Shown one piece after another: positions 1-64,000 of a stretch of DNA of 64,000 bases (position 1 is the stretch's first letter; every line of letters begins with the position of its first letter). The translations under genes were made by a program, and so were the position numbers. This DNA is from Halarcobacter mediterraneus (GTDB taxonomy: Bacteria; Campylobacterota; Campylobacteria; Campylobacterales; Arcobacteraceae): the NCBI RefSeq assembly GCF_004116625.1, contig NZ_NXIE01000005.1, positions 186,001 to 250,000 of the forward strand, read 5' to 3'. The notes below the pieces were generated by a model. That model had not been told where the DNA came from. It made no database searches and saw nothing but the letters and a program-made list of their open reading frames with translations.

Positions 1-1296
1 ACTATAGAAAAGCAAATAAAAAACTCAGTTTCAGAGGAAAAGTTATTTCATCTTCAAAAAGAAAATGCTTTATTTAAACAAATGGCAGCAATATCTCAAG
101 AAGAAGGTTTGGTTTCTTTTAATCCTAATGGTGAAATGATTTTTATAAATAAAAGAGCAAAAGAGCATCAAGTTGATACGAATATAATTCTTAATGCTAT
201 AAAAAATAATGAAGATAGAGTTATTTTAAATGATTGTGAAGCTTCATTACTTGTTGAAAACTTTGAAGGAAATACTATTGTTTCTTTAAAACAGACTTCA
301 ATTCATGATAATAAAGATGGAGGTTTGTTAGAACGTCATAATAAGAATATGACAAAATCTTTAAGTACTACACAAACTGCTTATTTAGAACTCTTAGAAG
401 AACTTAAAAGTATGATGAAAGAGTCTAAGGAAACAGCAGATGGTTCAACAGAGGGGCTAACTTTAACAAATGAAATTGTTGCTGATACTGAAAATTTACA
501 TACTGAAATAGAAATTGAACATGAGGTTGTAAACTCTTTAGTTGCCAAAAGTAAGGATATTGCAGATGTTATTAATATTATTCAAGAAATAGCATTTCAG
601 ACAAATATTCTTTCATTAAATGCTGCTGTTGAAGCTGCAACTGCTGGTGAAGCTGGAAAAGGTTTTGCTGTAGTTGCACAAGAAGTTAGAAATCTTGCAA
701 ATAGATCTGCTGAAGCTGCTTCTCAAATAAAAAATGTAGTTGATTTAATTCAACAAGAAACTCATAAAATAAAAAATAGTTCTGATGTTGTTTCAGAGGT
801 TGTTGCAGAAACTAAGAATAGAGTTGAGGTTTTAAGTGGTTTAATGAATGGCTTCCAAAGAAATGCAAATAGGTCAGTGTATGAAGTGGAAAGTGTTTCA
901 AATAAAATTTTTATAAATTTAGCTAAATTAGACCATGTAATTTATAAAAACAATCTTTATCAACTAATTTTTGGAGGAGAGCATAGTTTCCAAGCTGTAG
1001 ACCATCATAATTGTAGATTGGGTAAATGGTATGAAACAGGATTAGGAAAAGAAGAGTTTAGTTTTGTTCCTTCATATAAAGGCCTAGAAAGAAGTCACGA
1101 AATTGTACATGATGAAGCAAATGCATTAGCAAATGAATGTTCAGGGAATGAAGTTTCATGCTCAAAACAATTAATTGAAGAAAAAATAGAGTTAGTTGAA
1201 AATGCGAGTGAGGAAGTATTTGAATATTTAGATAGAATATTAAGTGAAAAAAATGATGCTGTTATGAAAGAAGCAGCAAAAAAACTCTTTAATTAA
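1..1296 (+). CDS. Methyl-accepting chemotaxis protein with C-terminal CZB domain (5' end cut by window)
   Basis: The reading frame is open to base 1, so the start lies outside the window. The first visible part resembles the end of a PAS-type sensor (residues following [11 protein letters not shown] at 82 is internal). The centre is a chemoreceptor signalling hairpin with the diagnostic tip [18 protein letters not shown] and [10 protein letters not shown]. The C-terminal ~110 residues look like a CZB chemoreceptor zinc-binding domain: a His in LDHVIYK, then CRLGKWY, then HEIVH. CZB domains bind zinc and in known cases link receptors to hypochlorous acid or redox sensing. No membrane segment is visible in the part present, so it may be cytoplasmic. 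It is followed 11 bp later by a response regulator. Family assignment is certain; the ligand is unknown. Confidence 0.93.
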
Positions 1297-1307
1297 AAGG
1301 AAGTTCC

Positions 1308-1685
1308 ATGGAAGAGAAAGTTTATAAAATAGCAATAGTTGATGATGAGCTGGAAATATTAAGTCTTTTAGATAGGTATTTAAGTAAAAAAGATAAATAT
1401 ACAGTATCTACTTTCTCCAACCCTAAAGTAGCTTTAGACTCTTGTATTAGAGATGATTATGATTTAATTCTTCTAGATATTATGATGCCTCAACTTAGTG
1501 GAGTAGAATTTCTTGAACAAATAAAAGAGAAAAAAGCTAAACAGAAAGTTTGTATGATGACAGCATATTCTACTTTAGATAAAGTTCTTAAATCACATAA
1601 AGAAGGAGCAGAAAATTATATTATGAAACCTTTTTCTTCTTTACAAGCTTTAGATGAGAAAATTGAATCTATATTAAATAAATAA
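1308..1685 (+). CDS. Single-domain response regulator (CheY-like receiver)
   Basis: This 125-residue protein is a stand-alone receiver domain. The acidic pair is D12-D13, the phosphoacceptor is D57 in LILLDIMMP, the switch Thr lies in MMTAYS and the conserved Lys in IMKPF. There is no output domain, so it acts through protein contacts or as a phosphate sink. A strong ribosome site (AAAAGGAAG) precedes the ATG. It sits between a CZB chemoreceptor and two kinase-type genes, and the 8-bp gap to the next gene suggests one transcript. The likely phosphodonor is the intact kinase at 3853-6378, which is inference. Confidence 0.9.
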   Translation: MEEKVYKIAIVDDELEILSLLDRYLSKKDKYTVSTFSNPKVALDSCIRDDYDLILLDIMMPQLSGVEFLEQIKEKKAKQKVCMMTAYSTLDKVLKSHKEGAENYIMKPFSSLQALDEKIESILNK

Positions 1686-1693
1686 AAAATTAG

Positions 1694-3856
1694 ATGCTTT
1701 CTAAAAATAGAACTTTAATAAAATATATACTTTTATTTATATTCTTAACTACATTTTCTATTGTAATAATTTTTTATAATAAAAATAGTAGTTTAGATGA
1801 AGAAAAAGATAATATATTTGTTAAAAGTACTAATATTCTTAATAAATATAAAAAAAGAACATTTGATGAGTCAGAACATTTCTTTTTAACTTATGTTAAA
1901 GAAAATAAAGTTCTTCAAAATATTTTATCTCAAGAGTTATCAGATAAAGAAAAGTTTGAAAGAATAAAACAAGTTTTTGATAAAGAGATAGAACATTTTA
2001 AAAGACATGATTATTCAGAAGTAAGCTTTTATACAAAAGATGGCAAAGCTATTTATAAAAGTTCTTATAAAGAAATGAAATTTACCCAATCTTCTAATTA
2101 TAAAGAGATAATAAAAGATATCTCTAAAGAGTTTAAAGGAAAAGTATATTTTCTAATTAGTGATACGAGTGCAACATTAAAGTATTTAAGAGCTGTATAT
2201 GATAATACTTTTAAAATAAAAGCAATTTTTGAATTATCTATTGACTTACCTAAACTAATTCATGAAACTTTTATTGAAGATGGATATCAAGTGGACTTTC
2301 TTTTTCCTAAAAATAGTTTGAAAAAAAGTATGAGTGAAGAAAGCTTAGCCTCTTTTAAAGAACATCCTTTTAATAATGAATATATGTATAAAAACTCTTT
2401 TTATTCTAATAGATTTATGCTTGATAATTTATCCTATGACTTAAAAAATGAAATCAAAAGTAGAATGTTAAAAGAGGAAAAATTTATTATTGATTATAAA
2501 ATAAAAGATAACTACTATATTAATAGTTTTTTTCCTATAAGTAATAGATTTATTCAACAAGACATTTATATGTTTTTATATATAAAAAGTCAAAAATATT
2601 ATGCAATTAATGAAAGATATAATGTATATATAATTTTAGCAATATTTCTTTCTTTATTACTAAGTACTATCTTATATTTTTTAAATACTATTTATCTTAA
2701 ATATAAGAATATAAAAGTTAAATTAAATAGTATTAATACAAGTATAGATAAATATGTAGTTGTTGCAGAAACAGACTTACGGGGTATTGTTACTTATGTC
2801 TCTGAATATTTTTGTAAAACAAGTGGATATAAAAAAGAAGAGATTATTGGACGACCTATGAATATGATTAGAAATCCAGATATATCTAAAAAGTTTTATG
2901 ACAATATGTGGAAAAAACTACATAATAATGAAGTATGGGAAGGGGAAATAAAAAATATTGATAAGAATGGAAACTCTTATTGGGTTAGAGGTAATATCTC
3001 TCCTATGTATAATGAAAATAATAAAAAAATAGGATATCGTTCAATTAGAGTTGATATTAGTGATGAAAAACAATTATTAAAAGTAAACTCTTTATTGAAA
3101 AGAGATTTATTTTTGAAACTGAATGAAATAAAAACAAGAGATAAAATAAACATGGAGCAATCCAAGGTTATATTAATGGGGCAAATTTTAGATGCATTTT
3201 CAAATGAATGGAAAAAACCTATTTCTAATTTATCATCAAAACTTTTACAACTTGAAGATAATGTAAAAAATAAAAATTATGATGATAAATTTTTAGAAGA
3301 TATTTCAAAAAATTTAAAAGATGAAGTAAGAAATCTTTCTATGCATTTAAATGAATTTAAAACACTTTTTTCTCATAATGATAGTTCCGATAGGTATAGT
3401 GTTTATAATGTGATAAAATCAACGATTGCTTCTATTAATAAAAAAGATGTTGAAATTAAACTTGATGGGGACTCTTCTTTAGAAACATATGGAGTATCTT
3501 ATGATTTAAGAAAAATTATCTTAGGAATAATTTATAACTCTTTAGATGAATTTAATAAAAAAGAAATAAAAGAAGGAAAGATTAATATAAATGTTAGCAG
3601 AAGTAATGAGTTTGTATTAATTAAATGTGAAGATAATGCCGGAGGTATTCCTGAAGAGTTTATAAATAAAGTATTTGATTTAGACTTTACTACTAAAAAT
3701 GAGATGAGTTCTAAAGGTTTACCTTTACATATTGCTAAACTAATTGTTAAGAAATCAGGTGGTGATATTTGGGTTAAAAATGTAAATAAAGGATGTTGTT
3801 TTTACATTAAACTTATAACACAAGATAGAAGACAAAATGAAAGAGTGAAACATTGA
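1694..3856 (+). CDS. Membrane PAS sensor protein with degenerate histidine kinase core (no phosphoacceptor His)
   Basis: This 720-residue protein has a membrane segment near residues 10-28, an extracytoplasmic Cache-like region, a second membrane segment near 313-335 and a PAS domain at about 350-455 (TSGYKKEEIIGRP). A kinase-like core follows. Where related Campylobacterota kinases have MGEMI...AHQWRQP, this one reads MGQILDAFSNEWKKP, so the His is Asn504 (codon AAT, one base from CAT). The ATP-lid region keeps DNAGGIP but the later glycine box is SSKGLPLHIAK rather than a typical G-x-G-L-G-L. It is therefore probably catalytically impaired or inactive and may act as a sensor partner for the kinase encoded next, with which it overlaps by 4 bp (TTGA). 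Pseudo-kinase status is inferred from motifs. Confidence 0.85.
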   Translation: MLSKNRTLIKYILLFIFLTTFSIVIIFYNKNSSLDEEKDNIFVKSTNILNKYKKRTFDESEHFFLTYVKENKVLQNILSQELSDKEKFERIKQVFDKEIEHFKRHDYSEVSFYTKDGKAIYKSSYKEMKFTQSSNYKEIIKDISKEFKGKVYFLISDTSATLKYLRAVYDNTFKIKAIFELSIDLPKLIHETFIEDGYQVDFLFPKNSLKKSMSEESLASFKEHPFNNEYMYKNSFYSNRFMLDNLSYDLKNEIKSRMLKEEKFIIDYKIKDNYYINSFFPISNRFIQQDIYMFLYIKSQKYYAINERYNVYIILAIFLSLLLSTILYFLNTIYLKYKNIKVKLNSINTSIDKYVVVAETDLRGIVTYVSEYFCKTSGYKKEEIIGRPMNMIRNPDISKKFYDNMWKKLHNNEVWEGEIKNIDKNGNSYWVRGNISPMYNENNKKIGYRSIRVDISDEKQLLKVNSLLKRDLFLKLNEIKTRDKINMEQSKVILMGQILDAFSNEWKKPISNLSSKLLQLEDNVKNKNYDDKFLEDISKNLKDEVRNLSMHLNEFKTLFSHNDSSDRYSVYNVIKSTIASINKKDVEIKLDGDSSLETYGVSYDLRKIILGIIYNSLDEFNKKEIKEGKININVSRSNEFVLIKCEDNAGGIPEEFINKVFDLDFTTKNEMSSKGLPLHIAKLIVKKSGGDIWVKNVNKGCCFYIKLITQDRRQNERVKH

Positions 3857-6378
3857 AAGTTCAGTTTTCTTTTAAGTTATTTTTAGCATTTATTCTATTT
3901 TCAATTTTACTATTTTGTGCAGGAATATTTCTTTCATATAAAACATTTCAAGTAAAAATAGAACAAAGTCGTATTAATAGTTTTATTAATAAAAGTAATT
4001 TTTTTGAGAAAGAATTAAAAAAAATTGTGCATATTAATAATAATATATTGATTTCCATTTCAAAAAGTAATTCTTTTAAAGATGAACATATAGATAGTTT
4101 ATTTAAAGAAATTAAAGTATTAATGTTAAGTAATGAAAATATTGTAGATTTAAAGATTATTAAAAAAGATGGAAAAAAAATCTTAAGTTTAGAACAAAAT
4201 AATAAAGAAATTAAAGAAAAACCTTTATCTTTGAGTCCCAGAATTTATTATTATTTAAACTCAGAACAAATTAAAAAAAATGAACTTTTTTTTACTGAAC
4301 CTTATTTAAAAAGTTTGAATAATGAAGTTGTCATGCCAATAAAACCTTTAATTGATTTTGTTTTAAAAACTGATTCTAAAATAATTTTTCTCTCTTTTAA
4401 TATTGATGACTTTATTAAATCAATTAATAAAATGAAATATTTAATAGACAAAGATTTAAATATAATTTATGATAGTACAGGAATAAATAGTTGGTCTTAT
4501 TATTATAATCCTGATTTAAATATAAGAAGTGTAGTGGAAGGGTTCAGTAATAAGATTTTTAAAAAAAGTTTTTCTTTTACAAATAAGTATTATTTTAAAC
4601 AAATTTTTATTAAAAATCTACACTATTTTACTCTTGTTGATGCAAATGAAAAAACTAGTCTAAAAAGTTTTTTCTTTGAAAATAAAGACTCATTTTATAG
4701 CATCTTCTTTCTAATGGCAATGATATCTTTTATTTTATCTATGTTATTTACAACTCCTTTATCTAGTATTAATAGAAAACTTGAAAGTGAAAAAGATTTA
4801 TTAACAGATTCTATAAAAAGAAATAATCTGATATTAAATGATAGCTTAGAACTTTTAAATCAACATGTAATGTTTATAAAATTTGATTCTAATTTTGTTA
4901 TTACAGATGTAAGTAATTATTTTAGTAGAGTTTCAGGCTTTCAAAAAGAAGAACTTATTGGTCAAAACTATACTAGTATTTTAAATAAATATAGTATTAA
5001 AATTTTCAATGCTGAAATATCATATATTTTAAAAAATACAGGAACATGGAGTGGTGAATTAATAAGTATTAAAAAAATGTCTAGTGATTACTGGGTTAAA
5101 TCAAATATTCAATCAGATGTAGATGAAAATGATAATATCATAGGATATACTGAGATTAGAAGTGATATTACTGATAACAAAAGAATAGAAAGATTATATA
5201 ATGACTTAAATTATCAAATTGAACAATTAAATGCAATTGTTCAAAATGCAAATAGTGGAATAGCTTTACTTGATTTAAATGGTAACTTCAGAAGATTTAA
5301 TGAAGCCTTTTATAAACTTCTTAATTATAATGAGAATGAAGTTGTTGAAAAAACGATTTTAGATTTAGTAGATAGTAGTAGCATAGAACTTTTAGAAAAA
5401 ATCATGAAAGAAGTAAAAGAGTTTGGTTCTATTTCTAATTTAGAGTTAGTATTTCAGTCTAAAAATTTTGAAGAAGTTCATTTAGATGTTTCATTGAAAG
5501 TATTACCTGATAAAAAAAATATAGTAATGGTTGTAAACTCTTTAGAAGATAAAAGAAAACTACAAGAATTAAATCAAAATCTTGAACAAAGAGTTGAAGA
5601 AGAAGTTAAGAAAAATATGGAAAAAGATAAACTTCACCAAGAAGAACAAATAAAAAATGCAAAATTAACTTCAATAGGGACTTTATCTGCTGGAATTACT
5701 CATGAAATCAATACTCCATTAACTTATTTAAAAGGTAATTTTGAAATGTTAATTATGGATATTGAAGATTTAGAAGATAATCCTATGAAAGAAGATATGC
5801 TTATTAATTGTGAAAAGATTACAGAAGCAATTAATAGAATTGCAGTAATTGTTGAATCAATGAGAGAAATGTCTCAAACTTCTACTGAAACAAAAGAAAA
5901 AGCAAATATTTTTGCTACTTTATTTACTTCTTTAACTATGGCATATAATGTTTCCAAACAAGTATCAAAAGTTTATTTAAATAATAAAGAGTTTACTCCC
6001 ACAAGTATTGATAAAAATGATTTTAAGATTTATGCAAAAGTTCAAAAACAAAGACTTGAACAAGTTTGGATTATCATAATCAACAATGCTTTAGATGAAT
6101 TAAAAAATAATAAAGAATATGAAGAAAGAAAGTTAGATATTACTGTTTTTGAAGAAAAAGATGAAGTAGTTGTAAAATTCTGTGATAATGCAGGTGGAAT
6201 TAAAGAAGATATTATTGACAATATATTTGAACCTTTTGTAAGTTCGAAAACTCATAGTGGAATGGGAGTTGGATTAAATATTGCAAAAAAAATTATTGAT
6301 GAGCAAGAAGGAAAAATCTTAGCATATAATAGTCTAAATGGAGCAATTTTTGAAATTAGATTGAAATCACAAGAATAA
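3853..6378 (+). CDS. Membrane sensor histidine kinase with Cache-like and two PAS domains
   Basis: This 841-residue kinase has a membrane segment at about 8-27, an extracytoplasmic sensor region, and a second membrane segment near 285-303. One PAS domain lies near 330-450 (VSGFQKEELIGQNY) and a second near 460-560, followed by a coiled linker (QNLEQRVEEEVKKN). The catalytic core is intact: H617 in GITHEINTP, INNALDEL as the N box, FCDNAGGI as G1, EPFVSSK, and GMGVGLNIAKK as G2. The TTG start overlaps the stop of the preceding pseudo-kinase, so translation is probably coupled and the two may form one receptor complex. The stimulus is unknown; the expected target is the receiver protein at 1308-1685 or one outside the window. 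Confidence 0.92.
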   Translation: MKVQFSFKLFLAFILFSILLFCAGIFLSYKTFQVKIEQSRINSFINKSNFFEKELKKIVHINNNILISISKSNSFKDEHIDSLFKEIKVLMLSNENIVDLKIIKKDGKKILSLEQNNKEIKEKPLSLSPRIYYYLNSEQIKKNELFFTEPYLKSLNNEVVMPIKPLIDFVLKTDSKIIFLSFNIDDFIKSINKMKYLIDKDLNIIYDSTGINSWSYYYNPDLNIRSVVEGFSNKIFKKSFSFTNKYYFKQIFIKNLHYFTLVDANEKTSLKSFFFENKDSFYSIFFLMAMISFILSMLFTTPLSSINRKLESEKDLLTDSIKRNNLILNDSLELLNQHVMFIKFDSNFVITDVSNYFSRVSGFQKEELIGQNYTSILNKYSIKIFNAEISYILKNTGTWSGELISIKKMSSDYWVKSNIQSDVDENDNIIGYTEIRSDITDNKRIERLYNDLNYQIEQLNAIVQNANSGIALLDLNGNFRRFNEAFYKLLNYNENEVVEKTILDLVDSSSIELLEKIMKEVKEFGSISNLELVFQSKNFEEVHLDVSLKVLPDKKNIVMVVNSLEDKRKLQELNQNLEQRVEEEVKKNMEKDKLHQEEQIKNAKLTSIGTLSAGITHEINTPLTYLKGNFEMLIMDIEDLEDNPMKEDMLINCEKITEAINRIAVIVESMREMSQTSTETKEKANIFATLFTSLTMAYNVSKQVSKVYLNNKEFTPTSIDKNDFKIYAKVQKQRLEQVWIIIINNALDELKNNKEYEERKLDITVFEEKDEVVVKFCDNAGGIKEDIIDNIFEPFVSSKTHSGMGVGLNIAKKIIDEQEGKILAYNSLNGAIFEIRLKSQE

Positions 6379-6415
6379 ATAGCTAAAATTTTGAAGTATT
6401 ATAAAAAGGATAAAT

Positions 6416-7228
6416 TTGAAAATTGGATTTATAGGGGATATTGTAGGAAGACCTGGTAGAAAAATTATAAAACAATATTTAGAAAATATTAAAAAAGAGT
6501 ATGAAATTGATGTAATAATTGCAAATGCTGAAAATGCTAGTCATGGTTTTGGTCTTACTATAAAAAACTGTCAAGAACTTTTAAATTGTGGAATTGATAT
6601 TATAACAGGAGGAAATCACTCTTTTGATAAAAAGAAAGATATGATTACTTTACTTGAAACTTCTAATGTCTTAAGACCTGACAATTATCCAAAAACTGTA
6701 CCTGGTTCTGGAATAAAAGTACTTAATATAAAAAATGAAAAACTTGCAGTGATAAATCTTATGGGACAATTTTCTATGCCTACAGTTGAAAACCCTTTTA
6801 ATTGGGCAATAAAATTAATTCAAGAATTAAAAGAACAAAATATCAAAAATATTTTTATAGATTTTCACGGTGAAGCAACAAGTGAAAAAAGAATTATTTT
6901 TATGATGTTAAAAGGATTGGTAAGTGGAATTTGTGGAACACACACTCATGTAAGTACTGATGATTTACAAGTTATAGAAGGGACAGCATATTTAACAGAT
7001 ATTGGACTTACAGGTTGTAGAGACAATGTAATTGGGATGGATAGTAAAATACCAATTGAAAAAGCAACTACTGGACTTGGAGGGCATTTTTCAATTCCAA
7101 ATTCTTGCAAATCAATACTTCAAATGATGGTTATTGATATGGAAGATGGAAAAGCAGTTGATTGTTATAAGCTAAAAAAATATTGTGATAAACCAGATAT
7201 TATAAAAACAGAGGCTATTTTTGACTAA
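6416..7228 (+). CDS. YmdB-family metallophosphoesterase (TIGR00282 type)
   Basis: The 270-residue protein matches the YmdB-type calcineurin-like phosphoesterases. Metal ligands are visible: D8 in GFIGDIVGRPGR, the Glu/Asn in IIANAENASHGFG, Asn/His in TGGNHSFDKK, His in FIDFHGEATSEK and the pair in GTHTHVSTDD. Bacillus YmdB hydrolyses 2',3'-cyclic nucleotides and affects biofilm and RNA turnover; the role here is not known. TTG is taken as start because it lies 7 bases after AAAAGGAT and gives the usual family N-terminus. It overlaps the next gene by 8 bp. Confidence 0.9.
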   Translation: MKIGFIGDIVGRPGRKIIKQYLENIKKEYEIDVIIANAENASHGFGLTIKNCQELLNCGIDIITGGNHSFDKKKDMITLLETSNVLRPDNYPKTVPGSGIKVLNIKNEKLAVINLMGQFSMPTVENPFNWAIKLIQELKEQNIKNIFIDFHGEATSEKRIIFMMLKGLVSGICGTHTHVSTDDLQVIEGTAYLTDIGLTGCRDNVIGMDSKIPIEKATTGLGGHFSIPNSCKSILQMMVIDMEDGKAVDCYKLKKYCDKPDIIKTEAIFD

Positions 7229-7892
7229 AGAAAAAGTAGAAATATCAGATAGTTTTGATTTATTAAAGTATTTAAAAGAGCAAAATTTACTAGTAAATCA
7301 TCCAGAGTTTTGGTGGCCAAGTCAAAACTCCTTTGAAATATTTTTAGGTGCAATCTTAACTCAAAATACAAAATGGGAAAATGTAGAAAAATCTTTATGG
7401 AATCTAAGAGAAAAAAATCTTTTATCTTTAGTAGCTATAAAAGAAGTAGACTTAGATAGCTTTATTTTAGCAATTACTCCAAGTGGTTTTAAAAATCAAA
7501 AGTCTGTAAGAATAAAAAAAATAGTTTCAAATATTTTAGAGCAATTTGAAAGCTTTGAATCTTTTTGTGAAAACGTTAGTAAAGATTGGCTTTTAGAGCA
7601 AAAAGGAATAGGGCTTGAAACAGCAGATGCAATACTTTGTTATGCTTGCAATCAAGAGTTTATGGTTGTAGATAAATATACACAAAAGTTAGTTGCTTCT
7701 TTTGGTTATGAGTTTGAAAGCTATGAGGATTTACAAGCTTGGTGTGAATATGGAATTAATGAAAATTTAGATAAAATATTTAAACTTTACAAATATGAAA
7801 TATCACTTAATAAACTATATTGCCGATTTCATGGTAAGATTGTTGAGTATATGAAAATAAAAAATAAACAATCTAATAAGGGAAAAAAATGA
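7221..7892 (+). CDS. magIII: 3-methyladenine DNA glycosylase, MagIII type (endonuclease III superfamily)
   Basis: This 223-residue base-excision enzyme closely resembles Helicobacter pylori MagIII as I remember it: HPEFWWP near the N-terminus, LGAILTQNTKWENV, the helix-hairpin-helix EQKGIGLETADAILCYAC, the catalytic-region Asp in MVVDKYT (D151) and the conserved Lys in RFHGKIVEY (K206). H. pylori MagIII uses D150 and a carbamylated K205. The Cys cluster that holds [4Fe-4S] in classical endonuclease III is absent, as in MagIII. It removes alkylated adenine such as 3-methyladenine. The TTG start overlaps the YmdB-like gene, and the stop overlaps the ATPase gene after it. Confidence 0.9.
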   Translation: MTKEKVEISDSFDLLKYLKEQNLLVNHPEFWWPSQNSFEIFLGAILTQNTKWENVEKSLWNLREKNLLSLVAIKEVDLDSFILAITPSGFKNQKSVRIKKIVSNILEQFESFESFCENVSKDWLLEQKGIGLETADAILCYACNQEFMVVDKYTQKLVASFGYEFESYEDLQAWCEYGINENLDKIFKLYKYEISLNKLYCRFHGKIVEYMKIKNKQSNKGKK

Positions 7893-8680
7893 TAATAATT
7901 CCACAAACAAAAGGTGGTGTTGGTAAATCTACTGTTGCAATGCAAGTTATTGCTCCTTATTTATTTAAAAAACATGGTAAAAGAGTTACATATATAGAAA
8001 TTGATGATGAAAATAATGATAGTAAATCTTTTACAAGAACTGAAATTGTTGAAAAAAGAATGCTTGGAACAAATAAGTTAACTGAGTTAGATGAACTTAT
8101 TTTAATGGATGACAAACATGAAATTATTGTTGATGTTGGTGGAAATAAAACTTCTTCATTAGTTTTAGAAGAGATTAAAAAAGTAGGTTCTTTTGGAAAT
8201 ATTAAATGGATTATTCCTTTAGGTGATGGTGAATTAGATGGCAAAAATGCCATTGCTACTATGAAAAAAATTAAAAAAATTGAAGATAATCTTGAAGAAA
8301 ATGTTTTATTTGCTTTAAATAGAGCTATTTCTATGGATCAAGAATATATTGAAGAACAATTTATTAATTTTTTTGGACATAAATACTTAGATAGTAACTC
8401 AGTATTATGTGATTTTGTAAAAGATCCAAAATATTTTGCAGTTAAAAATGACAAAGTTATTACTATGAGTAGATATTTAGGAAGTACTGTTTGGGAAATG
8501 GCTTATAACAATACTGATTTTGCAAAAAAAGCTATGCAAGCAAAAGAATTAGGTGATATTGAGAGTGCTAGAAAGTTTTTATTCTTTAGAAGAATTCAAA
8601 CAGAAGCAAAAGATTATGTATTGGGAACTTTAAATAAGATTTTCTTTGATTTAGATAAGTGGCTTCAGATTAAAAAATAA
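7889..8680 (+). CDS. Solitary ParA/MinD-like ATPase
   Basis: The 263-residue protein opens with a deviant Walker A motif, TKGGVGKSTVAMQ (residues 8-20), followed by YIEIDDEN and IIVDVGGN, as in ParA-type P-loop ATPases. Neither ParB nor a parS-like palindrome is nearby. The C-terminal part (from about residue 190) does not match a known extension that I recognise. It overlaps magIII by 4 bp (ATGA) and is followed 13 bp later by a gene for a small protein with a C-terminal membrane anchor. The pair could position something at the membrane, but nothing in the sequence names the cargo. Confidence 0.8.
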   Translation: MIIIPQTKGGVGKSTVAMQVIAPYLFKKHGKRVTYIEIDDENNDSKSFTRTEIVEKRMLGTNKLTELDELILMDDKHEIIVDVGGNKTSSLVLEEIKKVGSFGNIKWIIPLGDGELDGKNAIATMKKIKKIEDNLEENVLFALNRAISMDQEYIEEQFINFFGHKYLDSNSVLCDFVKDPKYFAVKNDKVITMSRYLGSTVWEMAYNNTDFAKKAMQAKELGDIESARKFLFFRRIQTEAKDYVLGTLNKIFFDLDKWLQIKK

Positions 8681-8693
8681 AGTGATTTAAAAT

Positions 8694-8942
8694 ATGAGTG
8701 ATATGACATTTAAACAAGCTAAAGAGATAGTTGAAAGACTTGAACTATCAGAACTAAGTCTTAGAAACTCATTTGATAGTATGGACCATGCAAGAAGGTC
8801 ATTAGATGACTCTGTAATGGAACAAAAAAAAGTTTTAAAAAAACTACCAGAAAAAGATAAAAAAATATCAATTTTATATTTAATTATTATGCTTAATATT
8901 GGTTTTATTGGTGGTTTATTTGTTGGAAAATATTTATTATAA
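8694..8942 (+). CDS. Small C-terminally membrane-anchored protein of unknown function
   Basis: This 82-residue protein is not recognised. Residues 1-58 are charged and probably helical or coiled (VERLELSELSLRNSFDSM, DHARRSLDDSVMEQKKVLKKL). Residues 59-80 form one hydrophobic segment with a GFIGGLFVGKYL ending, so it looks tail-anchored with the N-terminal part in the cytoplasm. It lies directly behind the ParA-like ATPase with a 13-bp gap and could recruit or stimulate that ATPase at the membrane, which is inference from position alone. Confidence 0.7.
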   Translation: MSDMTFKQAKEIVERLELSELSLRNSFDSMDHARRSLDDSVMEQKKVLKKLPEKDKKISILYLIIMLNIGFIGGLFVGKYLL

Positions 8943-8955
8943 TTTAGGATAGTTG

Positions 8956-9666
8956 ATGGATAAACAAGAAAAAATTGTATCAATGTTTAATGATATTGCT
9001 GGAAGATATGATATAGCAAATAGAATTTTAAGTATGGGAATTGATAAGTCTTGGAGAAACAAGGCTTGTAACAAAGCATTAAGTTTATATAACAAAGAAA
9101 GAATAGAAAAAATTGTTGATGTTGCTTGTGGTACAGGTGATATGATTGATTTTTGGAAAACAATTGCAAACAAAAATGGTATTGAACTAAAAAATATTGT
9201 TGGTGTAGACCCTAGTGTTGGAATGATGGATGTGGCAAAACAGAAATTTCCAGAAGTTGAGTTTATAGAAGCAGGGGCTGCTCAAATGCCACTTGATAGT
9301 AATAGTGCTGATATTATCTCTATTTCTTATGGAATTAGAAATGTAGTTCAAAGACAAGAGGCTTTTGATGAGTTTGCAAGAGTACTTAAAAAAGATGGAT
9401 TAGTAGTTATTTCAGAGTTTACAAAACAAGAAAAAACTAATATCTTAGACCACTTAACAGACTTTTATATGAATAAAGTTTTACCAACAATTGGTGGAAT
9501 TATTTCAAAAAATAAAGAAGCTTATAGATATTTACCTGACTCAATTGATGAGTTTTTAACAAGTGATAATTTATGTAAAGAGTTAAGACAAGCTGGACTT
9601 GAGCCAATCCATGTAAAATCTTTCTCTATGAAAATCTCTACTCTTATTATTGCAAGAAAAATTTAA
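8956..9666 (+). CDS. ubiE: Demethylmenaquinone methyltransferase UbiE
   Basis: This SAM-dependent C-methyltransferase converts demethylmenaquinone to menaquinone, the main respiratory quinone type in Campylobacterota. Signature parts are MFNDIAGRYDIANRILSMG near the start, the SAM motif VDVACGTGDM, VGVDPSVGMM, and ISYGIRNVVQRQEAFDEFARVLK in the centre. ATG at 8956 is preferred to the TTG immediately upstream because AGGAT lies a few bases before. The length of 236 is normal. Assignment is secure. Confidence 0.95.
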   Translation: MDKQEKIVSMFNDIAGRYDIANRILSMGIDKSWRNKACNKALSLYNKERIEKIVDVACGTGDMIDFWKTIANKNGIELKNIVGVDPSVGMMDVAKQKFPEVEFIEAGAAQMPLDSNSADIISISYGIRNVVQRQEAFDEFARVLKKDGLVVISEFTKQEKTNILDHLTDFYMNKVLPTIGGIISKNKEAYRYLPDSIDEFLTSDNLCKELRQAGLEPIHVKSFSMKISTLIIARKI

Positions 9667-9696
9667 CTTCTTGCAATAATATTGCAAAGGAAACAT

Positions 9697-10884
9697 TTGA
9701 ATTCTCCTATTTCTGTATCTACTTTAAATACCCAAATAAAATCTTTACTGGAAACAACTTTTATAAATGTAAGTGTTGAAGGTGAAATTTCAAACTTAAC
9801 ATACCACAACTCTGGACATATCTATTTTTCAATAAAAGATGAAAAATCAACAATCTCTTGTGTTATGTTTAAAGGTAATGCAAAATATTTGAAGTTTAGG
9901 CTTGAAGTAGGGCAAATGATAATTATCTCTGGAACAATTACTGTTTATACTCCAAGGGGAAGTTATCAACTTATGTGTTCTAAAATTGAGCCTTCAGGAC
10001 AAGGAGCATTAGCATTAGCTTATGAGCAGTTAAAATCAAAACTTCAAGCTAAAGGATACTTTGATCAAGAAAGAAAAAAGAAACTACCTTTACTTCCTAA
10101 AAAAATTGCCCTTGTAACTTCTCCTACAGGTGCTGCAATTGAAGATATGAAAAAAGTGGCAACTAATAGATGGCCGCTTATAGAATTAATACTTGTACCA
10201 ACTTTAGTTCAAGGGGAGTCTTCTAAATTTGATATTGTTGATTCAATAAAATATGCTGACTCATTAGATGTAGATTTAATTATTGTAGGAAGGGGTGGGG
10301 GAAGTATTGAAGACCTTTGGGCTTTTAATGAAGAGATAGTTGCTGATGCTATTCATAATTGTAGCTTACCAATTATCTCAGCAGTAGGTCATGAAACAGA
10401 CTTTTTGATTTCAGACTTTGTTGCAGATATAAGAGCAGCAACTCCATCAAATGCCATGGAAATAGCACTTCCTGATATTAATGAGAATAGAATTTATCTA
10501 GATACTTTTATAAATGATTTTGAAAAGATTTTGCTTAATCTAGTTAAAAATAAAGAAGTTGAATTAAAAAATATGTATAAATTGTTTGAACAAAACTCTT
10601 TAGAATCAAGATTTAATTTTATAAAAGAAGAAATTAAAATATTAAAAGAGAGATTTCATTCAAATTTTAATCAAAAAATACAAAATCATCAAAGTAGATT
10701 GAATTTACTAAAAGAGCAGTTAAAATTTAATAATCCTAAAAATAAATATAAAAATGGTTATGCTCAAATTACAATAAATAATAAGCTTATAAATTTAGAA
10801 GAGCTTAAGCCAAAAGATAAAATTTTATTACAAACCCCCAAAACAATTGCCTTATGTACAGTAGAAGAATTAAAAAAACAATAA
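9697..10884 (+). CDS. xseA: Exodeoxyribonuclease VII large subunit
   Basis: The protein has the N-terminal OB fold of XseA (SVSTLNTQIKSLLE, VSVEGEISNL, GHIYFSIKDE) and the central catalytic region (ALVTSPTGAAIEDM, DLIIVGRGGGSIEDLWAFN, SAVGHETDFLISDFVAD, RAATPSNAMEIALP), then a coiled C-terminus. With XseB it degrades single-stranded DNA; no xseB is visible in this window. An upstream in-frame TTG at 9682 exists, but the TTG at 9697 follows AAAGGA at good spacing and gives the usual start, so 395 residues are annotated. Confidence 0.95.
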   Translation: MNSPISVSTLNTQIKSLLETTFINVSVEGEISNLTYHNSGHIYFSIKDEKSTISCVMFKGNAKYLKFRLEVGQMIIISGTITVYTPRGSYQLMCSKIEPSGQGALALAYEQLKSKLQAKGYFDQERKKKLPLLPKKIALVTSPTGAAIEDMKKVATNRWPLIELILVPTLVQGESSKFDIVDSIKYADSLDVDLIIVGRGGGSIEDLWAFNEEIVADAIHNCSLPIISAVGHETDFLISDFVADIRAATPSNAMEIALPDINENRIYLDTFINDFEKILLNLVKNKEVELKNMYKLFEQNSLESRFNFIKEEIKILKERFHSNFNQKIQNHQSRLNLLKEQLKFNNPKNKYKNGYAQITINNKLINLEELKPKDKILLQTPKTIALCTVEELKKQ

Positions 10885-10900
10885 TAGTTTAAGTTTACAG

Positions 10901-10930
10901 TAGATAAAATATAGAAACTTTCTTTATCTA
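10901..10930 (+). other. Hairpin in the leader of the chemoreceptor gene
   Basis: TAGATAAA (10901-10908) is complementary to TTTATCTA (10923-10930), an 8-bp stem with a 14-base loop. No T run follows, so it is not a typical terminator; the ribosome site AGGGG for the chemoreceptor starts within or just after it. A role in xseA 3' end formation or in translation of the next gene is possible. Confidence 0.35.
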
Positions 10931-10939
10931 GGGGTTCCC

Positions 10940-13117
10940 ATGAATAACGGTTCTATTGCAAAAAAGATAATTACAAGGATAATAATAGCAGCAGTTATAA
11001 TAATTGCTATTGTATTAGCAGTGTCCTTTTATATTCTTCTGGGAATTAAACAAGATAATGAAATAAGTACAAAAGACCACTTCCAAATGCTTGTTAAAGA
11101 AAGAATAACAGCAAAAATGGATGTTGGAATCTCAAATGCAGTTTCACTTTCAAAGAATAGTGATATTATTCAAGCACTAAAAACAAATAATAGAGCTTTA
11201 GCAATTCAAGCACTTAATGAAATATCAAAAGCTATGAAAAATGGAACTAGTTTTCAAAATATAAAAGTACATATACATGATAAAAATATAAATTCTTTCT
11301 TACGAAACTGGAAACCAGAAAAATATGGGGATAACTTAAGCTCTTTTAGAAATACAATTTTAGAAGTAGCCAAAACTAAAAAACCTTTATCTGCAATTGA
11401 AGTTGGAAGAGCTGGTTTAGTTCTAAGAGGTTTAGCTCCTATCTTTGATGAATCAAATAATTATATTGGTTCTTTAGAATTTATACAAGGGTTTAACTCT
11501 GTGGTTAAAAACTTTAAAAAAGATAATGAATTTTTTGTTGTTTTAATGAATGAAAAACTAAAAAGAGGAAACTCTTTAACTGAACAAAATAAAATACAAA
11601 ACTATTATATTTCTCAAAATAGTATTGATGAAACTTTTAAAAACAATTTGTCCTCTATATCTTTTGATAAACTCTTAAGTGCAGGCTACTCTTCAGATAA
11701 GCATTTTTTTTATGCAAGCTTCCCTATAAAAGATTTTAAAGGTCAGGAGATAGGTCTATATATTGCAGCAGATCATAGTAAAAATGTAGATAGTAATTTT
11801 ATAGAATCAGTAAAATTAATTTTATTTATGATTGCAATGATGATTGTTTTAACTGCATTATTTGTAATTACAATTATTGTTTTATTTAAAAAAACTGTTA
11901 CAAATGGTTTACTTAAATTTAAAAATTCATTCTCTCACTTTATAGATTTTGTATCTTTTAAAACAAATGTTTTCAAAAGACCAGCTGTTTATACAAATGA
12001 TGAAATTGCTCAGATGCTAAATATGCTTAATTCAGCAGCAGATATCTTTGATAAAAAATTAAAAGAAGATATGAAAGTAATTGGTGAAATTGTTATGACA
12101 ACAGATAAAGTAGAACAAGGGATATATAAATGTAGAATAAACTCAAGCTCAGAGAATCCAATGATAGTAACCTTGAAAAATACAATAAATAAGATGCTAG
12201 ATGAAAATGAGAAGAATATGAATCAACTAGTAACTACCTTAAACCATTATGCAAATGATGATTATAGAGATAAAGTAAATATATCACCAAAATTACAAGA
12301 TAAGATGTTAGAAGTAATGGAAAGTATAAATAAATTAGGAGAAGAGTTAAGTCAAAGTGCAAAGATGAACTTAACAAATGGAGAGAAGTTAGAAGAGAAT
12401 TCATCAATAATGACACAATCAATGAATAACCTAGCAGCAAAAGCAAATGAACAAGCAGCAAGCTTAGAACAAACGGCAGCAGCAGTAGAAGAGATAACAT
12501 CAATAACAAGAAGTAATGCAGAGAATGCAGTAAAAATGGCTAAATTAGGACAAACAGTAAAAAGCTCAGTATCAACAGGAGAGAACTTAGCAAATAAAAC
12601 AGCAAGCTCAATGGATGAGATAAATGAAAAAGTAAGCTCAATAAATGAAGCAATAACAGTAATAGATCAAATAGCATTCCAAACAAATATACTTTCATTA
12701 AATGCAGCAGTAGAAGCAGCAACAGCAGGAGAAGCAGGGAAAGGCTTTGCAGTAGTAGCCCAAGAAGTAAGAAACTTAGCAAATAGAAGTTCAGAAGCAG
12801 CAAAAGAGATAAAAGAGTTAGTAGAAGATGCAAACCTAAAAGCAAATGATGGAAAAAAGATATCAGATGAGATGATAGTAGGATATAAAGATTTAAATAA
12901 TCATATAACAGAGACAATAACAATAATTGAGAATGTATCAAGTGCAAGTAAAGAACAAATGACAGGAATAGAACAAATAAATGATGCAGTAACAATGTTG
13001 GATAAAGTAACACAAGAGAATGCAAGTGAAGCGAATCAAGTAAGAACAATAGCAAATGATGTATCCAAGATGGCAAATGAATTAGTAAATGATGCAAAAA
13101 ATAAGCAGTTTAACTAA
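10940..13117 (+). CDS. Cache-domain methyl-accepting chemotaxis protein
   Basis: The 725-residue receptor has membrane segments at about 12-34 and 292-318. The periplasmic region between them is Cache-like ([32 protein letters not shown]). A HAMP-like linker region follows, then a signalling domain with tip [18 protein letters not shown]. There is no C-terminal CZB domain. From about base 12095 onward the synonymous codon choice changes abruptly to A-ending codons and stays so into the next gene. A 30-bp inverted repeat lies just upstream. The receptor is followed by a PAS protein and CheW, so it probably works in one signalling unit with them. The ligand is unknown. Confidence 0.93.
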
Positions 13118-13128
13118 AAGGGAAGAAG

Positions 13129-13533
13129 ATGGCAGCAGGACAAGAGACAGTATTAGATGAATACGCATTTTTAGTTAGTGAGACAGATGAAAAAGGTATA
13201 ATAAGATTTGCAAATGATGATTTTTGTAAAATAGCAGAATATAGTCTAGAAGAGTTAGTAGGGAATCCCCATAATATGGTAAGACATAAAGAAATGCCAA
13301 AAAAAGCATTTAAAAGCTTGTGGGAAACAGTACAAAGAGGAGAAACTTGGACAGGATACGTAAAGAATGCAACAAAAACAGGAGGGTACTATTGGGTATT
13401 TGCAACAGTATACCCATTTGAGAGTTGTGATGGATCTAAAGGATATTTATCTTGTAGAAGAAAACCATCTAATGAAGAAATTTCTAATGTTGAAAAGCTT
13501 TATGCTAAATGGATTTTAGAAGAAGGAGAATAA
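13129..13533 (+). CDS. Single PAS-domain protein (Aer/CetB-like)
   Basis: The 134-residue protein is a lone PAS domain: EKGIIRFANDDFCKIAEYS, LVGNPHNMVRHKEMPKKAF, TWTGYVKNATKTGGYYWV. This is the Aer-type PAS family, many of which bind FAD and report redox or energy state. The gene lies 11 bp behind a chemoreceptor and before cheW, which recalls the two-protein CetA/CetB energy-taxis pair of Campylobacter, although the receptor here also has its own periplasmic sensor. Its first ~310 bases share the A-ending codon bias of the preceding gene's 3' half; the last ~90 do not. AAGGGAAGAAG precedes the ATG. Confidence 0.85.
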   Translation: MAAGQETVLDEYAFLVSETDEKGIIRFANDDFCKIAEYSLEELVGNPHNMVRHKEMPKKAFKSLWETVQRGETWTGYVKNATKTGGYYWVFATVYPFESCDGSKGYLSCRRKPSNEEISNVEKLYAKWILEEGE

Positions 13534-13534
13534 A

Positions 13535-14026
13535 ATGGAAAATAATATGATGAATAATGAGAGTGAAGAAATTTTAAATAATGCAAATGTAAGTGAATAT
13601 ATGACATTCGAGCTAGGAAAAATGAAGTATGCAATTGAGTTACCAAAGATTAGAGAGATACTAACTTACCCTGAATTGATAACAACTCTACCAAATACTA
13701 AAGAGTGGGTAAAAGGTTTAATTAATCTAAGAGGTGAAGTTGTTCCTATTTTAGATATTAGAATAAAGTTTCATACGGGGGAAGTAGTTTATAATGATAG
13801 TACGGCAGTTATTGCTGTAATTACAGAAGATAAAAGAATGATAGGTTTAGTAGTAGATAAAGTTGATGATGTACAAAAAATTGATATATCATCTTTAGCT
13901 CCTGTATCAGATATGGGTTCTGCAATACCTTCAAAGTATTTAAAAGGTTTTGTTAGACTAGACAATAATCAAATGTTAGTAATTATGGATGTAGAATCAG
14001 TAGTGAATAAAAAAGAATTAGTATAA
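13535..14026 (+). CDS. cheW: Chemotaxis coupling protein CheW
   Basis: The 163-residue protein is a single CheW domain: YMTFELGKMKYAIELPKIREIL, then KGLINLRGEVVPILDIRIKF and IGLVVDKVDDVQKI. CheW bridges chemoreceptors and the CheA kinase in the array. There is an N-terminal extension of about 15 Asn/Glu-rich residues. A ribosome site (GAAGGAGAA) lies inside the end of the PAS gene, so translation is probably coupled. No CheA is encoded nearby, so it must join a kinase encoded elsewhere or act as an additional CheW. Confidence 0.94.
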   Translation: MENNMMNNESEEILNNANVSEYMTFELGKMKYAIELPKIREILTYPELITTLPNTKEWVKGLINLRGEVVPILDIRIKFHTGEVVYNDSTAVIAVITEDKRMIGLVVDKVDDVQKIDISSLAPVSDMGSAIPSKYLKGFVRLDNNQMLVIMDVESVVNKKELV

Positions 14027-14036
14027 AAGAGTATAG

Positions 14037-14429
14037 ATGGAAGAAAAAATTGAAAGATTAAGATTAATGAAACTTCTCTTTGTAGAAGATGAAGAAGATT
14101 TGATTGATATAATTTCAGACACATTAAATAAGTTAAATGTACAATATTTAACAGCTTCAAATGGTGAAGAAGCTTTAAAAATAATTGATGATAATCCAGA
14201 TATTACAATGATTATAACAGATATAAATATGCCTGTAATGAATGGTTTAGATATGATTAAAGAGTTGAAAAATAAAAAAATTAATACTCCCATAATTGTA
14301 ATGTCTGCCCACACAGAATTAGAATATATTAATAAAGCAAAAGAATTAGGAGTAAAGGATTATTTACTTAAACCTTTTGATTTTATAAAATTTATTAATC
14401 TAATAATAGAATTAGATGAAAGTAATTAA
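14037..14429 (+). CDS. Single-domain response regulator
   Basis: This 130-residue receiver has the acidic cluster in LLFVEDEEDL, phosphoacceptor D62 in IITDINMPVMNG, the switch region IIVMSAHTE and Lys in YLLKPFDF. No output domain is present. Its last base is the first base of the next gene's ATG, so the two are translationally coupled. It shares the DINMP receiver style with the next protein, suggesting that the two arose from related receivers and may be served by the same kinase. Confidence 0.9.
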   Translation: MEEKIERLRLMKLLFVEDEEDLIDIISDTLNKLNVQYLTASNGEEALKIIDDNPDITMIITDINMPVMNGLDMIKELKNKKINTPIIVMSAHTELEYINKAKELGVKDYLLKPFDFIKFINLIIELDESN

Positions 14430-15808
14430 TGAATAATCTTGATAGTAAGAAACTTTTAAAAAGGTTGAAAGTACTTTATGTAGAAGATGATTCTAGTGTT
14501 AGAAATGAGCTTGTATCATTATTATCAAATTTTTTTGAAAATGTTTTTTTTGCTGAAGATGGGAAACAAGGTTTAGAATTATATGTAGAAAAAAAAGATA
14601 GTATTGATTTAATAATTGCAGATATAAATATGCCTAATTTAAATGGTATAGATATGGTTAAAAAAATTAGAGAAATTAATAAAGATATCCCTGTGGTTTT
14701 TGTTACCGCATATTCGGATAATGACTTTTTAAGTGAAGCAATAAAATTAAAAGTTTTTGAATACATTATAAAACCTATTGATATTAGAAAACTAATGACA
14801 GTTTTAACAGAACTTGCTTCAATAAACTATCATAAATTTATGGTTGAACAACAAAATAAAGAGTTAAAAGAATATAAAGATATTATTTCTTCTAATAATA
14901 TTGTAATTAAAACAGATGAAAACTTTAATATAGAATATGTGAATAAACTTTTTTGTGATATTACTGGATACAATAAAACAGAATTATTAGGAAAAAGTAT
15001 TGAAGTCTTAAAACATCCAGACACTCAAGAGAATATATATAATGATATAAAATTATCTGTAAAATCAAAAAAACAATTTAATGAAAGATTGAAAAATCTA
15101 AAAAAAGATGGAAGCTTCTATATTGCGGATACAACTATTGTATCTCAGTTAAATGATAAAGGTGAGATTATAGGTTCTTTGATTATTCAAAAAGATGAAA
15201 CAAAAGAAGTAATAAAAAGAAGAGAAGTTCAAACTCATTTGATAAAAGATAAAGGTGAAATCTTTATAAAAGGTAAAGAAAATACAGCACAATTACAATA
15301 TGAAATTAACTTATTAAAAGAGAGTATTGAAAAATTAAAAGCAGAGCTAAGAAAAGCAAAAAATGAAAAAGATAAATATATCTACACTGTTGAAAAATAT
15401 ACAAATGAGAATAAAAAATTAAAACTTGAATTAAAACAAATGAAAAAAGAAGTTGATACCTTTGAAGAAAAACATATAATGGTAAAAAAAATAAATAAAG
15501 AAAATGCAGATTTAAAAATAGAAAATAAAACTTTAAATGCAAAGTTAGAGAATATTGAACTTCATTATAAAAAAGAAGTGAAACAAGTAAGTGTTAATTA
15601 TGAAGTTAAAATTGATGATTTAGAACAAGAATTAAGTACTTTAAAAGAGAAATTAAATAGTGTAGAAAATGCCGAAGTTGTCGCACAAAAATTATCATAT
15701 TGGAAAGAAAAAGCAAAAGTAGAAGCAAAAAAAGTAGAGAAACTAGAAAAAGAAATTTTAAATATCGGAGATAAAGATATTTTAGAAAAACTTTTTGGAA
15801 AGGTATAA
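14429..15808 (+). CDS. Receiver-PAS protein with a long coiled coil
   Basis: The 459-residue protein has an N-terminal receiver (VLYVEDDSS, phosphoacceptor D65 in IIADINMPNLNG, VTAYSDND, IIKPID), a PAS domain at about 150-265 (IEYVNKLFCDITGYNKTELLGKS) and then a coiled coil of about 160 residues rich in Lys/Glu heptads. No kinase, GGDEF, phosphatase or DNA-binding output is present. It may be a scaffold whose assembly depends on phosphorylation or on a PAS ligand. It ends the chemosensory operon and runs convergent to ppi. The function is unknown. Confidence 0.85.
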   Translation: MNNLDSKKLLKRLKVLYVEDDSSVRNELVSLLSNFFENVFFAEDGKQGLELYVEKKDSIDLIIADINMPNLNGIDMVKKIREINKDIPVVFVTAYSDNDFLSEAIKLKVFEYIIKPIDIRKLMTVLTELASINYHKFMVEQQNKELKEYKDIISSNNIVIKTDENFNIEYVNKLFCDITGYNKTELLGKSIEVLKHPDTQENIYNDIKLSVKSKKQFNERLKNLKKDGSFYIADTTIVSQLNDKGEIIGSLIIQKDETKEVIKRREVQTHLIKDKGEIFIKGKENTAQLQYEINLLKESIEKLKAELRKAKNEKDKYIYTVEKYTNENKKLKLELKQMKKEVDTFEEKHIMVKKINKENADLKIENKTLNAKLENIELHYKKEVKQVSVNYEVKIDDLEQELSTLKEKLNSVENAEVVAQKLSYWKEKAKVEAKKVEKLEKEILNIGDKDILEKLFGKV

Positions 15809-15822
15809 AAACCTCTCCCAAA
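15794..15822. terminator. Probable shared terminator between convergent genes
   Basis: TTTGG and AGGT (15794-15804) can pair with ACCT and CCAAA (15811-15822) around an ATAAAA loop. It overlaps the stop of the plus-strand gene and precedes the stop of the minus-strand cyclophilin gene. The flanking T and A runs are short, so termination strength is uncertain. Confidence 0.4.
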
Positions 15823-15825
15823 GCT

Positions 15826-16356
15826 TTATTTAATTGTGATTGAAATTATTTTCTGTTCACTTAAGGGTTTATTACCTCTTGCTTGCCCTGAAGTAGGTAC
15901 ATTTTCAATTTTATTTACAATATCCATACCTTTTGTTACATATCCAAAAATTGTATGTCTCCCATTTAACCAATAAGTTGGTACAGTGGTAATAAAAAAT
16001 TGGCTACCATTTGTATTAGCTCCTGCATTAGCCATTGCTAAAATTCCTGCTTTATCAAATACAGCATTGGGTGCAAACTCATCTTTAAAAGGTTTCCCCC
16101 AAATTGATTTACCTCCTCTTCCTGTAGCAGTAGGATCTCCACCTTGAATCATAAAGTTTTTAATAACTCTATGAAAAACAGTTCCATCATAATATCCATC
16201 TTTAGAATGAGTAACAAAGTTTTCTACTGCTTTAGGTGCAATATCTGGTCTTAATTCAATTTCAATTTCACCTTGAGATGTTTTCAAAACTGCAATAGGA
16301 TTTGCTGCATTTAAAACTAAAGTGAAAAAAAACATTGCAAAAAGAATTTTTTTCAT
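15826..16356 (-). CDS. Exported cyclophilin-type peptidyl-prolyl isomerase
   Basis: The 176-residue protein starts with a signal peptide (MKKILFAMFFFTLVLNAANP), so it is probably periplasmic. The cyclophilin core is complete: FHRVIKNFMIQGGDPTATG with the catalytic Arg, then GSQFFITTVPTYWLNGRHTIFG. It catalyses cis-trans isomerisation of proline peptide bonds and assists folding of exported proteins. It is divergent from panD and convergent with the chemosensory operon. It corresponds to the PpiA type, but the gene name is left blank because several paralogues are named inconsistently. Confidence 0.92.
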   Translation of the reverse strand: MKKILFAMFFFTLVLNAANPIAVLKTSQGEIEIELRPDIAPKAVENFVTHSKDGYYDGTVFHRVIKNFMIQGGDPTATGRGGKSIWGKPFKDEFAPNAVFDKAGILAMANAGANTNGSQFFITTVPTYWLNGRHTIFGYVTKGMDIVNKIENVPTSGQARGNKPLSEQKIISITIK

Positions 16357-16548
16357 AAGAAGTCCTTATATAATAAATTTAAAGAAAATTAGTATATTCA
16401 TTACATATTTAAAAGATTATTAAAAATTAAGTTTTATATGGGTTTAATTAATGTAAATAATTTATCTAAGGAAAAAGTTGATAAAATTGGATAAAATTAG
16501 TGTTAGTAAGTTTATTAATAAATATATTAAATAAAGGGAACAAACGAA

Positions 16549-16932
16549 ATGACAATTGATATGTTGTATAGTAAAATACACAGAGCAACTGTATCCGATG
16601 CAAATCTTAATTATGTAGGTTCAATTACTATTGATGAAGAGTTAATGCAAGCTGCTAAACTTAGAGTTGGACAGAAAGTAGAAATTGTTAATGTTAACAA
16701 TGGTGAAAGATTTGCAACTTATGTAATAAAAGGAAAAGCTGGTAGTAAAGATATGTGCTTAAATGGTGCAGCAGCTAGAAAAGTAGAAATTGGAGATAAA
16801 ATTATAGTTATATCTTATGCTTCATATAATGAAGAAGAATTAGAAACTTATAAACCAACTGTTGTTATAGTTGATGATGAGAATAATATTGAAACAATAA
16901 CAAATGAACTTGTAGGAAGTGACCATGTTTGA
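16549..16932 (+). CDS. panD: Aspartate 1-decarboxylase proenzyme
   Basis: PanD makes beta-alanine from aspartate for pantothenate and coenzyme A. The 127-residue proenzyme carries the self-cleavage site Gly24-Ser25 in [11 protein letters not shown], which forms the pyruvoyl group. Other family marks are [20 protein letters not shown] and [29 protein letters not shown] precedes the ATG. The 3' end overlaps the start of the YbaB gene by 8 bp, so the two are cotranscribed. Confidence 0.96.
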
Positions 16933-17248
16933 TGGAATTGATTTAAGTAAAATTAATTTGAACGAAGTTATGGGGCAAGTTCAAGAAATGGCTGATAAAG
17001 CAAAAGAAGAAAATGCAAATAAAATATTTACTTCAAAAGCTGGTGGTGGAATGGTTGAAATGTCAATTAATGGAAATAGTGAAATAATTGATTTGAAAAT
17101 TGACAATTCATTAATGGAAGATAAAGACTCTTTACAAATTTTATTGATTTCGTGTATGAATGATCTACTAAAACAAAGTGATGAAAATAAAAAATCAATG
17201 GCAATGAATATGATGGGTGGTTTTGGTTCATTTGGACAAAACTCATAA
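16925..17248 (+). CDS. YbaB/EbfC-family nucleoid-associated protein
   Basis: The 107-residue protein has the YbaB pattern: an N-terminal helix ([20 protein letters not shown]), beta strands with [22 protein letters not shown], and a C-terminal helix ([20 protein letters not shown]). The family binds DNA as dimers and contributes to nucleoid structure. It is embedded in a panD-ybaB-prenyltransferase transcript. ATG at 16925 is used; a GTG two codons upstream is also possible. Confidence 0.9.
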
Positions 17249-17252
17249 TAAT

Positions 17253-18116
17253 ATGAAACAACTACTAAATACTTTTGAAAATTATCTAAAAGATAATTTA
17301 CCTCAATCAAAAACCTTTCATCCCCATTTTGAAGAAGCATTAGGTTTAATGCTTGATGCTGGGGGAAAGAGATTTCGTCCAATGCTACTTCTTAGTGTTG
17401 TTAAATCAAAGAAATCATTATTATTAGCTAATTCTTTAGATGTAGCATTAGGTTTAGAAATGTTGCATACTTATTCTTTGGTTCACGATGATTTACCAGC
17501 TATGGATAACTCTGATTTAAGAAGAGGTTTCAAAACCTTACATAAAAAATTTGATGAAGTAACAGCAATTCTTGTTGGTGATGCCTTAAATACTGAAAGT
17601 TTTAATAAAATAGCAAATGCATCGTTACATAACGATGTAAAAATAGAGTTAATAAAAACTTTAAGTGCTGATGGAGGAATTGATGGAATGATAATTGGTC
17701 AAGCTATTGATTGCTTTTTTGAAAATCAAAAATTAGAATTATCTCAATTAGAATTTCTACATATACATAAAACAGCAAAATTAATAGCAGCAAGTCTTAA
17801 AATGGGTGCAATAATTGCAGAATATGATGATATTACAAAAAAAAATCTATATGATTTTGGAATAGATTTAGGCTTACTTTTCCAAATACAAGATGATATA
17901 ATAGATGAAACTAAATCAGAAGAAGAAGCAGGTAAAACAACTTCTAATGATAGTAATAAAAATTCATTTGTAAATCTTTTAGGCTTAAAAGGAGCAATAG
18001 ATTCTGCTAATGAGTTGGCAAAAAAATGTGAACTTTCTTTAGATTCTTTTGAAGAAACTTTATCTAAAAATTTGAAAGAATTACTTTCAGAATACCTGTA
18101 TAGACATACTTTATAA
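17253..18116 (+). CDS. ispA: Short-chain polyprenyl diphosphate synthase (farnesyl/geranyl type)
   Basis: The 287-residue enzyme condenses isopentenyl units to farnesyl or geranylgeranyl diphosphate for quinone and undecaprenyl lipids. Both aspartate-rich motifs are present: HDDLPAMDNSDLRRG (first) and QIQDDIIDETKS (second), plus GGKRFRPMLL and HIHKTAKLIAASLKMGA. I chose ATG at 17253, just after the YbaB stop; a GTG 36 bases earlier would overlap YbaB. The exact chain length of the product cannot be read from the sequence. Confidence 0.93.
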   Translation: MKQLLNTFENYLKDNLPQSKTFHPHFEEALGLMLDAGGKRFRPMLLLSVVKSKKSLLLANSLDVALGLEMLHTYSLVHDDLPAMDNSDLRRGFKTLHKKFDEVTAILVGDALNTESFNKIANASLHNDVKIELIKTLSADGGIDGMIIGQAIDCFFENQKLELSQLEFLHIHKTAKLIAASLKMGAIIAEYDDITKKNLYDFGIDLGLLFQIQDDIIDETKSEEEAGKTTSNDSNKNSFVNLLGLKGAIDSANELAKKCELSLDSFEETLSKNLKELLSEYLYRHTL

Positions 18117-18143
18117 AACTTTAGTCAAATATACTCATACTAC

Positions 18144-18172
18144 TTGACAATTAATCAAAAATTTTATAAAAT
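18144..18172 (+). promoter_or_regulatory. groESL promoter
   Basis: TTGACA (18144-18149) and TAAAAT (18167-18172) are 17 bp apart, a good sigma-70 arrangement. The -10 abuts the CIRCE operator, so a bound repressor would cover the start of transcription. Confidence 0.75.
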
Positions 18173-18199
18173 TTGGCACTCTAAATTTTTGAGTGCTAA
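18173..18199 (+). promoter_or_regulatory. CIRCE operator (HrcA site)
   Basis: The inverted repeat reads TTGGCACTC, nine bases, GAGTGCTAA, against the CIRCE consensus TTAGCACTC-N9-GAGTGCTAA, so there is one mismatch in the left arm. HrcA normally binds this element and represses groESL until heat stress. hrcA itself is not in this window. Confidence 0.92.
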
Positions 18200-18232
18200 A
18201 TTTTTTAAAATAAAATTTTATAGGAGAATTAA

Positions 18233-20129
<1,897 letters not shown>

Positions 20130-20359
20130 GCAAAGGTTTGAGAAAGAGACCTGCGTCTCTTTCGTCCTTTGCGCAGGCGAAAATGATGTGCCAAAGGCAC
20201 CATTGAGCCCGAAAGATAGAGTTCTCATCTGAAGGTGATGTGCTTTAGCACCACCGTGTCCGTAAGGAAGTCCGAAAAAAACATTAAACACAGTTTTCAA
20301 ACTTTAGTTTGAAACATGTTTGAGCGAAAGAAAAGGCAATAGTTTTAACCTTTGCCTTT
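20130..20359 (+). other. Hairpin-dense intergenic element downstream of groEL (candidate structured RNA or repeat)
   Basis: Five hairpins follow one another in about 230 bases that are clearly less AT-rich than the surroundings. H1 (20130-20172): GCAAAGG pairs CCTTTGC, enclosing a perfect 9-bp stem GAAAGAGAC/GTCTCTTTC. H2 (20182-20204): AATG-AT-GTGCC-AAA-GGCAC-CATT. H3 (20234-20255): GGTG-AT-GTGC-TTTA-GCAC-CACC, with the same two-base AT bulge as H2. H4 (20295-20314): TTTCAAAC-TTTA-GTTTGAAA. H5 (20332-20359): AAAGGCAA/TTGCCTTT with a 12-base loop. A strong terminator follows at 20374. No coding frame is supported. The rest of this gap, 20411-20565, holds nothing that I recognise. It could be an unusual groESL 3' UTR, an sRNA or a dispersed repeat. 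Confidence 0.55.
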
Positions 20360-20373
20360 AAAAATTCCCCATA

Positions 20374-20410
20374 AAAAAAGGGAAAAGATTTCAAACCTTT
20401 TCCCTTTTTT
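20374..20410. terminator. Strong bidirectional terminator between groEL and the convergent YkgJ-like gene
   Basis: A perfect 14-bp stem, AAAAAAGGGAAAAG (20374-20387) with CTTTTCCCTTTTTT (20397-20410), has a 9-base loop. A run on one side and T run on the other allow intrinsic termination in both directions, as expected between converging transcripts. Confidence 0.88.
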
Positions 20411-20565
20411 ACATTATTCTTATAAATAAAACTTATATTTATAAATCTACTTTATAGTAAATTATTTATATTGAGTTTTTAACAATACTAAGATAAAAAA
20501 TCCTTTGTCATTTGCACCTCCATATTGTTTTGTTAAAGTAATTATGCTCCTAGAAAGCTTAAAGT

Positions 20566-21159
20566 TTAATAAAATAATTTATCTAAGTTTTTGAGAGATT
20601 TTTTATGAAATTGAAGATAACTAGAATCTTCTTCTCCTTTATAAACAAAAAAAGATGTGTTATTAATATTAAAAAGCAATTTAAAATCTTTTTTATTTAG
20701 TGTATTAAATTCAAAATGTGTTTGAATATATTTGTCTTGATATTCTTCGAATACTAAATTTTTAAAGGAATCTTTTTTTATTTCGTTATTTTGTATTAAA
20801 AAATCTTTTCCTTTATTAACTTGTGGACAAGAACTATCAATATATATAATATTGTCAATATTGGGACTTAAAGGATAAGTTCTACAAACAGTAGGTCGAT
20901 TCTCATAAATTGAACATTTATAATCATTCAAATAAGGACATTTGTCAATACCATTTGTTAGAAGTATTACTGGTTTTATAAAGTTTAATTCTTTCCCAAA
21001 AATAAAAAGTATAGGAAAGTTTTTATAAACATGTACAAATTCTTCTTTTAAAATTTGTGAAAATAAAGTTCCATAAATACCATGACAACAATTAGCATCA
21101 CAATCTTTGCAGTTTCCAAAAGTAAAGTTTAAGTTTTTAGTGGAGATAAAATCTTTCAT
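20566..21159 (-). CDS. YkgJ-family cysteine-cluster protein
   Basis: The 197-residue protein begins with a Cys cluster, CKDCDANCCHG (near residues 17-27), followed by CPYLNDYKCSIYENRPTVCRTYPLSP. This is the YkgJ/Fe-S-oxidoreductase-like pattern (zinc or iron-sulfur binding, PF03692 type). The biochemical role of the family is unsettled. The C-terminal half is poorly conserved in character. It is convergent with groEL and divergent from the inositol-phosphatase-like gene, with about 60 bp for both promoters. Confidence 0.85.
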   Translation of the reverse strand: MKDFISTKNLNFTFGNCKDCDANCCHGIYGTLFSQILKEEFVHVYKNFPILFIFGKELNFIKPVILLTNGIDKCPYLNDYKCSIYENRPTVCRTYPLSPNIDNIIYIDSSCPQVNKGKDFLIQNNEIKKDSFKNLVFEEYQDKYIQTHFEFNTLNKKDFKLLFNINNTSFFVYKGEEDSSYLQFHKKSLKNLDKLFY

Positions 21160-21220
21160 TAATTATAGTGTAACTAATTTTTGTTAAAATAGTTAGAAAA
21201 TAAAAAATGGATAAGTACTA

Positions 21221-21994
21221 ATGAAAGAAAAATTAAAAAAAATTATTATAGAAGCAGGAACAATCCTTAAAAAAGGATATTATTCTGAAAAAGAGGTAGA
21301 CTTTAAAGCAAAAAAAGATTTAGTAACAAAATATGATGTTGCAGTAGAGAATTTTCTAAAAGAAAGATTTACTGAAGAGTTTAAAGAGTTTAATATTATT
21401 GCAGAAGAATCTAATAATGAAAATATAGAATTTAATGACTCAATAATTATTGACCCTATTGATGGAACAACAAATTTTGTAAATCAAGTACCACATACTG
21501 CTATCTCAGTAGGAGTTTACAAAAATAAAAAATCATATATAGCAATAGTATATAATCCAATATTAGATGAACTATATGAAGCTGAAAGAGGTAAAGGTTC
21601 TTTTTTAAATGGTAAGAAAATAGAAGTATCTAAAGAAGATGATTTTCAAAAAGCACTAATTTCTACAGGTTTTCCCTACACAAGTGGAACAAATAAAGAA
21701 GATTTAGATGATGTTATCAAAAAAATTAATATAATTCTTCCAAAGTGTCAAGATATAAGAAGACTTGGTTCAGCAGCACTTGATTTATGTTATGTTGCAA
21801 GAGGAACATATGAAGCTTATTATGAAATGAATTTAAAAGCATGGGATGTAAGTGCTGGGATATTAATTCTAACTGAAGCAGGAGGTATGGTCTCTAATAT
21901 ATTTGAGAAAGAATATGATTTATTTAATGATAAATATATTGTGGCTACAAATACAAAACTACATAAGCAGCTAATAAACTTATTACAAAAATAA
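21221..21994 (+). CDS. suhB: Inositol monophosphatase family protein (SuhB-like)
   Basis: The 257-residue protein has the Mg2+-dependent phosphatase motifs: IAEESNN (first metal Glu), DPIDGTTNFVNQVPHTAIS, and WDVSAGILILTEAGG. Family members hydrolyse inositol phosphate, 3'-phosphoadenosine phosphate or histidinol phosphate; SuhB also acts in rRNA transcription complexes. The length and the motif spacing fit SuhB/IMPase rather than CysQ, but the substrate cannot be fixed from sequence. It precedes glmS. Confidence 0.88.
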   Translation: MKEKLKKIIIEAGTILKKGYYSEKEVDFKAKKDLVTKYDVAVENFLKERFTEEFKEFNIIAEESNNENIEFNDSIIIDPIDGTTNFVNQVPHTAISVGVYKNKKSYIAIVYNPILDELYEAERGKGSFLNGKKIEVSKEDDFQKALISTGFPYTSGTNKEDLDDVIKKINIILPKCQDIRRLGSAALDLCYVARGTYEAYYEMNLKAWDVSAGILILTEAGGMVSNIFEKEYDLFNDKYIVATNTKLHKQLINLLQK

Positions 21995-22056
21995 AGTAAG
22001 TTTTAGTACATTTACGGTAAAATAATTGATTTTAAAAAATTCAAGGTTTTATTTAT

Positions 22057-23859
22057 ATGTGTGGAATAGTTGGTTATATAGGAAAGCAAAACATCTCAAA
22101 ACTTTTATTAGATGGATTAAAAGAGTTAGAATACAGAGGATATGATTCTGCAGGAATTGCTCTTTTAAACTCTAAAAAAATTGATGTATTTAAGGCTTTA
22201 GGCAAGTTAACTAACTTAAAAGAAAAAATCCAAAAAGCAAGTTTATCAACTTATGATATTGGAATAGGTCATACAAGATGGGCAACACATGGGAAACCAA
22301 CAGAGTTAAATGCACATCCTCATTTAGGTGAGTATTCTTATGTTGTTCATAATGGAATAATTGAAAACTATAAAGAATTAAAAGATGAATTGATAGAAAA
22401 AGGTTTTAAATTTGTATCTCAAACTGATACTGAAGTTATTGTACACCTTTTCGAAAATTATTATAATTTATTAAATGATGAAGATCAAGCTTTTAAAGAG
22501 ACTATAAATAGACTCCAAGGTGCTTTTTCTATCTTACTCATTTCTAAAGCGAATACAAAAAAAATATTCTTTTTTAAAAATGGAAGTCCACTAATTGTAG
22601 CAAAAGGAAATGAAGAAGGTGAAGTTCTATTTGCTTCTTCAGATGCACCCTTAATTGGTTTAGCAAATGATGTTGTATATTTAGAAGATGGTGTTGGAGG
22701 AATTGCTACTGCAGAAAAAATTGAATTTTTTTCAGATAATTATTCGTGGAGTACACTTCCTTCTTCAAAGCAGTTTGCTCAAAAAGATGGCTTTAGATTT
22801 TTTATGGAAAAAGAAATTTATGAGCAAAGTAATGTTGTTAGTGACTGTATGCTTGGAAGACTTCAAGATGAAGAGATTTTATTTGAAGAACTTGATTCTT
22901 CTATTTTAAATGGAATAAAAGAAATAAATATTTGTGCATGTGGAACTTCATATCATGCAGGACTTACTGCTTCGTATCTTTTTGAAAGGCATTCAAAAAT
23001 TAGATGTAATGTAGTCATTGCAAGTGAATTTAGATATAAAGAGCCCCTTTTGAATAAAAATAGTCTATTTATTGTAATTTCTCAAAGTGGTGAAACAGCA
23101 GATACTCTTGAAGCTTTAAAAATGGCAAAAAATGCAGGTCTTAAAACTTTAGTTATATGTAATGTTGATAACTCTTCTATGACAAGACTTGCAGATAATA
23201 CAATTCTAACAAGAGCAGGAATAGAAAAAGGCGTTGCTTCAACAAAGGCTTTCTCTACTCAAACTGTAGTTTTATGGATGCTTTCTTTGTATTTTGCAAA
23301 ACAAAATGATAAAATTTCACAAGAAGTTTTACAAAAAGAATTACATGCTTTAAGAGAAGTTCCAAAATCACTTATTGTAAGTGATAAAATGCATGAGAAA
23401 ACAAGAAGATTATCAAAAAGATATCTTCATGGACATGGTTTTTTCTTTATAGGACGAGATGTCTTTTTCCCATTAGCCCTTGAAGGTGCTTTAAAATTAA
23501 AAGAAATTTCATATTTACATGCGGAAGGTTATCCAGCAGGTGAAATGAAACATGGTCCAATTGCATTAGCAGATCCTGAATTATTCACGATTGCTTTAAT
23601 GCCTGAAAATTTATTATATGACAAAATAAAATCTAATGTTGAAGAATTAAGTGCTAGAGACTCTACTATTTGTACAATCTCTCCACTTGAATTTGAACTT
23701 AGTGATGATTTTATAAAAACTCAAGAAGCTTCACATTATATGTTAGAGTTTTTTGAGATGTTAGTAGTATTGCAACTTCTATCAATGGAGATTTCAATAC
23801 GATTAGGAAATGATGTTGACATGCCAAGAAATTTGGCTAAGTCAGTAACTGTTGAATAA
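22057..23859 (+). CDS. glmS: Glutamine--fructose-6-phosphate aminotransferase
   Basis: The 600-residue GlmS makes glucosamine-6-phosphate, the entry to peptidoglycan and LPS amino sugars. The glutaminase half starts MCGIVGYIG with nucleophile Cys2 and contains GIGHTRWATHGKPT and HNGIIENY. Two SIS domains follow (CGTSYHAGLTASY, SQSGETADTLEALK, KGVASTKAFSTQ; GRDVFFPLALEGALKLKEI), with the end LAKSVTVE. No glmS ribozyme-like leader is visible; only about 60 bp separate it from the gene before it. Confidence 0.97.
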   Translation: MCGIVGYIGKQNISKLLLDGLKELEYRGYDSAGIALLNSKKIDVFKALGKLTNLKEKIQKASLSTYDIGIGHTRWATHGKPTELNAHPHLGEYSYVVHNGIIENYKELKDELIEKGFKFVSQTDTEVIVHLFENYYNLLNDEDQAFKETINRLQGAFSILLISKANTKKIFFFKNGSPLIVAKGNEEGEVLFASSDAPLIGLANDVVYLEDGVGGIATAEKIEFFSDNYSWSTLPSSKQFAQKDGFRFFMEKEIYEQSNVVSDCMLGRLQDEEILFEELDSSILNGIKEINICACGTSYHAGLTASYLFERHSKIRCNVVIASEFRYKEPLLNKNSLFIVISQSGETADTLEALKMAKNAGLKTLVICNVDNSSMTRLADNTILTRAGIEKGVASTKAFSTQTVVLWMLSLYFAKQNDKISQEVLQKELHALREVPKSLIVSDKMHEKTRRLSKRYLHGHGFFFIGRDVFFPLALEGALKLKEISYLHAEGYPAGEMKHGPIALADPELFTIALMPENLLYDKIKSNVEELSARDSTICTISPLEFELSDDFIKTQEASHYMLEFFEMLVVLQLLSMEISIRLGNDVDMPRNLAKSVTVE

Positions 23860-23918
23860 ATATTAATTTTTTATTTTTTTAGTGTAGTTTAAAGATAAAA
23901 GATAAGTATGGATTTGAT

Positions 23919-23970
23919 GGAAAACAAAAATGGAAAACAAGATAGGAAAACAAAAATGGAAAACAAAACA
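23919..23970 (+). repeat. 13-bp tandem repeat, four units, spanning the metK start
   Basis: Four adjacent 13-base units start at 23919, 23932, 23945 and 23958: GGAAAACAAAAAT, GGAAAACAAGATA, GGAAAACAAAAAT, GGAAAACAAAACA. The junctions create ATG codons at 23917, 23930 and 23956; those at 23917 and 23956 are in the metK frame and 23930 is not. Unit two ends in ATA and so gives an AGGA ribosome site for the last ATG. Confidence 0.9.
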
Positions 23971-25167
23971 AGCTACTTATTTACAAGTGAAGTTGTAAGC
24001 CCCGGACACCCAGACAAATGTGCAGATATAATTGCAGATACTATAGTTGATAAACTTATTATTGAAGACTCTAATAGTAGAGTTGCTTCTGAAGTTTTTG
24101 TAGCAGGTAAGCACGTTGTTATTGGAGGAGAGGTTAAATCGAAATGTCAACTTTCACAAAAAGAATATGAAACACTAGTTAAGGATGCTTTAGCAAAAAT
24201 TGGATATGACGGTAAGTCTGCTTTTACAAAAGAGCAATGCCTTCATCCAGATGATGTTCAAGTACAAGTATTATTAAATCAACAATCTCCTGATATTTCT
24301 CAGGGTGTTGATCAAGAAACAGGTGATATAGGAGCAGGTGATCAAGGAATTATGTTTGGTTTTGCTTCAGATGAAACATCTGATTTAATGCCTGCTGCTA
24401 TTACTTATGCAAGAATGCTTTGTGATAAAGTATATAATTATGCATTAAAACATAATCAAAAACTTGGAGTTGATATTAAAACTCAAGTTACTGTTGATTA
24501 TGGTACAAAAGAGAATTTTGAGAATTGTAAACCACAAAAAATTCATACAATTGTTGTTAGTGCACCTTCAGTAGAAGGAATGCCAATTGAAGAAGTAAGA
24601 GAGTTAATTCAAGGATTAATTGATGATACTGGATTACCAAAAGATATGTATAATAAGAATGAAACAATAATTCATATTAACCCAACAGGAAGATATGTTT
24701 CTCACTCTTCTTTACATGATTCAGGATTAACTGGAAGAAAACTTATTGTTGATTCTTTTGGTGGGTATTCACCAATTGGTGGTGGAGCACAATCATCAAA
24801 AGATTACACAAAAGTTGATAGAAGTGGACTTTATGCTGCTAGATGGATTGCAAAAAATATCGTAGCAGCAGGACTTGCTAAAAAAGCAATTGTTCAAATT
24901 TCATATGCAATTGGAGTTGCAAGACCAACTTCTGTTGCAGTAGATACAATGGGTACTTATACTAAATTTAATGATGATAAATTATCACAAATAGTAATGG
25001 ATGAATACTCATTAACACCAAGATGGATTACAGAAAAATTTGGTTTAGATAAACCAAGTGAAAAAACTTTCCTTTATGCTGATGTAGCTTCAAGAGGGCA
25101 GGTTGGACAAAGTGATTACCCTTGGGAAAAACTTGATGAAGTAGAAAAATTAAAAAATATAGAGTAG
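23956..25167 (+). CDS. metK: S-adenosylmethionine synthetase
   Basis: MetK joins methionine and ATP into S-adenosylmethionine. Signatures: FTSEVVSPGHPDKCADIIAD, GAGDQGIMFGFA, and GGGAQSSKDYTKVDRSGLYAAR. The in-frame ATG at 23908 would add 16 Lys/Asn-rich residues encoded by the tandem repeat, which the family lacks. ATG at 23956 gives 403 residues and is preceded by AGGA at eight bases, so it is the preferred start. The out-of-frame ATG at 23930 opens a 22-codon frame that ends inside metK. Confidence 0.95.
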   Translation: MENKTSYLFTSEVVSPGHPDKCADIIADTIVDKLIIEDSNSRVASEVFVAGKHVVIGGEVKSKCQLSQKEYETLVKDALAKIGYDGKSAFTKEQCLHPDDVQVQVLLNQQSPDISQGVDQETGDIGAGDQGIMFGFASDETSDLMPAAITYARMLCDKVYNYALKHNQKLGVDIKTQVTVDYGTKENFENCKPQKIHTIVVSAPSVEGMPIEEVRELIQGLIDDTGLPKDMYNKNETIIHINPTGRYVSHSSLHDSGLTGRKLIVDSFGGYSPIGGGAQSSKDYTKVDRSGLYAARWIAKNIVAAGLAKKAIVQISYAIGVARPTSVAVDTMGTYTKFNDDKLSQIVMDEYSLTPRWITEKFGLDKPSEKTFLYADVASRGQVGQSDYPWEKLDEVEKLKNIE

Positions 25168-25187
25168 TAATTTTAGAAGGATTTATA

Positions 25188-26057
25188 ATGGATTTAAAAA
25201 ATTTATTTAGTAAAATTTCATTTGATAATAAAGAGAAGGAACAACCAAGCAAAAAAGATGCCCCAACACACTGGATTAAATGTCCAGAGTGTTCATCTTT
25301 AATGTTTTTTAAAGAAGTAGAAAACCAAAATAATATATGTCCTAAGTGTAATTTTCATATGAGAATAGGAGCAAAAAGAAGAATTGAAATTTTATCTGAT
25401 GCAGATTCTTTTGTTGAGTATGATTCAGATTTAAAACCTATAGATCCTTTAAAATTTGTTGATAAAAAATCTTATAAAAAAAGACTTGATGAAGCACATA
25501 AAAAAACAGGAAGAACTTCTTCAGTTGTAAGTGGAGAATGTACTATAAATGATGTAGCTGTACAAATAGTAGTATTTGATTTTGCATTTATGGGAGGAAG
25601 TTTAGGTTCTGTTGAAGGTGAAAAAATTGTTAGGGCTGTAAATAGAGCAATAGAAAAACAACAAGGTTTAATAATTGTTTCTGCTTCAGGAGGTGCAAGA
25701 ATGCAAGAATCAACATTTGCTTTAATGCAAATGGCTAAAACTTCTGCAGCATTGAAAAAAATGGATCAAGAAAAACTTCCTTATATATCAGTATTAACTG
25801 ATCCAACAATGGGTGGTGTTTCTGCCTCATTTGCTTTTCTTGGTGATATAATTATGGCAGAGCCAGGAGCTTTAGTAGGTTTTGCAGGACAAAGAGTTAT
25901 TAAACAAACTATTGGTGCTGATTTACCAGAAGGTTTCCAAAGAGCTGAATTCTTATTAGAAAAAGGTTCTATTGATATGGTTGTTAATAGAAATGAAATG
26001 AAAAAAACATTATCTGATTTATTAACAATGTTTGATAAAACTTCTACTGCAAGTTAA
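25188..26057 (+). CDS. accD: Acetyl-CoA carboxylase carboxyltransferase subunit beta
   Basis: AccD is the beta half of the carboxyltransferase that makes malonyl-CoA for fatty acid synthesis. The N-terminal zinc ribbon is intact (IKCPECSSLMF and NICPKCNFHM), followed by the crotonase-like core with GAFV-equivalent FAFMGGSLGSVEGEK, SASGGARMQE and DPTMGGVSASFA. Length 289 is normal. A terminator lies directly after it, before rlmH. Confidence 0.96.
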   Translation: MDLKNLFSKISFDNKEKEQPSKKDAPTHWIKCPECSSLMFFKEVENQNNICPKCNFHMRIGAKRRIEILSDADSFVEYDSDLKPIDPLKFVDKKSYKKRLDEAHKKTGRTSSVVSGECTINDVAVQIVVFDFAFMGGSLGSVEGEKIVRAVNRAIEKQQGLIIVSASGGARMQESTFALMQMAKTSAALKKMDQEKLPYISVLTDPTMGGVSASFAFLGDIIMAEPGALVGFAGQRVIKQTIGADLPEGFQRAEFLLEKGSIDMVVNRNEMKKTLSDLLTMFDKTSTAS

Positions 26058-26066
26058 ATAAAACTT

Positions 26067-26092
26067 AGAACTGTTATTACAGTTCTTTCTTT
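26067..26092 (+). terminator. Intrinsic terminator after accD
   Basis: AGAACTGT (26067-26074), loop TATT, ACAGTTCT (26079-26086), followed by TTCTTTC. The 8-bp perfect stem ends four to ten bases before the rlmH ATG, so rlmH would need read-through or initiation within the hairpin region. Confidence 0.65.
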
Positions 26093-26095
26093 CAA

Positions 26096-26551
26096 ATGAA
26101 AATAAATATTTATGCAATTGTAAAACCTAGTAATGACGATTTTGATAAACTTAGTAAAGAGTTTATCAAAATGTGCTCAAAATTTGCAAAAGTTGAAGTT
26201 AATTGTATTTTTGATAAAAATATTTCAAAAGCTCAAAATATCTCTCAAATAGAAGCCCAAAAAGCATATTCTCAAGCTTTTGAGAAGTATATGACAGGTT
26301 ATTGTATTGCCTTAGATGTTTTAGGAAAAAAAGTGGATAGTTTCCAATTCTCAGAAATGATTTCAAACAATAATGAAATAAACTTTTTTATAGGTGGGGC
26401 ATATGGTTTTGAAAGAAACTTTTTAAATAAATGCCATAAAATAATAAGCTTAAGTGATTTAACTATGGCTCATAAAGTAGTAACACTTGTTTTGTTAGAA
26501 CAAATTTTTAGAGGCCTTGCAATTAAGAATAACCATCCATATCATAAATAA
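26096..26551 (+). CDS. rlmH: 23S rRNA pseudouridine-1915 N3-methyltransferase RlmH
   Basis: This SPOUT-class methyltransferase modifies pseudouridine 1915 in helix 69 of 23S rRNA. The 151-residue protein shows the RlmH elements: an N-terminal strand (KINIYAIVKPS), CIALDVLGKKVDSFQFSEM, the SAM-binding FFIGGAYGFE and SLSDLTMAHKVVTLVLLEQIFRGLAI near the C-terminus, ending NNHPYHK. No clear ribosome site is visible before the ATG. Confidence 0.95.
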   Translation: MKINIYAIVKPSNDDFDKLSKEFIKMCSKFAKVEVNCIFDKNISKAQNISQIEAQKAYSQAFEKYMTGYCIALDVLGKKVDSFQFSEMISNNNEINFFIGGAYGFERNFLNKCHKIISLSDLTMAHKVVTLVLLEQIFRGLAIKNNHPYHK

Positions 26552-26601
26552 TTTATAATATTTTGAGTATAATTGCAAAATTTTTTAAATAAGGTTATAA
26601 T

Positions 26602-26955
26602 ATGGCTAATACAAAACAAATAGAAGAGTTAAAACAGATTCTATTAGAAAGAAAAGAATTAATTACAAAAAACATCCAAGGAAGTAGGGATAGTATTGAT
26701 TCTTTAAAAAACTCTGAATGTAATGATGAATATGATTATGCCGAAGTTTCAAGTGATAGTTTCAAAGAAGGAATAATTGCTAATCAACAAATAAGTGAGT
26801 TAAAAGAGATTGAAGAAGCCTTAAAAAGAATACAAAAAGGTACTTACGGTATTTGTGAAATGTGTGATGAATCAATCGCAATAGGAAGACTTAGAGCTAA
26901 ACCATTCGCAAAGTTTTGTACACCTTGTAGAGAAATTCACGAACAAGAAAAATAA
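26602..26955 (+). CDS. DksA/TraR-type RNA polymerase-binding zinc finger protein
   Basis: The 117-residue protein has the DksA layout: an N-terminal coiled coil (EELKQILLERKELITKNI...; ISELKEIEEALKRIQKGTYG) and a four-Cys zinc finger, CEMCDESI ... CTPCREIHEQ. DksA proteins enter the RNA polymerase secondary channel and work with ppGpp in the stringent response. It is shorter than E. coli DksA (151), as is usual in Campylobacterota. The tip residues normally read DXXDXA; here NDEYDYAE is the equivalent, so the acidic tip is kept. Confidence 0.9.
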   Translation: MANTKQIEELKQILLERKELITKNIQGSRDSIDSLKNSECNDEYDYAEVSSDSFKEGIIANQQISELKEIEEALKRIQKGTYGICEMCDESIAIGRLRAKPFAKFCTPCREIHEQEK

Positions 26956-26966
26956 AAGGATTTTAT

Positions 26967-27980
26967 GTGGGACTTAAAAAATATATTGGATTTTCATTAC
27001 TATTGATTATAGCTATAAGTTTATATGTATATAGTGTAGAAAGCGGAAGTTATGAAATAACAATTCTAGATTATACAATGCAATTACCAACTGTTTTATG
27101 GATAATTATTCCAGTTGCATTATTGTTCTTTTTTTCAGTCTTACATTTAATATTTTATGGTTCATTAAATTTTTTTAAAACTAGAGGTTTTATTAAAGAT
27201 GAAGAAAATATAGTAGAATTAATAAAAGCTTCATTATTAGAAAAAGAAGAAAAGAAAAAGTTTAAAACTCAAGCTTTTAAAAATCTAGCATCAATTTTAA
27301 GACAATTGAAGTTTGATACAAAAGATACTACTTTTACATCAAAAGATGAAGAGTTAAATAATATTGTTTCATTAATTAAGGATATAAAAGATGGAAAATA
27401 TGTAACAGATAAAAATTTTAGACTTGATGAAAAATCTTCTTTAGGAAAGAAAAATCTAATAAATAAAGTAAACGAACAAATTGATTTTGCAGTAGATATA
27501 TTAAAAAAACAAGAACAATATGATAAAGAAGTTGTTAAAGCAGCTTTTTTTAATGTTCTAGAAAATAAAAGTATGACAACAGTTAAAAAAGTATATACAA
27601 ATGTTGAACTTACTAAAGATATGGCATTAAAACTATTTCTAAAAGATGTTGATAATACTGACTTTGGATTAACAAAAGAAGAAATTCTTAAAATAACAAA
27701 AGAACTTAACTACACAAAAGAAGAGTTCATTACTTTAGCTAAATTATATAAAAATACATTAAACCCAGATAAGTTGTTAGATCTTTTTGAAACTTTATCA
27801 AATGAAAATGAAGAAGCGGCAGGTGCTTATTTCTATGTATTACTTGAATTAGAAATGATTGAAAATTTAAATGATTTATTAGCTGGTTACAAAGATGATG
27901 AGTTTAAAGCTTATAGAGCATTACTAGACTTGAAACAAGCTGGAAAACATTACTCTATTGATGATATAACTACAATATAA
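26967..27980 (+). CDS. Membrane-anchored protein of unknown function
   Basis: The 337-residue protein is not recognised beyond being of a type found in this bacterial group. Two membrane segments lie near residues 6-24 and 44-67; the remaining 270 residues are cytoplasmic, acidic and mainly helical (KEEKKKFKTQAFKNLASIL; ELNYTKEEFITLAKLYKN), possibly helical repeats. GTG at 26967 is the start, with AAAAGGA upstream; an overlapping ATG one frame away opens nothing. It lies between dksA-like and dusB with 3-bp and 11-bp gaps, so it is part of that operon. Confidence 0.75.
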   Translation: MGLKKYIGFSLLLIIAISLYVYSVESGSYEITILDYTMQLPTVLWIIIPVALLFFFSVLHLIFYGSLNFFKTRGFIKDEENIVELIKASLLEKEEKKKFKTQAFKNLASILRQLKFDTKDTTFTSKDEELNNIVSLIKDIKDGKYVTDKNFRLDEKSSLGKKNLINKVNEQIDFAVDILKKQEQYDKEVVKAAFFNVLENKSMTTVKKVYTNVELTKDMALKLFLKDVDNTDFGLTKEEILKITKELNYTKEEFITLAKLYKNTLNPDKLLDLFETLSNENEEAAGAYFYVLLELEMIENLNDLLAGYKDDEFKAYRALLDLKQAGKHYSIDDITTI

Positions 27981-27983
27981 TCT

Positions 27984-28916
27984 ATGAAAAATAAAATTGA
28001 CTTTAGCCAGCCTTTGATTGTGCTGGCGCCATTAGCAGGATATACAGATTTACCTTTTCGTTCAGTTGTTAAAAAATTTGGTGCAGATGTAACTATTTCT
28101 GAAATGATTTCTTCAAATGCACTTGTTTATAAATCAGAAAAAACAAGAAAGATGATTGAAAAATCTCCTGATGAAGACCCTTATATTGTTCAAATAGCAG
28201 GAAATAAACCTGAATTAGTAAGAGATGCTGTGCAAATACTTAATGATATTGAAGGCATTGATGGTATTGATTTAAATTGTGGTTGTCCGGCACCTAAAGT
28301 TTTTAACCATGGTTCAGGTTCTAATCTTTTAGGAGATTTGAAAAAACTAGAAGAAATTTTAGGAACTGTAAAAAAATACTCAAAAAAACAATATACTACA
28401 GCAAAAGTTAGATTAGGAGTAGATACTAAAATTCCTGTAGAAATAGGTAAAGCAGTTGAAGCCTGTGGAGTAGATTTTGTATCTGTTCATGGAAGAACGC
28501 GAGCTGGAAAATATAAAGCACCAGTTGATTATGATGCCATTAAACTTATGAAAGAAGCTATTTCTATCCCAGTAATTGCAAATGGGGATATAAAAGACTA
28601 TGACAAGGCACAAGAAGTATTGAAATATACCAATGCAGATGGTGTTATGATAGGTCGTGGTGCAATTGGTAAACCTTGGATTTTTTATCAATTAAAACAT
28701 AATGTTGAAGATATTAATCAAGATAAAAAAAGAGAGATAATATTAGAACACTTTGATGCAGTTATAGATTTTCATGGAATCCATGGAGCTATAATGTTTA
28801 GAAAACTCCTTCATTCTTATTCAAAGGGATATCAAGGTGCAGCAGAGTTTAGAGATATAATAAATAGAGTTGATGATCAAAAAGTCATGCGTGATATGAT
28901 AGAAAACTTTTTTTAA
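27984..28916 (+). CDS. dusB: tRNA-dihydrouridine synthase
   Basis: This FMN enzyme reduces uridines in the tRNA D-loop. Motifs: APLAGYTDLPFRSVVKKFGAD, GIDLNCGCPAPKVFNHGSGSNLL with the catalytic Cys, VSVHGRTRAGKYKAP and IANGDIKDYD then ADGVMIGRGAIGKPWIF. The length of 310 and the motif wording fit the DusB group best. It follows the membrane protein gene by 3 bp. Confidence 0.93.
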   Translation: MKNKIDFSQPLIVLAPLAGYTDLPFRSVVKKFGADVTISEMISSNALVYKSEKTRKMIEKSPDEDPYIVQIAGNKPELVRDAVQILNDIEGIDGIDLNCGCPAPKVFNHGSGSNLLGDLKKLEEILGTVKKYSKKQYTTAKVRLGVDTKIPVEIGKAVEACGVDFVSVHGRTRAGKYKAPVDYDAIKLMKEAISIPVIANGDIKDYDKAQEVLKYTNADGVMIGRGAIGKPWIFYQLKHNVEDINQDKKREIILEHFDAVIDFHGIHGAIMFRKLLHSYSKGYQGAAEFRDIINRVDDQKVMRDMIENFF

Positions 28917-28964
28917 AATCAATTTAGTTAAAATAATCATATTTTATAAATTCAAGGAAAATTA

Positions 28965-29774
28965 TTGACAGATTACTATTATGAGTTAACCATAGAACCT
29001 AAAGACAAATATGAATTATTTCTTGATTTAACATTATCTTTAACAAATGAAGCATTAGAAGAATTTGATGGTAAAATTATTGCAAGAAGTGAAGAAGATT
29101 TATCACATATTGAAGATGGTATAAAAAAATTTGCTGATGGAATAAATATACCTTGTGAAATAACTTTAGAGAAAAAAGAAAATATTGATTGGATAAAACA
29201 ATATCAAGAATCTGTAAAATCAGTTGAAGTAGGTAAATTCTTTATAAGGCCATCATGGGAAGAAAAAAAAGAAGATAAAATTGATATAATTATAGACCCT
29301 GCTTTATCTTTTGGTTCAGGACATCATGAAACAACATCTAGTTGTCTGGAAGCTATAAGTAAATATATAAAAGAAAATGATAAAGTTTTAGATGTAGGCA
29401 CTGGAAGTGGAATTTTAGCTATAGCAGCTTCAAAAATTGGAGCAGATGTAGATATTTGTGATACAGATGAAGTTTGTATAAAAGATACAAAATCAAATTT
29501 TGAATTAAATAATACAAGTTTTAATAAATCTTGGGTAGGTTCAACGAATAATGCACAAAAAAACTGCTATGATGTAGTTATAGCAAATATTGTTGCTGAT
29601 GTTCTAATTTTTATTCATAATGATTTAAAAAAATGCTTAAAGGATGATGGTATACTAGTTGTATCAGGTATCTTAGATAAACATATAGATAAAGTTTTAA
29701 GAAAATTTGAAGATTTAGAACAGCTTGAACTTATTCATAAAAATGAATGGGTAAGTGTAGTTTTTAAAAAATAA
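28965..29774 (+). CDS. prmA: Ribosomal protein L11 methyltransferase
   Basis: PrmA trimethylates ribosomal protein L11. The 269-residue protein shows IDPALSFGSGHHETTSSCLEA, the SAM motif VLDVGTGSGILAIAASKIGA, and the NPPF-type active loop as VIANIVADVL. The TTG start follows AAGGAAAA. In H. pylori, prmA and ftsH are also adjacent (from memory), so the order prmA-ftsH seen here is the group's conserved one. Confidence 0.94.
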   Translation: MTDYYYELTIEPKDKYELFLDLTLSLTNEALEEFDGKIIARSEEDLSHIEDGIKKFADGINIPCEITLEKKENIDWIKQYQESVKSVEVGKFFIRPSWEEKKEDKIDIIIDPALSFGSGHHETTSSCLEAISKYIKENDKVLDVGTGSGILAIAASKIGADVDICDTDEVCIKDTKSNFELNNTSFNKSWVGSTNNAQKNCYDVVIANIVADVLIFIHNDLKKCLKDDGILVVSGILDKHIDKVLRKFEDLEQLELIHKNEWVSVVFKK

Positions 29775-29790
29775 ATAGGAGTTAATGTAA

Positions 29791-31872
29791 ATGAATAATA
29801 GACCAGATAAAAATGGCCAAGACAATAATAACAATAATAATAACTTTTTTAATAATAACCCTTTATTAGTTTTTGTTATATTTTCTATTGTTACAATTTT
29901 TGTTTTTAAAGCAGTGTTTCCAGATAATGGTTCACAAGCAATGGGTGGGGAAAATCAAGGGCTTTCATCTTTTGGACAAACAAAAAATAAAACTGTAGCA
30001 TATTCAGAACTTAAAAAACTAATTTCAAACGGTCAAATAGAATACGTAGGTATTGGAAATACACAAGTTAAAGCTGTAAGTAAACCATCAAGTGGCCAAA
30101 TTACAACATATACTGCAAGAAGGGTAGTTCCTGATGATACCTTGATTCCTTCTTTAGAACAAAAAGGTATCTCATATGGTGGAATAAATGAAGAAAATAT
30201 AATTGCTGATATTTTATTTGGATGGGTTTTACCAATTTTTATTTTCTTTGCAATTTGGATGTTCTTAGCTAGAAGAATGTCTAAATCTATGGGAGGTGGT
30301 TCAGGTGGAATCTTAGGAATTGGAAGCTCTAAAAAAATGATTAATTCTGAAAAGCCAAATGTAAAATTTGAAGATATGGCAGGAAATAAAGAAGCTAAAG
30401 AAGAAGTACAAGAAGTAGTTGACTTTTTATCTGATCCTGAAAGATATGTAAGATTAGGAGCACAAATTCCTAAAGGTGTATTATTAGTAGGACCTCCTGG
30501 AACTGGTAAAACACTTTTAGCAAAAGCTGTTGCTGGTGAAGCAGATGTTAACTTTTTATCTGTTTCTGGTTCAGCTTTTATAGAGATGTTTGTTGGTGTG
30601 GGAGCAAGTAGAGTAAGAGATTTATTTGAACAAGCTAAGAAAAGTGCACCAGCTATTATTTTTATTGATGAAATTGATGCTATTGGTAAAAGTAGAGCAT
30701 CTGGTGGTCCAATGGGTGGAAATGATGAGAGAGAACAAACATTAAATCAGCTTCTTGCCGAAATGGATGGATTCTCAACAGAAGCAGCACCAGTAATTGT
30801 ATTAGCTGCAACAAATAGACCTGAAGTTCTTGACCCTGCATTACTTAGACCAGGGAGATTTGACAGACAAGTATTAGTTGATAAACCTGATTATGAAGGT
30901 AGAATTGAAATTCTTAAAGTTCATATTAAAGATGTAAAGTTAGGAAAAAATGTTGATTTAAAAGAAGTTGCTAAAATGACAGCTGGACTTGCAGGTGCAG
31001 ATTTAGCAAATATTATTAATGAAGCAGCACTTTTAGCAGGACGTGCTAAAAAAGACCAAGTAGACCCAGCTGATTTTAAAGAAGCAGTTGAAAGACAAAT
31101 TGCTGGACTTGAAAAGAAATCTAGAAGAATTTCTCCAAAAGAAAGAGAAATTGTAGCATACCACGAATCAGGACATGCCTTAATTGCAGAAATTACAAGA
31201 GGTGCTAAAAAAGTTAATAAAGTATCAATTGTACCAAGAGGACTTGCAGCTTTAGGGTATACATTAAATACACCAGAAGAAAATAAATATTTAATGCAAA
31301 AACATGAACTTATTGCAGAAGTAGATGTATTATTAGGTGGTAGAGCAGCAGAAGAAGTATTCATTGGTGAAATTTCAACTGGTGCTGGTAATGACTTAGA
31401 AAGAGCAACAGATATTATTAAATCAATGGCATCTGTTTATGGAATGAGTGATGTTGCTGGACTTATGGTTCTTGAAAAAAGAAGTAATCAATTTTTAGGT
31501 GGTCAAACACAAAAAGATTTTTCAGATGAAATGGCAAAAAATCTTGATGACTATGTTATTAAATTACTAAACGAAAGATATGAAGCTGTTTTACAATCAT
31601 TAAGAGACCACAATGAATCAATAGAACAAATGACTAAAGAACTTCTTGATATAGAAGTTCTTTCAGGAGAAAGAGTAAGAGAAATAATTATTGAAAATGG
31701 AGGAGAGGTTTTTGAAGAAGAAGATTTACATAGTGAAGCTTTAAAAGAAGAAGATCTTTCTACAAAAGAAAATAACTCTGAAAACTCAACTGAAGAGTCT
31801 TCAGAAAAAAAAGATGAAAATAAAACTAAAAATGAAGAAATAGAAGAAAATAAAGAAGATAAAAAAGAGTAA
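29791..31872 (+). CDS. ftsH: ATP-dependent zinc metalloprotease FtsH
   Basis: FtsH is the membrane-bound AAA+ protease for damaged membrane proteins and regulators. Membrane segments lie near residues 26-44 and 137-158. Motifs: Walker A GPPGTGKT, Walker [12 protein letters not shown], second region of homology [20 protein letters not shown], zinc site HESGH. The N-terminus has an unusual run of Asn residues ([11 protein letters not shown]), and the C-terminal ~45 residues are Glu/Lys/Asn-rich and probably disordered. It is followed by the Psd-like gene after two bases. Confidence 0.97.
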
Positions 31873-31874
31873 AA

Positions 31875-32462
31875 ATGTTAAATAAGTTAATTGCAAAAGA
31901 AGGATACAAAAGTATATTTAGTTTTTTAATATTAACAATTGTTTTTTTAATAATTGATTGTGATTTTTTAAGCTTTGTTCTTTTTGCATTAACTTTATGG
32001 TTTATTTTTATTTATCGAAATAATAGATTTATAAAAAACTATGATGAAGAAGATATTGTTTCTCCTATTTCAGGAAGAATATCTTCTATTGATATTAAAA
32101 AAGATAAAAAACTTATCTATATTGATGTGTCATTATTTGATAATCATATTCTAAGAGCTGTAAAAAGTGGAGACTTTACAGTTAAAACTACCCGTGGCAC
32201 TTATACCTTTCTTGATTCCTTAAAAGCAAAAAAACTAAATGAAAAAATTGAAATAAAATATAAGGATATTAAAATAGAATTAATAACTTCTTTATTTTCT
32301 AACAGAACTGAAATTTTTGAAAGCAGTGCTTTAAAAGGTGATAAATTAGCAGTTTTTCTTAACGGTCAAGTAGTAATAGAACTTGATAACTCAAAAGAAC
32401 TTTTAGTAAATATAGGAAATAAACTTCACTCTGGCAAAACAGTAATTGCAAGAAATCAATAA
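31875..32462 (+). CDS. Phosphatidylserine decarboxylase-like membrane protein lacking the pyruvoyl serine
   Basis: The 195-residue protein has a hydrophobic N-terminal hairpin (residues 13-47) and then the short Psd-type fold: DIVSPISGRISSID, VSLFDNHILRAVKSG (keeps the conserved His, H91) and KLHSGKTVIA near the end. In active enzymes a Gly-Ser bond is cut to make the pyruvoyl group; the aligned site here is KLAVFLNGQVVIEL, Gly164-Gln165, so the serine is missing. It may have another role, or the assignment may be remote. It is cotranscribed with ftsH. In H. pylori a similar-sized gene follows ftsH and precedes pssA (from memory); here a two-component system follows instead. Confidence 0.65.
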   Translation: MLNKLIAKEGYKSIFSFLILTIVFLIIDCDFLSFVLFALTLWFIFIYRNNRFIKNYDEEDIVSPISGRISSIDIKKDKKLIYIDVSLFDNHILRAVKSGDFTVKTTRGTYTFLDSLKAKKLNEKIEIKYKDIKIELITSLFSNRTEIFESSALKGDKLAVFLNGQVVIELDNSKELLVNIGNKLHSGKTVIARNQ

Positions 32463-32482
32463 GCTGAAATTATTTATTTACT

Positions 32483-34111
32483 ATGCTTAAACCTAGAATA
32501 AAATTATCAACTTTAATTATAATATTTTTGACTTTTTTCTTAGTTGTATTTTTTATTCTTCGTTATTATCTTATTGAAAATACAAAATTAAAATATTTGA
32601 AAAATGAAAGAATTCTTTTTTATAAACTCCAAAATGAGTCAAATGCATTATTAACTTATATTTTACATCAGTTTAGTAATGAAAAAAATAATCTAAAAGA
32701 AATACATGAAAAAGCATATAATCAAGTAATTTTAAATGGATATGATAATTCTTTAGATGAAATTTATAATAAAATAAATGAAGGCTTCATTTCAAAACCT
32801 TATAATATATATATAACAGATAATAATTATATTATTGTAAATACTACATATAAACCTGATATAGGTTTTAACTTAAGTTTTGCAAAAGAGAGTTTTGAAA
32901 AAAATAAAAAAGAAAATTTGCTTGAAGTTACAGCTCCCATATTTGAATCATATTCTCAAAAGTTTTTTAGTTATACAGATTATTTTTTACCCAATTCAAA
33001 TAGAATTTTTCAAGTAAGCTATACTTATCAAAATACAGATGATAGACTTAATAAGATATATTCTTTGGTAAATAAAAATACTACTGTTGCTAATTATAGG
33101 GCATATTTAGTTTTAAAGGATGGTTATATTGGTGATTTTATCTTTAAAAAGTTTAAAGGTCGTAAACTGACATTAGACGAAATGGAAAAAGTAAAAGAAG
33201 ATGCAATAAAAATTTTTAATAGGGTTGGAAAAACTAAATTAATTGAAGATAATCTAAAAATAGATAATAATGAGTATAAAGTTTTGTATTCAAAACAAGA
33301 GTCAGTAATATTTGATGATATTCAAATTTTGTATAGTCTTACTTTTGATAAAAGTTTTTTAGAGAATGAAATAAATAAAATAAATATAATTTCTATTTTT
33401 TTACTTTTAGTAGGTTTAGCTATTTTCTTTATTCTTTTTAAATTAAGATACAAAGAAATCTTATTAAAACAGAAAGATAAATTTATAAAACACTCTGTCC
33501 ATGAGATAAAAACGCCTTTAAGTATAATTCTTTTAAATAATCAATTACGAAATAAAATGAAAGGGAAAGATAAATATTCTTTTAAAATAGAAGCAGCAAT
33601 AAAAACTCTACAAAACTCCTATGATGATATGACTTTTTTAATGACAAAAGATAAGTTAGAATATAAAATTGAGGAAATTGAGCTAAAAACTTTTTTAATT
33701 GAAAGAGTAGATTATTTTTCTACAATTGCTAAATCTCAAGGAAAAGAAATAGTTTTGAATACAAATAGTAATTGTGGTGTATATATAACTAATATAGAAT
33801 TAACTAGATTAATTGATAATAATCTATCAAATGCAATAAAATATAGTGAATTACATTCAAAAATAGAAGTTTACTTAGAAAAGAATATATTAAAGTTTAT
33901 TACAAAAGGTAATGAAATAATTGAAAAAAAAGCTATTTTTGATAAATATAAACGAGAAGAAAGTTCTATAGGTGGACATGGTTTAGGTTTAAGTATTGTA
34001 AAAGATATAATTAATAAATATCAGATTAAAGTAGAGGTTGAAAGAAAAAATATGAGAAATATTTTTATTTATCATTTTAAATGCCACAATACTGACACAC
34101 TTGAATATTAA
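32483..34111 (+). CDS. Membrane sensor histidine kinase
   Basis: The 542-residue kinase has a membrane segment near residues 9-29, a periplasmic sensor domain of about 270 residues with no recognised fold, and a second membrane segment near 298-320. The core has H340 in KHSVHEIKTPLS, LIDNNLSNAIKYS as the N box, and GGHGLGLSIVKDI as G2. The G1 region is degenerate (LKFITKGNEII, no DxGxG), a feature seen in other kinases of this bacterial group. It ends 8 bp before an OmpR-type regulator, its expected partner. The last codons contain the first of three regulator-like direct-repeat sites. Confidence 0.9.
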   Translation: MLKPRIKLSTLIIIFLTFFLVVFFILRYYLIENTKLKYLKNERILFYKLQNESNALLTYILHQFSNEKNNLKEIHEKAYNQVILNGYDNSLDEIYNKINEGFISKPYNIYITDNNYIIVNTTYKPDIGFNLSFAKESFEKNKKENLLEVTAPIFESYSQKFFSYTDYFLPNSNRIFQVSYTYQNTDDRLNKIYSLVNKNTTVANYRAYLVLKDGYIGDFIFKKFKGRKLTLDEMEKVKEDAIKIFNRVGKTKLIEDNLKIDNNEYKVLYSKQESVIFDDIQILYSLTFDKSFLENEINKINIISIFLLLVGLAIFFILFKLRYKEILLKQKDKFIKHSVHEIKTPLSIILLNNQLRNKMKGKDKYSFKIEAAIKTLQNSYDDMTFLMTKDKLEYKIEEIELKTFLIERVDYFSTIAKSQGKEIVLNTNSNCGVYITNIELTRLIDNNLSNAIKYSELHSKIEVYLEKNILKFITKGNEIIEKKAIFDKYKREESSIGGHGLGLSIVKDIINKYQIKVEVERKNMRNIFIYHFKCHNTDTLEY

Positions 34112-34114
34112 TAT
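34082..34114 (+). promoter_or_regulatory. Direct-repeat regulator site 1 with -10-like hexamer, before the response regulator gene
   Basis: TGCCACA-ATAC-TGACACA (34082-34099) repeats a 7-mer at 11-bp spacing. Nine bases later comes TAATAT (34109-34114). It lies inside the 3' end of the kinase gene. The hexamer would place the transcript start at about the regulator's ATG, giving a nearly leaderless message, so this is the weakest of the three sites. Confidence 0.5.
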
Positions 34115-34119
34115 CAAGT

Positions 34120-34764
34120 ATGAAAATTTTTTTACTAGAAGATGATTATAGTTTAAATGAAGCTATAAAAGAATCACTTGAAACTGAAAACTATACTGTT
34201 GAAAGTTTTTATGATGGAGATGAGGCTTACTCAAAAATATCACCTCTTTATGATATTTATATATTAGATATTAATACGCCTTTTGTTGAAGGAAGTGATC
34301 TTATTGAGAAAATAAAAGGTATAAATAATAATATAAAGATTATTATGATAAGTGCAATAATTGATATTGAAAAGATTAGAGAATGTTATAAAAAAGGTTG
34401 TGATGATTATATAAAAAAACCTTTTGATATAGATGAATTACTTCTTAAAATAGAAAAACTTAAAAATAATATTGATAAATTAAAAATTAAACTTTCAGAA
34501 AAAATCTTTTATTCCTTAAATGAAAAAAAAATATATATAAATGAACAGGCATGTCAGCTTACAAAAAGAGAACAAGCTTTTTTGCACCTATTGATTTCAA
34601 ATAAAAATACAGTAGTAAATATTACTCAAATAGAAGATTATGTGTATGGAAAAAGTAAATCTTCAGAAGCTATAAGAAGTTTAGTAAAAAGAATAAGAAA
34701 AAAATTTCCAGATGACATTATTAAAACTGTAAGGGAAGAAGGTTTTATTATTTATTTAAATTGA
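34120..34764 (+). CDS. OmpR/PhoB-family response regulator
   Basis: The 214-residue protein has a receiver (LLEDDYS acidic pair D8-D9, phosphoacceptor D50 in YILDINTPF, ISAI, YIKKPFD) and a winged-helix DNA-binding domain (CQLTKREQAFLHLLISNKN; SEAIRSLVKRIRKKF as recognition helix; IKTVREEGFIIYL). Regulators of this family usually bind tandem direct repeats about 11 bp apart, which is the design of the three sites at 34082, 34762 and 36299. Likely targets are its own gene, the adjacent flagellin and the 36355 operon. The signal is unknown. Confidence 0.93.
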   Translation: MKIFLLEDDYSLNEAIKESLETENYTVESFYDGDEAYSKISPLYDIYILDINTPFVEGSDLIEKIKGINNNIKIIMISAIIDIEKIRECYKKGCDDYIKKPFDIDELLLKIEKLKNNIDKLKIKLSEKIFYSLNEKKIYINEQACQLTKREQAFLHLLISNKNTVVNITQIEDYVYGKSKSSEAIRSLVKRIRKKFPDDIIKTVREEGFIIYLN

Positions 34765-34794
34765 CATATTTCTGCCACAAATAATTTATACAAT
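34762..34794 (+). promoter_or_regulatory. Direct-repeat regulator site 2 with -10-like hexamer, before the flagellin gene
   Basis: TGACATA-TTTC-TGCCACA (34762-34779), again 11-bp spacing, is followed after nine bases by TACAAT (34789-34794). The predicted transcript start (about 34801) leaves a leader of about 30 bases before the flagellin ATG. No sigma-54 or sigma-28 flagellar promoter was recognised here. Confidence 0.65.
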
Positions 34795-34829
34795 ATCTTT
34801 AAGAATTTATTGCTAAGTTAGGTTAAAAT

Positions 34830-36281
34830 ATGTATTTAAATAATAATTTCTCATCTTTAAACAATAGTATTTTAAATCAAAAAAATACAAATCAATCTTT
34901 AAGTAAACTTTCTTCGGGTCTTAAAATAAATAAAGCTAGTGACAATGCTTCAGGATTGGCTATCTCTGATAAGTTAAGAACTCAAGCAAGTGGAATAAAA
35001 CAAGGAGTTGCAAATGCAAATAGTGCAATAGCAATGATGAATATAGCAGATAAAGCAATTGATGAATTGAGTAAAATCTTAGATACCATAAAATCAAAAG
35101 CAATACAAATGAATACTGATACAACTTCTGTAGAAGGTAGAAAAATAATAAAGACAGAAATCTTAAAACTAATTGACAATTATGATAATATCGTTTGTCG
35201 TACAAACTATAATACTATTCCTTTATTAAATGGTTGTTCGAGTCCTTTAACTTTTCAAGTTGGAAGTAGGGATAAAGATACAGTAAATGTAAATATTAAT
35301 TCAATTGAGTCAAGAAATATGGGAGATATAAATCCGAACAAATTAATAAATTTTATTACAGGGTTTAATACTCTTCTTCCATCTGAATCAATAGGTAATA
35401 TAAATGATGGTGTTATATTAAGTAATAATTTACAAAATACTGTTGAATATTCTTCTATGCAAGATGGGCGGTTTATGATTGAAATACCACAAGGAATTAA
35501 GAACCTTACTTTATATCTTAATGAAGCAACATTTGATGATACTTTTCAAGTTTTTACAAAAAGTGGTAAACACATTGCTGGAACAGCTTCTTCTGATAGT
35601 AGTTGGCAAGCTGGTTCTAATCCTGAAAATATTATATCTTTAAATCCTGAAAAGTTTGATATCAATGCATCCTATTTAGATGAATTATCTAATCCTAGTA
35701 TACCTCTTACATATTATGGTCCTTATAATAGCAGTGATGGTATGACAAATGACCCAAGTTATGAAACAGATGTAATATATACAAATAAAAATGGTGTTTC
35801 TATTACTAAAACTATTAAACAATGGGAAGAAATGGTAGTTATTCCTGATGTTACAGAAACATTAGTAATTTTTGTAAATGGTGTAGGTTCTTATGAAACT
35901 TCTGCTGAATGGCAGAATCCATTATTAAAAAATCAAAATGAAATGTGTAATTGTGATAATCTAATTTTAGAAAGAAATGATGAGAGCCCAGATCTAAAAA
36001 CACAAGCCAAAATATTAATGGATGTTGTTGATACTTCTTTATCTCAATTAAATTCAACAAGAAGTGATATAGCAGCAGCTACAAATCAATTAGAATCTTC
36101 AGTGAGGAATTCTTTAACAAATTATACAAATATAAAAAATGCCGAAAGTATAATAAGAGATGTTGATTATGCTAAAGAAAGTGCAAACTTTAATAAGTTG
36201 AATATTATAAATCAAGCAGGTTCTTTTGTAGAAGTTCAAAAAAATGAAACTATGAAAAGAGTATTAGACTTATTAAAATAA
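34830..36281 (+). CDS. Divergent flagellin with enlarged central domain
   Basis: The 483-residue protein has typical flagellin ends: NQSLSKLSSGLKINKASDNA, GLAISDKLRTQASGIKQG at the N-terminus and NQLESSVRNSLTNYTNIKNA, ESIIRDVDYAKESANFNKL at the C-terminus. Between them (about residues 140-395) is a region I cannot place, with IEIPQGIKNLTLYLNEATF and Asn/Ser-rich stretches. It has Cys residues (VCRTNY, GCSSP, MCNCDN), unusual for a flagellin, which is normally Cys-free. No other flagellar gene is near. It stands behind a two-component system and regulator site 2, so it may be an inducible or accessory filament protein. Confidence 0.85.
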   Translation: MYLNNNFSSLNNSILNQKNTNQSLSKLSSGLKINKASDNASGLAISDKLRTQASGIKQGVANANSAIAMMNIADKAIDELSKILDTIKSKAIQMNTDTTSVEGRKIIKTEILKLIDNYDNIVCRTNYNTIPLLNGCSSPLTFQVGSRDKDTVNVNINSIESRNMGDINPNKLINFITGFNTLLPSESIGNINDGVILSNNLQNTVEYSSMQDGRFMIEIPQGIKNLTLYLNEATFDDTFQVFTKSGKHIAGTASSDSSWQAGSNPENIISLNPEKFDINASYLDELSNPSIPLTYYGPYNSSDGMTNDPSYETDVIYTNKNGVSITKTIKQWEEMVVIPDVTETLVIFVNGVGSYETSAEWQNPLLKNQNEMCNCDNLILERNDESPDLKTQAKILMDVVDTSLSQLNSTRSDIAAATNQLESSVRNSLTNYTNIKNAESIIRDVDYAKESANFNKLNIINQAGSFVEVQKNETMKRVLDLLK

Positions 36282-36298
36282 TTTCCAAAATAAAAAAT

Positions 36299-36331
36299 TG
36301 ACACATAACTGACACATATAACATTTATAAT
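36299..36331 (+). promoter_or_regulatory. Direct-repeat regulator site 3 with consensus -10, before the 36355 operon
   Basis: TGACACA-TAAC-TGACACA (36299-36316) is a perfect 7-mer direct repeat at 11-bp spacing. Nine bases later comes TATAAT (36326-36331), a perfect -10, and no -35 hexamer is seen. This is the layout of a PhoB-type activated promoter, in which the repeats replace the -35. Confidence 0.75.
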
Positions 36332-36354
36332 GACTATAAAAGTAGGTATTTATA

Positions 36355-36765
36355 ATGAATTTAGAGCAATTATACAATAAATATTTAGAAATATTAAACT
36401 TTGAAATAAAATATTTTAATCACAAACCAACTGAACTTCGTCATCTTATAGGTAGATTAGGGGAATTTTATTGTGCAATAAAAACTAATGGAACCTTAGC
36501 CTTAGAAGTAAATCAACATGGACATGATGTGATAGCAAAAGATGGAAGTAAAATAAGTGTAAAAACTACAGCACAAACTAGTGGCTTCATCACATTAAAC
36601 CCAAGAACATTAGATAAAGTTGATAAATTAATGATTATCATATATCAAAATAATACTTTTGAAGATATATATTTTGGAGACTACCAACCACTGATTGAAA
36701 ATACAAGAATCTATGATAATAAATATGAAATAGATATCTCTAAAATAAAACGAATCAATACATAA
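36355..36765 (+). CDS. Small nuclease-like protein (possible PD-(D/E)xK fold, DUF6998-like)
   Basis: The 136-residue protein is not firmly assigned. GRLGEFYCAIKTNG (E37), then GHDVIAKDGSKISVK (D58 and K70) has the spacing of a restriction-endonuclease-like fold, although the position two before the Lys is Ser rather than Asp/Glu. It reminds me of the DUF6998 family. It could be a nuclease or a non-catalytic relative. It is the first gene after regulator site 3 and starts a run of four same-strand genes. Confidence 0.6.
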   Translation: MNLEQLYNKYLEILNFEIKYFNHKPTELRHLIGRLGEFYCAIKTNGTLALEVNQHGHDVIAKDGSKISVKTTAQTSGFITLNPRTLDKVDKLMIIIYQNNTFEDIYFGDYQPLIENTRIYDNKYEIDISKIKRINT

Positions 36766-36788
36766 GTATTTAAACCAAAAGACTAACT

Positions 36789-36950
36789 ATGATTGTAAAT
36801 TCAACTTTATATAAATATATATGCCCAAAATGCAAAGAGAGTATGGTAGTACCTATACTTATAGAAGATGATACTATCTCAAAAAAAGATGGTATGCAGT
36901 TTGTGTGTCCCAAATGTGGCATTGGTATGAATAAAAGAAATATAAATTAA
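36789..36950 (+). CDS. Very small zinc-ribbon protein
   Basis: ATG at 36789 opens 53 codons ending TAA at 36950. The protein has two CPKC knuckles, one near residue 13 (YICPKCKESM) and one near 42 (VCPKCGIGM), separated by about 25 residues, which is a clear zinc ribbon. It lies 23 bp after the nuclease-like gene and 30 bp before the EcsC-like gene, so it is probably cotranscribed. Possible roles are nucleic-acid or protein contact; nothing more can be said. Confidence 0.7.
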   Translation: MIVNSTLYKYICPKCKESMVVPILIEDDTISKKDGMQFVCPKCGIGMNKRNIN

Positions 36951-36980
36951 AAAGTAAACTTATAATAAAAAGGAATCTTA

Positions 36981-37643
36981 ATGAGTAATGAAATAGTTGA
37001 AGATAAACCACGTTTTCTTAAAGCTACAGAGTCAATATTAGCAGAACCAGAAAATCTAAAAAAACAGGCAACACAAACTTTAGACAAATATAGAAAATCA
37101 CATCCCGATATATCTGAAGATGAAGTTAAATTAATGGTCTCTAAAAAAATAATTTCAAAGTACAGCTATTATGCTGCATTTTCAGGGGGTACAACAGCAC
37201 TTTCAGGGATTATCCCTGGAATTGGCACAGCTGTTGCAATTGGCGGTGGTGCGAGTGCAGATGCAATAGCTTGTATAAAGTTTCAAATAGAAATGACTAT
37301 GGAAATTGCAACAGTATATGAGCATGATATATTAAAAGAAGAAGAAAAAAATCTTTGTTTTATTATTGCAGGTCTTGGAAGCATTAATTATATGGGAAAA
37401 GAGGGATCTAAGAAGGTAGCCTCAAAAGCATTTATTCGATTAGTTAAGGAGCATTTAAAAGGAACAACTCTTCAAATAATAAAAGAAATATTTAAAAAGC
37501 TTGGCATTACATTTACACGAAAAGCTTTGGAAAAAGCAATTCCCTTTGGAATAGGAGTCATTATAGGTTTTTCAGTTAATAAATTAATTACTAAGTTTGT
37601 TGGTAATAGAGCTATTGATTTTTTTACAGCTGATTCAAAATAA
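36981..37643 (+). CDS. EcsC/DUF697-like membrane-associated protein
   Basis: The 220-residue protein has a Gly-rich hydrophobic hairpin at about 70-105 (GGTTALSGIIPGIGTAV, AIGGGASADAIACIKFQIEM) followed by MEIATVYEHDI, which resembles the EcsC and DUF697 type families. A second hydrophobic stretch is near 192-210 (AIPFGIGVIIGFSVNKLI). The N-terminal 60 residues are charged and helical. The ribosome site is AAAAAGGAAT. It lies 8 bp before the HEPN-like gene. The function of the family is not established; membrane association is inferred. Confidence 0.6.
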   Translation: MSNEIVEDKPRFLKATESILAEPENLKKQATQTLDKYRKSHPDISEDEVKLMVSKKIISKYSYYAAFSGGTTALSGIIPGIGTAVAIGGGASADAIACIKFQIEMTMEIATVYEHDILKEEEKNLCFIIAGLGSINYMGKEGSKKVASKAFIRLVKEHLKGTTLQIIKEIFKKLGITFTRKALEKAIPFGIGVIIGFSVNKLITKFVGNRAIDFFTADSK

Positions 37644-37651
37644 TATTCAAT

Positions 37652-38770
37652 ATGCAAAACCTCATAATCCTTTACAACCCATATTACCAAAAAGATGTTA
37701 TACAACAACATCTAAAGCTACTAATCAAAAATGAAAAAGTAGCTTTTGGTAAGGTTAAGTCAAAACTTAAAAATCAAGAACATGGTTTTCAAAAGCAATT
37801 AGAATTGATTTATAAAGATGTAGATGAGAAAAACTATCTTCAACTTTTTTTAACTGATTATTCAAGTATTTATGTGGCAAAAGTTACAAAAGTTTCCAAT
37901 GAAGATTATTCAAATCTTGCTCCAACTTATTATAGAGAAAAAAATCTTGAGGTTGAGACATGGTTTATTATAAAAGATTTAAGAGAGTTAGTACATAATA
38001 ACTTTCAAGAAACAAGAGACAATATCTTAGCAAATCTTACAGCCAAAAACTTTGGAAATCATACCTATGCTGTTTATGGAAATAATTATGTTTATCCACT
38101 TCTTGTAGATATGAAACATGAGATTGATTATTTTGAGTATGATGATGAAAACTTTAGATATTATCCTGATATGTTTAAATCAGAAAGATTTTTACGGATA
38201 AAACAAAACCTTATAGAATACAGCTTTGGTTCAAAATATATACACTATTTTCATCCAGATTCTTTGACAAACATAATCTCAGCACAAATGGAACTACAAG
38301 AGCATAAAGAAGATTTAACCTATGATTTTAGTTCAGTGGTTATAAAGTATAGTAAAACAATAGAACAAGAGATATATTCTTTTTCAAAAATTTTATTCAA
38401 ATATATACTTGAAAAAAATCCAAGTTTTGAAAATATCTCATATAGTGTGCAAGGCTGTGAATATACTCTTAGTGATATTTTTTACAATAAACCAAATTTT
38501 GGTACCTATAAATATCTTTTAAAAAATACTGAAATATGTGACTTTATAATAAAACATTTTGAAAAATACATTAGTTATTTTATTCAAAAAAAGTTTATTT
38601 ATTATATTAATTCAGTAAAAGAACTTAGAAATAAAATAGTTCATGAAAAAGCTGCAACAATAGATGAGGCTAATAAGTTAAGAAACAAAGTTTTAGGTGT
38701 ATCAGAAGAAAGTATTTTAGTGGAATTAATAAAAATGAAATTAAATCTAATAAAACTAAACATAAAATAA
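37652..38770 (+). CDS. Conserved protein with C-terminal HEPN-like motif (HP0729-like)
   Basis: The 372-residue protein opens LIILYNPYYQKDVIQQHLK and contains DYSSIYVAKVTKV; this resembles a Campylobacterota family that I recall as HP0729-like, with no known function. The C-terminal ~60 residues are helical and include ELRNKIVHEKAATIDEA, in which R326 and H331 form an Rx4H motif, the mark of HEPN ribonucleases. HEPN domains are frequent in toxin-antitoxin and anti-phage systems. It closes the four-gene run started at 36355. Whether it is an active RNase is inference. Confidence 0.6.
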   Translation: MQNLIILYNPYYQKDVIQQHLKLLIKNEKVAFGKVKSKLKNQEHGFQKQLELIYKDVDEKNYLQLFLTDYSSIYVAKVTKVSNEDYSNLAPTYYREKNLEVETWFIIKDLRELVHNNFQETRDNILANLTAKNFGNHTYAVYGNNYVYPLLVDMKHEIDYFEYDDENFRYYPDMFKSERFLRIKQNLIEYSFGSKYIHYFHPDSLTNIISAQMELQEHKEDLTYDFSSVVIKYSKTIEQEIYSFSKILFKYILEKNPSFENISYSVQGCEYTLSDIFYNKPNFGTYKYLLKNTEICDFIIKHFEKYISYFIQKKFIYYINSVKELRNKIVHEKAATIDEANKLRNKVLGVSEESILVELIKMKLNLIKLNIK

Positions 38771-38839
38771 ATTATATCAGTAAATAATAACTATTATTTG
38801 GATAAAATCCTCACTATTTTTGTTCAGGGAGAGGAATAG

Positions 38840-40588
38840 TTGTCATTAAAGAATATACCTTTTAGGGTAACAGTTTTATCACTGTTTATATTTTTGTCAT
38901 TGCTAATTATAACTTTTATGATTTATATACAAGCAACTTATGGCAAAGAATTTTCTCAAAGAGTGATGAATAATAATTTTAATTTAATTTCATCAAAAGT
39001 TAAAGATAATTTAAAGACTTTAGATAAAGTAAATGGCTTTGTTATCGATGCAATAAGCTCCTCTTTTTCTGATGTTCAATCTATTGAAGATATTGAAAAA
39101 GATAAAGACAAATATATAAAAATTTTAGTAAATATTTTAAAAAATAATGAAGAACTTTATGCTACATATTTTGCTTTTTCTGATGATAGCTTTTTTGAAA
39201 TAATTAATTTAGAAATAAATAAATCTTTAAGAGAGCAATACACTTTATCAAAAGAAGCAAGATGGCTTTTAGTTTACATTAATGGTAAAAATAAAAACAA
39301 AAGAGTTCTAAATGTATATAATGAAAAACTTAAATTAATAAAAAAAGAAGAAAAAGAAAATAGTTATTTAGCTACAAGTAGACCTTGGTATATTAAAGCT
39401 CAGAATCAAAGTAATATTTTGATTAAAAGTAAGCCTTATTCTTTTAAGCATATTGATTCAACAGGAATGACATATGCAAAAAGATATAATGAAAATGTAA
39501 CTTTTGCTTTAGATGTTTTATTAAATAATCTTAATAAAACAATTAATGGTTTAAACTCAATGAAAAGTATGAATAGTTTTCTTTTTGCAGAAGATAAAGA
39601 CTTGATTGGTTCTACTACAAAAGATACTACTTTGATTTCTCAAATAAAAAATTTGATTGATAAAAATAGTGTATTAAATAAAAAAGAACATATTTATAAA
39701 ATAAATTCAGAAAAATATATTATAAATTTTTCCCAATTAGAAGATGATATATATAAATATTTAATTACCGTAGTATCTTTTGATGATGTTATGGAACAAT
39801 ATTCTAAATATTTTAATTTAATAGTTGTTTTTACTATTTTACTTTTTTTATTTTTATTACCTCTTATTTGGTATTTTGCTTCAGTAATTGTAAAGCCTGT
39901 ATTGGAATTAAAACTTGAAAGTAAGAAAGTAAAAAATAGAAAATATTCAAAACTAAGAAAAGTAAAAAGTAGGGTTTTTGAAATTCAAGAATTGTCAAAT
40001 TCTATGTTAGAAATGGGACATTCGATTTTTGAATACCAAAATAAACTTGAACAAAAAGTAAAAGAAAGAACAAAAGAATTAAGAGAAAAAAATATTGAGT
40101 TAGAAAGATTATCTGTAACTGATAAACTAACAAATATTTATAATAGAATAAAACTTGATGAAGTTATACTTGAAGAACTAAATAGAGCAGATAGATATAA
40201 TGAAAAGTTTGGAATAATGATTATTGATGTAGATTATTTTAAACAAGTTAATGATACTTATGGACATCAAGTGGGAGATTCTACTTTAATAGAGATTTCA
40301 AAACTTTTACAAGGAAATATTAGAAAATCAGACACAGTAGGAAGATGGGGAGGAGAAGAGTTTGTTATAATCTGTCCTCATACTGATTTAAAAGGTCTAC
40401 ATGAATTAGCAAATCATATACGAGAAAAAATTGCAAAGCATAGCTTTCCTGTTATTGGAAATAAAACTGCAAGTTTTGGAATAACTATATATAAAGAGGA
40501 AGATAATTTAGAAAAACTTATAAATAGAGCGGATGAAGCTTTATATAAAGCAAAAGAGAATGGAAGAAATGCAGTAGAGAGTATATAA
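38840..40588 (+). CDS. Membrane diguanylate cyclase with Cache-type sensor
   Basis: The 582-residue protein has membrane segments near 11-30 and 322-345 with a Cache-like sensor between them (SSFSDVQSIEDIEKD, YLATSRPWYIKAQ). After a short HAMP-like linker and coiled coil comes a GGDEF domain with GGEEF at 504-508 (VGRWGGEEFVII) and an RxxD inhibition site five residues before it (RKSD). It should make cyclic di-GMP and be product-inhibited. TTG start with GGGAGAGGA before it. A terminator overlaps its stop. Confidence 0.94.
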   Translation: MSLKNIPFRVTVLSLFIFLSLLIITFMIYIQATYGKEFSQRVMNNNFNLISSKVKDNLKTLDKVNGFVIDAISSSFSDVQSIEDIEKDKDKYIKILVNILKNNEELYATYFAFSDDSFFEIINLEINKSLREQYTLSKEARWLLVYINGKNKNKRVLNVYNEKLKLIKKEEKENSYLATSRPWYIKAQNQSNILIKSKPYSFKHIDSTGMTYAKRYNENVTFALDVLLNNLNKTINGLNSMKSMNSFLFAEDKDLIGSTTKDTTLISQIKNLIDKNSVLNKKEHIYKINSEKYIINFSQLEDDIYKYLITVVSFDDVMEQYSKYFNLIVVFTILLFLFLLPLIWYFASVIVKPVLELKLESKKVKNRKYSKLRKVKSRVFEIQELSNSMLEMGHSIFEYQNKLEQKVKERTKELREKNIELERLSVTDKLTNIYNRIKLDEVILEELNRADRYNEKFGIMIIDVDYFKQVNDTYGHQVGDSTLIEISKLLQGNIRKSDTVGRWGGEEFVIICPHTDLKGLHELANHIREKIAKHSFPVIGNKTASFGITIYKEEDNLEKLINRADEALYKAKENGRNAVESI

Positions 40589-40599
40589 AACTCTTTTTC
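40576..40599 (+). terminator. Terminator at the diguanylate cyclase stop
   Basis: AGAGAGT (40576-40582) pairs with ACTCTTT (40590-40596) including one G-T pair, with a 7-base loop and a following T-rich run. It separates the cyclase from the leu promoter beginning three bases later. Confidence 0.6.
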
Positions 40600-40601
40600 T
40601 C

Positions 40602-40630
40602 TTGACAAATTTTTTTTAAATTACTATAAT
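40602..40630 (+). promoter_or_regulatory. Consensus sigma-70 promoter before the leu leader
   Basis: TTGACA (40602-40607), 17 bases, TATAAT (40625-40630): both hexamers perfect and ideal spacing. The predicted start is near 40637, about 19 bases before the leader ORF. Confidence 0.88.
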
Positions 40631-40655
40631 TTTACGATAATACAAAGGAGAGTAA

Positions 40656-40733
40656 ATGAAAATATTTGATTTTTATAAAAACCATTTCATAAAAAGTGTT
40701 AACACTCTTCTGCTTCTTAAAAACTTCCTCTAA
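40656..40733 (+). CDS. leuL: Putative leucine leader peptide upstream of leuA
   Basis: ATG at 40656 follows AAAGGAGAG at good spacing and opens 25 codons. Four consecutive Leu codons (CTT CTG CTT CTT, residues 18-21) and a final CTC give five Leu in the last eight residues. This is the layout of amino-acid-responsive leader peptides. GGAGAGT of the ribosome site (40647-40653) can pair with ACTCTTC over the Leu codons (40704-40710), and AGTGTTAACACT at 40695-40706 is a 12-bp palindrome. A T-rich tract lies at 40771-40783, but no strong GC-containing terminator stem was found, so the mechanism is open. The symbol is by analogy to E. coli. Confidence 0.7.
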   Translation: MKIFDFYKNHFIKSVNTLLLLKNFL

Positions 40734-40796
40734 TATATACATTTAGAACATAACAATTTCCAAAATTTAGTTTTTCTTTTTTTAAATAAAAAAAGA

Positions 40797-40802
40797 TATA
40801 AT
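40797..40802 (+). promoter_or_regulatory. Possible second promoter (-10) for leuA
   Basis: TATAAT follows a T-rich stretch (40764-40783), which is the usual promoter form in Campylobacterota. It would start a transcript near 40809, after the leader ORF, so part of leuA expression might escape leader control. Confidence 0.45.
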
Positions 40803-40828
40803 ATTGCATAATTCAAAAGGTACATACA

Positions 40829-42382
40829 ATGGATAAAAATAAAATTATAGTTTTTGATACTACATTAAGAGATGGTGAACAATCTCCTGGTTGTTCTATG
40901 AATACAGAAGAAAAGATTAAAGTTGCTTTACAATTAGAAAAATTAGGTGTAGACGTTATTGAAGCAGGCTTTGCAGCAGCAAGTCCTGGAGATTTTGATG
41001 CAGTTAGTAGAATTGCAGAACAAGTTAAAAATTCTTCAATCTGTTCTTTAAGTAGGGCAATTGAGAATGATATTAAACAAGCTGGATTAGCTGTAGAAAA
41101 AGCGCCATTACATAGAATTCATACCTTTATTGCTACTTCACCAATTCATATGAAATATAAGTTAAAAATGAGTGAAGACGAGGTTATTAAAAGAGCAGTT
41201 CATGCAGTAGAATATGCAAGAACATTTGTTGATGATGTGGAGTTTTCTTTAGAAGATGCAGGGAGAAGTGAAATACCTTTTATGAAAGAAGTTATGGATG
41301 CAGTAATTGCAGCAGGAGCTTCTACGATTAACTTACCAGATACGGTTGGATATAGATTACCAACAGAATTAGGAGCTATGGTAAAAGAGTTATCAGATTT
41401 TGCAGGTAATAGAGCTAGAATCTCTGTTCATAATCATAATGACTTAGGATTAGCAACTGCAAATACTTTAGCAGCAGTTACAAATGGTGCTAGACAAATT
41501 GAAGTAACAATTAATGGTTTAGGTGAGAGAGCAGGGAACTCTGCTTTAGAAGAAGCTGTAATGGCTATAAAAACTAGAAAAGATGCTTTTGGTGATTTAT
41601 ACACAAGTATTAATACAAAAGAAATTTATGCAACATCAAGATTAGTTGCAACTATTACTGGTGTTGAACCACAACAAAACAAATCAATTGTAGGGAAAAA
41701 TGCCTTTGCCCATGAAAGTGGAATTCATCAAGATGGAGTATTAAAACATCAAGAAACATATGAAATTATGAAACCTGAAGATGTAGGAGTTATTAAAGAC
41801 TCTACTTTAATTTTAGGTAAACACTCTGGAAGAGCAGCATTTAGAGATAAAATTAATCAATTAGGTTTTGATAAAATTACTGATGAAGAATTAAATTCAG
41901 CCTTTGAAAAATTTAAAGTTTTAGCTGATAAGAAAAAAGAAGTAACTGATGATGATGTAAGAATGTTAATTACAGATGAATCGTTAAATCACGATAAAAC
42001 TTATGAGTTAGTTGGTTTACAAATCTCTGACTGTTCAAATGGTTTACCAACAGCAGCGGTATCGATTAAATATAATGATGAAATAATAAGTGATGCAAAT
42101 ATTGGAAATGGAACAATGGATGCAATCTTTAAAACAATTGATAGATTAACGGGAATAAGTGGAGATCTTCAAAGTTATAATGTAACTTCAGTTACTGAAG
42201 GAAAAGATGCTTTAGCAAAAGTTACGACAAGGGTAGTTTTTGATGAACAAACACCTTCTTTTGTAGGGCATGGATTAAGTGTTGATACTATGCTTGCAAC
42301 AGCAAAAGCTTATTTAGGTTCTGTAAACTCTTTTCTTTCTCAAAAAGAAAGACTTTCTAAAAGAACTGAACACCAAGTTTAA
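40829..42382 (+). CDS. leuA: 2-isopropylmalate synthase
   Basis: LeuA makes 2-isopropylmalate from 2-ketoisovalerate and acetyl-CoA, the first step of leucine synthesis. The 517-residue protein has [28 protein letters not shown], the metal site [33 protein letters not shown] and a C-terminal leucine-binding regulatory domain (from about residue 385). It is preceded by a leader ORF rich in Leu codons and followed by a strong terminator, so it is transcribed alone, without leuBCD. Confidence 0.97.
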
Positions 42383-42385
42383 TTA

Positions 42386-42415
42386 AAATATAAAGCAGTT
42401 TACTGCTTTATATTT
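42386..42415 (+). terminator. leuA terminator
   Basis: A perfect 13-bp stem, AAATATAAAGCAG (42386-42398) and CTGCTTTATATTT (42403-42415), with a TTTA tetraloop. Confidence 0.85.
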
Positions 42416-42516
42416 ACTCTTTTATAATAATTATTAATATAAATAATCACTAACTTCATCTCTTTAAAAAAAACTATTTGTTATAATCAATATTACTTTC
42501 AAATATAAGGATATTA

Positions 42517-44118
42517 ATGTTAACAATTATTGTAACTACACTATTTTTAGCTTTAGTTATAAATATACTACTAAAAAAAATTCATTTACCTACAATTATA
42601 GGATATATTTTTACTGGTACTGTTATTGCATATACATTTAATTTGCATGATGCTGTAAATAATCATACATTAAAAGAGATTGCAGAGTTTGGTGTTGTTT
42701 TTTTAATGTTTACAATAGGTTTAGAGTTTTCTTTAGAACATTTAAAAAAGATGAAAAATGAAGTTTTTGTTGCAGGAACATTACAGATTTCAATTACCGC
42801 AATAATAGTTTTTTTAATAAGTTATTATATTCTTGATATTGAAAAGAATATTTCATTTATTTTATCTTTAGCAATTGCCTTATCTTCAACAGCCATTGTT
42901 TTAAAGACTTTTAATGAAACAAATGAAATAAGTAAAAGATATGGACAAAGAAGTTTAGGGATTTTAATTATGCAAGATATTGCTGTTATTCCTATTCTTT
43001 TAACAATTGGTTTTATGAGTACTTCTTCAGAAAGTAGTATTTCAGATGTTTTACTTGAGATGTTATTTCATGCTTTGATTTTATTAGTGCTAATGGTAAT
43101 TATAGGAAAGTATTTGTTAGAGCCATTTTTTAGAGCAATTACAAAAACAAATTCTGATGAACTTTTTGTAGGTTCTATACTCTTTCTAGCAATTGGAGCT
43201 TCACTTTTGGCTCATAAATTAGGTTTTTCTTATTCTTTAGGAGCTTTTATTGCAGGTATGCTTATTGCAGAAACAAGATATAAACATCAAGCTGAAGCAG
43301 ATTTAGTTCCTTTTAGAGATTTATTATTAGGAATTTTCTTTGTAACTGTAGGAATGCAATTAAAATTTGATATTATCTTTTCTTATATACATATAATTTT
43401 AGCACTTTTATTTTCTGTGATGATTTTAAAGTTTATAGTTATTTATGTGGTAATAAGATTTAATGAGAATAAAAGAGTTAGTCTTAAAACAGCACTTTCT
43501 TTAGTTCAAATTGGAGAATTCTCTTTAGCTTTATTGGAACTTGCAAGAACAGGAGGATTAGTACCCTCTCCATATGGTCAAATTATGATTGTAACAATTG
43601 TTTTATCAATGATAATTACACCCATAATTTTAAAAAATCTTACAACAATTACTGATTTCTTTATTAAAAGTGTTGAACCTGTTATTGAGCAAGAACTTAA
43701 ATCAACAGAATTAAGTAATCATACAATAATTTTAGGATTAGGTGAATTTGGAAGAAGTATTGCTGATGAACTTACAGTTAATTCTGAACCTTATATTGCA
43801 ATTGAAAATAATATTGAAAGCTTCTATAGGTCTTTGAAAAGTGGTTATCATGTAGTTTTTGGTAATGCAACAAATAAGGATTTGTTAAAAAGTGTAAATT
43901 TAAGAGAAGCAAAATATGTGATTATTGCAATAGATAATCCACAAAAACTCTACCAAGTATGCGATACCATACAACAAGTTATTTCTACTGATAAAATTAT
44001 TGTAAAAATTCATACAAAAAAAGAGGCCGAAATAATTAGTGATTTTAATATTTCTAATATTTTTGTTGAAAATCTTATAACAAGTCATAAGATTAAAGAT
44101 TTAATTATAAAAAAATAG
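42517..44118 (+). CDS. Kef-type cation/proton antiporter with TrkA-N domain
   Basis: The 533-residue CPA2-family transporter has about 12 hydrophobic segments (residues 1-380) and a cytoplasmic nucleotide-binding domain starting at HTIILGLGEFGRSIADEL. Characteristic membrane parts are LPTIIGYIFTGTVIAY, EFGVVFLMFTIGLEFSLEHL and LSLAIALSSTAIVLK. It probably exports potassium or another monovalent cation in exchange for protons, controlled by NAD(H) or a related ligand at the TrkA-N site. It heads a cluster of ion-transport and ligand-sensing proteins. Confidence 0.9.
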   Translation: MLTIIVTTLFLALVINILLKKIHLPTIIGYIFTGTVIAYTFNLHDAVNNHTLKEIAEFGVVFLMFTIGLEFSLEHLKKMKNEVFVAGTLQISITAIIVFLISYYILDIEKNISFILSLAIALSSTAIVLKTFNETNEISKRYGQRSLGILIMQDIAVIPILLTIGFMSTSSESSISDVLLEMLFHALILLVLMVIIGKYLLEPFFRAITKTNSDELFVGSILFLAIGASLLAHKLGFSYSLGAFIAGMLIAETRYKHQAEADLVPFRDLLLGIFFVTVGMQLKFDIIFSYIHIILALLFSVMILKFIVIYVVIRFNENKRVSLKTALSLVQIGEFSLALLELARTGGLVPSPYGQIMIVTIVLSMIITPIILKNLTTITDFFIKSVEPVIEQELKSTELSNHTIILGLGEFGRSIADELTVNSEPYIAIENNIESFYRSLKSGYHVVFGNATNKDLLKSVNLREAKYVIIAIDNPQKLYQVCDTIQQVISTDKIIVKIHTKKEAEIISDFNISNIFVENLITSHKIKDLIIKK

Positions 44119-44127
44119 GAGTATACT

Positions 44128-44961
44128 ATGCAAAAAACTTCAATATTAGTAGCAACAGATTTTTCTAATAATTGTGATAAAGTACTTAATAAAGTTCTTA
44201 CTTTTGCACAAAATAAGGATTTGGAACTAAATCTTATACATGTAGTAGAAGATAGTATTTTTAATTTTCAAGATAATTCAGAGAAAATAAAATATAATTG
44301 TATTAAGTTTTTAAAAGAAAATTTTCCTCAAATAAATGAAAAAAATTTTTATTTTAGAGTAGGTTGTATTGAAAAAGAAATTGCAAGATTATCACAAGAT
44401 TTAAATTGTTCTTTAATTGTAATTGGGAATAGTGGTGAAAATTTTAGTTTTGAAAAATTGATTATGGGAAGTACAACCAAAAAAATTATTCGCTCTTTAG
44501 ATATTCCTACTTTAGTAATTAAAAATACTAAAATAATTGATTATAAATATATTTTAGTTCCAACTGATTTTAGTGAAGATTCAAAAAAAGCAGTTGAAAA
44601 TACTTTTGAAATTTTCCCTGATTCAAAAATCAATTTATTGCATGTGTATAGTGTACCTTTTGAAAGTCGTTTAAATATGTATGGAATTGATAAAGAACAT
44701 GCAAAAAAATATGTATCAAATATAGCAAAAGATAATTTAGAAAATGGAAATAAATTTATTAAAACATTTAAAGATATAGATAATAAACTGTCTTTAACTA
44801 TAGAGAATGATGTTTTAACATCTGAATATTTTAGAGACAATAGTAGTCATTGGTTAGATGGCATAGATTTAATTGCTCTGCATACAACAGGAAATATAAG
44901 TTTCTTTACTTTTGAAATGTTAGATAAATCACAAAAAGATGTTTTAATATTTAAAAAATAA
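44128..44961 (+). CDS. Tandem universal stress protein
   Basis: The 277-residue protein contains two Usp domains. The first (1-130) starts SILVATDFSNNCDKVLNK and has an ATP-type G-rich motif IVIGNSGENFSFEKLIMGSTT. The second (140-277) starts YILVPTDFSEDSKKAVEN and lacks a clear G-rich loop, so perhaps only the first binds nucleotide. Usp proteins are often encoded beside ion transporters and regulate them. It lies 9 bp behind the Kef-type antiporter. Confidence 0.88.
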   Translation: MQKTSILVATDFSNNCDKVLNKVLTFAQNKDLELNLIHVVEDSIFNFQDNSEKIKYNCIKFLKENFPQINEKNFYFRVGCIEKEIARLSQDLNCSLIVIGNSGENFSFEKLIMGSTTKKIIRSLDIPTLVIKNTKIIDYKYILVPTDFSEDSKKAVENTFEIFPDSKINLLHVYSVPFESRLNMYGIDKEHAKKYVSNIAKDNLENGNKFIKTFKDIDNKLSLTIENDVLTSEYFRDNSSHWLDGIDLIALHTTGNISFFTFEMLDKSQKDVLIFKK

Positions 44962-44969
44962 GGATTATT

Positions 44970-45323
44970 ATGAGATTTGTAACTTTACTTGTAATTACTT
45001 CTAGTGAGAATGAAGATAAGGTAAAAAAAATTGCTAAAAATGCTGGGGCTGGCGGTGCTACTGTTATTCAAGGAAGAGGTACAAGTTCTGATTCAGAAAA
45101 GAAGAGTTTTTTTTCCTTAACTTATGAAGGGAATCAGGTAATTATTGTATATGTTCTTGAAGAAAAACTTTCAAGAACAATTTTAAAAGAGTTTCATATG
45201 TACATTGAAAATAAAAAAATAGAAGCTTTAGCTTTTACACTACCTATTTCTCATTTAGTAGGATTAGATAGAAGTTTATTAAAAAAATTTGAAAATTCAA
45301 TAAAAACAAATGATGATTTGTAA
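44970..45323 (+). CDS. PII-like signalling protein
   Basis: The 117-residue protein has the PII-like ferredoxin fold pattern: LLVITSSENEDKVKKIAKNAGAGGATVIQGRGTS, then a short loop in place of the long T-loop and VIIVYVLEEKLSRTILKEF. There is no uridylylation Tyr and no classical GlnB/GlnK signature, so it is probably a carbon-, nucleotide- or ion-responsive PII-like protein rather than a nitrogen regulator. The same type of sequence is fused to the end of the DUF1538 protein at 48780-50822, so both should serve the same transporter family. Confidence 0.8.
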   Translation: MRFVTLLVITSSENEDKVKKIAKNAGAGGATVIQGRGTSSDSEKKSFFSLTYEGNQVIIVYVLEEKLSRTILKEFHMYIENKKIEALAFTLPISHLVGLDRSLLKKFENSIKTNDDL

Positions 45324-45337
45324 ATTAAGGATAGATA

Positions 45338-45724
45338 ATGCTTGTTGAAGAGATTATGCAAAAAAATGTTATTTTAGTAAAACCTTATGCTACCTTAAAA
45401 GAAGCTTTACAGCTTATGAAAGAAACAAAATTAAAATGTTTAATTGTAGATAAAAACTCTTCAAGTGATGCTTATGGAATAATTACCAATACTCAAATAT
45501 TAAAAGCAATTCTTGCAGAAGATGGGGATATTGACCTATTAAATGTTTATGACATTTATAAAAAACCAGCATTTAGTGTATCTTCTAAAATTGATGTTAA
45601 ATATGCTGCTAGAACAATGATTGAACATAATATAAAAAGAGTTACTGTTACTGATAATAACCAACTATTAGGAGTATTATCAATAACAGACTTGACGGAA
45701 TATTTACTTTCTTTGGTAGATTAA
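45338..45724 (+). CDS. CBS-domain pair protein
   Basis: The 128-residue protein is one Bateman module: VEEIMQKNVILVKPYATLKEAL with KCLIVDKNSSSDAYGIITN, then SVSSKIDVKYAARTMIEHNIKRVTVTDNNQLLGVLSITDL. CBS pairs bind adenosine ligands such as AMP, ATP or cyclic di-AMP and gate transporters. It is encoded between the PII-like protein and the first DUF1538 protein with 1-bp spacing to the latter, so the three are cotranscribed. Confidence 0.9.
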   Translation: MLVEEIMQKNVILVKPYATLKEALQLMKETKLKCLIVDKNSSSDAYGIITNTQILKAILAEDGDIDLLNVYDIYKKPAFSVSSKIDVKYAARTMIEHNIKRVTVTDNNQLLGVLSITDLTEYLLSLVD

Positions 45725-45725
45725 T

Positions 45726-47216
45726 ATGCATGAATTGTTAAAGCAATTTAAATATACTTTTATTGAATCAGCAATAAATTTGATACCTATTTTAATTATT
45801 ATTATAGGCTTTCAAGTTTTGGTCTTCCAATCTATTCCTGATGATATTATAACTATTTCTATTGGCTTTTTAGTTGTAGTTATTGGGGTTACTTTCTTTT
45901 TAATGGGATTAGAAATAGGAATTTTCCCACTAGGAAATAGTTTATCTTCTGAGTTTTTAGAAAGAAACTCTCAATTTTGGTTTGCTATTTTTGGTTTTTG
46001 TTTAGGTTTTGGAGCTTCCATTGCAGAACCTGCAATAATTGCAGTTGCCTCACAAGCAGGAGAGATAACTAATGGTGCATTAAATCCTTTAACTCTAAGA
46101 ATTATTATTGCTTTTAGTGTTGGTTTTATTACTGCTTTTGGTATTTTGAGGACAATTCTAGGCTGGTCTATCAGTAAAATTATTGTAGGTGGATATTTAT
46201 TAGTTTTAATAATCACATATTTTACTCCTCCTTCAATTATTGGCTTAGCCTATGATTCAGGTGGAGTTGCTACAAATGTTGCTACAGTTCCATTAATTGT
46301 TGCTTTAGGAATAGGAATTGCTTCTGCTTTACAAGGAAGAAGTGTTCTTAAAGATGGTTTTGGTTTTGTTGCTTTAGCTGCGATTACTCCTATGATTAGT
46401 ATTCAAATTTATGGAATAATTGTTTTAGGAAGTGATTTTGGATTAAATAATTTAGAACAAGTAATAGAAGTAGTAGATGATGAAGCTCATTATGAAGCTG
46501 GATTTACTGTTTTCCAAGTTTTAGCAGATTTATTTAAAACTTTTTTAAATCTTATTCCTATAATTATAACAATTTTGTTTTTTCAATATTTTATTATAAA
46601 AAAGCCTTTATCTAATATATCAGGGGTAGTTTTTGGATTTTTATTTTTAGTTATAGGTTTATATGGTTTTATTGTTGGAATTAAACTTGGATTGTTTCCT
46701 ATTGGAGAATCTATTGCACAAAGTCTTATAAATATGAATAATGTATTATATATATATTTATTTGCTTTTTTAATTGGATTTGGAACAACAATGGCTGAAC
46801 CAGCTTTAATAGCAATTATAAAACAAGCTGATAAAATGTCAACTACAAGATTAAATGTGATAATTATTAGATTATTGGTTGCTTTGGGAGTTGGACTTGG
46901 AATATTAGTTGGTGCATATAAAATAGTAAATGGATATAATATTTGGTTTTTAATTACATTTTTATATAGTATTGTTGTTTTTTTAACAATTTTTGCTCCT
47001 AAAAATATGGTAGCTTTTGCTTTTGATTTAGGAGGTGTAACTACTTCTGAAATTACAGTTCCCATCGTAACTGCATTTGGATTATTTTTAGCAACAAATA
47101 TAGAAGGAAGGAGTCCGTTACTTGACGGTTTTGGTTTAATTGCTTTTGCATCTATTTTTCCAATGATAACTGTTTTATTATATAGTATTATTAATGATAA
47201 ACTTATGGTAAAATAA
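45726..47216 (+). CDS. DUF1538 membrane protein
   Basis: The 496-residue protein is highly hydrophobic with about 12-14 segments and an internal duplication. Repeat pairs include LEIGIFPLGNSLSSEF with IKLGLFPIGESIAQSL, GFGASIAEPAIIAVASQAG with GFGTTMAEPALIAIIKQAD, and DSGGVATNVATVPLIVALG with DLGGVTTSEITVPIVTAFG. These are the hallmarks of DUF1538 (PF07556) proteins, presumed transporters of unknown substrate. The neighbours (CBS, PII-like, two cation antiporters) suggest an inorganic ion as substrate. Confidence 0.88.
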   Translation: MHELLKQFKYTFIESAINLIPILIIIIGFQVLVFQSIPDDIITISIGFLVVVIGVTFFLMGLEIGIFPLGNSLSSEFLERNSQFWFAIFGFCLGFGASIAEPAIIAVASQAGEITNGALNPLTLRIIIAFSVGFITAFGILRTILGWSISKIIVGGYLLVLIITYFTPPSIIGLAYDSGGVATNVATVPLIVALGIGIASALQGRSVLKDGFGFVALAAITPMISIQIYGIIVLGSDFGLNNLEQVIEVVDDEAHYEAGFTVFQVLADLFKTFLNLIPIIITILFFQYFIIKKPLSNISGVVFGFLFLVIGLYGFIVGIKLGLFPIGESIAQSLINMNNVLYIYLFAFLIGFGTTMAEPALIAIIKQADKMSTTRLNVIIIRLLVALGVGLGILVGAYKIVNGYNIWFLITFLYSIVVFLTIFAPKNMVAFAFDLGGVTTSEITVPIVTAFGLFLATNIEGRSPLLDGFGLIAFASIFPMITVLLYSIINDKLMVK

Positions 47217-47219
47217 AAA

Positions 47220-48665
47220 ATGAATGATTTAGAAATTTATTTATTAGTAATAGCATTTTTAATGCTTTTAAGTGTACTATCTAGCAAATTATCAGATAAG
47301 TTTGGAATACCTGTTTTATTTATTTTTTTAGGTCTTGGTATGATTGCAGGTTCAGAAGGTATTCTTGGAATATACTTTGATAATGCAGTATTAGCTCAAG
47401 CTGTAGGAACAATTGCTTTAATTTATATACTTTTTGGTGGTGGACTTGATACTCAATGGAGAGTTATTAAACCTGTTTTAAAAGATGGTTTAATTCTAGC
47501 TACAGTAGGAGTTTTTTTAACTGCTTTATTTGTAGCAATTTGTGTTCATTATGTTTTAGGATTTGATTTTTTAGAATCTTTATTATTAGGTGCTATTGTC
47601 TCTTCTACAGACGCTGCTGCAGTTTTTGCAATACTTCGTGCAAAAGGTATTTCTTTGAAAAAAGGATTATCTCCATTATTGGAATTAGAATCTGGAAGTA
47701 ATGATCCTATGGCTATTTTTTTAACTGTTGCCATTTTACAAATTATTTTATTACCTCAAAGTAGTTCTTTTACTGATTTGATTTTGTATTTTTTCTTACA
47801 ATTTTTTGTTGGGATATTTTTAGGAGTAGTTTTTGGTATATTATTGCCCAAAATTCTAAATAAAATTAATTTTACTTTTTATGGTCTTTATCCTGTTTTT
47901 ACAATTGCTTGGGTGATGTTTCTTTTTGGTATTGTGACACTTTTAGGAGGAAATGGGTTCTTGTCTGTATATATTGCTGGAGTTTTTGCAAATAAAAAAG
48001 AGTTTGTTCACAAGAAGAATTTAATAGGGTTTCATGATGGCTTATCATGGATTATGCAAATATCAGTATTTTTAACACTAGGGCTTTTAGTATTCCCTTC
48101 AGAATTACCAGATGTAGCTTGGCATGGTTTTTTAATTGCTCTTTGGCTTATTTTTATAGCAAGACCTAGTGGAATATTTTTGAGTTTAATATTTAGTAAG
48201 TTTTCTACAAAGGAAAAAACTTTTATATCTTGGGTTGGTTTAAGAGGTGCTGTTCCAATTGTTCTTGCAACATATCCTTTTATAGAAGGTTTAGAAAATG
48301 CTTCTTTAATATTTAATACTGTTTTTTTCATTGTATTATTGTCTATTTTACTTCAAGGAACAACTCTTCCTTTCGTGGCAAAACTTTTAAATTTAGAAGA
48401 GAAGATAGAAGAAAAGAAAGTAGAAGCTTCTCCTTTATTTTATCAAACATTAAAGCAATTTTATATTGATGATGATTCTAAAGTAATTGGTGCAAATATT
48501 GCAGAATTACAATTACCTTCAAATTTTTTAGTTTTATTAATTAAAAGAAATGATGAATATATTTTGCCTACAGGAGCAACAATATTCGAAAAAGATGATT
48601 TATTGTTAATACAGTGTGATAAACCACAAAGATATAAAAGAATTATTAAACATATTTTTAAATAA
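47220..48665 (+). CDS. CvrA/NhaP2-type potassium/proton antiporter
   Basis: The 481-residue CPA1 protein has about 12 membrane segments with LGLGMIAGSEGI, GAIVSSTDAAAVFAIL (the conserved acidic/STDAA motif), LELESGSNDPMAIFL and WVGLRGAVPIVLAT. The last ~75 residues form a TrkA-C type domain (IAELQLPSNFLVLLIKR, DDLLLIQCDKPQRYKRII). This matches the NhaP2/CvrA potassium/proton antiporters with ligand-gated C-terminus. It follows the DUF1538 gene after 3 bp. Confidence 0.9.
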   Translation: MNDLEIYLLVIAFLMLLSVLSSKLSDKFGIPVLFIFLGLGMIAGSEGILGIYFDNAVLAQAVGTIALIYILFGGGLDTQWRVIKPVLKDGLILATVGVFLTALFVAICVHYVLGFDFLESLLLGAIVSSTDAAAVFAILRAKGISLKKGLSPLLELESGSNDPMAIFLTVAILQIILLPQSSSFTDLILYFFLQFFVGIFLGVVFGILLPKILNKINFTFYGLYPVFTIAWVMFLFGIVTLLGGNGFLSVYIAGVFANKKEFVHKKNLIGFHDGLSWIMQISVFLTLGLLVFPSELPDVAWHGFLIALWLIFIARPSGIFLSLIFSKFSTKEKTFISWVGLRGAVPIVLATYPFIEGLENASLIFNTVFFIVLLSILLQGTTLPFVAKLLNLEEKIEEKKVEASPLFYQTLKQFYIDDDSKVIGANIAELQLPSNFLVLLIKRNDEYILPTGATIFEKDDLLLIQCDKPQRYKRIIKHIFK

Positions 48666-48779
48666 TTGTAAAAAAATAGTCATAAATTCATTTTAGTAGC
48701 AATTATAAAATAAATTGATAAAATGTTGCTTAGTATGTTGGTTAGTTGCATATAATATTATGATGGAGAGTAATTTTTA

Positions 48780-50822
48780 ATGACACAGTTTAATTTTTTT
48801 CTGAAACTTTTAAGAGATTCTTTTAGAGATTTAATACCTATTATTGTTGTAATATTGTTTTTTCAGCTTGCAATTATTCAATCTGTACCTGAAGGTTGGT
48901 TAGGAACAGCAATTGGTTTAGGTATAGTTGGAGTTGGCTTAGCAATATTTTTACAAGGACTTGAAATAGGGATTTTCCCAATAGGTGAAAGTCTTGCAAG
49001 AGATTTTGCAAAAAATGGGACTTTTTTATGGGTTTTATTTTTTGCTTTTTTAATTGGTTTTGGTACCACAATTGCAGAACCTGCTCTTGCTGTAATCGCT
49101 GATAAGGCTGCTTCCATCTCAAGTGGACGTATTGATGCTACAATTCTAAGACTTGTTGTTGCTGGTTCAGTTGGGTTTGCAATCTTTTTAGGTGTTTATA
49201 GAATATATAAAGGACATCCTATTCATTACTATATTATAGTAGGATATGTTCTTGTTGTATCTGTGACTTTTTTTGCCCCAAAAGAGATTATAGGACTTGC
49301 CTATGACTTAGGTGGAGTCACAACTTCAACTGTAACTGTTCCCCTTGTGGCTGCACTTGGTATAGGACTTGCTTCTTCTATTAAGGGACGAAACCCTGTA
49401 ATTGATGGTTTTGGTCTTATTGCTTTTGCTTCTTTAACTCCAATGATATTTGTTCAAATATATGGAATTGCAGTATACAATCTAGTAGAAGCAAAAACTG
49501 TAGCTGCTATTACTATTGATGCTTCTGTTTCTACAGTAGCAGATATTACAGCGCAATCTTTATTAATAGGAATTTTTAATGTTGTAAAAGATGTTGCACC
49601 TATATTATTAATTATTCTTTTCTTTCAATATGTTGTTTTAAAGAAAAAAATTGAAAATTTAAAGACAGTATTTTTAGGATTTATTTTAGTAATTATTGGA
49701 CTTGATGCTTTTATTCTTGGTCTTGAAATGGGATTATTTAATCTTGGTGAGACTATGGCTTATCAATTGACAAAATCAGGTTCTATAATGATGATTTATT
49801 CTTTTGCTTTCGCAATTGGATTTTCTACGACAATGGCAGAACCTGCTCTTATGGCAATTGCTAAAAAAGCAAAAGAGATAAGTGATGGTAAAATAAATGA
49901 CTTTGCTTTAAGAATTTTTGTTGCTTTTGGAGTTGCTGTTGGTATTGCTTTAGGTGCATTTAGAATTGTAGATGGTGGACATATTCACTACTATATTATT
50001 TTTGGATATATTCTAGTTATTCTTTTAACTTCAATTGCTCCAAAATATATAGTTCCAATTGCATATGATAGTGGAGGAGTTACAACTTCAACTGTTACAG
50101 TTCCTCTTGTAGCAGCACTTGGTATTGGTCTTGCAACAAATATTGAAGGAAGGTATCCTTTAATCGATGGTTTTGGACTTATTGCTTTTGCTTCACTTTT
50201 TCCAATGATTACTGTAATGCTTTATGGTATTATTATTGAAAAACTTGGAGTTAAGTCTGATACTGAAATTGAAGCAGCAAATATTTTAAGAGATACTTTA
50301 ATAGATGCAGAGAATATGGATTTAGCAACTATAAATATAGATGGGAGCGATAGAAGACACTCGTTACCTATGGATTTTTCTGCTGTAGTTATTCTTGTAC
50401 CTATTGAGAAAAAACTAGATGCTATACAAGCTGCAAGTAAAGCTGGAGCTCCAGGGGTAACTGTATTAAGAGCTGATGGAATAGGTTTAGGAAAAATGGA
50501 TAACTTTTATAGAACATCTTTTGAAGCTAACGATGCTTTATTATTATTTTTACTTCCACAAAGTTTGGTTAAACCTGTTATTAAATCAATAATTCATTCT
50601 CTTCATATTACTACAACTGGTAAAGGTATTGCTTTTGCTTTCCCTTTAACACATATGAAAGGTATTAGTTTAAATAGACATGATATTTTTGTAAATAGAA
50701 AAGATCATAAAAACCCAGAAAATGATGTAGAAAAATTAATAAAAGAAGATGAGGAAAAAGCTTTTGAAAAAATTGAAGAAGGCTCAAAGATTATAAATGA
50801 AGAATCTAAAGAACTTAAATGA
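48780..50822 (+). CDS. DUF1538 membrane protein fused to a PII-like domain
   Basis: The 680-residue protein has two DUF1538 repeats (residues 1-500; GFGTTIAEPALAVIADKAA and GFSTTMAEPALMAIAKKAK; DLGGVTTSTVTVPLVAALG and DSGGVTTSTVTVPLVAALG), then a cytoplasmic PII-like domain at about 520-640 (FSAVVILVPIEKKLDAIQAASKAGAPGVTVL) and a charged tail. The fusion says directly that PII-like proteins and DUF1538 transporters work together; the separate pair at 44970 and 45726 is the split version. A TATAAT at 48751-48756 and GGAGAG at 48765-48770 give it its own promoter. Confidence 0.9.
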   Translation: MTQFNFFLKLLRDSFRDLIPIIVVILFFQLAIIQSVPEGWLGTAIGLGIVGVGLAIFLQGLEIGIFPIGESLARDFAKNGTFLWVLFFAFLIGFGTTIAEPALAVIADKAASISSGRIDATILRLVVAGSVGFAIFLGVYRIYKGHPIHYYIIVGYVLVVSVTFFAPKEIIGLAYDLGGVTTSTVTVPLVAALGIGLASSIKGRNPVIDGFGLIAFASLTPMIFVQIYGIAVYNLVEAKTVAAITIDASVSTVADITAQSLLIGIFNVVKDVAPILLIILFFQYVVLKKKIENLKTVFLGFILVIIGLDAFILGLEMGLFNLGETMAYQLTKSGSIMMIYSFAFAIGFSTTMAEPALMAIAKKAKEISDGKINDFALRIFVAFGVAVGIALGAFRIVDGGHIHYYIIFGYILVILLTSIAPKYIVPIAYDSGGVTTSTVTVPLVAALGIGLATNIEGRYPLIDGFGLIAFASLFPMITVMLYGIIIEKLGVKSDTEIEAANILRDTLIDAENMDLATINIDGSDRRHSLPMDFSAVVILVPIEKKLDAIQAASKAGAPGVTVLRADGIGLGKMDNFYRTSFEANDALLLFLLPQSLVKPVIKSIIHSLHITTTGKGIAFAFPLTHMKGISLNRHDIFVNRKDHKNPENDVEKLIKEDEEKAFEKIEEGSKIINEESKELK

Positions 50823-51126
50823 AGTAAATGAGGTTATAAGTACAGTTCCTGCTGTACTTATATATTTTTCAGGAGAGAATTGTTCTGTTTGCACAGCTTT
50901 GAAGCCTAAAATTGAAGAGCAAGTTAAATCACATTTACCTAAAATTGAAATTTATGAAGTAAAAGCTGACTTTTATAAAGAGATAGCAAGTAATTTTTCG
51001 GTATTTTCTATACCAACTATTTTGGTATTTTTTGATTCAAAAGAGTTTAAAAGAGAGGGTAGAAATATCTCTGTTTTAAACTTTATAGAGGAGTTAAGAA
51101 GACCATATAATTTATTTATGGAATAG
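50797..51126 (+). CDS. Thioredoxin-like protein
   Basis: The 109-residue protein has the thioredoxin fold with active site CSVC (IYFSGENCSVCTALKPK) and the cis-Pro region VFSIPTILVFF. No signal peptide is visible, so it is cytoplasmic. Its ATG lies 26 bp inside the end of the DUF1538-PII gene. The active site CxxC differs from the usual CGPC, and its redox partner is unknown. It forms an operon with the next two genes. Confidence 0.85.
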   Translation: MKNLKNLNEVNEVISTVPAVLIYFSGENCSVCTALKPKIEEQVKSHLPKIEIYEVKADFYKEIASNFSVFSIPTILVFFDSKEFKREGRNISVLNFIEELRRPYNLFME

Positions 51127-51129
51127 GAA

Positions 51130-51549
51130 ATGAAAAGAGCACTTTTAATTTTTGCAATAGTATTTATTGCTATGCAATTTATTCAAACTGATAAAGTAAA
51201 TAAACAAACATCATCAGAACTTGAAATTAAAGCACCAACTGAAATAATGACTATTTTTAAACAAGCCTGTTATGATTGTCATTCAAATAATACAAAATGG
51301 CCTTGGTACTCAAATGTTGCACCTTTTTCTTGGATAATTGATAGCCATGTAAAAAATGGAAGAAAAGCTTTAAACTTCTCACTTTGGCAAGAATATACAA
51401 AAGAGAAGAAAGAAGAAAAATTAAAAGCAATATTTAGAACAGCATATGCATCAATGCCTCTTAGTTCTTATATAAAAGCTCATGAAGAAGCAGATTTAAC
51501 AAGAGAACAAAGAACATTGATTAGAGATTGGACTGGAGTGAAAAAATAG
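51130..51549 (+). CDS. Haem-binding domain protein, exported
   Basis: The 139-residue protein starts with an N-terminal hydrophobic segment (RALLIFAIVFIAMQFI) that may be a signal anchor. A single c-type haem motif follows in QACYDCHSNNTKWPWYSNVAPFSW, typical of the haem-binding domain family PF14376 (YDCHSN.TxWPWYS). It is probably a small periplasmic cytochrome-like protein. The partner and reaction are unknown. It lies between a thioredoxin-like gene and mutS7. Confidence 0.87.
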   Translation: MKRALLIFAIVFIAMQFIQTDKVNKQTSSELEIKAPTEIMTIFKQACYDCHSNNTKWPWYSNVAPFSWIIDSHVKNGRKALNFSLWQEYTKEKKEEKLKAIFRTAYASMPLSSYIKAHEEADLTREQRTLIRDWTGVKK

Positions 51550-51550
51550 T

Positions 51551-54514
51551 TTGAGAGAAGAAGTTCAAGTCTTATTAGATGAGAAAAAAAATTTATTAAC
51601 CATTACATATTTTAAACTTCAACAACTTTTTGAAAAGAAGTATGGAGAAAATACTGTAGTACTTATGGAAATAGGTACTTTCTTTGAAGTTTATGAAGTA
51701 AATAATGATGATGAACAAATAGGAAAAGCTAAAGAAATAGCAGAACTATTAAATATTCAACTAACAAGAAAAAATAAATCAATTTTAGAAAACTCAAAAG
51801 AAAACCCCATCATGGCTGGTGTTCCTGCAATCTCTTTAGAAAAGCACCTTGCTAGAATTATTGCTGAACAAAAATATACAGTAGTAATTATAAGACAAAA
51901 AGGACTTCCACCTAAAGTAAGTAGATATCTTGATACAGTAGTAAGTCCAGGAACAAACTTTGATTTTGTGATTGACCAAGATGAAAACAATATCACTTCA
52001 CTTGTGGTTGATCAAATAAAAGGTATTTATCTTGTAGGATATTCTGCAATTGATGTAACTACAGGAAAGTGTTACTACAATGAAGTTCATGGTACAAGTG
52101 AAGATAAGTTCTATGCTTTAGATGAAGTATTTAACTATATGAATATGCACCGTACAAATGAAGTAGTTGTAACTTTTGCAGATAAAAATATAAATCAAAA
52201 AGAAGTAATAGATTATCTTGAACTAAAACTAAAAACTTTTCATATTGGAACATTTATTCCAAAGATAAATTATCAAAATGAATTATTTAAAAATGTTTTT
52301 GCTGTAGAATCACTACTTACTGCAATAGAACATCTTGATATGGAAAGAGTTCCACTTAGTTCTCAAAGTTTAGCAATACTTATTGATTTTGTTATAGGAC
52401 ATGATTCAAATATAGTTCAAAAGCTTTCACTTCCAATTAAACTAGATGTTTCAAAATATATCTATTTAGGAAACAATGCTTTAGAACAATTAAATATTAT
52501 AGAGACTTCTCACAATCCAAGTTTAATAAAACTTCTTAACAATACTTCAACAGCCATGGGGAAAAGACTTTTAAAAGAAAGATTAACTCATCCTGTAAAA
52601 GATAGCAAAGAGTTACTAAGAAGATATGCTTTATCAAAAGAGTTATTTGATTATCATGGACCTATTGAAAATGAATTAGCAAATATTTATGATATAGAAA
52701 GACTTACAAGAAGAATAAAACTAGCTAGACTTCATCCTTTTGAATTAAATTATCTTTATGACTCACTTCTTAGTATAAAAGAAGTAGTGGCTTTCATGGA
52801 GAATTATAAGTTTATAACTCCCCCTTGTTCTTTAGCGCAACTTCAAATGTTTATAGACTCTATTGAATCAACTTTTGATTTAGCTATTTCTGGAAAGTAT
52901 ATGCTAAAAGATGTTGAGTCAAATATGGTTTGTGATGGAATAAACCATGAAATAGATGAATTAAACAGACAAAATGAACAGTTATATACAAAACTAGAAT
53001 TAATAAAGAATCATATCTTAAATATTTTAAATGCAAAAGACTCAAACTTTGTAAGTATAAATAGACTAGATAAAGAAGGTTTTTATTTAAGTCTTACAAA
53101 GAATAGATATAACCTAATAAAAGATGAGTTATCAAACTCTCATATTATTATTGATGATGATTTACTTCTTTTCAAAGATTTTAACTATAAAGTACAAACT
53201 ACTTCAGTAAAAATTTCTTGTAAACTTACAGATGAAATTTCAGATAAGTATGTACATAACCTAAGAAAAATAATTGAGTTAAATAAACTGGTATTTAAAG
53301 AAAAACTAAATGAGTTTGAAAAGAAATTTGCAACATTACTTGAAGAGCTAGTTCAGTTTATTGCTGAGGTTGACTTAACTGTTTCAAATATCAAAACAGC
53401 AAAAAAATATAATTATGTTTGTCCAAAGATTGTAAAAACAAAAGATGATGAAAACTTTTTAGAGTTAGTTGAACTTAGACATCCAATTATTGAAGCAAAT
53501 GAAGAGCAAGGGATTTATGTTCCAAATGATATTATCTTAGGGGAGTTATCCCTTGCAAAAGATGAGTTCAAAGATAATGTGATAATTAAAAACTCAAACC
53601 CTATAAATATGTTTGATAATAAAATGCATGGTATTTTACTTTATGGAATAAACTCTTCAGGTAAATCTTCACTTATGAAATCAATTGGGATTGCAGTTAT
53701 TTTAGCACAAGCAGGTTTTTTTGTACCTGCAAAATCAATGAGATTTTCTATTTTTGATTCTGTATTTACAAGAATTAGTGGAGCTGATAATATAGCTAAA
53801 GGGCTTTCTTCTTTTGCAGTTGAAATGCTTGAACTTAAAAATATTTTCAATCGTGCATCAAAAAGATCACTAATCTTAGGAGATGAAATCTCTCATAGTA
53901 CAGAGACAATGAGTGGTTTATCTATTGTTGCAAGTGCTATTTTAAAACTAGCAAAACTAGAATCAATCTTTGTTTTTGCAACGCACTTACATCAATTACC
54001 AGAGATAAAAGAGATAGAAAACCTTAAAAATATAATTTCACTTCATCTATCTGTAATGTATCAAGATGAAGAAGATAAGTTAATCTTTGATAGAAAACTA
54101 AAACATGGAAGTGGTTCTTCTATGTATGGTTTAGAGTATGCAAAATCACTTCATATGGATAGAGAGTTCTTAAGTGTTGCAAATGATATTAGAAAGCGAT
54201 TAACTGATGACTATGATAAGGTTGAAAGACTTACTCAAAAGAAGACTTCAAAATACAACAAAGATGTTTTTGCTTCATCTTGTGTTATTTGTGGAAGAGC
54301 TTGTGATGATGTTCATCATATCAAAGAACAAGCAAGAGCAAATAAAGATGGCTTTATAGGACATATAAATCAAAATCATAAATATAATCTAATACCACTT
54401 TGTAAACTGCATCATAAAATGGTACATGAAGGAAAAATTAATATTAATGGTTTTGTAGCAACTTCAAAAGGTTTAGAACTTCATTATACCGCAGTTGATG
54501 AGGAGAATATTTAA
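51551..54514 (+). CDS. MutS7-type MutS protein with C-terminal HNH endonuclease domain
   Basis: The 987-residue protein has a MutS mismatch-binding-like N-terminus (VVLMEIGTFFEVYEVN, with Phe-x-Glu), core and clamp domains, and the ATPase (GINSSGKSSLMKS near residue 697, SSFAVEMLELKNI, ILGDEISHSTE, FATHLHQL). After the ATPase comes an HNH module near 912-965: CVICGRACDDVHHIKE ... NLIPLCKLHHKMVHEG. This architecture is MutS7, known from Campylobacterota, giant viruses and octocoral mitochondria. It could recognise and cut DNA in one protein, perhaps a self-contained mismatch or recombination control. TTG start, one base after the preceding stop. Confidence 0.92.
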   Translation: MREEVQVLLDEKKNLLTITYFKLQQLFEKKYGENTVVLMEIGTFFEVYEVNNDDEQIGKAKEIAELLNIQLTRKNKSILENSKENPIMAGVPAISLEKHLARIIAEQKYTVVIIRQKGLPPKVSRYLDTVVSPGTNFDFVIDQDENNITSLVVDQIKGIYLVGYSAIDVTTGKCYYNEVHGTSEDKFYALDEVFNYMNMHRTNEVVVTFADKNINQKEVIDYLELKLKTFHIGTFIPKINYQNELFKNVFAVESLLTAIEHLDMERVPLSSQSLAILIDFVIGHDSNIVQKLSLPIKLDVSKYIYLGNNALEQLNIIETSHNPSLIKLLNNTSTAMGKRLLKERLTHPVKDSKELLRRYALSKELFDYHGPIENELANIYDIERLTRRIKLARLHPFELNYLYDSLLSIKEVVAFMENYKFITPPCSLAQLQMFIDSIESTFDLAISGKYMLKDVESNMVCDGINHEIDELNRQNEQLYTKLELIKNHILNILNAKDSNFVSINRLDKEGFYLSLTKNRYNLIKDELSNSHIIIDDDLLLFKDFNYKVQTTSVKISCKLTDEISDKYVHNLRKIIELNKLVFKEKLNEFEKKFATLLEELVQFIAEVDLTVSNIKTAKKYNYVCPKIVKTKDDENFLELVELRHPIIEANEEQGIYVPNDIILGELSLAKDEFKDNVIIKNSNPINMFDNKMHGILLYGINSSGKSSLMKSIGIAVILAQAGFFVPAKSMRFSIFDSVFTRISGADNIAKGLSSFAVEMLELKNIFNRASKRSLILGDEISHSTETMSGLSIVASAILKLAKLESIFVFATHLHQLPEIKEIENLKNIISLHLSVMYQDEEDKLIFDRKLKHGSGSSMYGLEYAKSLHMDREFLSVANDIRKRLTDDYDKVERLTQKKTSKYNKDVFASSCVICGRACDDVHHIKEQARANKDGFIGHINQNHKYNLIPLCKLHHKMVHEGKININGFVATSKGLELHYTAVDEENI

Positions 54515-55830
54515 TCCTCTTCAACTTCTGGAAGTTGTTTTGCTAAGTATATTGCAAGTACCCCTATAAGAGATAGAACAAGAATTATTCCACCAAGACC
54601 AATAAAAGAACTAAGTGTTCCAATTAGACCACTTAAAAGTAAGATAAAGCCTATTAAAGTATTACTTACTGCAACGTAGTCTGTTCTTTTATTTCCTTCT
54701 GCCAAATCAGTAATATAAGTTTTTCTACCTATTCTAATACCTTGATACCCAATACTTAAAATAAAATAGATAATAGGCATAATCCAAATGATAGAAAATA
54801 ACTCTTTGTAAAAGAAGTCTATAAAAAACACAACAAAGCCAACTGTTGTGGCAATTGTTGCTCCAATAATCATAACTCTTTTACTTGATACATCAGAAAA
54901 TTTACCCCAAAAGTTTGCAGATAATAAATCTGCTAAACCACTTGATAAAATAAAAAGACCAAGTAAATAAGCATTTGCATCGCTATTTTGTTGAGCAATA
55001 ATTACAAAAAAAGGTGCAGACAAAACAGAACAAAGAAATAAAGCCCTTGTGATAACAAAAAGCCTAAAAGGTTTATCTGTTTTTAAAATAGAAAGTTTTT
55101 TCATTGCAATAGTAAAGGCATTTCCTCCACCATCCGTTTCTCCTGGATACTCTTTTATTTGACCATAGGTAATAGAAGCCAATATCCAAAAGAATCCTGC
55201 AAGTGAAAGTAAAACCCCAAAGTTTTGTGCTGAAAATGGTTTTTCACCATTTAATAAAAAATAAACACCCAGTACTACAACAAGTAAACCAGCAAGCATA
55301 GCAGACAGACCATTTAATGCTCCACGCCTTGTTTTAGGAATCGTTTTTCCTACTACATCTTTTGCAGCAACAGAGCATAAACCCCTTGCTAAACTCATAG
55401 CAATAAGTAAAGCAATGATTGCAAGACCTGCATTTAAGCCTTCCATATTCCAAGTAACAATAGCTATACCAAACATACATAAAGCTTGTAAAAAAGTTCC
55501 TAAAGACCAAACCCACTTTCTAATGGGAAGTTTTCTAACATATGCTGCTATAAAAAGTTGTGGAAGTAGGGAACCTGATTCTTTTATGGGAACTAAAAAA
55601 CTAATAAGAAATAATGGAACATTTAAACTCTCCATTATCCAAGGTAAGACAACTTTTGCATTTGCAACTGCATCTGCAAGTTTATTAAAAAAATAAGAGA
55701 TAATAGTAAGAAGGAAGTTGCCAGGAACTACCTTGCAAGCTTTTTCATCAATAGCTTTACAAACTCTGGCATCTTCTTCATTTACAAGTTTATTGTAAAT
55801 ATTATCAGGATTGATTTTTTTTAAAGGCAT
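54511..55830 (-). CDS. Major facilitator superfamily transporter
   Basis: The 439-residue protein has about 12 hydrophobic segments with an MFS-type loop (GKFSDVSSKRVMIIG between segments 8 and 9; RRGALNGLSAMLAG). The N-terminal ~60 residues are cytoplasmic. The substrate cannot be inferred. Its stop codon overlaps the convergent mutS7 stop (shared bases 54511-54514), leaving no room for a terminator. It follows hisA on the minus strand with 11 bp between, so it is read from the his transcript. Confidence 0.88.
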   Translation of the reverse strand: MPLKKINPDNIYNKLVNEEDARVCKAIDEKACKVVPGNFLLTIISYFFNKLADAVANAKVVLPWIMESLNVPLFLISFLVPIKESGSLLPQLFIAAYVRKLPIRKWVWSLGTFLQALCMFGIAIVTWNMEGLNAGLAIIALLIAMSLARGLCSVAAKDVVGKTIPKTRRGALNGLSAMLAGLLVVVLGVYFLLNGEKPFSAQNFGVLLSLAGFFWILASITYGQIKEYPGETDGGGNAFTIAMKKLSILKTDKPFRLFVITRALFLCSVLSAPFFVIIAQQNSDANAYLLGLFILSSGLADLLSANFWGKFSDVSSKRVMIIGATIATTVGFVVFFIDFFYKELFSIIWIMPIIYFILSIGYQGIRIGRKTYITDLAEGNKRTDYVAVSNTLIGFILLLSGLIGTLSSFIGLGGIILVLSLIGVLAIYLAKQLPEVEED

Positions 55831-55841
55831 TTTTATCCTTT

Positions 55842-56549
55842 TTATAAGGCTTTAAAACCTTCTTCTAAGTCAAGTGTCCCCTCATAAAAAGCTTTTCCTA
55901 CAATTACACCTGCAATATTTCCATTTGCTTTACAAGAAGTTATATCATTGATATCTTTTACTCCACCAGAAGCAATAGTATCAACACCAGATGCAAGTGC
56001 AATTGACTCTGTAAACTCTACATTTACACCACAAAGCATTCCATCTTTTGAAATATCAGTACAAATAATTGCCTCAACACCAGCATTTGCAAACTCTTTG
56101 GCTAAGTCAGTTGCTTTCATAGTTGATACTTCTGCCCAACCTTCTACTGCAACCATTCCATTCATAGCATCAATTCCCACAGCAATTGGATATTTTGAAG
56201 CCATATCTTTTACAAACTGTGGATCTTTTACTGCAATTGAACCTAAGATAAGTCTATCAATTCCAAGTTCAACATACATTTTGATAGTTTCTTCATCTCT
56301 GATTCCACCACCAACTTCGATTTTTAGATTACAGTTCTCTTTGATTTTTCTAATTTGCTCTAAGTTTGCTGGTTCCCCTGCAAATGCACCATTTAAATCA
56401 ACTACATGAACCCACTTACTTCCTAGTTCTTCAAATTTCTTTGCAACTTGCCAAGGTTCATCTGAATAAATCTTTGCACTATCCATAAGTCCTTTGCTAA
56501 GTCTTACAGCTTTTCCATCTTTAAGATCAATTGCTGGTAAAATATCCAT
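55842..56549 (-). CDS. hisA: Phosphoribosylformimino-5-aminoimidazole carboxamide ribotide isomerase
   Basis: HisA performs the fourth step of histidine synthesis on a TIM barrel. The 235-residue protein has [19 protein letters not shown] with the catalytic Asp, [25 protein letters not shown], and the second Asp in [15 protein letters not shown]. It lies 14 bp behind hisH in the order comF-hisH-hisA-MFS. Confidence 0.97.
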
Positions 56550-56563
56550 TTTATTAAAGTCTC

Positions 56564-57175
56564 CTATTTAATATTCATAAAATTTTTAAGTATTTTTAAT
56601 CCATTATCGTGTGATTTTTCTGGATGTGGTTGAAAACCATAGATGTTTTCTTTATGTACTGCACTTACAAAGTCATATCCATACTCTGTTGTTCCAATTA
56701 CATTTTTAGGATCTGTAACTGCATGGTATGAGTGTACAAAATATAAATAAGGGTTTTCTAATCCTTCAAATAGTGTATGTTCATTTGAAGTTTTGATTAC
56801 ATTCCAACCCATATGTGGAACTTTTGTGTCTTCATTCATTTTTGATTTATCAAATTTTACAACTTTTCCATCTATTAAACCTAATCCTTTATTTGTTCCA
56901 AACTCTTCAGAACTTTCAAAAAGAAGTTGCATTCCAAGGCAAATACCAATCATAGGCTTTCCACTTTTAGCAAATTCATAAATAGCTTCTTTCATTCCAG
57001 TTTGATTAAGGTTTTCCATTGCATCACCAAAGGCACCAACACCTGGTAAAATTATTCTATCAAAGTTTTTTAAATCATTTGGGTCTTTTATAAAAGTAGC
57101 TTTTTCATCAAGTAGATGACAGGCATTGTAAACTGAAGCAAGATTTCCCATATTGTAATCAATAATTCCAACCAT
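56564..57175 (-). CDS. hisH: Imidazole glycerol phosphate synthase glutaminase subunit
   Basis: HisH releases ammonia from glutamine for HisF. The 203-residue glutaminase has the oxyanion region [12 protein letters not shown], nucleophile Cys in [16 protein letters not shown], and the His-Glu pair in [17 protein letters not shown]. hisF is not in this window. It sits between comF and hisA on the minus strand. Confidence 0.97.
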
Positions 57176-57205
57176 ATATCTTTTCCTTTAAAAAAAAAGA
57201 TTATA

Positions 57206-57775
57206 CTAAATTTTTGCATCAGCTAGGGTTAAGCAGAAGAGTACTTGGTTATTTTTTGCTTCACAAGCTTTTTTTGCTTCAAGGATAGTTGTTCCTGTTG
57301 TTATTAAATCATCTACTAAGATAATAGTTTTATTTGATATATTTACATTAAATTTTCTTTTATTTTTCTTTCTAAATTCCAAATCTCGTCCAGCATATTT
57401 TACTATATTTGTAGCTTTGCATTTTCCATAAAGAGGTTTTATATATTTTGATTTTAGATGCTTTGATAAAATTGCAGTTTGAGAAAAGTCATGTCTTGTA
57501 TGTTCATCTATTCCAATTGAATATATTAGTTCATCATATTTGAAATTTTGTGCAAATTTTTTAAAAGATAGTTTTGCTAGAGTATTAAATATTCTATCTC
57601 CATGGAAATAATATTTTGAATTTATAAAATTCTCAATTTCATTATATGAATAAAAAGAATAATTATAAAAACCTTTTTCAAGTTCTCTTTTATGAAAAGA
57701 AGCTTGAAGTATTTTATTTTGGCATTCTTTACAAATAATAGATAAGGAAAATCTTTCACATGATATACACTTCAT
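57206..57775 (-). CDS. ComF-family phosphoribosyltransferase-like protein
   Basis: The 189-residue protein has a short N-terminal Cys pair region (CISCERFSLSIICKECQ, a zinc-ribbon) and a C-terminal PRTase motif, KTIILVDDLITTGTTILEAKKAC. This is the ComF layout; ComF proteins act in DNA uptake in competent bacteria and have unknown biochemistry otherwise. It precedes hisH by 30 bp on the minus strand and is divergent from the ECF sigma gene. Confidence 0.9.
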   Translation of the reverse strand: MKCISCERFSLSIICKECQNKILQASFHKRELEKGFYNYSFYSYNEIENFINSKYYFHGDRIFNTLAKLSFKKFAQNFKYDELIYSIGIDEHTRHDFSQTAILSKHLKSKYIKPLYGKCKATNIVKYAGRDLEFRKKNKRKFNVNISNKTIILVDDLITTGTTILEAKKACEAKNNQVLFCLTLADAKI

Positions 57776-57908
57776 AATGTTAAAAATTATATCTGTTTTT
57801 AGATTAAATTATATCTACTTGTCATGAGAGGGTTTTTGTTAAAGAGTATTTAATAATCTCTATACTATGATTTTAATTATTAATATTGTCTAAAGAGAAA
57901 AAATACTA

Positions 57909-58379
57909 ATGATTGAACATTATAAAGAATTGTTATACTATATCAAAAAAAATGTATCTGATTCTGAACTTGCAAAAGATATTTTACATGAAACATATGA
58001 AAAAGTAATCTTGGTAGAAAAAGAAAAAGTTATAAAAGATAAAAGAGCTTTTTTATATAAAGTTGCAAAAAATATTATAATAGATAAAGTAAGAGAAAAA
58101 AATAAAATAAAAGAAATACCTTATGAAGAAAATGAGTTTACTGTAAAAACTTCCCAACCTGATGAAATAGTAATAGAACAAGATAGAAAAAAGCTTTTAA
58201 TGAGTGAATTAAATAAACTTCCTAAAATGAGAAAAGAAGTCTTCGTTTTACATGTTTTTGAAGGTTATAGTAGAAAAGAGGTTTCAAAACTACTTGGAAT
58301 ATCACTTGTTGCAGTTGAAAAACATATTTCAAGAGCTAGTATTGAACTTAAAGAAAAAATAAGAAGAAAAGAGAGTTAA
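57909..58379 (+). CDS. ECF sigma factor, FecI type
   Basis: The 156-residue sigma factor has region 2 (SELAKDILHETYEKVIL, KRAFLYKVAKNIIIDKVREK) and region 4 (LPKMRKEVFVLHVFEGYSRKEVSKLLGISLVAVEKHISRA). It is followed after 3 bp by a FecR-type gene and then a TonB-dependent receptor, the standard iron-uptake signalling arrangement. A -10-like TATACT lies at 57861-57866. No convincing Fur box was found, although the AT-rich stretch 57871-57888 could hide one. Confidence 0.9.
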   Translation: MIEHYKELLYYIKKNVSDSELAKDILHETYEKVILVEKEKVIKDKRAFLYKVAKNIIIDKVREKNKIKEIPYEENEFTVKTSQPDEIVIEQDRKKLLMSELNKLPKMRKEVFVLHVFEGYSRKEVSKLLGISLVAVEKHISRASIELKEKIRRKES

Positions 58380-58382
58380 TCC

Positions 58383-59366
58383 ATGACAAAAAAAGAACAA
58401 ATTGAAGAACAAGCTAGTCATTGGGTAAGTTTAGAACTTGAAGGGCAAAATTTATATAAAAATAAAGATTTTTTATCATGGATAAAAGAAAATGACTCGC
58501 ATAAAATAGCTTTTGAAGAAGAAAAAAAATTTATAAATGAATTACACTGTTTACCTAAAGACTTTATAGATGAGTTAAAAAATGAAGTTAATGAAAGTAT
58601 AGAACAAAGAAACAAAAAAAGACAGAGTAAAAATAAATTTCTTAAGATATTTACTTCAATTTCTAGTGCTGCATGTATTGCTTTTGTTTTATATCTTTCT
58701 TTTTTTATGGAAAATATCACTTTTTCAAAACAATACTTAGCTTCTAATAAAGTCTTGAAAAATATTACTTTGCCAGATAATTCAAAAATAACTTTAAACA
58801 CAAATACAAAAATAGATGTAAAATACTATGAAAGAAAAAGAGAAATATTTTTATCAGAGGGAAAAGCAGTATTTGATGTGGAAGCAAATAAACAAAGACC
58901 CTTTATAATAAAAACACAAAGAGTAGATATAACTGTTTTAGGCACAAAGTTTGAAGTAATTAATAGTAAAAACCAAATCCAAGTAAATGTTACTGAAGGA
59001 GTTGTTAAAGTTACTAATCCCCATTTTCATGATAGTTTATTAGTACGAGTTGAAAAAGCACAAAGTGCAACTTTGGATAAGTATTCAAATTTAAAAAAAC
59101 TAGAAAAAATTGATATAAAAAAAGTTGCTCCTTGGAGTGAGGGGAAATTTAGTTTTTATCAAGAAAGTATAGAAAATATTATAAAAGAGTTTTCAAAATA
59201 TATTGATATAGATGTAAAAATAGAAAATGAAAAAATAGCCTCACTTCCTATAAGTGGAAATTTCTCTGCAAATAGTTTTGATGATTTTTTAAAAGTATTA
59301 CCTTTGGTTCATCCTATAACTGTGAAAGAAGAAAAGGGTAAAATCCTAATAAAAGATAATATTTAA
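58383..59366 (+). CDS. FecR-type anti-sigma/sigma regulator
   Basis: The 327-residue protein has an N-terminal cytoplasmic FecR domain (ASHWVSLELEG, FLSWIKENDSHKIAFEE), one membrane segment near 93-110, and a periplasmic FecR part (TLPDNSKITLNTNTKIDVKYY, FLSEGKAVFDVEANKQRPFI, VLGTKFEVINS) followed by a C-terminal domain that contacts the receptor's signalling domain. It should hold the sigma factor at 57909 until the receptor at 59490 reports a bound siderophore. Confidence 0.92.
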   Translation: MTKKEQIEEQASHWVSLELEGQNLYKNKDFLSWIKENDSHKIAFEEEKKFINELHCLPKDFIDELKNEVNESIEQRNKKRQSKNKFLKIFTSISSAACIAFVLYLSFFMENITFSKQYLASNKVLKNITLPDNSKITLNTNTKIDVKYYERKREIFLSEGKAVFDVEANKQRPFIIKTQRVDITVLGTKFEVINSKNQIQVNVTEGVVKVTNPHFHDSLLVRVEKAQSATLDKYSNLKKLEKIDIKKVAPWSEGKFSFYQESIENIIKEFSKYIDIDVKIENEKIASLPISGNFSANSFDDFLKVLPLVHPITVKEEKGKILIKDNI

Positions 59367-59383
59367 TAAATTTTAAAATTTAC

Positions 59384-59410
59384 TGTCAAGAAATTTTCAT
59401 TTTTCCGTCT
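59384..59410 (+). promoter_or_regulatory. Possible ECF promoter of the TonB receptor gene
   Basis: TGTCAAG (59384-59390) and CGTCT (59406-59410) are 15 bases apart. CGTC-type -10 elements are common for ECF sigma factors. A partly dyad stretch GTGATTCTCA lies further down (near 59424) and could be a Fur-related site. Both are weak. Confidence 0.35.
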
Positions 59411-59489
59411 TCTTATATAGAGAGTGATTCTCAAAATTACCTAAAGATAAACTTTATAATAGTTTGTCCCACACTAAGGAGATAGAAAA

Positions 59490-61826
59490 ATGAGTCTATT
59501 AAAAAAATCATTAATAGCACCAAGTCTAGCTTTACTTTTAGCTAGTAGTTTATATGCAAAGGATAAGTTTAATATAAGTACTACAAACTTAAGCGATGCC
59601 ATACAACAAATATCTGAAACTGCAAAGATACCATATATTGTAGATATGAATATCTTAAAAAACAAAAGTGCAAATAAAGTAGAAGATGAAGAATCTTTAG
59701 AAGAAGCATTAAAAATACTTTTAAAAGATACAGGACTTGAAGCAATAATTCAAAATAATACGATAGTTATTAGAGAAAAAAAGTTATCAAGTAATGGAAA
59801 TAATCTTGGAAGTGTAGATATCTTAGCTACTACAAAAGATGGAGCTTCTGAACAAGGATATTTAGTGAAAAATATTTCAGGTATTGGTATATGGGGAAGT
59901 AGAAGTTTACAAGATACTCCTTATTCAATGACAGTTATTTCAGAAGATTTAATTGAAAATGTTCAAGCAAATGATATGGCTCCTATTTTTAAGATGAATC
60001 CAATAACACAAGATGGTGGAAATAATAGAACTGGAAATTATAAAACTATAATAAGAGGGTTTTCTTCAAATAATCCTATTATAAATGGTATGCCTTTTGT
60101 TAGTGGACAAAGCTTTACAACAATGGAAGATTTAGAAAGAGTTGAGATTATAAGTGGAGCTACTGGATTTTTATATGGTGGAGGAAGAGTTGGAGGGGCT
60201 GTTAATTATGTCACTAAAAAACCAACTATTGAAGATAAAAGAAGTATTACCATTGGAAATTATGGAGGAGATCAATATTATGGACATATTGATTTAGGTG
60301 GACAAATTGATGAAGAAAAAATTTTTGGATATAGAATAAATGCTTTATATCAAAATGGTGATAGTGTAGATAATATTGGAAAAGAGCAAAAATTTATAAG
60401 TACAACCATTGATTTTAAACCAACAGATAACTTTACTATGGATTTAAACTATGCTCATAGAGAGCAATTAAGAACTAATATGAAACCTTCTTTTAACATA
60501 AGTAGTAATACAAAGCGTCCTATACTTGATGTTAGCAAAGCGTATGGTTCAGACTGGGCACAAGCTGATGAAAAAAATGATAGATTGATGTCGAGTTTAA
60601 AATGGGATATAAATGATATGTTTTCGCTAAGAAGTGCCTTTCTTTATGAAAAATTTAATACAGAAAAACAAATGGGAGATCAATGGATATATACAAGAAC
60701 AGATGGACTATATGATGTTTATAACTATAAATATCCTTCTAATGCACAAGAATATAAAGGATATTCAGCAAATATTTATTTAGATAGTAAATTTGAAACT
60801 TTTGATATTAATCATATTTTAACAGTTGGTTATTCAGAAAATCGTCAAAAATATTTAAGGGCAAATAATTGGACAGCCTATGATTATTTAGAAGGGTTAA
60901 CTTTAGAACAAATAAAAAATTCAGCTTTACCAAACGAAGTTTTATCAGATATGGGTATGGGGCTTTCTTCAAAAACTAAATATAAGAATATTTTAATAGG
61001 TGATGATATCGTTTTTAATGATCAATTGAGTGCTTTAATAGGATTTAATTATGCAACAATTGAAGATCTTTCAATATGGTATGGTGAAAAAACCTCATAT
61101 AATAAATCAGAACTTACTCCAACATTTTCATTTATCTACAAACCTTTTGAAAATCTTACAACTTATGTTACATATATAGAAAGTTTAGAACAAGGAACAG
61201 TAGTTGGAAGCTCATATAATAATACTGGCGAAATTTTTGACCCGCTTGTAAGTAACCAATATGAAGTTGGGGCAAAATATAGTTTAAATGAAAATATTTT
61301 ATTAACTAGTGCATTATTTAGAATAGAAAAAGCAAATTCTTATGAAGATAATACAACAACACCTAAGCCAACTCTAACACAAGATGGAGAACAAATACAC
61401 CAAGGAATTGAGCTTACAATCACTGGAAAAGTTACAGATAGCTTTACTTTATTTGGTGGAGGAACTTGGATGGATTTAAGTGTTGAAAAAGCTAATGATA
61501 AAGCCCTTGAAGGTAAAAAACCTACTAATGCAGCTAGTAAAATGGCAAAAATATATGCAGAATATAATATTCCTCAAATTAATGGTTTAACCTTAACTGG
61601 TGGTGCATATTATACAGGTGAGAAATATGGAGATGCTTCAAATACAGATAAAATACCTTCATATACTTTATATGATATAGGTGCAAGATATAAAACAAAA
61701 ATAGATAAATATCCTACAACTTTTAACTTAACAGTTTCAAATTTAACTGGAAAAGATTATTGGGCAAGTAATACAATTTTAGGTGATCCTAGAAGTGTTG
61801 CATTTTCTATGAAAATGGAGTTTTAA
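59490..61826 (+). CDS. TonB-dependent siderophore receptor with STN signalling domain
   Basis: The 778-residue outer-membrane receptor has a signal peptide (SLALLLASSLYA before KDKFN), an N-terminal STN domain (FNISTTNLSDAIQQISET ... TIVIREK, about residues 25-105), a plug domain (LQDTPYSMTVISEDLIEN; TIIRGFSSNNPIINGMPF; YGGGRVGGAVNYVTKKP) and a beta barrel ending in Phe (VAFSMKMEF). The layout is that of FpvA/FecA-like transducing receptors. The siderophore is unknown. Ribosome site AAGGAGA. It works with the sigma and FecR genes before it. Confidence 0.95.
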   Translation: MSLLKKSLIAPSLALLLASSLYAKDKFNISTTNLSDAIQQISETAKIPYIVDMNILKNKSANKVEDEESLEEALKILLKDTGLEAIIQNNTIVIREKKLSSNGNNLGSVDILATTKDGASEQGYLVKNISGIGIWGSRSLQDTPYSMTVISEDLIENVQANDMAPIFKMNPITQDGGNNRTGNYKTIIRGFSSNNPIINGMPFVSGQSFTTMEDLERVEIISGATGFLYGGGRVGGAVNYVTKKPTIEDKRSITIGNYGGDQYYGHIDLGGQIDEEKIFGYRINALYQNGDSVDNIGKEQKFISTTIDFKPTDNFTMDLNYAHREQLRTNMKPSFNISSNTKRPILDVSKAYGSDWAQADEKNDRLMSSLKWDINDMFSLRSAFLYEKFNTEKQMGDQWIYTRTDGLYDVYNYKYPSNAQEYKGYSANIYLDSKFETFDINHILTVGYSENRQKYLRANNWTAYDYLEGLTLEQIKNSALPNEVLSDMGMGLSSKTKYKNILIGDDIVFNDQLSALIGFNYATIEDLSIWYGEKTSYNKSELTPTFSFIYKPFENLTTYVTYIESLEQGTVVGSSYNNTGEIFDPLVSNQYEVGAKYSLNENILLTSALFRIEKANSYEDNTTTPKPTLTQDGEQIHQGIELTITGKVTDSFTLFGGGTWMDLSVEKANDKALEGKKPTNAASKMAKIYAEYNIPQINGLTLTGGAYYTGEKYGDASNTDKIPSYTLYDIGARYKTKIDKYPTTFNLTVSNLTGKDYWASNTILGDPRSVAFSMKMEF

Positions 61827-61924
61827 GTAAAAGTAAAAATATAGCTTTATAATAATAAGAACTATTTTTAAAAAGTTAACCATTTTATAATGGAATTATT
61901 TACTTTTTGTTATCTTTTTATCGT

Positions 61925-61930
61925 TATAAT
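61925..61930 (+). promoter_or_regulatory. Promoter (-10) of the candidate small RNA
   Basis: TATAAT preceded by a T-rich periodic stretch (61900-61924), the normal Campylobacterota promoter form without a -35. It points to a start near 61937, just before the first hairpin. Confidence 0.6.
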
Positions 61931-61936
61931 TTTACT

Positions 61937-62009
61937 ATGTTTACGCAAGAGATTCATAACTTACACATACTCTCCCAAATAAGAGAATCTCGAGCGTAAA
62001 TCTTTTTTT
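61937..62009 (+). ncRNA. Candidate small RNA (about 73 nt) with own promoter and terminator
   Basis: Directly after the -10 at 61925 comes a long-range stem: TTTACGC (61940-61946) pairs GCGTAAA (61994-62000) and GAGATTC (61949-61955) pairs GAATCTC (61985-61991), separated by a 2x2 internal loop (AA against GA). The 29-base loop contains CTCTCCC (61970-61976), a possible single-stranded seed. TCTTTTTTT (62001-62009) follows the stem, as in intrinsic terminators. It may be a separate sRNA or an unusual terminator of the receptor gene; the promoter favours the former. Confidence 0.55.
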
Positions 62010-62010
62010 G

Positions 62011-62101
62011 AGAATTAGCTCATGGGTTCTACATACTATAAGTTCTTTGTTTCCTTGTATCATGATTATGAGAATACTTGTAGAGCCTATGACCTAGTTT
62101 T
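62011..62101 (+). other. Long GU-containing hairpin between the receptor and yceI genes
   Basis: TCATGGGTTCTACA (62020-62033) pairs all along with TGTAGAGCCTATGA (62079-62092), with two G-U pairs. After one C-C mismatch the helix continues outward through 62011-62018 and 62094-62101 with further G-U pairs. An inner helix (AG and TTCT with AGAA and CT) lies in the 45-base apical region. G-U pairs are tolerated only if the plus strand is the RNA. With the candidate sRNA this accounts for the 371-base gap 61827-62197; the rest (61827-61924, 62102-62197) shows nothing except the yceI ribosome site. Confidence 0.55.
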
Positions 62102-62197
62102 AAATTTAAATAAATAAATTATTTTATACTTTTTTCTTAACTTCCTATAATTTAATATTGAATATCATTTTTATACAAAAAATTAAGGAGTAATCTT

Positions 62198-62749
62198 ATG
62201 AAGTTAAAACTATTATTTAGTTTAAGTCTTTTATTTGCTTTAGTATCAGCAAATGCCTATGAGTTAAATGGAGATTTAAATGTAAAGTGGACAGGCTTTA
62301 AAACAGCAAAAAAAGTGGGTGTTTCTGGTACTTTTAAAGATATCAATCTTGAAATCAAAAAAAGTGATAACTTTTCAGAGTTTTTAAAAAGTGCAAATGT
62401 AAAAATAAATACTCTAAGTTTTGATTCTGGACTTGATGTTAGAAATAAAAGTATTGTATCTACACTGTTTTCTTTAAAAAGTTCAGAAGAAATTTCAGGA
62501 GCTATAACAGAAGTAAATACTGAAAATAAAACTTTAACATTGAAACTAACAATGAACCAAGTTACAAAAAACATTTCTATGACTTATGATGTAAATAATG
62601 GAAGTATTATAGCAAAAGGTCAAATTGACGTTTTAGATTTCAATATGAGTGAACCATATGCAAAATTTGCAAAAGCTTGTTTTGATTTACACGAAGGAAA
62701 AAGTTATTCAGAAGTACATATAGCTTTTACTCTTCCCTTTAAAAACTAA
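62198..62749 (+). CDS. Exported YceI-family lipid-binding protein
   Basis: The 183-residue protein has a signal peptide (KLLFSLSLLFALVSANAYE) and the YceI lipocalin-like barrel: VKWTGFKTAKKVGVSGTFKD, DVRNKSIVSTLFSLK, ITEVNTENKTLTLKLTMN, GQIDVLDFNMSEPYAKFAKAC. YceI proteins bind polyisoprenoids in the periplasm; the physiological role is unclear. It has AAGGAG before the ATG and its own terminator after it. Confidence 0.93.
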   Translation: MKLKLLFSLSLLFALVSANAYELNGDLNVKWTGFKTAKKVGVSGTFKDINLEIKKSDNFSEFLKSANVKINTLSFDSGLDVRNKSIVSTLFSLKSSEEISGAITEVNTENKTLTLKLTMNQVTKNISMTYDVNNGSIIAKGQIDVLDFNMSEPYAKFAKACFDLHEGKSYSEVHIAFTLPFKN

Positions 62750-62756
62750 AACTTTA

Positions 62757-62786
62757 GCAGTATTAATCTTTTAATACTGCATTTTT
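62757..62786 (+). terminator. yceI terminator
   Basis: GCAGTATTAA (62757-62766), loop TCTT, TTAATACTGC (62771-62780), then ATTTTTC: a perfect 10-bp stem with T run. Confidence 0.88.
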
Positions 62787-62896
62787 CTTTCTATTTTTTT
62801 AAACTTATACTTTCTAAAATCAAATAGTTTTCTAATAGAAATTTAAGATTTCTTATCATATGATTACTTATTCATATGTACATATAAAGGAATTAA

Positions 62897-63238
62897 ATGA
62901 CTGAAGAATGTTGTGATCACTCATTAGAGGTAGAAAAAGTAAAAAAAACTTTAATAGAAGAAGAGACCTTATATGATGTTGCAGAGCTTTTTAAGGCTTT
63001 TGCAGATACTACAAGAATCAAAATAATTTCAGTTTTAAAAGAAGAAGAGTTATGTGTAGGTGCTATAAGTGAACTTATAAATGTAAGTCAATCAGCAGTT
63101 TCTCATCAACTAAGAGTATTAAAAAATTCAAAAATAGTAAAACCAAGAAGAGAGGGTAAGCAAATGTATTATTCTCTTGATGATGAACATATCAAAAAAA
63201 TATATGATATGGGATTAGAGCATATAACAAAAGGCTAA
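62897..63238 (+). CDS. ArsR/SmtB-family metal-responsive repressor
   Basis: The 113-residue winged-helix protein has an N-terminal metal-rich start (TEECCDHSLE) and the family helix ELCVGAISELINVSQSAVSHQLRVLK. ELCVG is the metal-site position of CadC/SmtB-type sensors (CadC has ELCVCD), so with the N-terminal Cys pair it probably senses Cd, Pb or Zn. The next gene, 11 bp on, encodes a metal-exporting P-type ATPase, its likely target. The operator should lie between 62787 and 62880; TCATATGATTACTTATTCATATGTAC-type dyad sequence (62855-62881) contains the repeated CATATG. Confidence 0.9.
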   Translation: MTEECCDHSLEVEKVKKTLIEEETLYDVAELFKAFADTTRIKIISVLKEEELCVGAISELINVSQSAVSHQLRVLKNSKIVKPRREGKQMYYSLDDEHIKKIYDMGLEHITKG

Positions 63239-63249
63239 AAGGAACAGCT

Positions 63250-64000
63250 ATGCAAAAAGTCAAATTAGAAAACTTAGATTGTGCAAATTGTGCAGCAAAA
63301 ATAGAAAACTCATTGAATAATATGGATGAGTTATCAAATGTCAAACTTAATTTTTCAACTTCAACACTTAGTTTTGAACAAAATAGTGACAATGATTTAT
63401 TAGATATTATTGAAAAGAAAATACAAGCTATTGAAAAAGAGGTAATAATAGTAAAAGATAAAAAAAGAGAGCAGAAAACCTTTTGGCAATTATTAGATAA
63501 AAAACTTCTAGCTATTACTATTGTAGCTTTAGTCTTAACTTACCTTTCTTATAATTATATTCAAAATGAAACTTTACAATTAGCAGTTTACTTATTAGCT
63601 TATTTCCTTGTTGGTTGGGATGTATTATATAAAGCAATAAAAAACTTAGCAAGTGGAAAACTTTTTGATGAACATTTTTTAATGGGTATTGCTACAATTG
63701 GAGCTTTTGCTTTAGGGGAATATGTAGAAGGTATCGCTGTTATGGTTTTTTATCAAATAGGAGAGATGTTCCAAGCTGTAGCAGTTAATAATTCAAGGGA
63801 CAGTATAAATGCATTAATTGATATAAAACCAGAGTCTGCAAATGTAAAAGAGGGTGAAAAAATAGTTCAAAAATCACCTGAAGAAGTAAGAGTTGGAGAT
63901 ATAATTTTAGTAAAAGCAGGGGAGAAGGTTCCTGTTGATGGAATTTTACTTGATGACGATAGTTCCTTTGATACAAGTGCAATTACCGGAGAGTTTAAAC
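63250..64000 (+). CDS. Heavy-metal translocating P-type ATPase (ZntA/CadA type), 3' end cut by window
   Basis: The frame from ATG 63250 (AAAAGGAAC upstream) stays open to the window edge, giving 250 residues. An N-terminal heavy-metal-associated domain has LDCANCAAKIENS. Membrane segments follow from about residue 81. DEHFLMGIATIGAFALGEYV, EGIAVMVFYQIGEMFQ is the usual first membrane block of Zn/Cd exporters, then the actuator domain (VRVGDIILVKAGEKVPVDG; SAITGEFK, TGE being the dephosphorylation motif). The catalytic DKTGT region lies outside. Probably exports Zn, Cd or Pb under control of the ArsR-type gene before it. Confidence 0.94.
   Translation, partial: MQKVKLENLDCANCAAKIENSLNNMDELSNVKLNFSTSTLSFEQNSDNDLLDIIEKKIQAIEKEVIIVKDKKREQKTFWQLLDKKLLAITIVALVLTYLSYNYIQNETLQLAVYLLAYFLVGWDVLYKAIKNLASGKLFDEHFLMGIATIGAFALGEYVEGIAVMVFYQIGEMFQAVAVNNSRDSINALIDIKPESANVKEGEKIVQKSPEEVRVGDIILVKAGEKVPVDGILLDDDSSFDTSAITGEFK

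Follow-up and report, generated by a model that had tools for sequence, protein, structure and literature searches.

A probable PhoB-like two-component system in Halarcobacter mediterraneus with direct-repeat boxes before the genes of its regulator and an accessory flagellin and before a small operon

Three direct-repeat boxes of one geometry adjoin a single kinase–regulator pair in Halarcobacter mediterraneus, where they precede the gene of the regulator itself, the gene of an accessory flagellin and a small operon. Very probably they belong to a PhoB-like, autoregulated OmpR-family system, operating as a self-amplifying switch with a small surface and flagellar regulon. The sequence studied is a stretch of 64,000 nt (the window); the complete genome (G000) comprises 2,828,874 bases in 29 contigs.

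Sequence and geometry of the three boxes

The boxes and the associated −10 elements are as follows.

34082..34099, + strand: site 1, direct-repeat box in the 3′ end of the kinase gene, TGCCACA-ATAC-TGACACA; the gap to the −10 is CTTGAATAT (9 nt)
34109..34114, + strand: −10 TAATAT of the regulator promoter, at the fixed 9-nt gap
34762..34779, + strand: site 2, direct-repeat box before the flagellin gene, TGACATA-TTTC-TGCCACA, with equivalents before the flagellin in G054 and G012; the gap to the −10 is AATAATTTA (9 nt)
34789..34794, + strand: −10 TACAAT of the flagellin promoter, at the fixed 9-nt gap
36299..36316, + strand: site 3, direct-repeat box before the inserted operon, TGACACA-TAAC-TGACACA, the best genome-wide model match; the gap to the −10 is TATAACATT (9 nt)
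36326..36331, + strand: −10 TATAAT of the inserted-operon promoter, at the fixed 9-nt gap

The box is 18 bp in length with the pattern TG(A/C)CA(C/T)A-N4-TG(A/C)CACA. The repeat period is 11 bp and the distance to the −10 is 9 nt in all three cases. An earlier note, made from the letters of the window, had described the three sites together with their 11-bp spacing, 9-base gap and −10 hexamers, and its coordinates and bases all match. It had also named beforehand an outcome that would count against it, hits of the matrix at random coding positions as often as at promoters; the three sites are in fact the top three matches genome-wide, ranking 1, 2 and 3 in their own genome with a sequence-only covariance model.

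The pattern is real and far above chance. The window contains four matches at one mismatch or fewer, against 0.09 expected from shuffled sequence. Over the whole genome the exact pattern is found at three places only, all of them adjoining the one kinase–regulator pair. When the box is combined with TANNNT at the fixed distance there are 10 matches in 104 genomes of the family, and none for the reversed-pattern control.

Two further matches were rejected. The fourth match in the window (36921, − strand, one mismatch) overlaps the CPKCG codons of a zinc-ribbon ORF in antisense orientation and is probably coincidental. The match ranked fourth by the covariance model in the genome (G000:C1:63492, E = 0.002) is located before a DASS transporter gene; it has counterparts in relatives, and was judged to be the property of a paralogous system rather than part of this regulon. 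The remaining matches in the genome, below rank 4, look like chance.

The kinase and the regulator

The pair is encoded immediately around site 1.

32483..34111, + strand: sensor histidine kinase (Pfam HATPase_c and HisKA, the HisKA match being below its cut-off)
34120..34764, + strand: OmpR/PhoB-type response regulator (Response_reg and Trans_reg_C)

The domain features of an OmpR/PhoB-family two-component system are present, with a receiver and a winged-helix Trans_reg_C domain in the regulator and an adjacent kinase that has H-, N- and G-boxes. The H-box HEIKTPL, the N-box and GxGxG are invariant in the kinase orthologs. The phospho-pocket of the regulator is intact (D8, D9, D50, S78 and K100), and in the recognition helix A184, R186, K190, R191, R193 and K195 are invariant among 18 regulator orthologs. 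Sixteen other genomes of the family encode an ortholog of the regulator, at 49–68% identity; the remaining regulators reach ∼46% at most. Assignment of the regulator as PhoB itself was rejected, the score with TIGR02154 being 82 bits against a cut-off of 296.2, and no pst or pho genes were recognised among the box targets found.

The AlphaFold2 model of the kinase (pLDDT 82.7) starts with a long helix, followed by two stacked α/β units (∼105–290), a second long helix and the kinase core. From the order of their secondary-structure elements the two units in the model look like a double-PAS/Cache sensor, predicted to be extracytoplasmic. A fold search with the model returned other kinases and phytochromes at low TM scores and gave no hint of a ligand. 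The kinase gene begins 20 bp downstream of ftsH–psd, and the kinase is probably made constitutively with that operon.

Conservation of the boxes at orthologous loci

A matrix built from the three sites of the window alone was run over 22 orthologous loci, with 200 dinucleotide shuffles for each. In 19 of the 22 the best match is a convincing site no more than 300 bp from the kinase–regulator pair; 18 of these are reached by 0–3 of the 200 shuffles, and the weakest (L056) by 9 of 200. At L050 the best match is located before the hook-protein gene of the same cluster, giving 20 loci with a convincing site in all. Three loci outside the family (L124, L126 and L129) are among those with a site near the pair. 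The remaining two orthologous loci (L131 and L132), which are more distant, have no significant site. The geometry is equally sharp. Half-site pairs at 19 loci number 32 at a period of 11, none of the other periods between 7 and 22 has more than two, and TAnnnT follows at an offset of 9 after 26 of the 32, with no more than five at any other offset.

A lack of conservation beside orthologous genes was the second outcome named beforehand as adverse. The sites of the regulator and the flagellin are conserved in this way; site 3 is not, since its operon, a probable insertion, hardly occurs outside this genome. Uniqueness and conservation together support the earlier proposal of an autoregulated system serving a special flagellin and an operon, in which the regulator would bind, activate and jointly switch the three promoters.

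Box-controlled genes in relatives include those for a 1053-aa FlgE/F/G-like hook protein (G036), autotransporters (G031 and G025), an operon with an LprI-type protein (G012) and a 387-aa secreted protein (G036 and G092). In a second, sister clade a tiny acidic protein is box-controlled; it is found nowhere else in the family, and its small ORF has no Pfam match. The common theme of these targets is exported or surface proteins. Similar boxes also stand near other regulators, at the DASS transporter (in this genome and in relatives) and at a gene for a Tat-exported oxidoreductase-like protein in G057.

Where paralogous regulators resemble this one in the recognition helix, the boxes near their targets resemble those described here too, so cross-binding is possible. 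It could be argued that the boxes are real OmpR-family operators that are bound mainly by a paralog, or shared by several regulators, such that there is no private regulon. The genome does contain 14 regulator matches at E ≤ 1e-20, and the boxes preceding other genes near other regulators would be explained. We nevertheless regard this as unlikely, since the three exact matches of the genome all adjoin one pair. The strongest model matches across the family also mostly adjoin orthologs of the pair; many of these were used to train that model, but the test with the own-site matrix is free of such overlap.

Promoter architecture and proposed mechanism

In the mechanism that we favour, that of an autoregulated PhoB-like switch, the kinase would sense a ligand by means of its double-PAS/Cache-like domain and phosphorylate the regulator, which would then bind as a head-to-tail dimer on the two 7-bp half-sites. 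The box occupies the place of the −35 element, and for this reason the bound regulator, like PhoB, is proposed to recruit σ70 polymerase to the −10 that follows after nine bases. Transcription would be switched on from three promoters, i.e. that of the regulator itself, that of the accessory flagellin and that of the inserted DUF6998/zinc-ribbon/EcsC-like/HP0729 operon. The first of these lies in the end of the kinase gene and would generate a leaderless mRNA. If the kinase is transcribed from the ftsH–psd side, autoactivation at site 1 would combine a constant sensor with an inducible regulator.

PhoB boxes are direct repeats of 7+4+7 (PMC4415409), and activation by PhoB is reported to need strict spacing to the core promoter (PMC10294691). 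The pstS and phoA promoters of Escherichia coli have TGTCATA-N4-TGTCATA/TGTCACG-N9-TATAAC/TATAGT, that is an 18-bp box, 9 nt and a −10, exactly as here. An activator role is suggested by analogy, because this layout equals that of these PhoB-activated promoters.

A regulator whose box overlaps the −35 region at three sites might alternatively be a repressor. Position alone is not decisive, as PhoB is described as a dual regulator according to the position of its site (PMC10294691). We consider repression very unlikely, given the agreement with pstS and phoA and the nature of the core promoter, which looks activator-dependent because no −35 hexamer is found 16–18 nt from the −10. The TTGACA present in sites 2 and 3 was rejected as an ordinary −35, being 22 nt from the −10.

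A predicted intragenic promoter for the regulator gene

The box with its 9-nt gap at the 3′ end of the kinase gene, directly before the regulator, is also found in G054, G036, G092, G001, G004, G012, G031 (contig 65) and G025. The earlier note had taken site 1 to be the least certain; it is instead the best conserved of the three. Most kinases carry the box in the usual reading frame (CHN..T and similar). In G031 (contig 65) it lies in another reading frame, in a kinase gene with an in-frame stop, and in G025 it is beyond the kinase stop codon. As neither its frame nor its place before the stop is constant, it is the DNA that is kept and not the peptide. A fortuitous likeness, with site 1 arising from the codons of the kinase, draws on the position of that site within coding sequence, but in view of the shuffles, the reversed controls, the period and offset tests and the retention of the DNA across reading frames its probability is negligible.

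The −10 ends 5–6 nt before the ATG of the regulator in all nine genomes with site 1. With a start 6–7 nt after the −10, transcription would begin on or beside the A of the ATG (34120 in the window), and a leaderless mRNA is predicted from the sequence, in line with the nearly leaderless message from within coding sequence that had been anticipated. A Shine–Dalgarno-like sequence is missing in eight of the nine regulator genes under site 1. G025 has AAGGAAAG near the start of the regulator, which counts against the prediction. In the sister clade (nine genes, support 100/99) the box is missing before the regulator, and a Shine–Dalgarno-like sequence is present in nine of nine. The contrast between the two sets has p = 4e-4, which is indicative only as related sequences are not independent. 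The literature titles and abstracts retrieved on autoregulated leaderless regulators gave no match to this system.

The accessory flagellin

Site 2 precedes the following gene.

34830..36281, + strand: accessory flagellin, 483 aa (Flagellin_N/C)

This protein differs from the two main flagellins encoded in tandem (G000:C2:642.8-646.0 kb), neither of which has a covariance-model match upstream. Accessory flagellins under such boxes occur in four genomes. The box is before the flagellin in G054 and G012. In G036 it is the regulator gene that is box-controlled, and the flagellin overlaps its end; there the pair, the accessory flagellin and the 1053-aa hook-like protein make up one box-controlled cluster.

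The accessory flagellin (59%) occurs without an ortholog of the kinase–regulator pair in two genomes, G023 and G024. G023 has kept the box and the −10, and its flagellin has a premature stop; G024 has kept the box and lost the −10. Decay of this kind would be expected to be tolerated once the activator had gone, although two cases fall short of proof.

A probably inserted operon

The genes downstream of site 3 are as follows.

36355..36765, + strand: DUF6998 protein, nuclease-like by sequence pattern only (Pfam PF22522)
36789..36950, + strand: small zinc-ribbon ORF, 53 aa, with CxxC pairs; Pfam zinc-ribbon matches are weak and below cut-off
36981..37643, + strand: EcsC-like protein, also matching the PADLOC candidate defence family PDC-S29
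37652..38770, + strand: HP0729 family protein (NCBIfam NF041917, 492.6 bits against a cut-off of 250)

The match of the EcsC-like protein to a candidate defence family is a lead only. G054 has the gene order ftsH-psd-kinase-regulator-flagellin-leuA, and nothing was recognised in the interval between the last two, which in the window holds the DUF6998 operon and a GGDEF gene. Relatives of the DUF6998 protein are found in one other genome of the family only. Because G054 is without the operon at the same place and DUF6998 relatives are confined to that one other genome, the operon is probably a recent insertion, which was placed under the third box or arrived with it.

Discussion

No FliA was found above cut-off in 25 Arcobacteraceae genomes (this one and 24 others). 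No σ54 (Sigma54_DBD) was found in the H. mediterraneus genome; it is present in some relatives, e.g. G054. With neither σ28 nor σ54 found, the accessory flagellin would not be FliA- or RpoN-dependent by genome content. That flagellar control must differ was stressed in the genome paper of Arcobacter butzleri (PMC2147049). The proposed three-promoter switch matters because these bacteria are without the usual flagellar sigma factor, and it puts forward a specific regulator, operator and promoter, all open to direct test, by which at least one flagellin of Arcobacteraceae would be controlled, this being the accessory flagellin and not the main flagella. It further provides two evolutionary examples. 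In the first, an autoregulatory promoter that is intragenic and predicted to be leaderless occurs in one set of genomes and is replaced by a Shine–Dalgarno start in a sister clade; in the second, operator and flagellin have decayed where the regulator is absent.

A more far-reaching suggestion, which we make tentatively and which may well be wrong, is that a self-amplifying OmpR-type switch replaces the sigma-factor hierarchy for an alternative filament set. It would swap filament or hook and other surface proteins on an outside signal, the sensor being produced constantly and the regulator translated from a leaderless transcript that begins within the sensor gene.

No described relative of the system, and no match among Arcobacter flagellin regulators, was found in the literature titles and abstracts retrieved. 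The FlgSR/RpoN/FliA hierarchy of Campylobacter and Helicobacter is similar in that a two-component system controls a flagellin, but RpoN and FliA are used there (PMC2147049). RR2, the regulator of PCE respiration in Sulfurospirillum (PMC7755780), is an OmpR-family protein of the same phylum that has direct repeats overlapping the −35 region, and its targets include promoters of two-component operons. It differs in its consensus (CTATW-N17-CTATW) and in having respiratory targets with no flagellin.

The closest correspondence is with PhoB/PhoR. Shared features are the 7-bp half-sites, 4-bp spacer and 11-bp period, the box at the −35 position with 9 nt to the −10, a regulator with receiver and winged-helix domains, and a site before the regulator's own gene. 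In contrast to PhoB/PhoR, the half-site is TG(A/C)CA(C/T)A rather than TGTCATA, the kinase has a predicted extracytoplasmic double-PAS/Cache-like sensor, the targets are surface and flagellar genes, and the autoregulatory promoter is intragenic and predicted to be leaderless. The best reading is that the system is a further member of the known OmpR/PhoB-type kind, PhoB-like but not PhoB.

Genes beside the two-component pair

In relatives of the window the gene of a small acidic protein is found next to that of the histidine kinase, preceded by the direct-repeat box:
L059:10613-10753, divergent and upstream of the kinase; acidic protein, 40-62 aa, with equivalents at loci L057 and L060-L064
These proteins have a conserved end, I(D/E)EEF(E/D)EDDxxxWIKL. 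Matches occur in seven of the 104 Arcobacteraceae genomes, each adjoined by the two-component pair; a Pfam search with the protein returned no match.

A. vitoriensis (G031) has an in-frame stop in one kinase gene (L058:6558-8156), where the box and regulator are kept. This genome also carries a second pair, belonging to clade B.

Accessory flagellins and a hook-like protein

The accessory flagellin genes of G024 (L147) and G023 (L148) are orphans, the two-component pair being absent. The gene in G023 contains a premature stop, while that of G024 has lost its -10 hexamer by deletion with the box still in place. In genome G036 a further box-preceded gene is present:
within L050:5186-9908, convergent to the accessory flagellin; hook-like flagellar protein, 1053 aa
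Upstream of it lie two genes resembling a DUF692/DUF2063 pair, a putative assignment, and a similar putative pair adjoins the regulator at locus L051.

Related boxes and the inserted operon

A related box precedes the gene of a DASS-type transporter in the genome of the window (L078, G000:C1:63492) and in relatives (L068, L122 and L123), where a paralogous regulator probably uses it as its operator. Two genomes of one genus share a conserved box of this kind 5′ of a gene that looks like acetate kinase (L104 in G058 and L114 in G065). Elsewhere in the genome of the window (L007, G000:C3:114907), TGACATA-N4-TGACATA lies 5′ of another response-regulator gene, followed by TATCAT after 7 nt rather than 9.

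The DUF6998/zinc-ribbon/EcsC-like/HP0729 operon (window 36355-38770) is an insertion relative to G054. Its EcsC-like member matches the PADLOC candidate PDC-S29, and the operon is possibly defence-related cargo.
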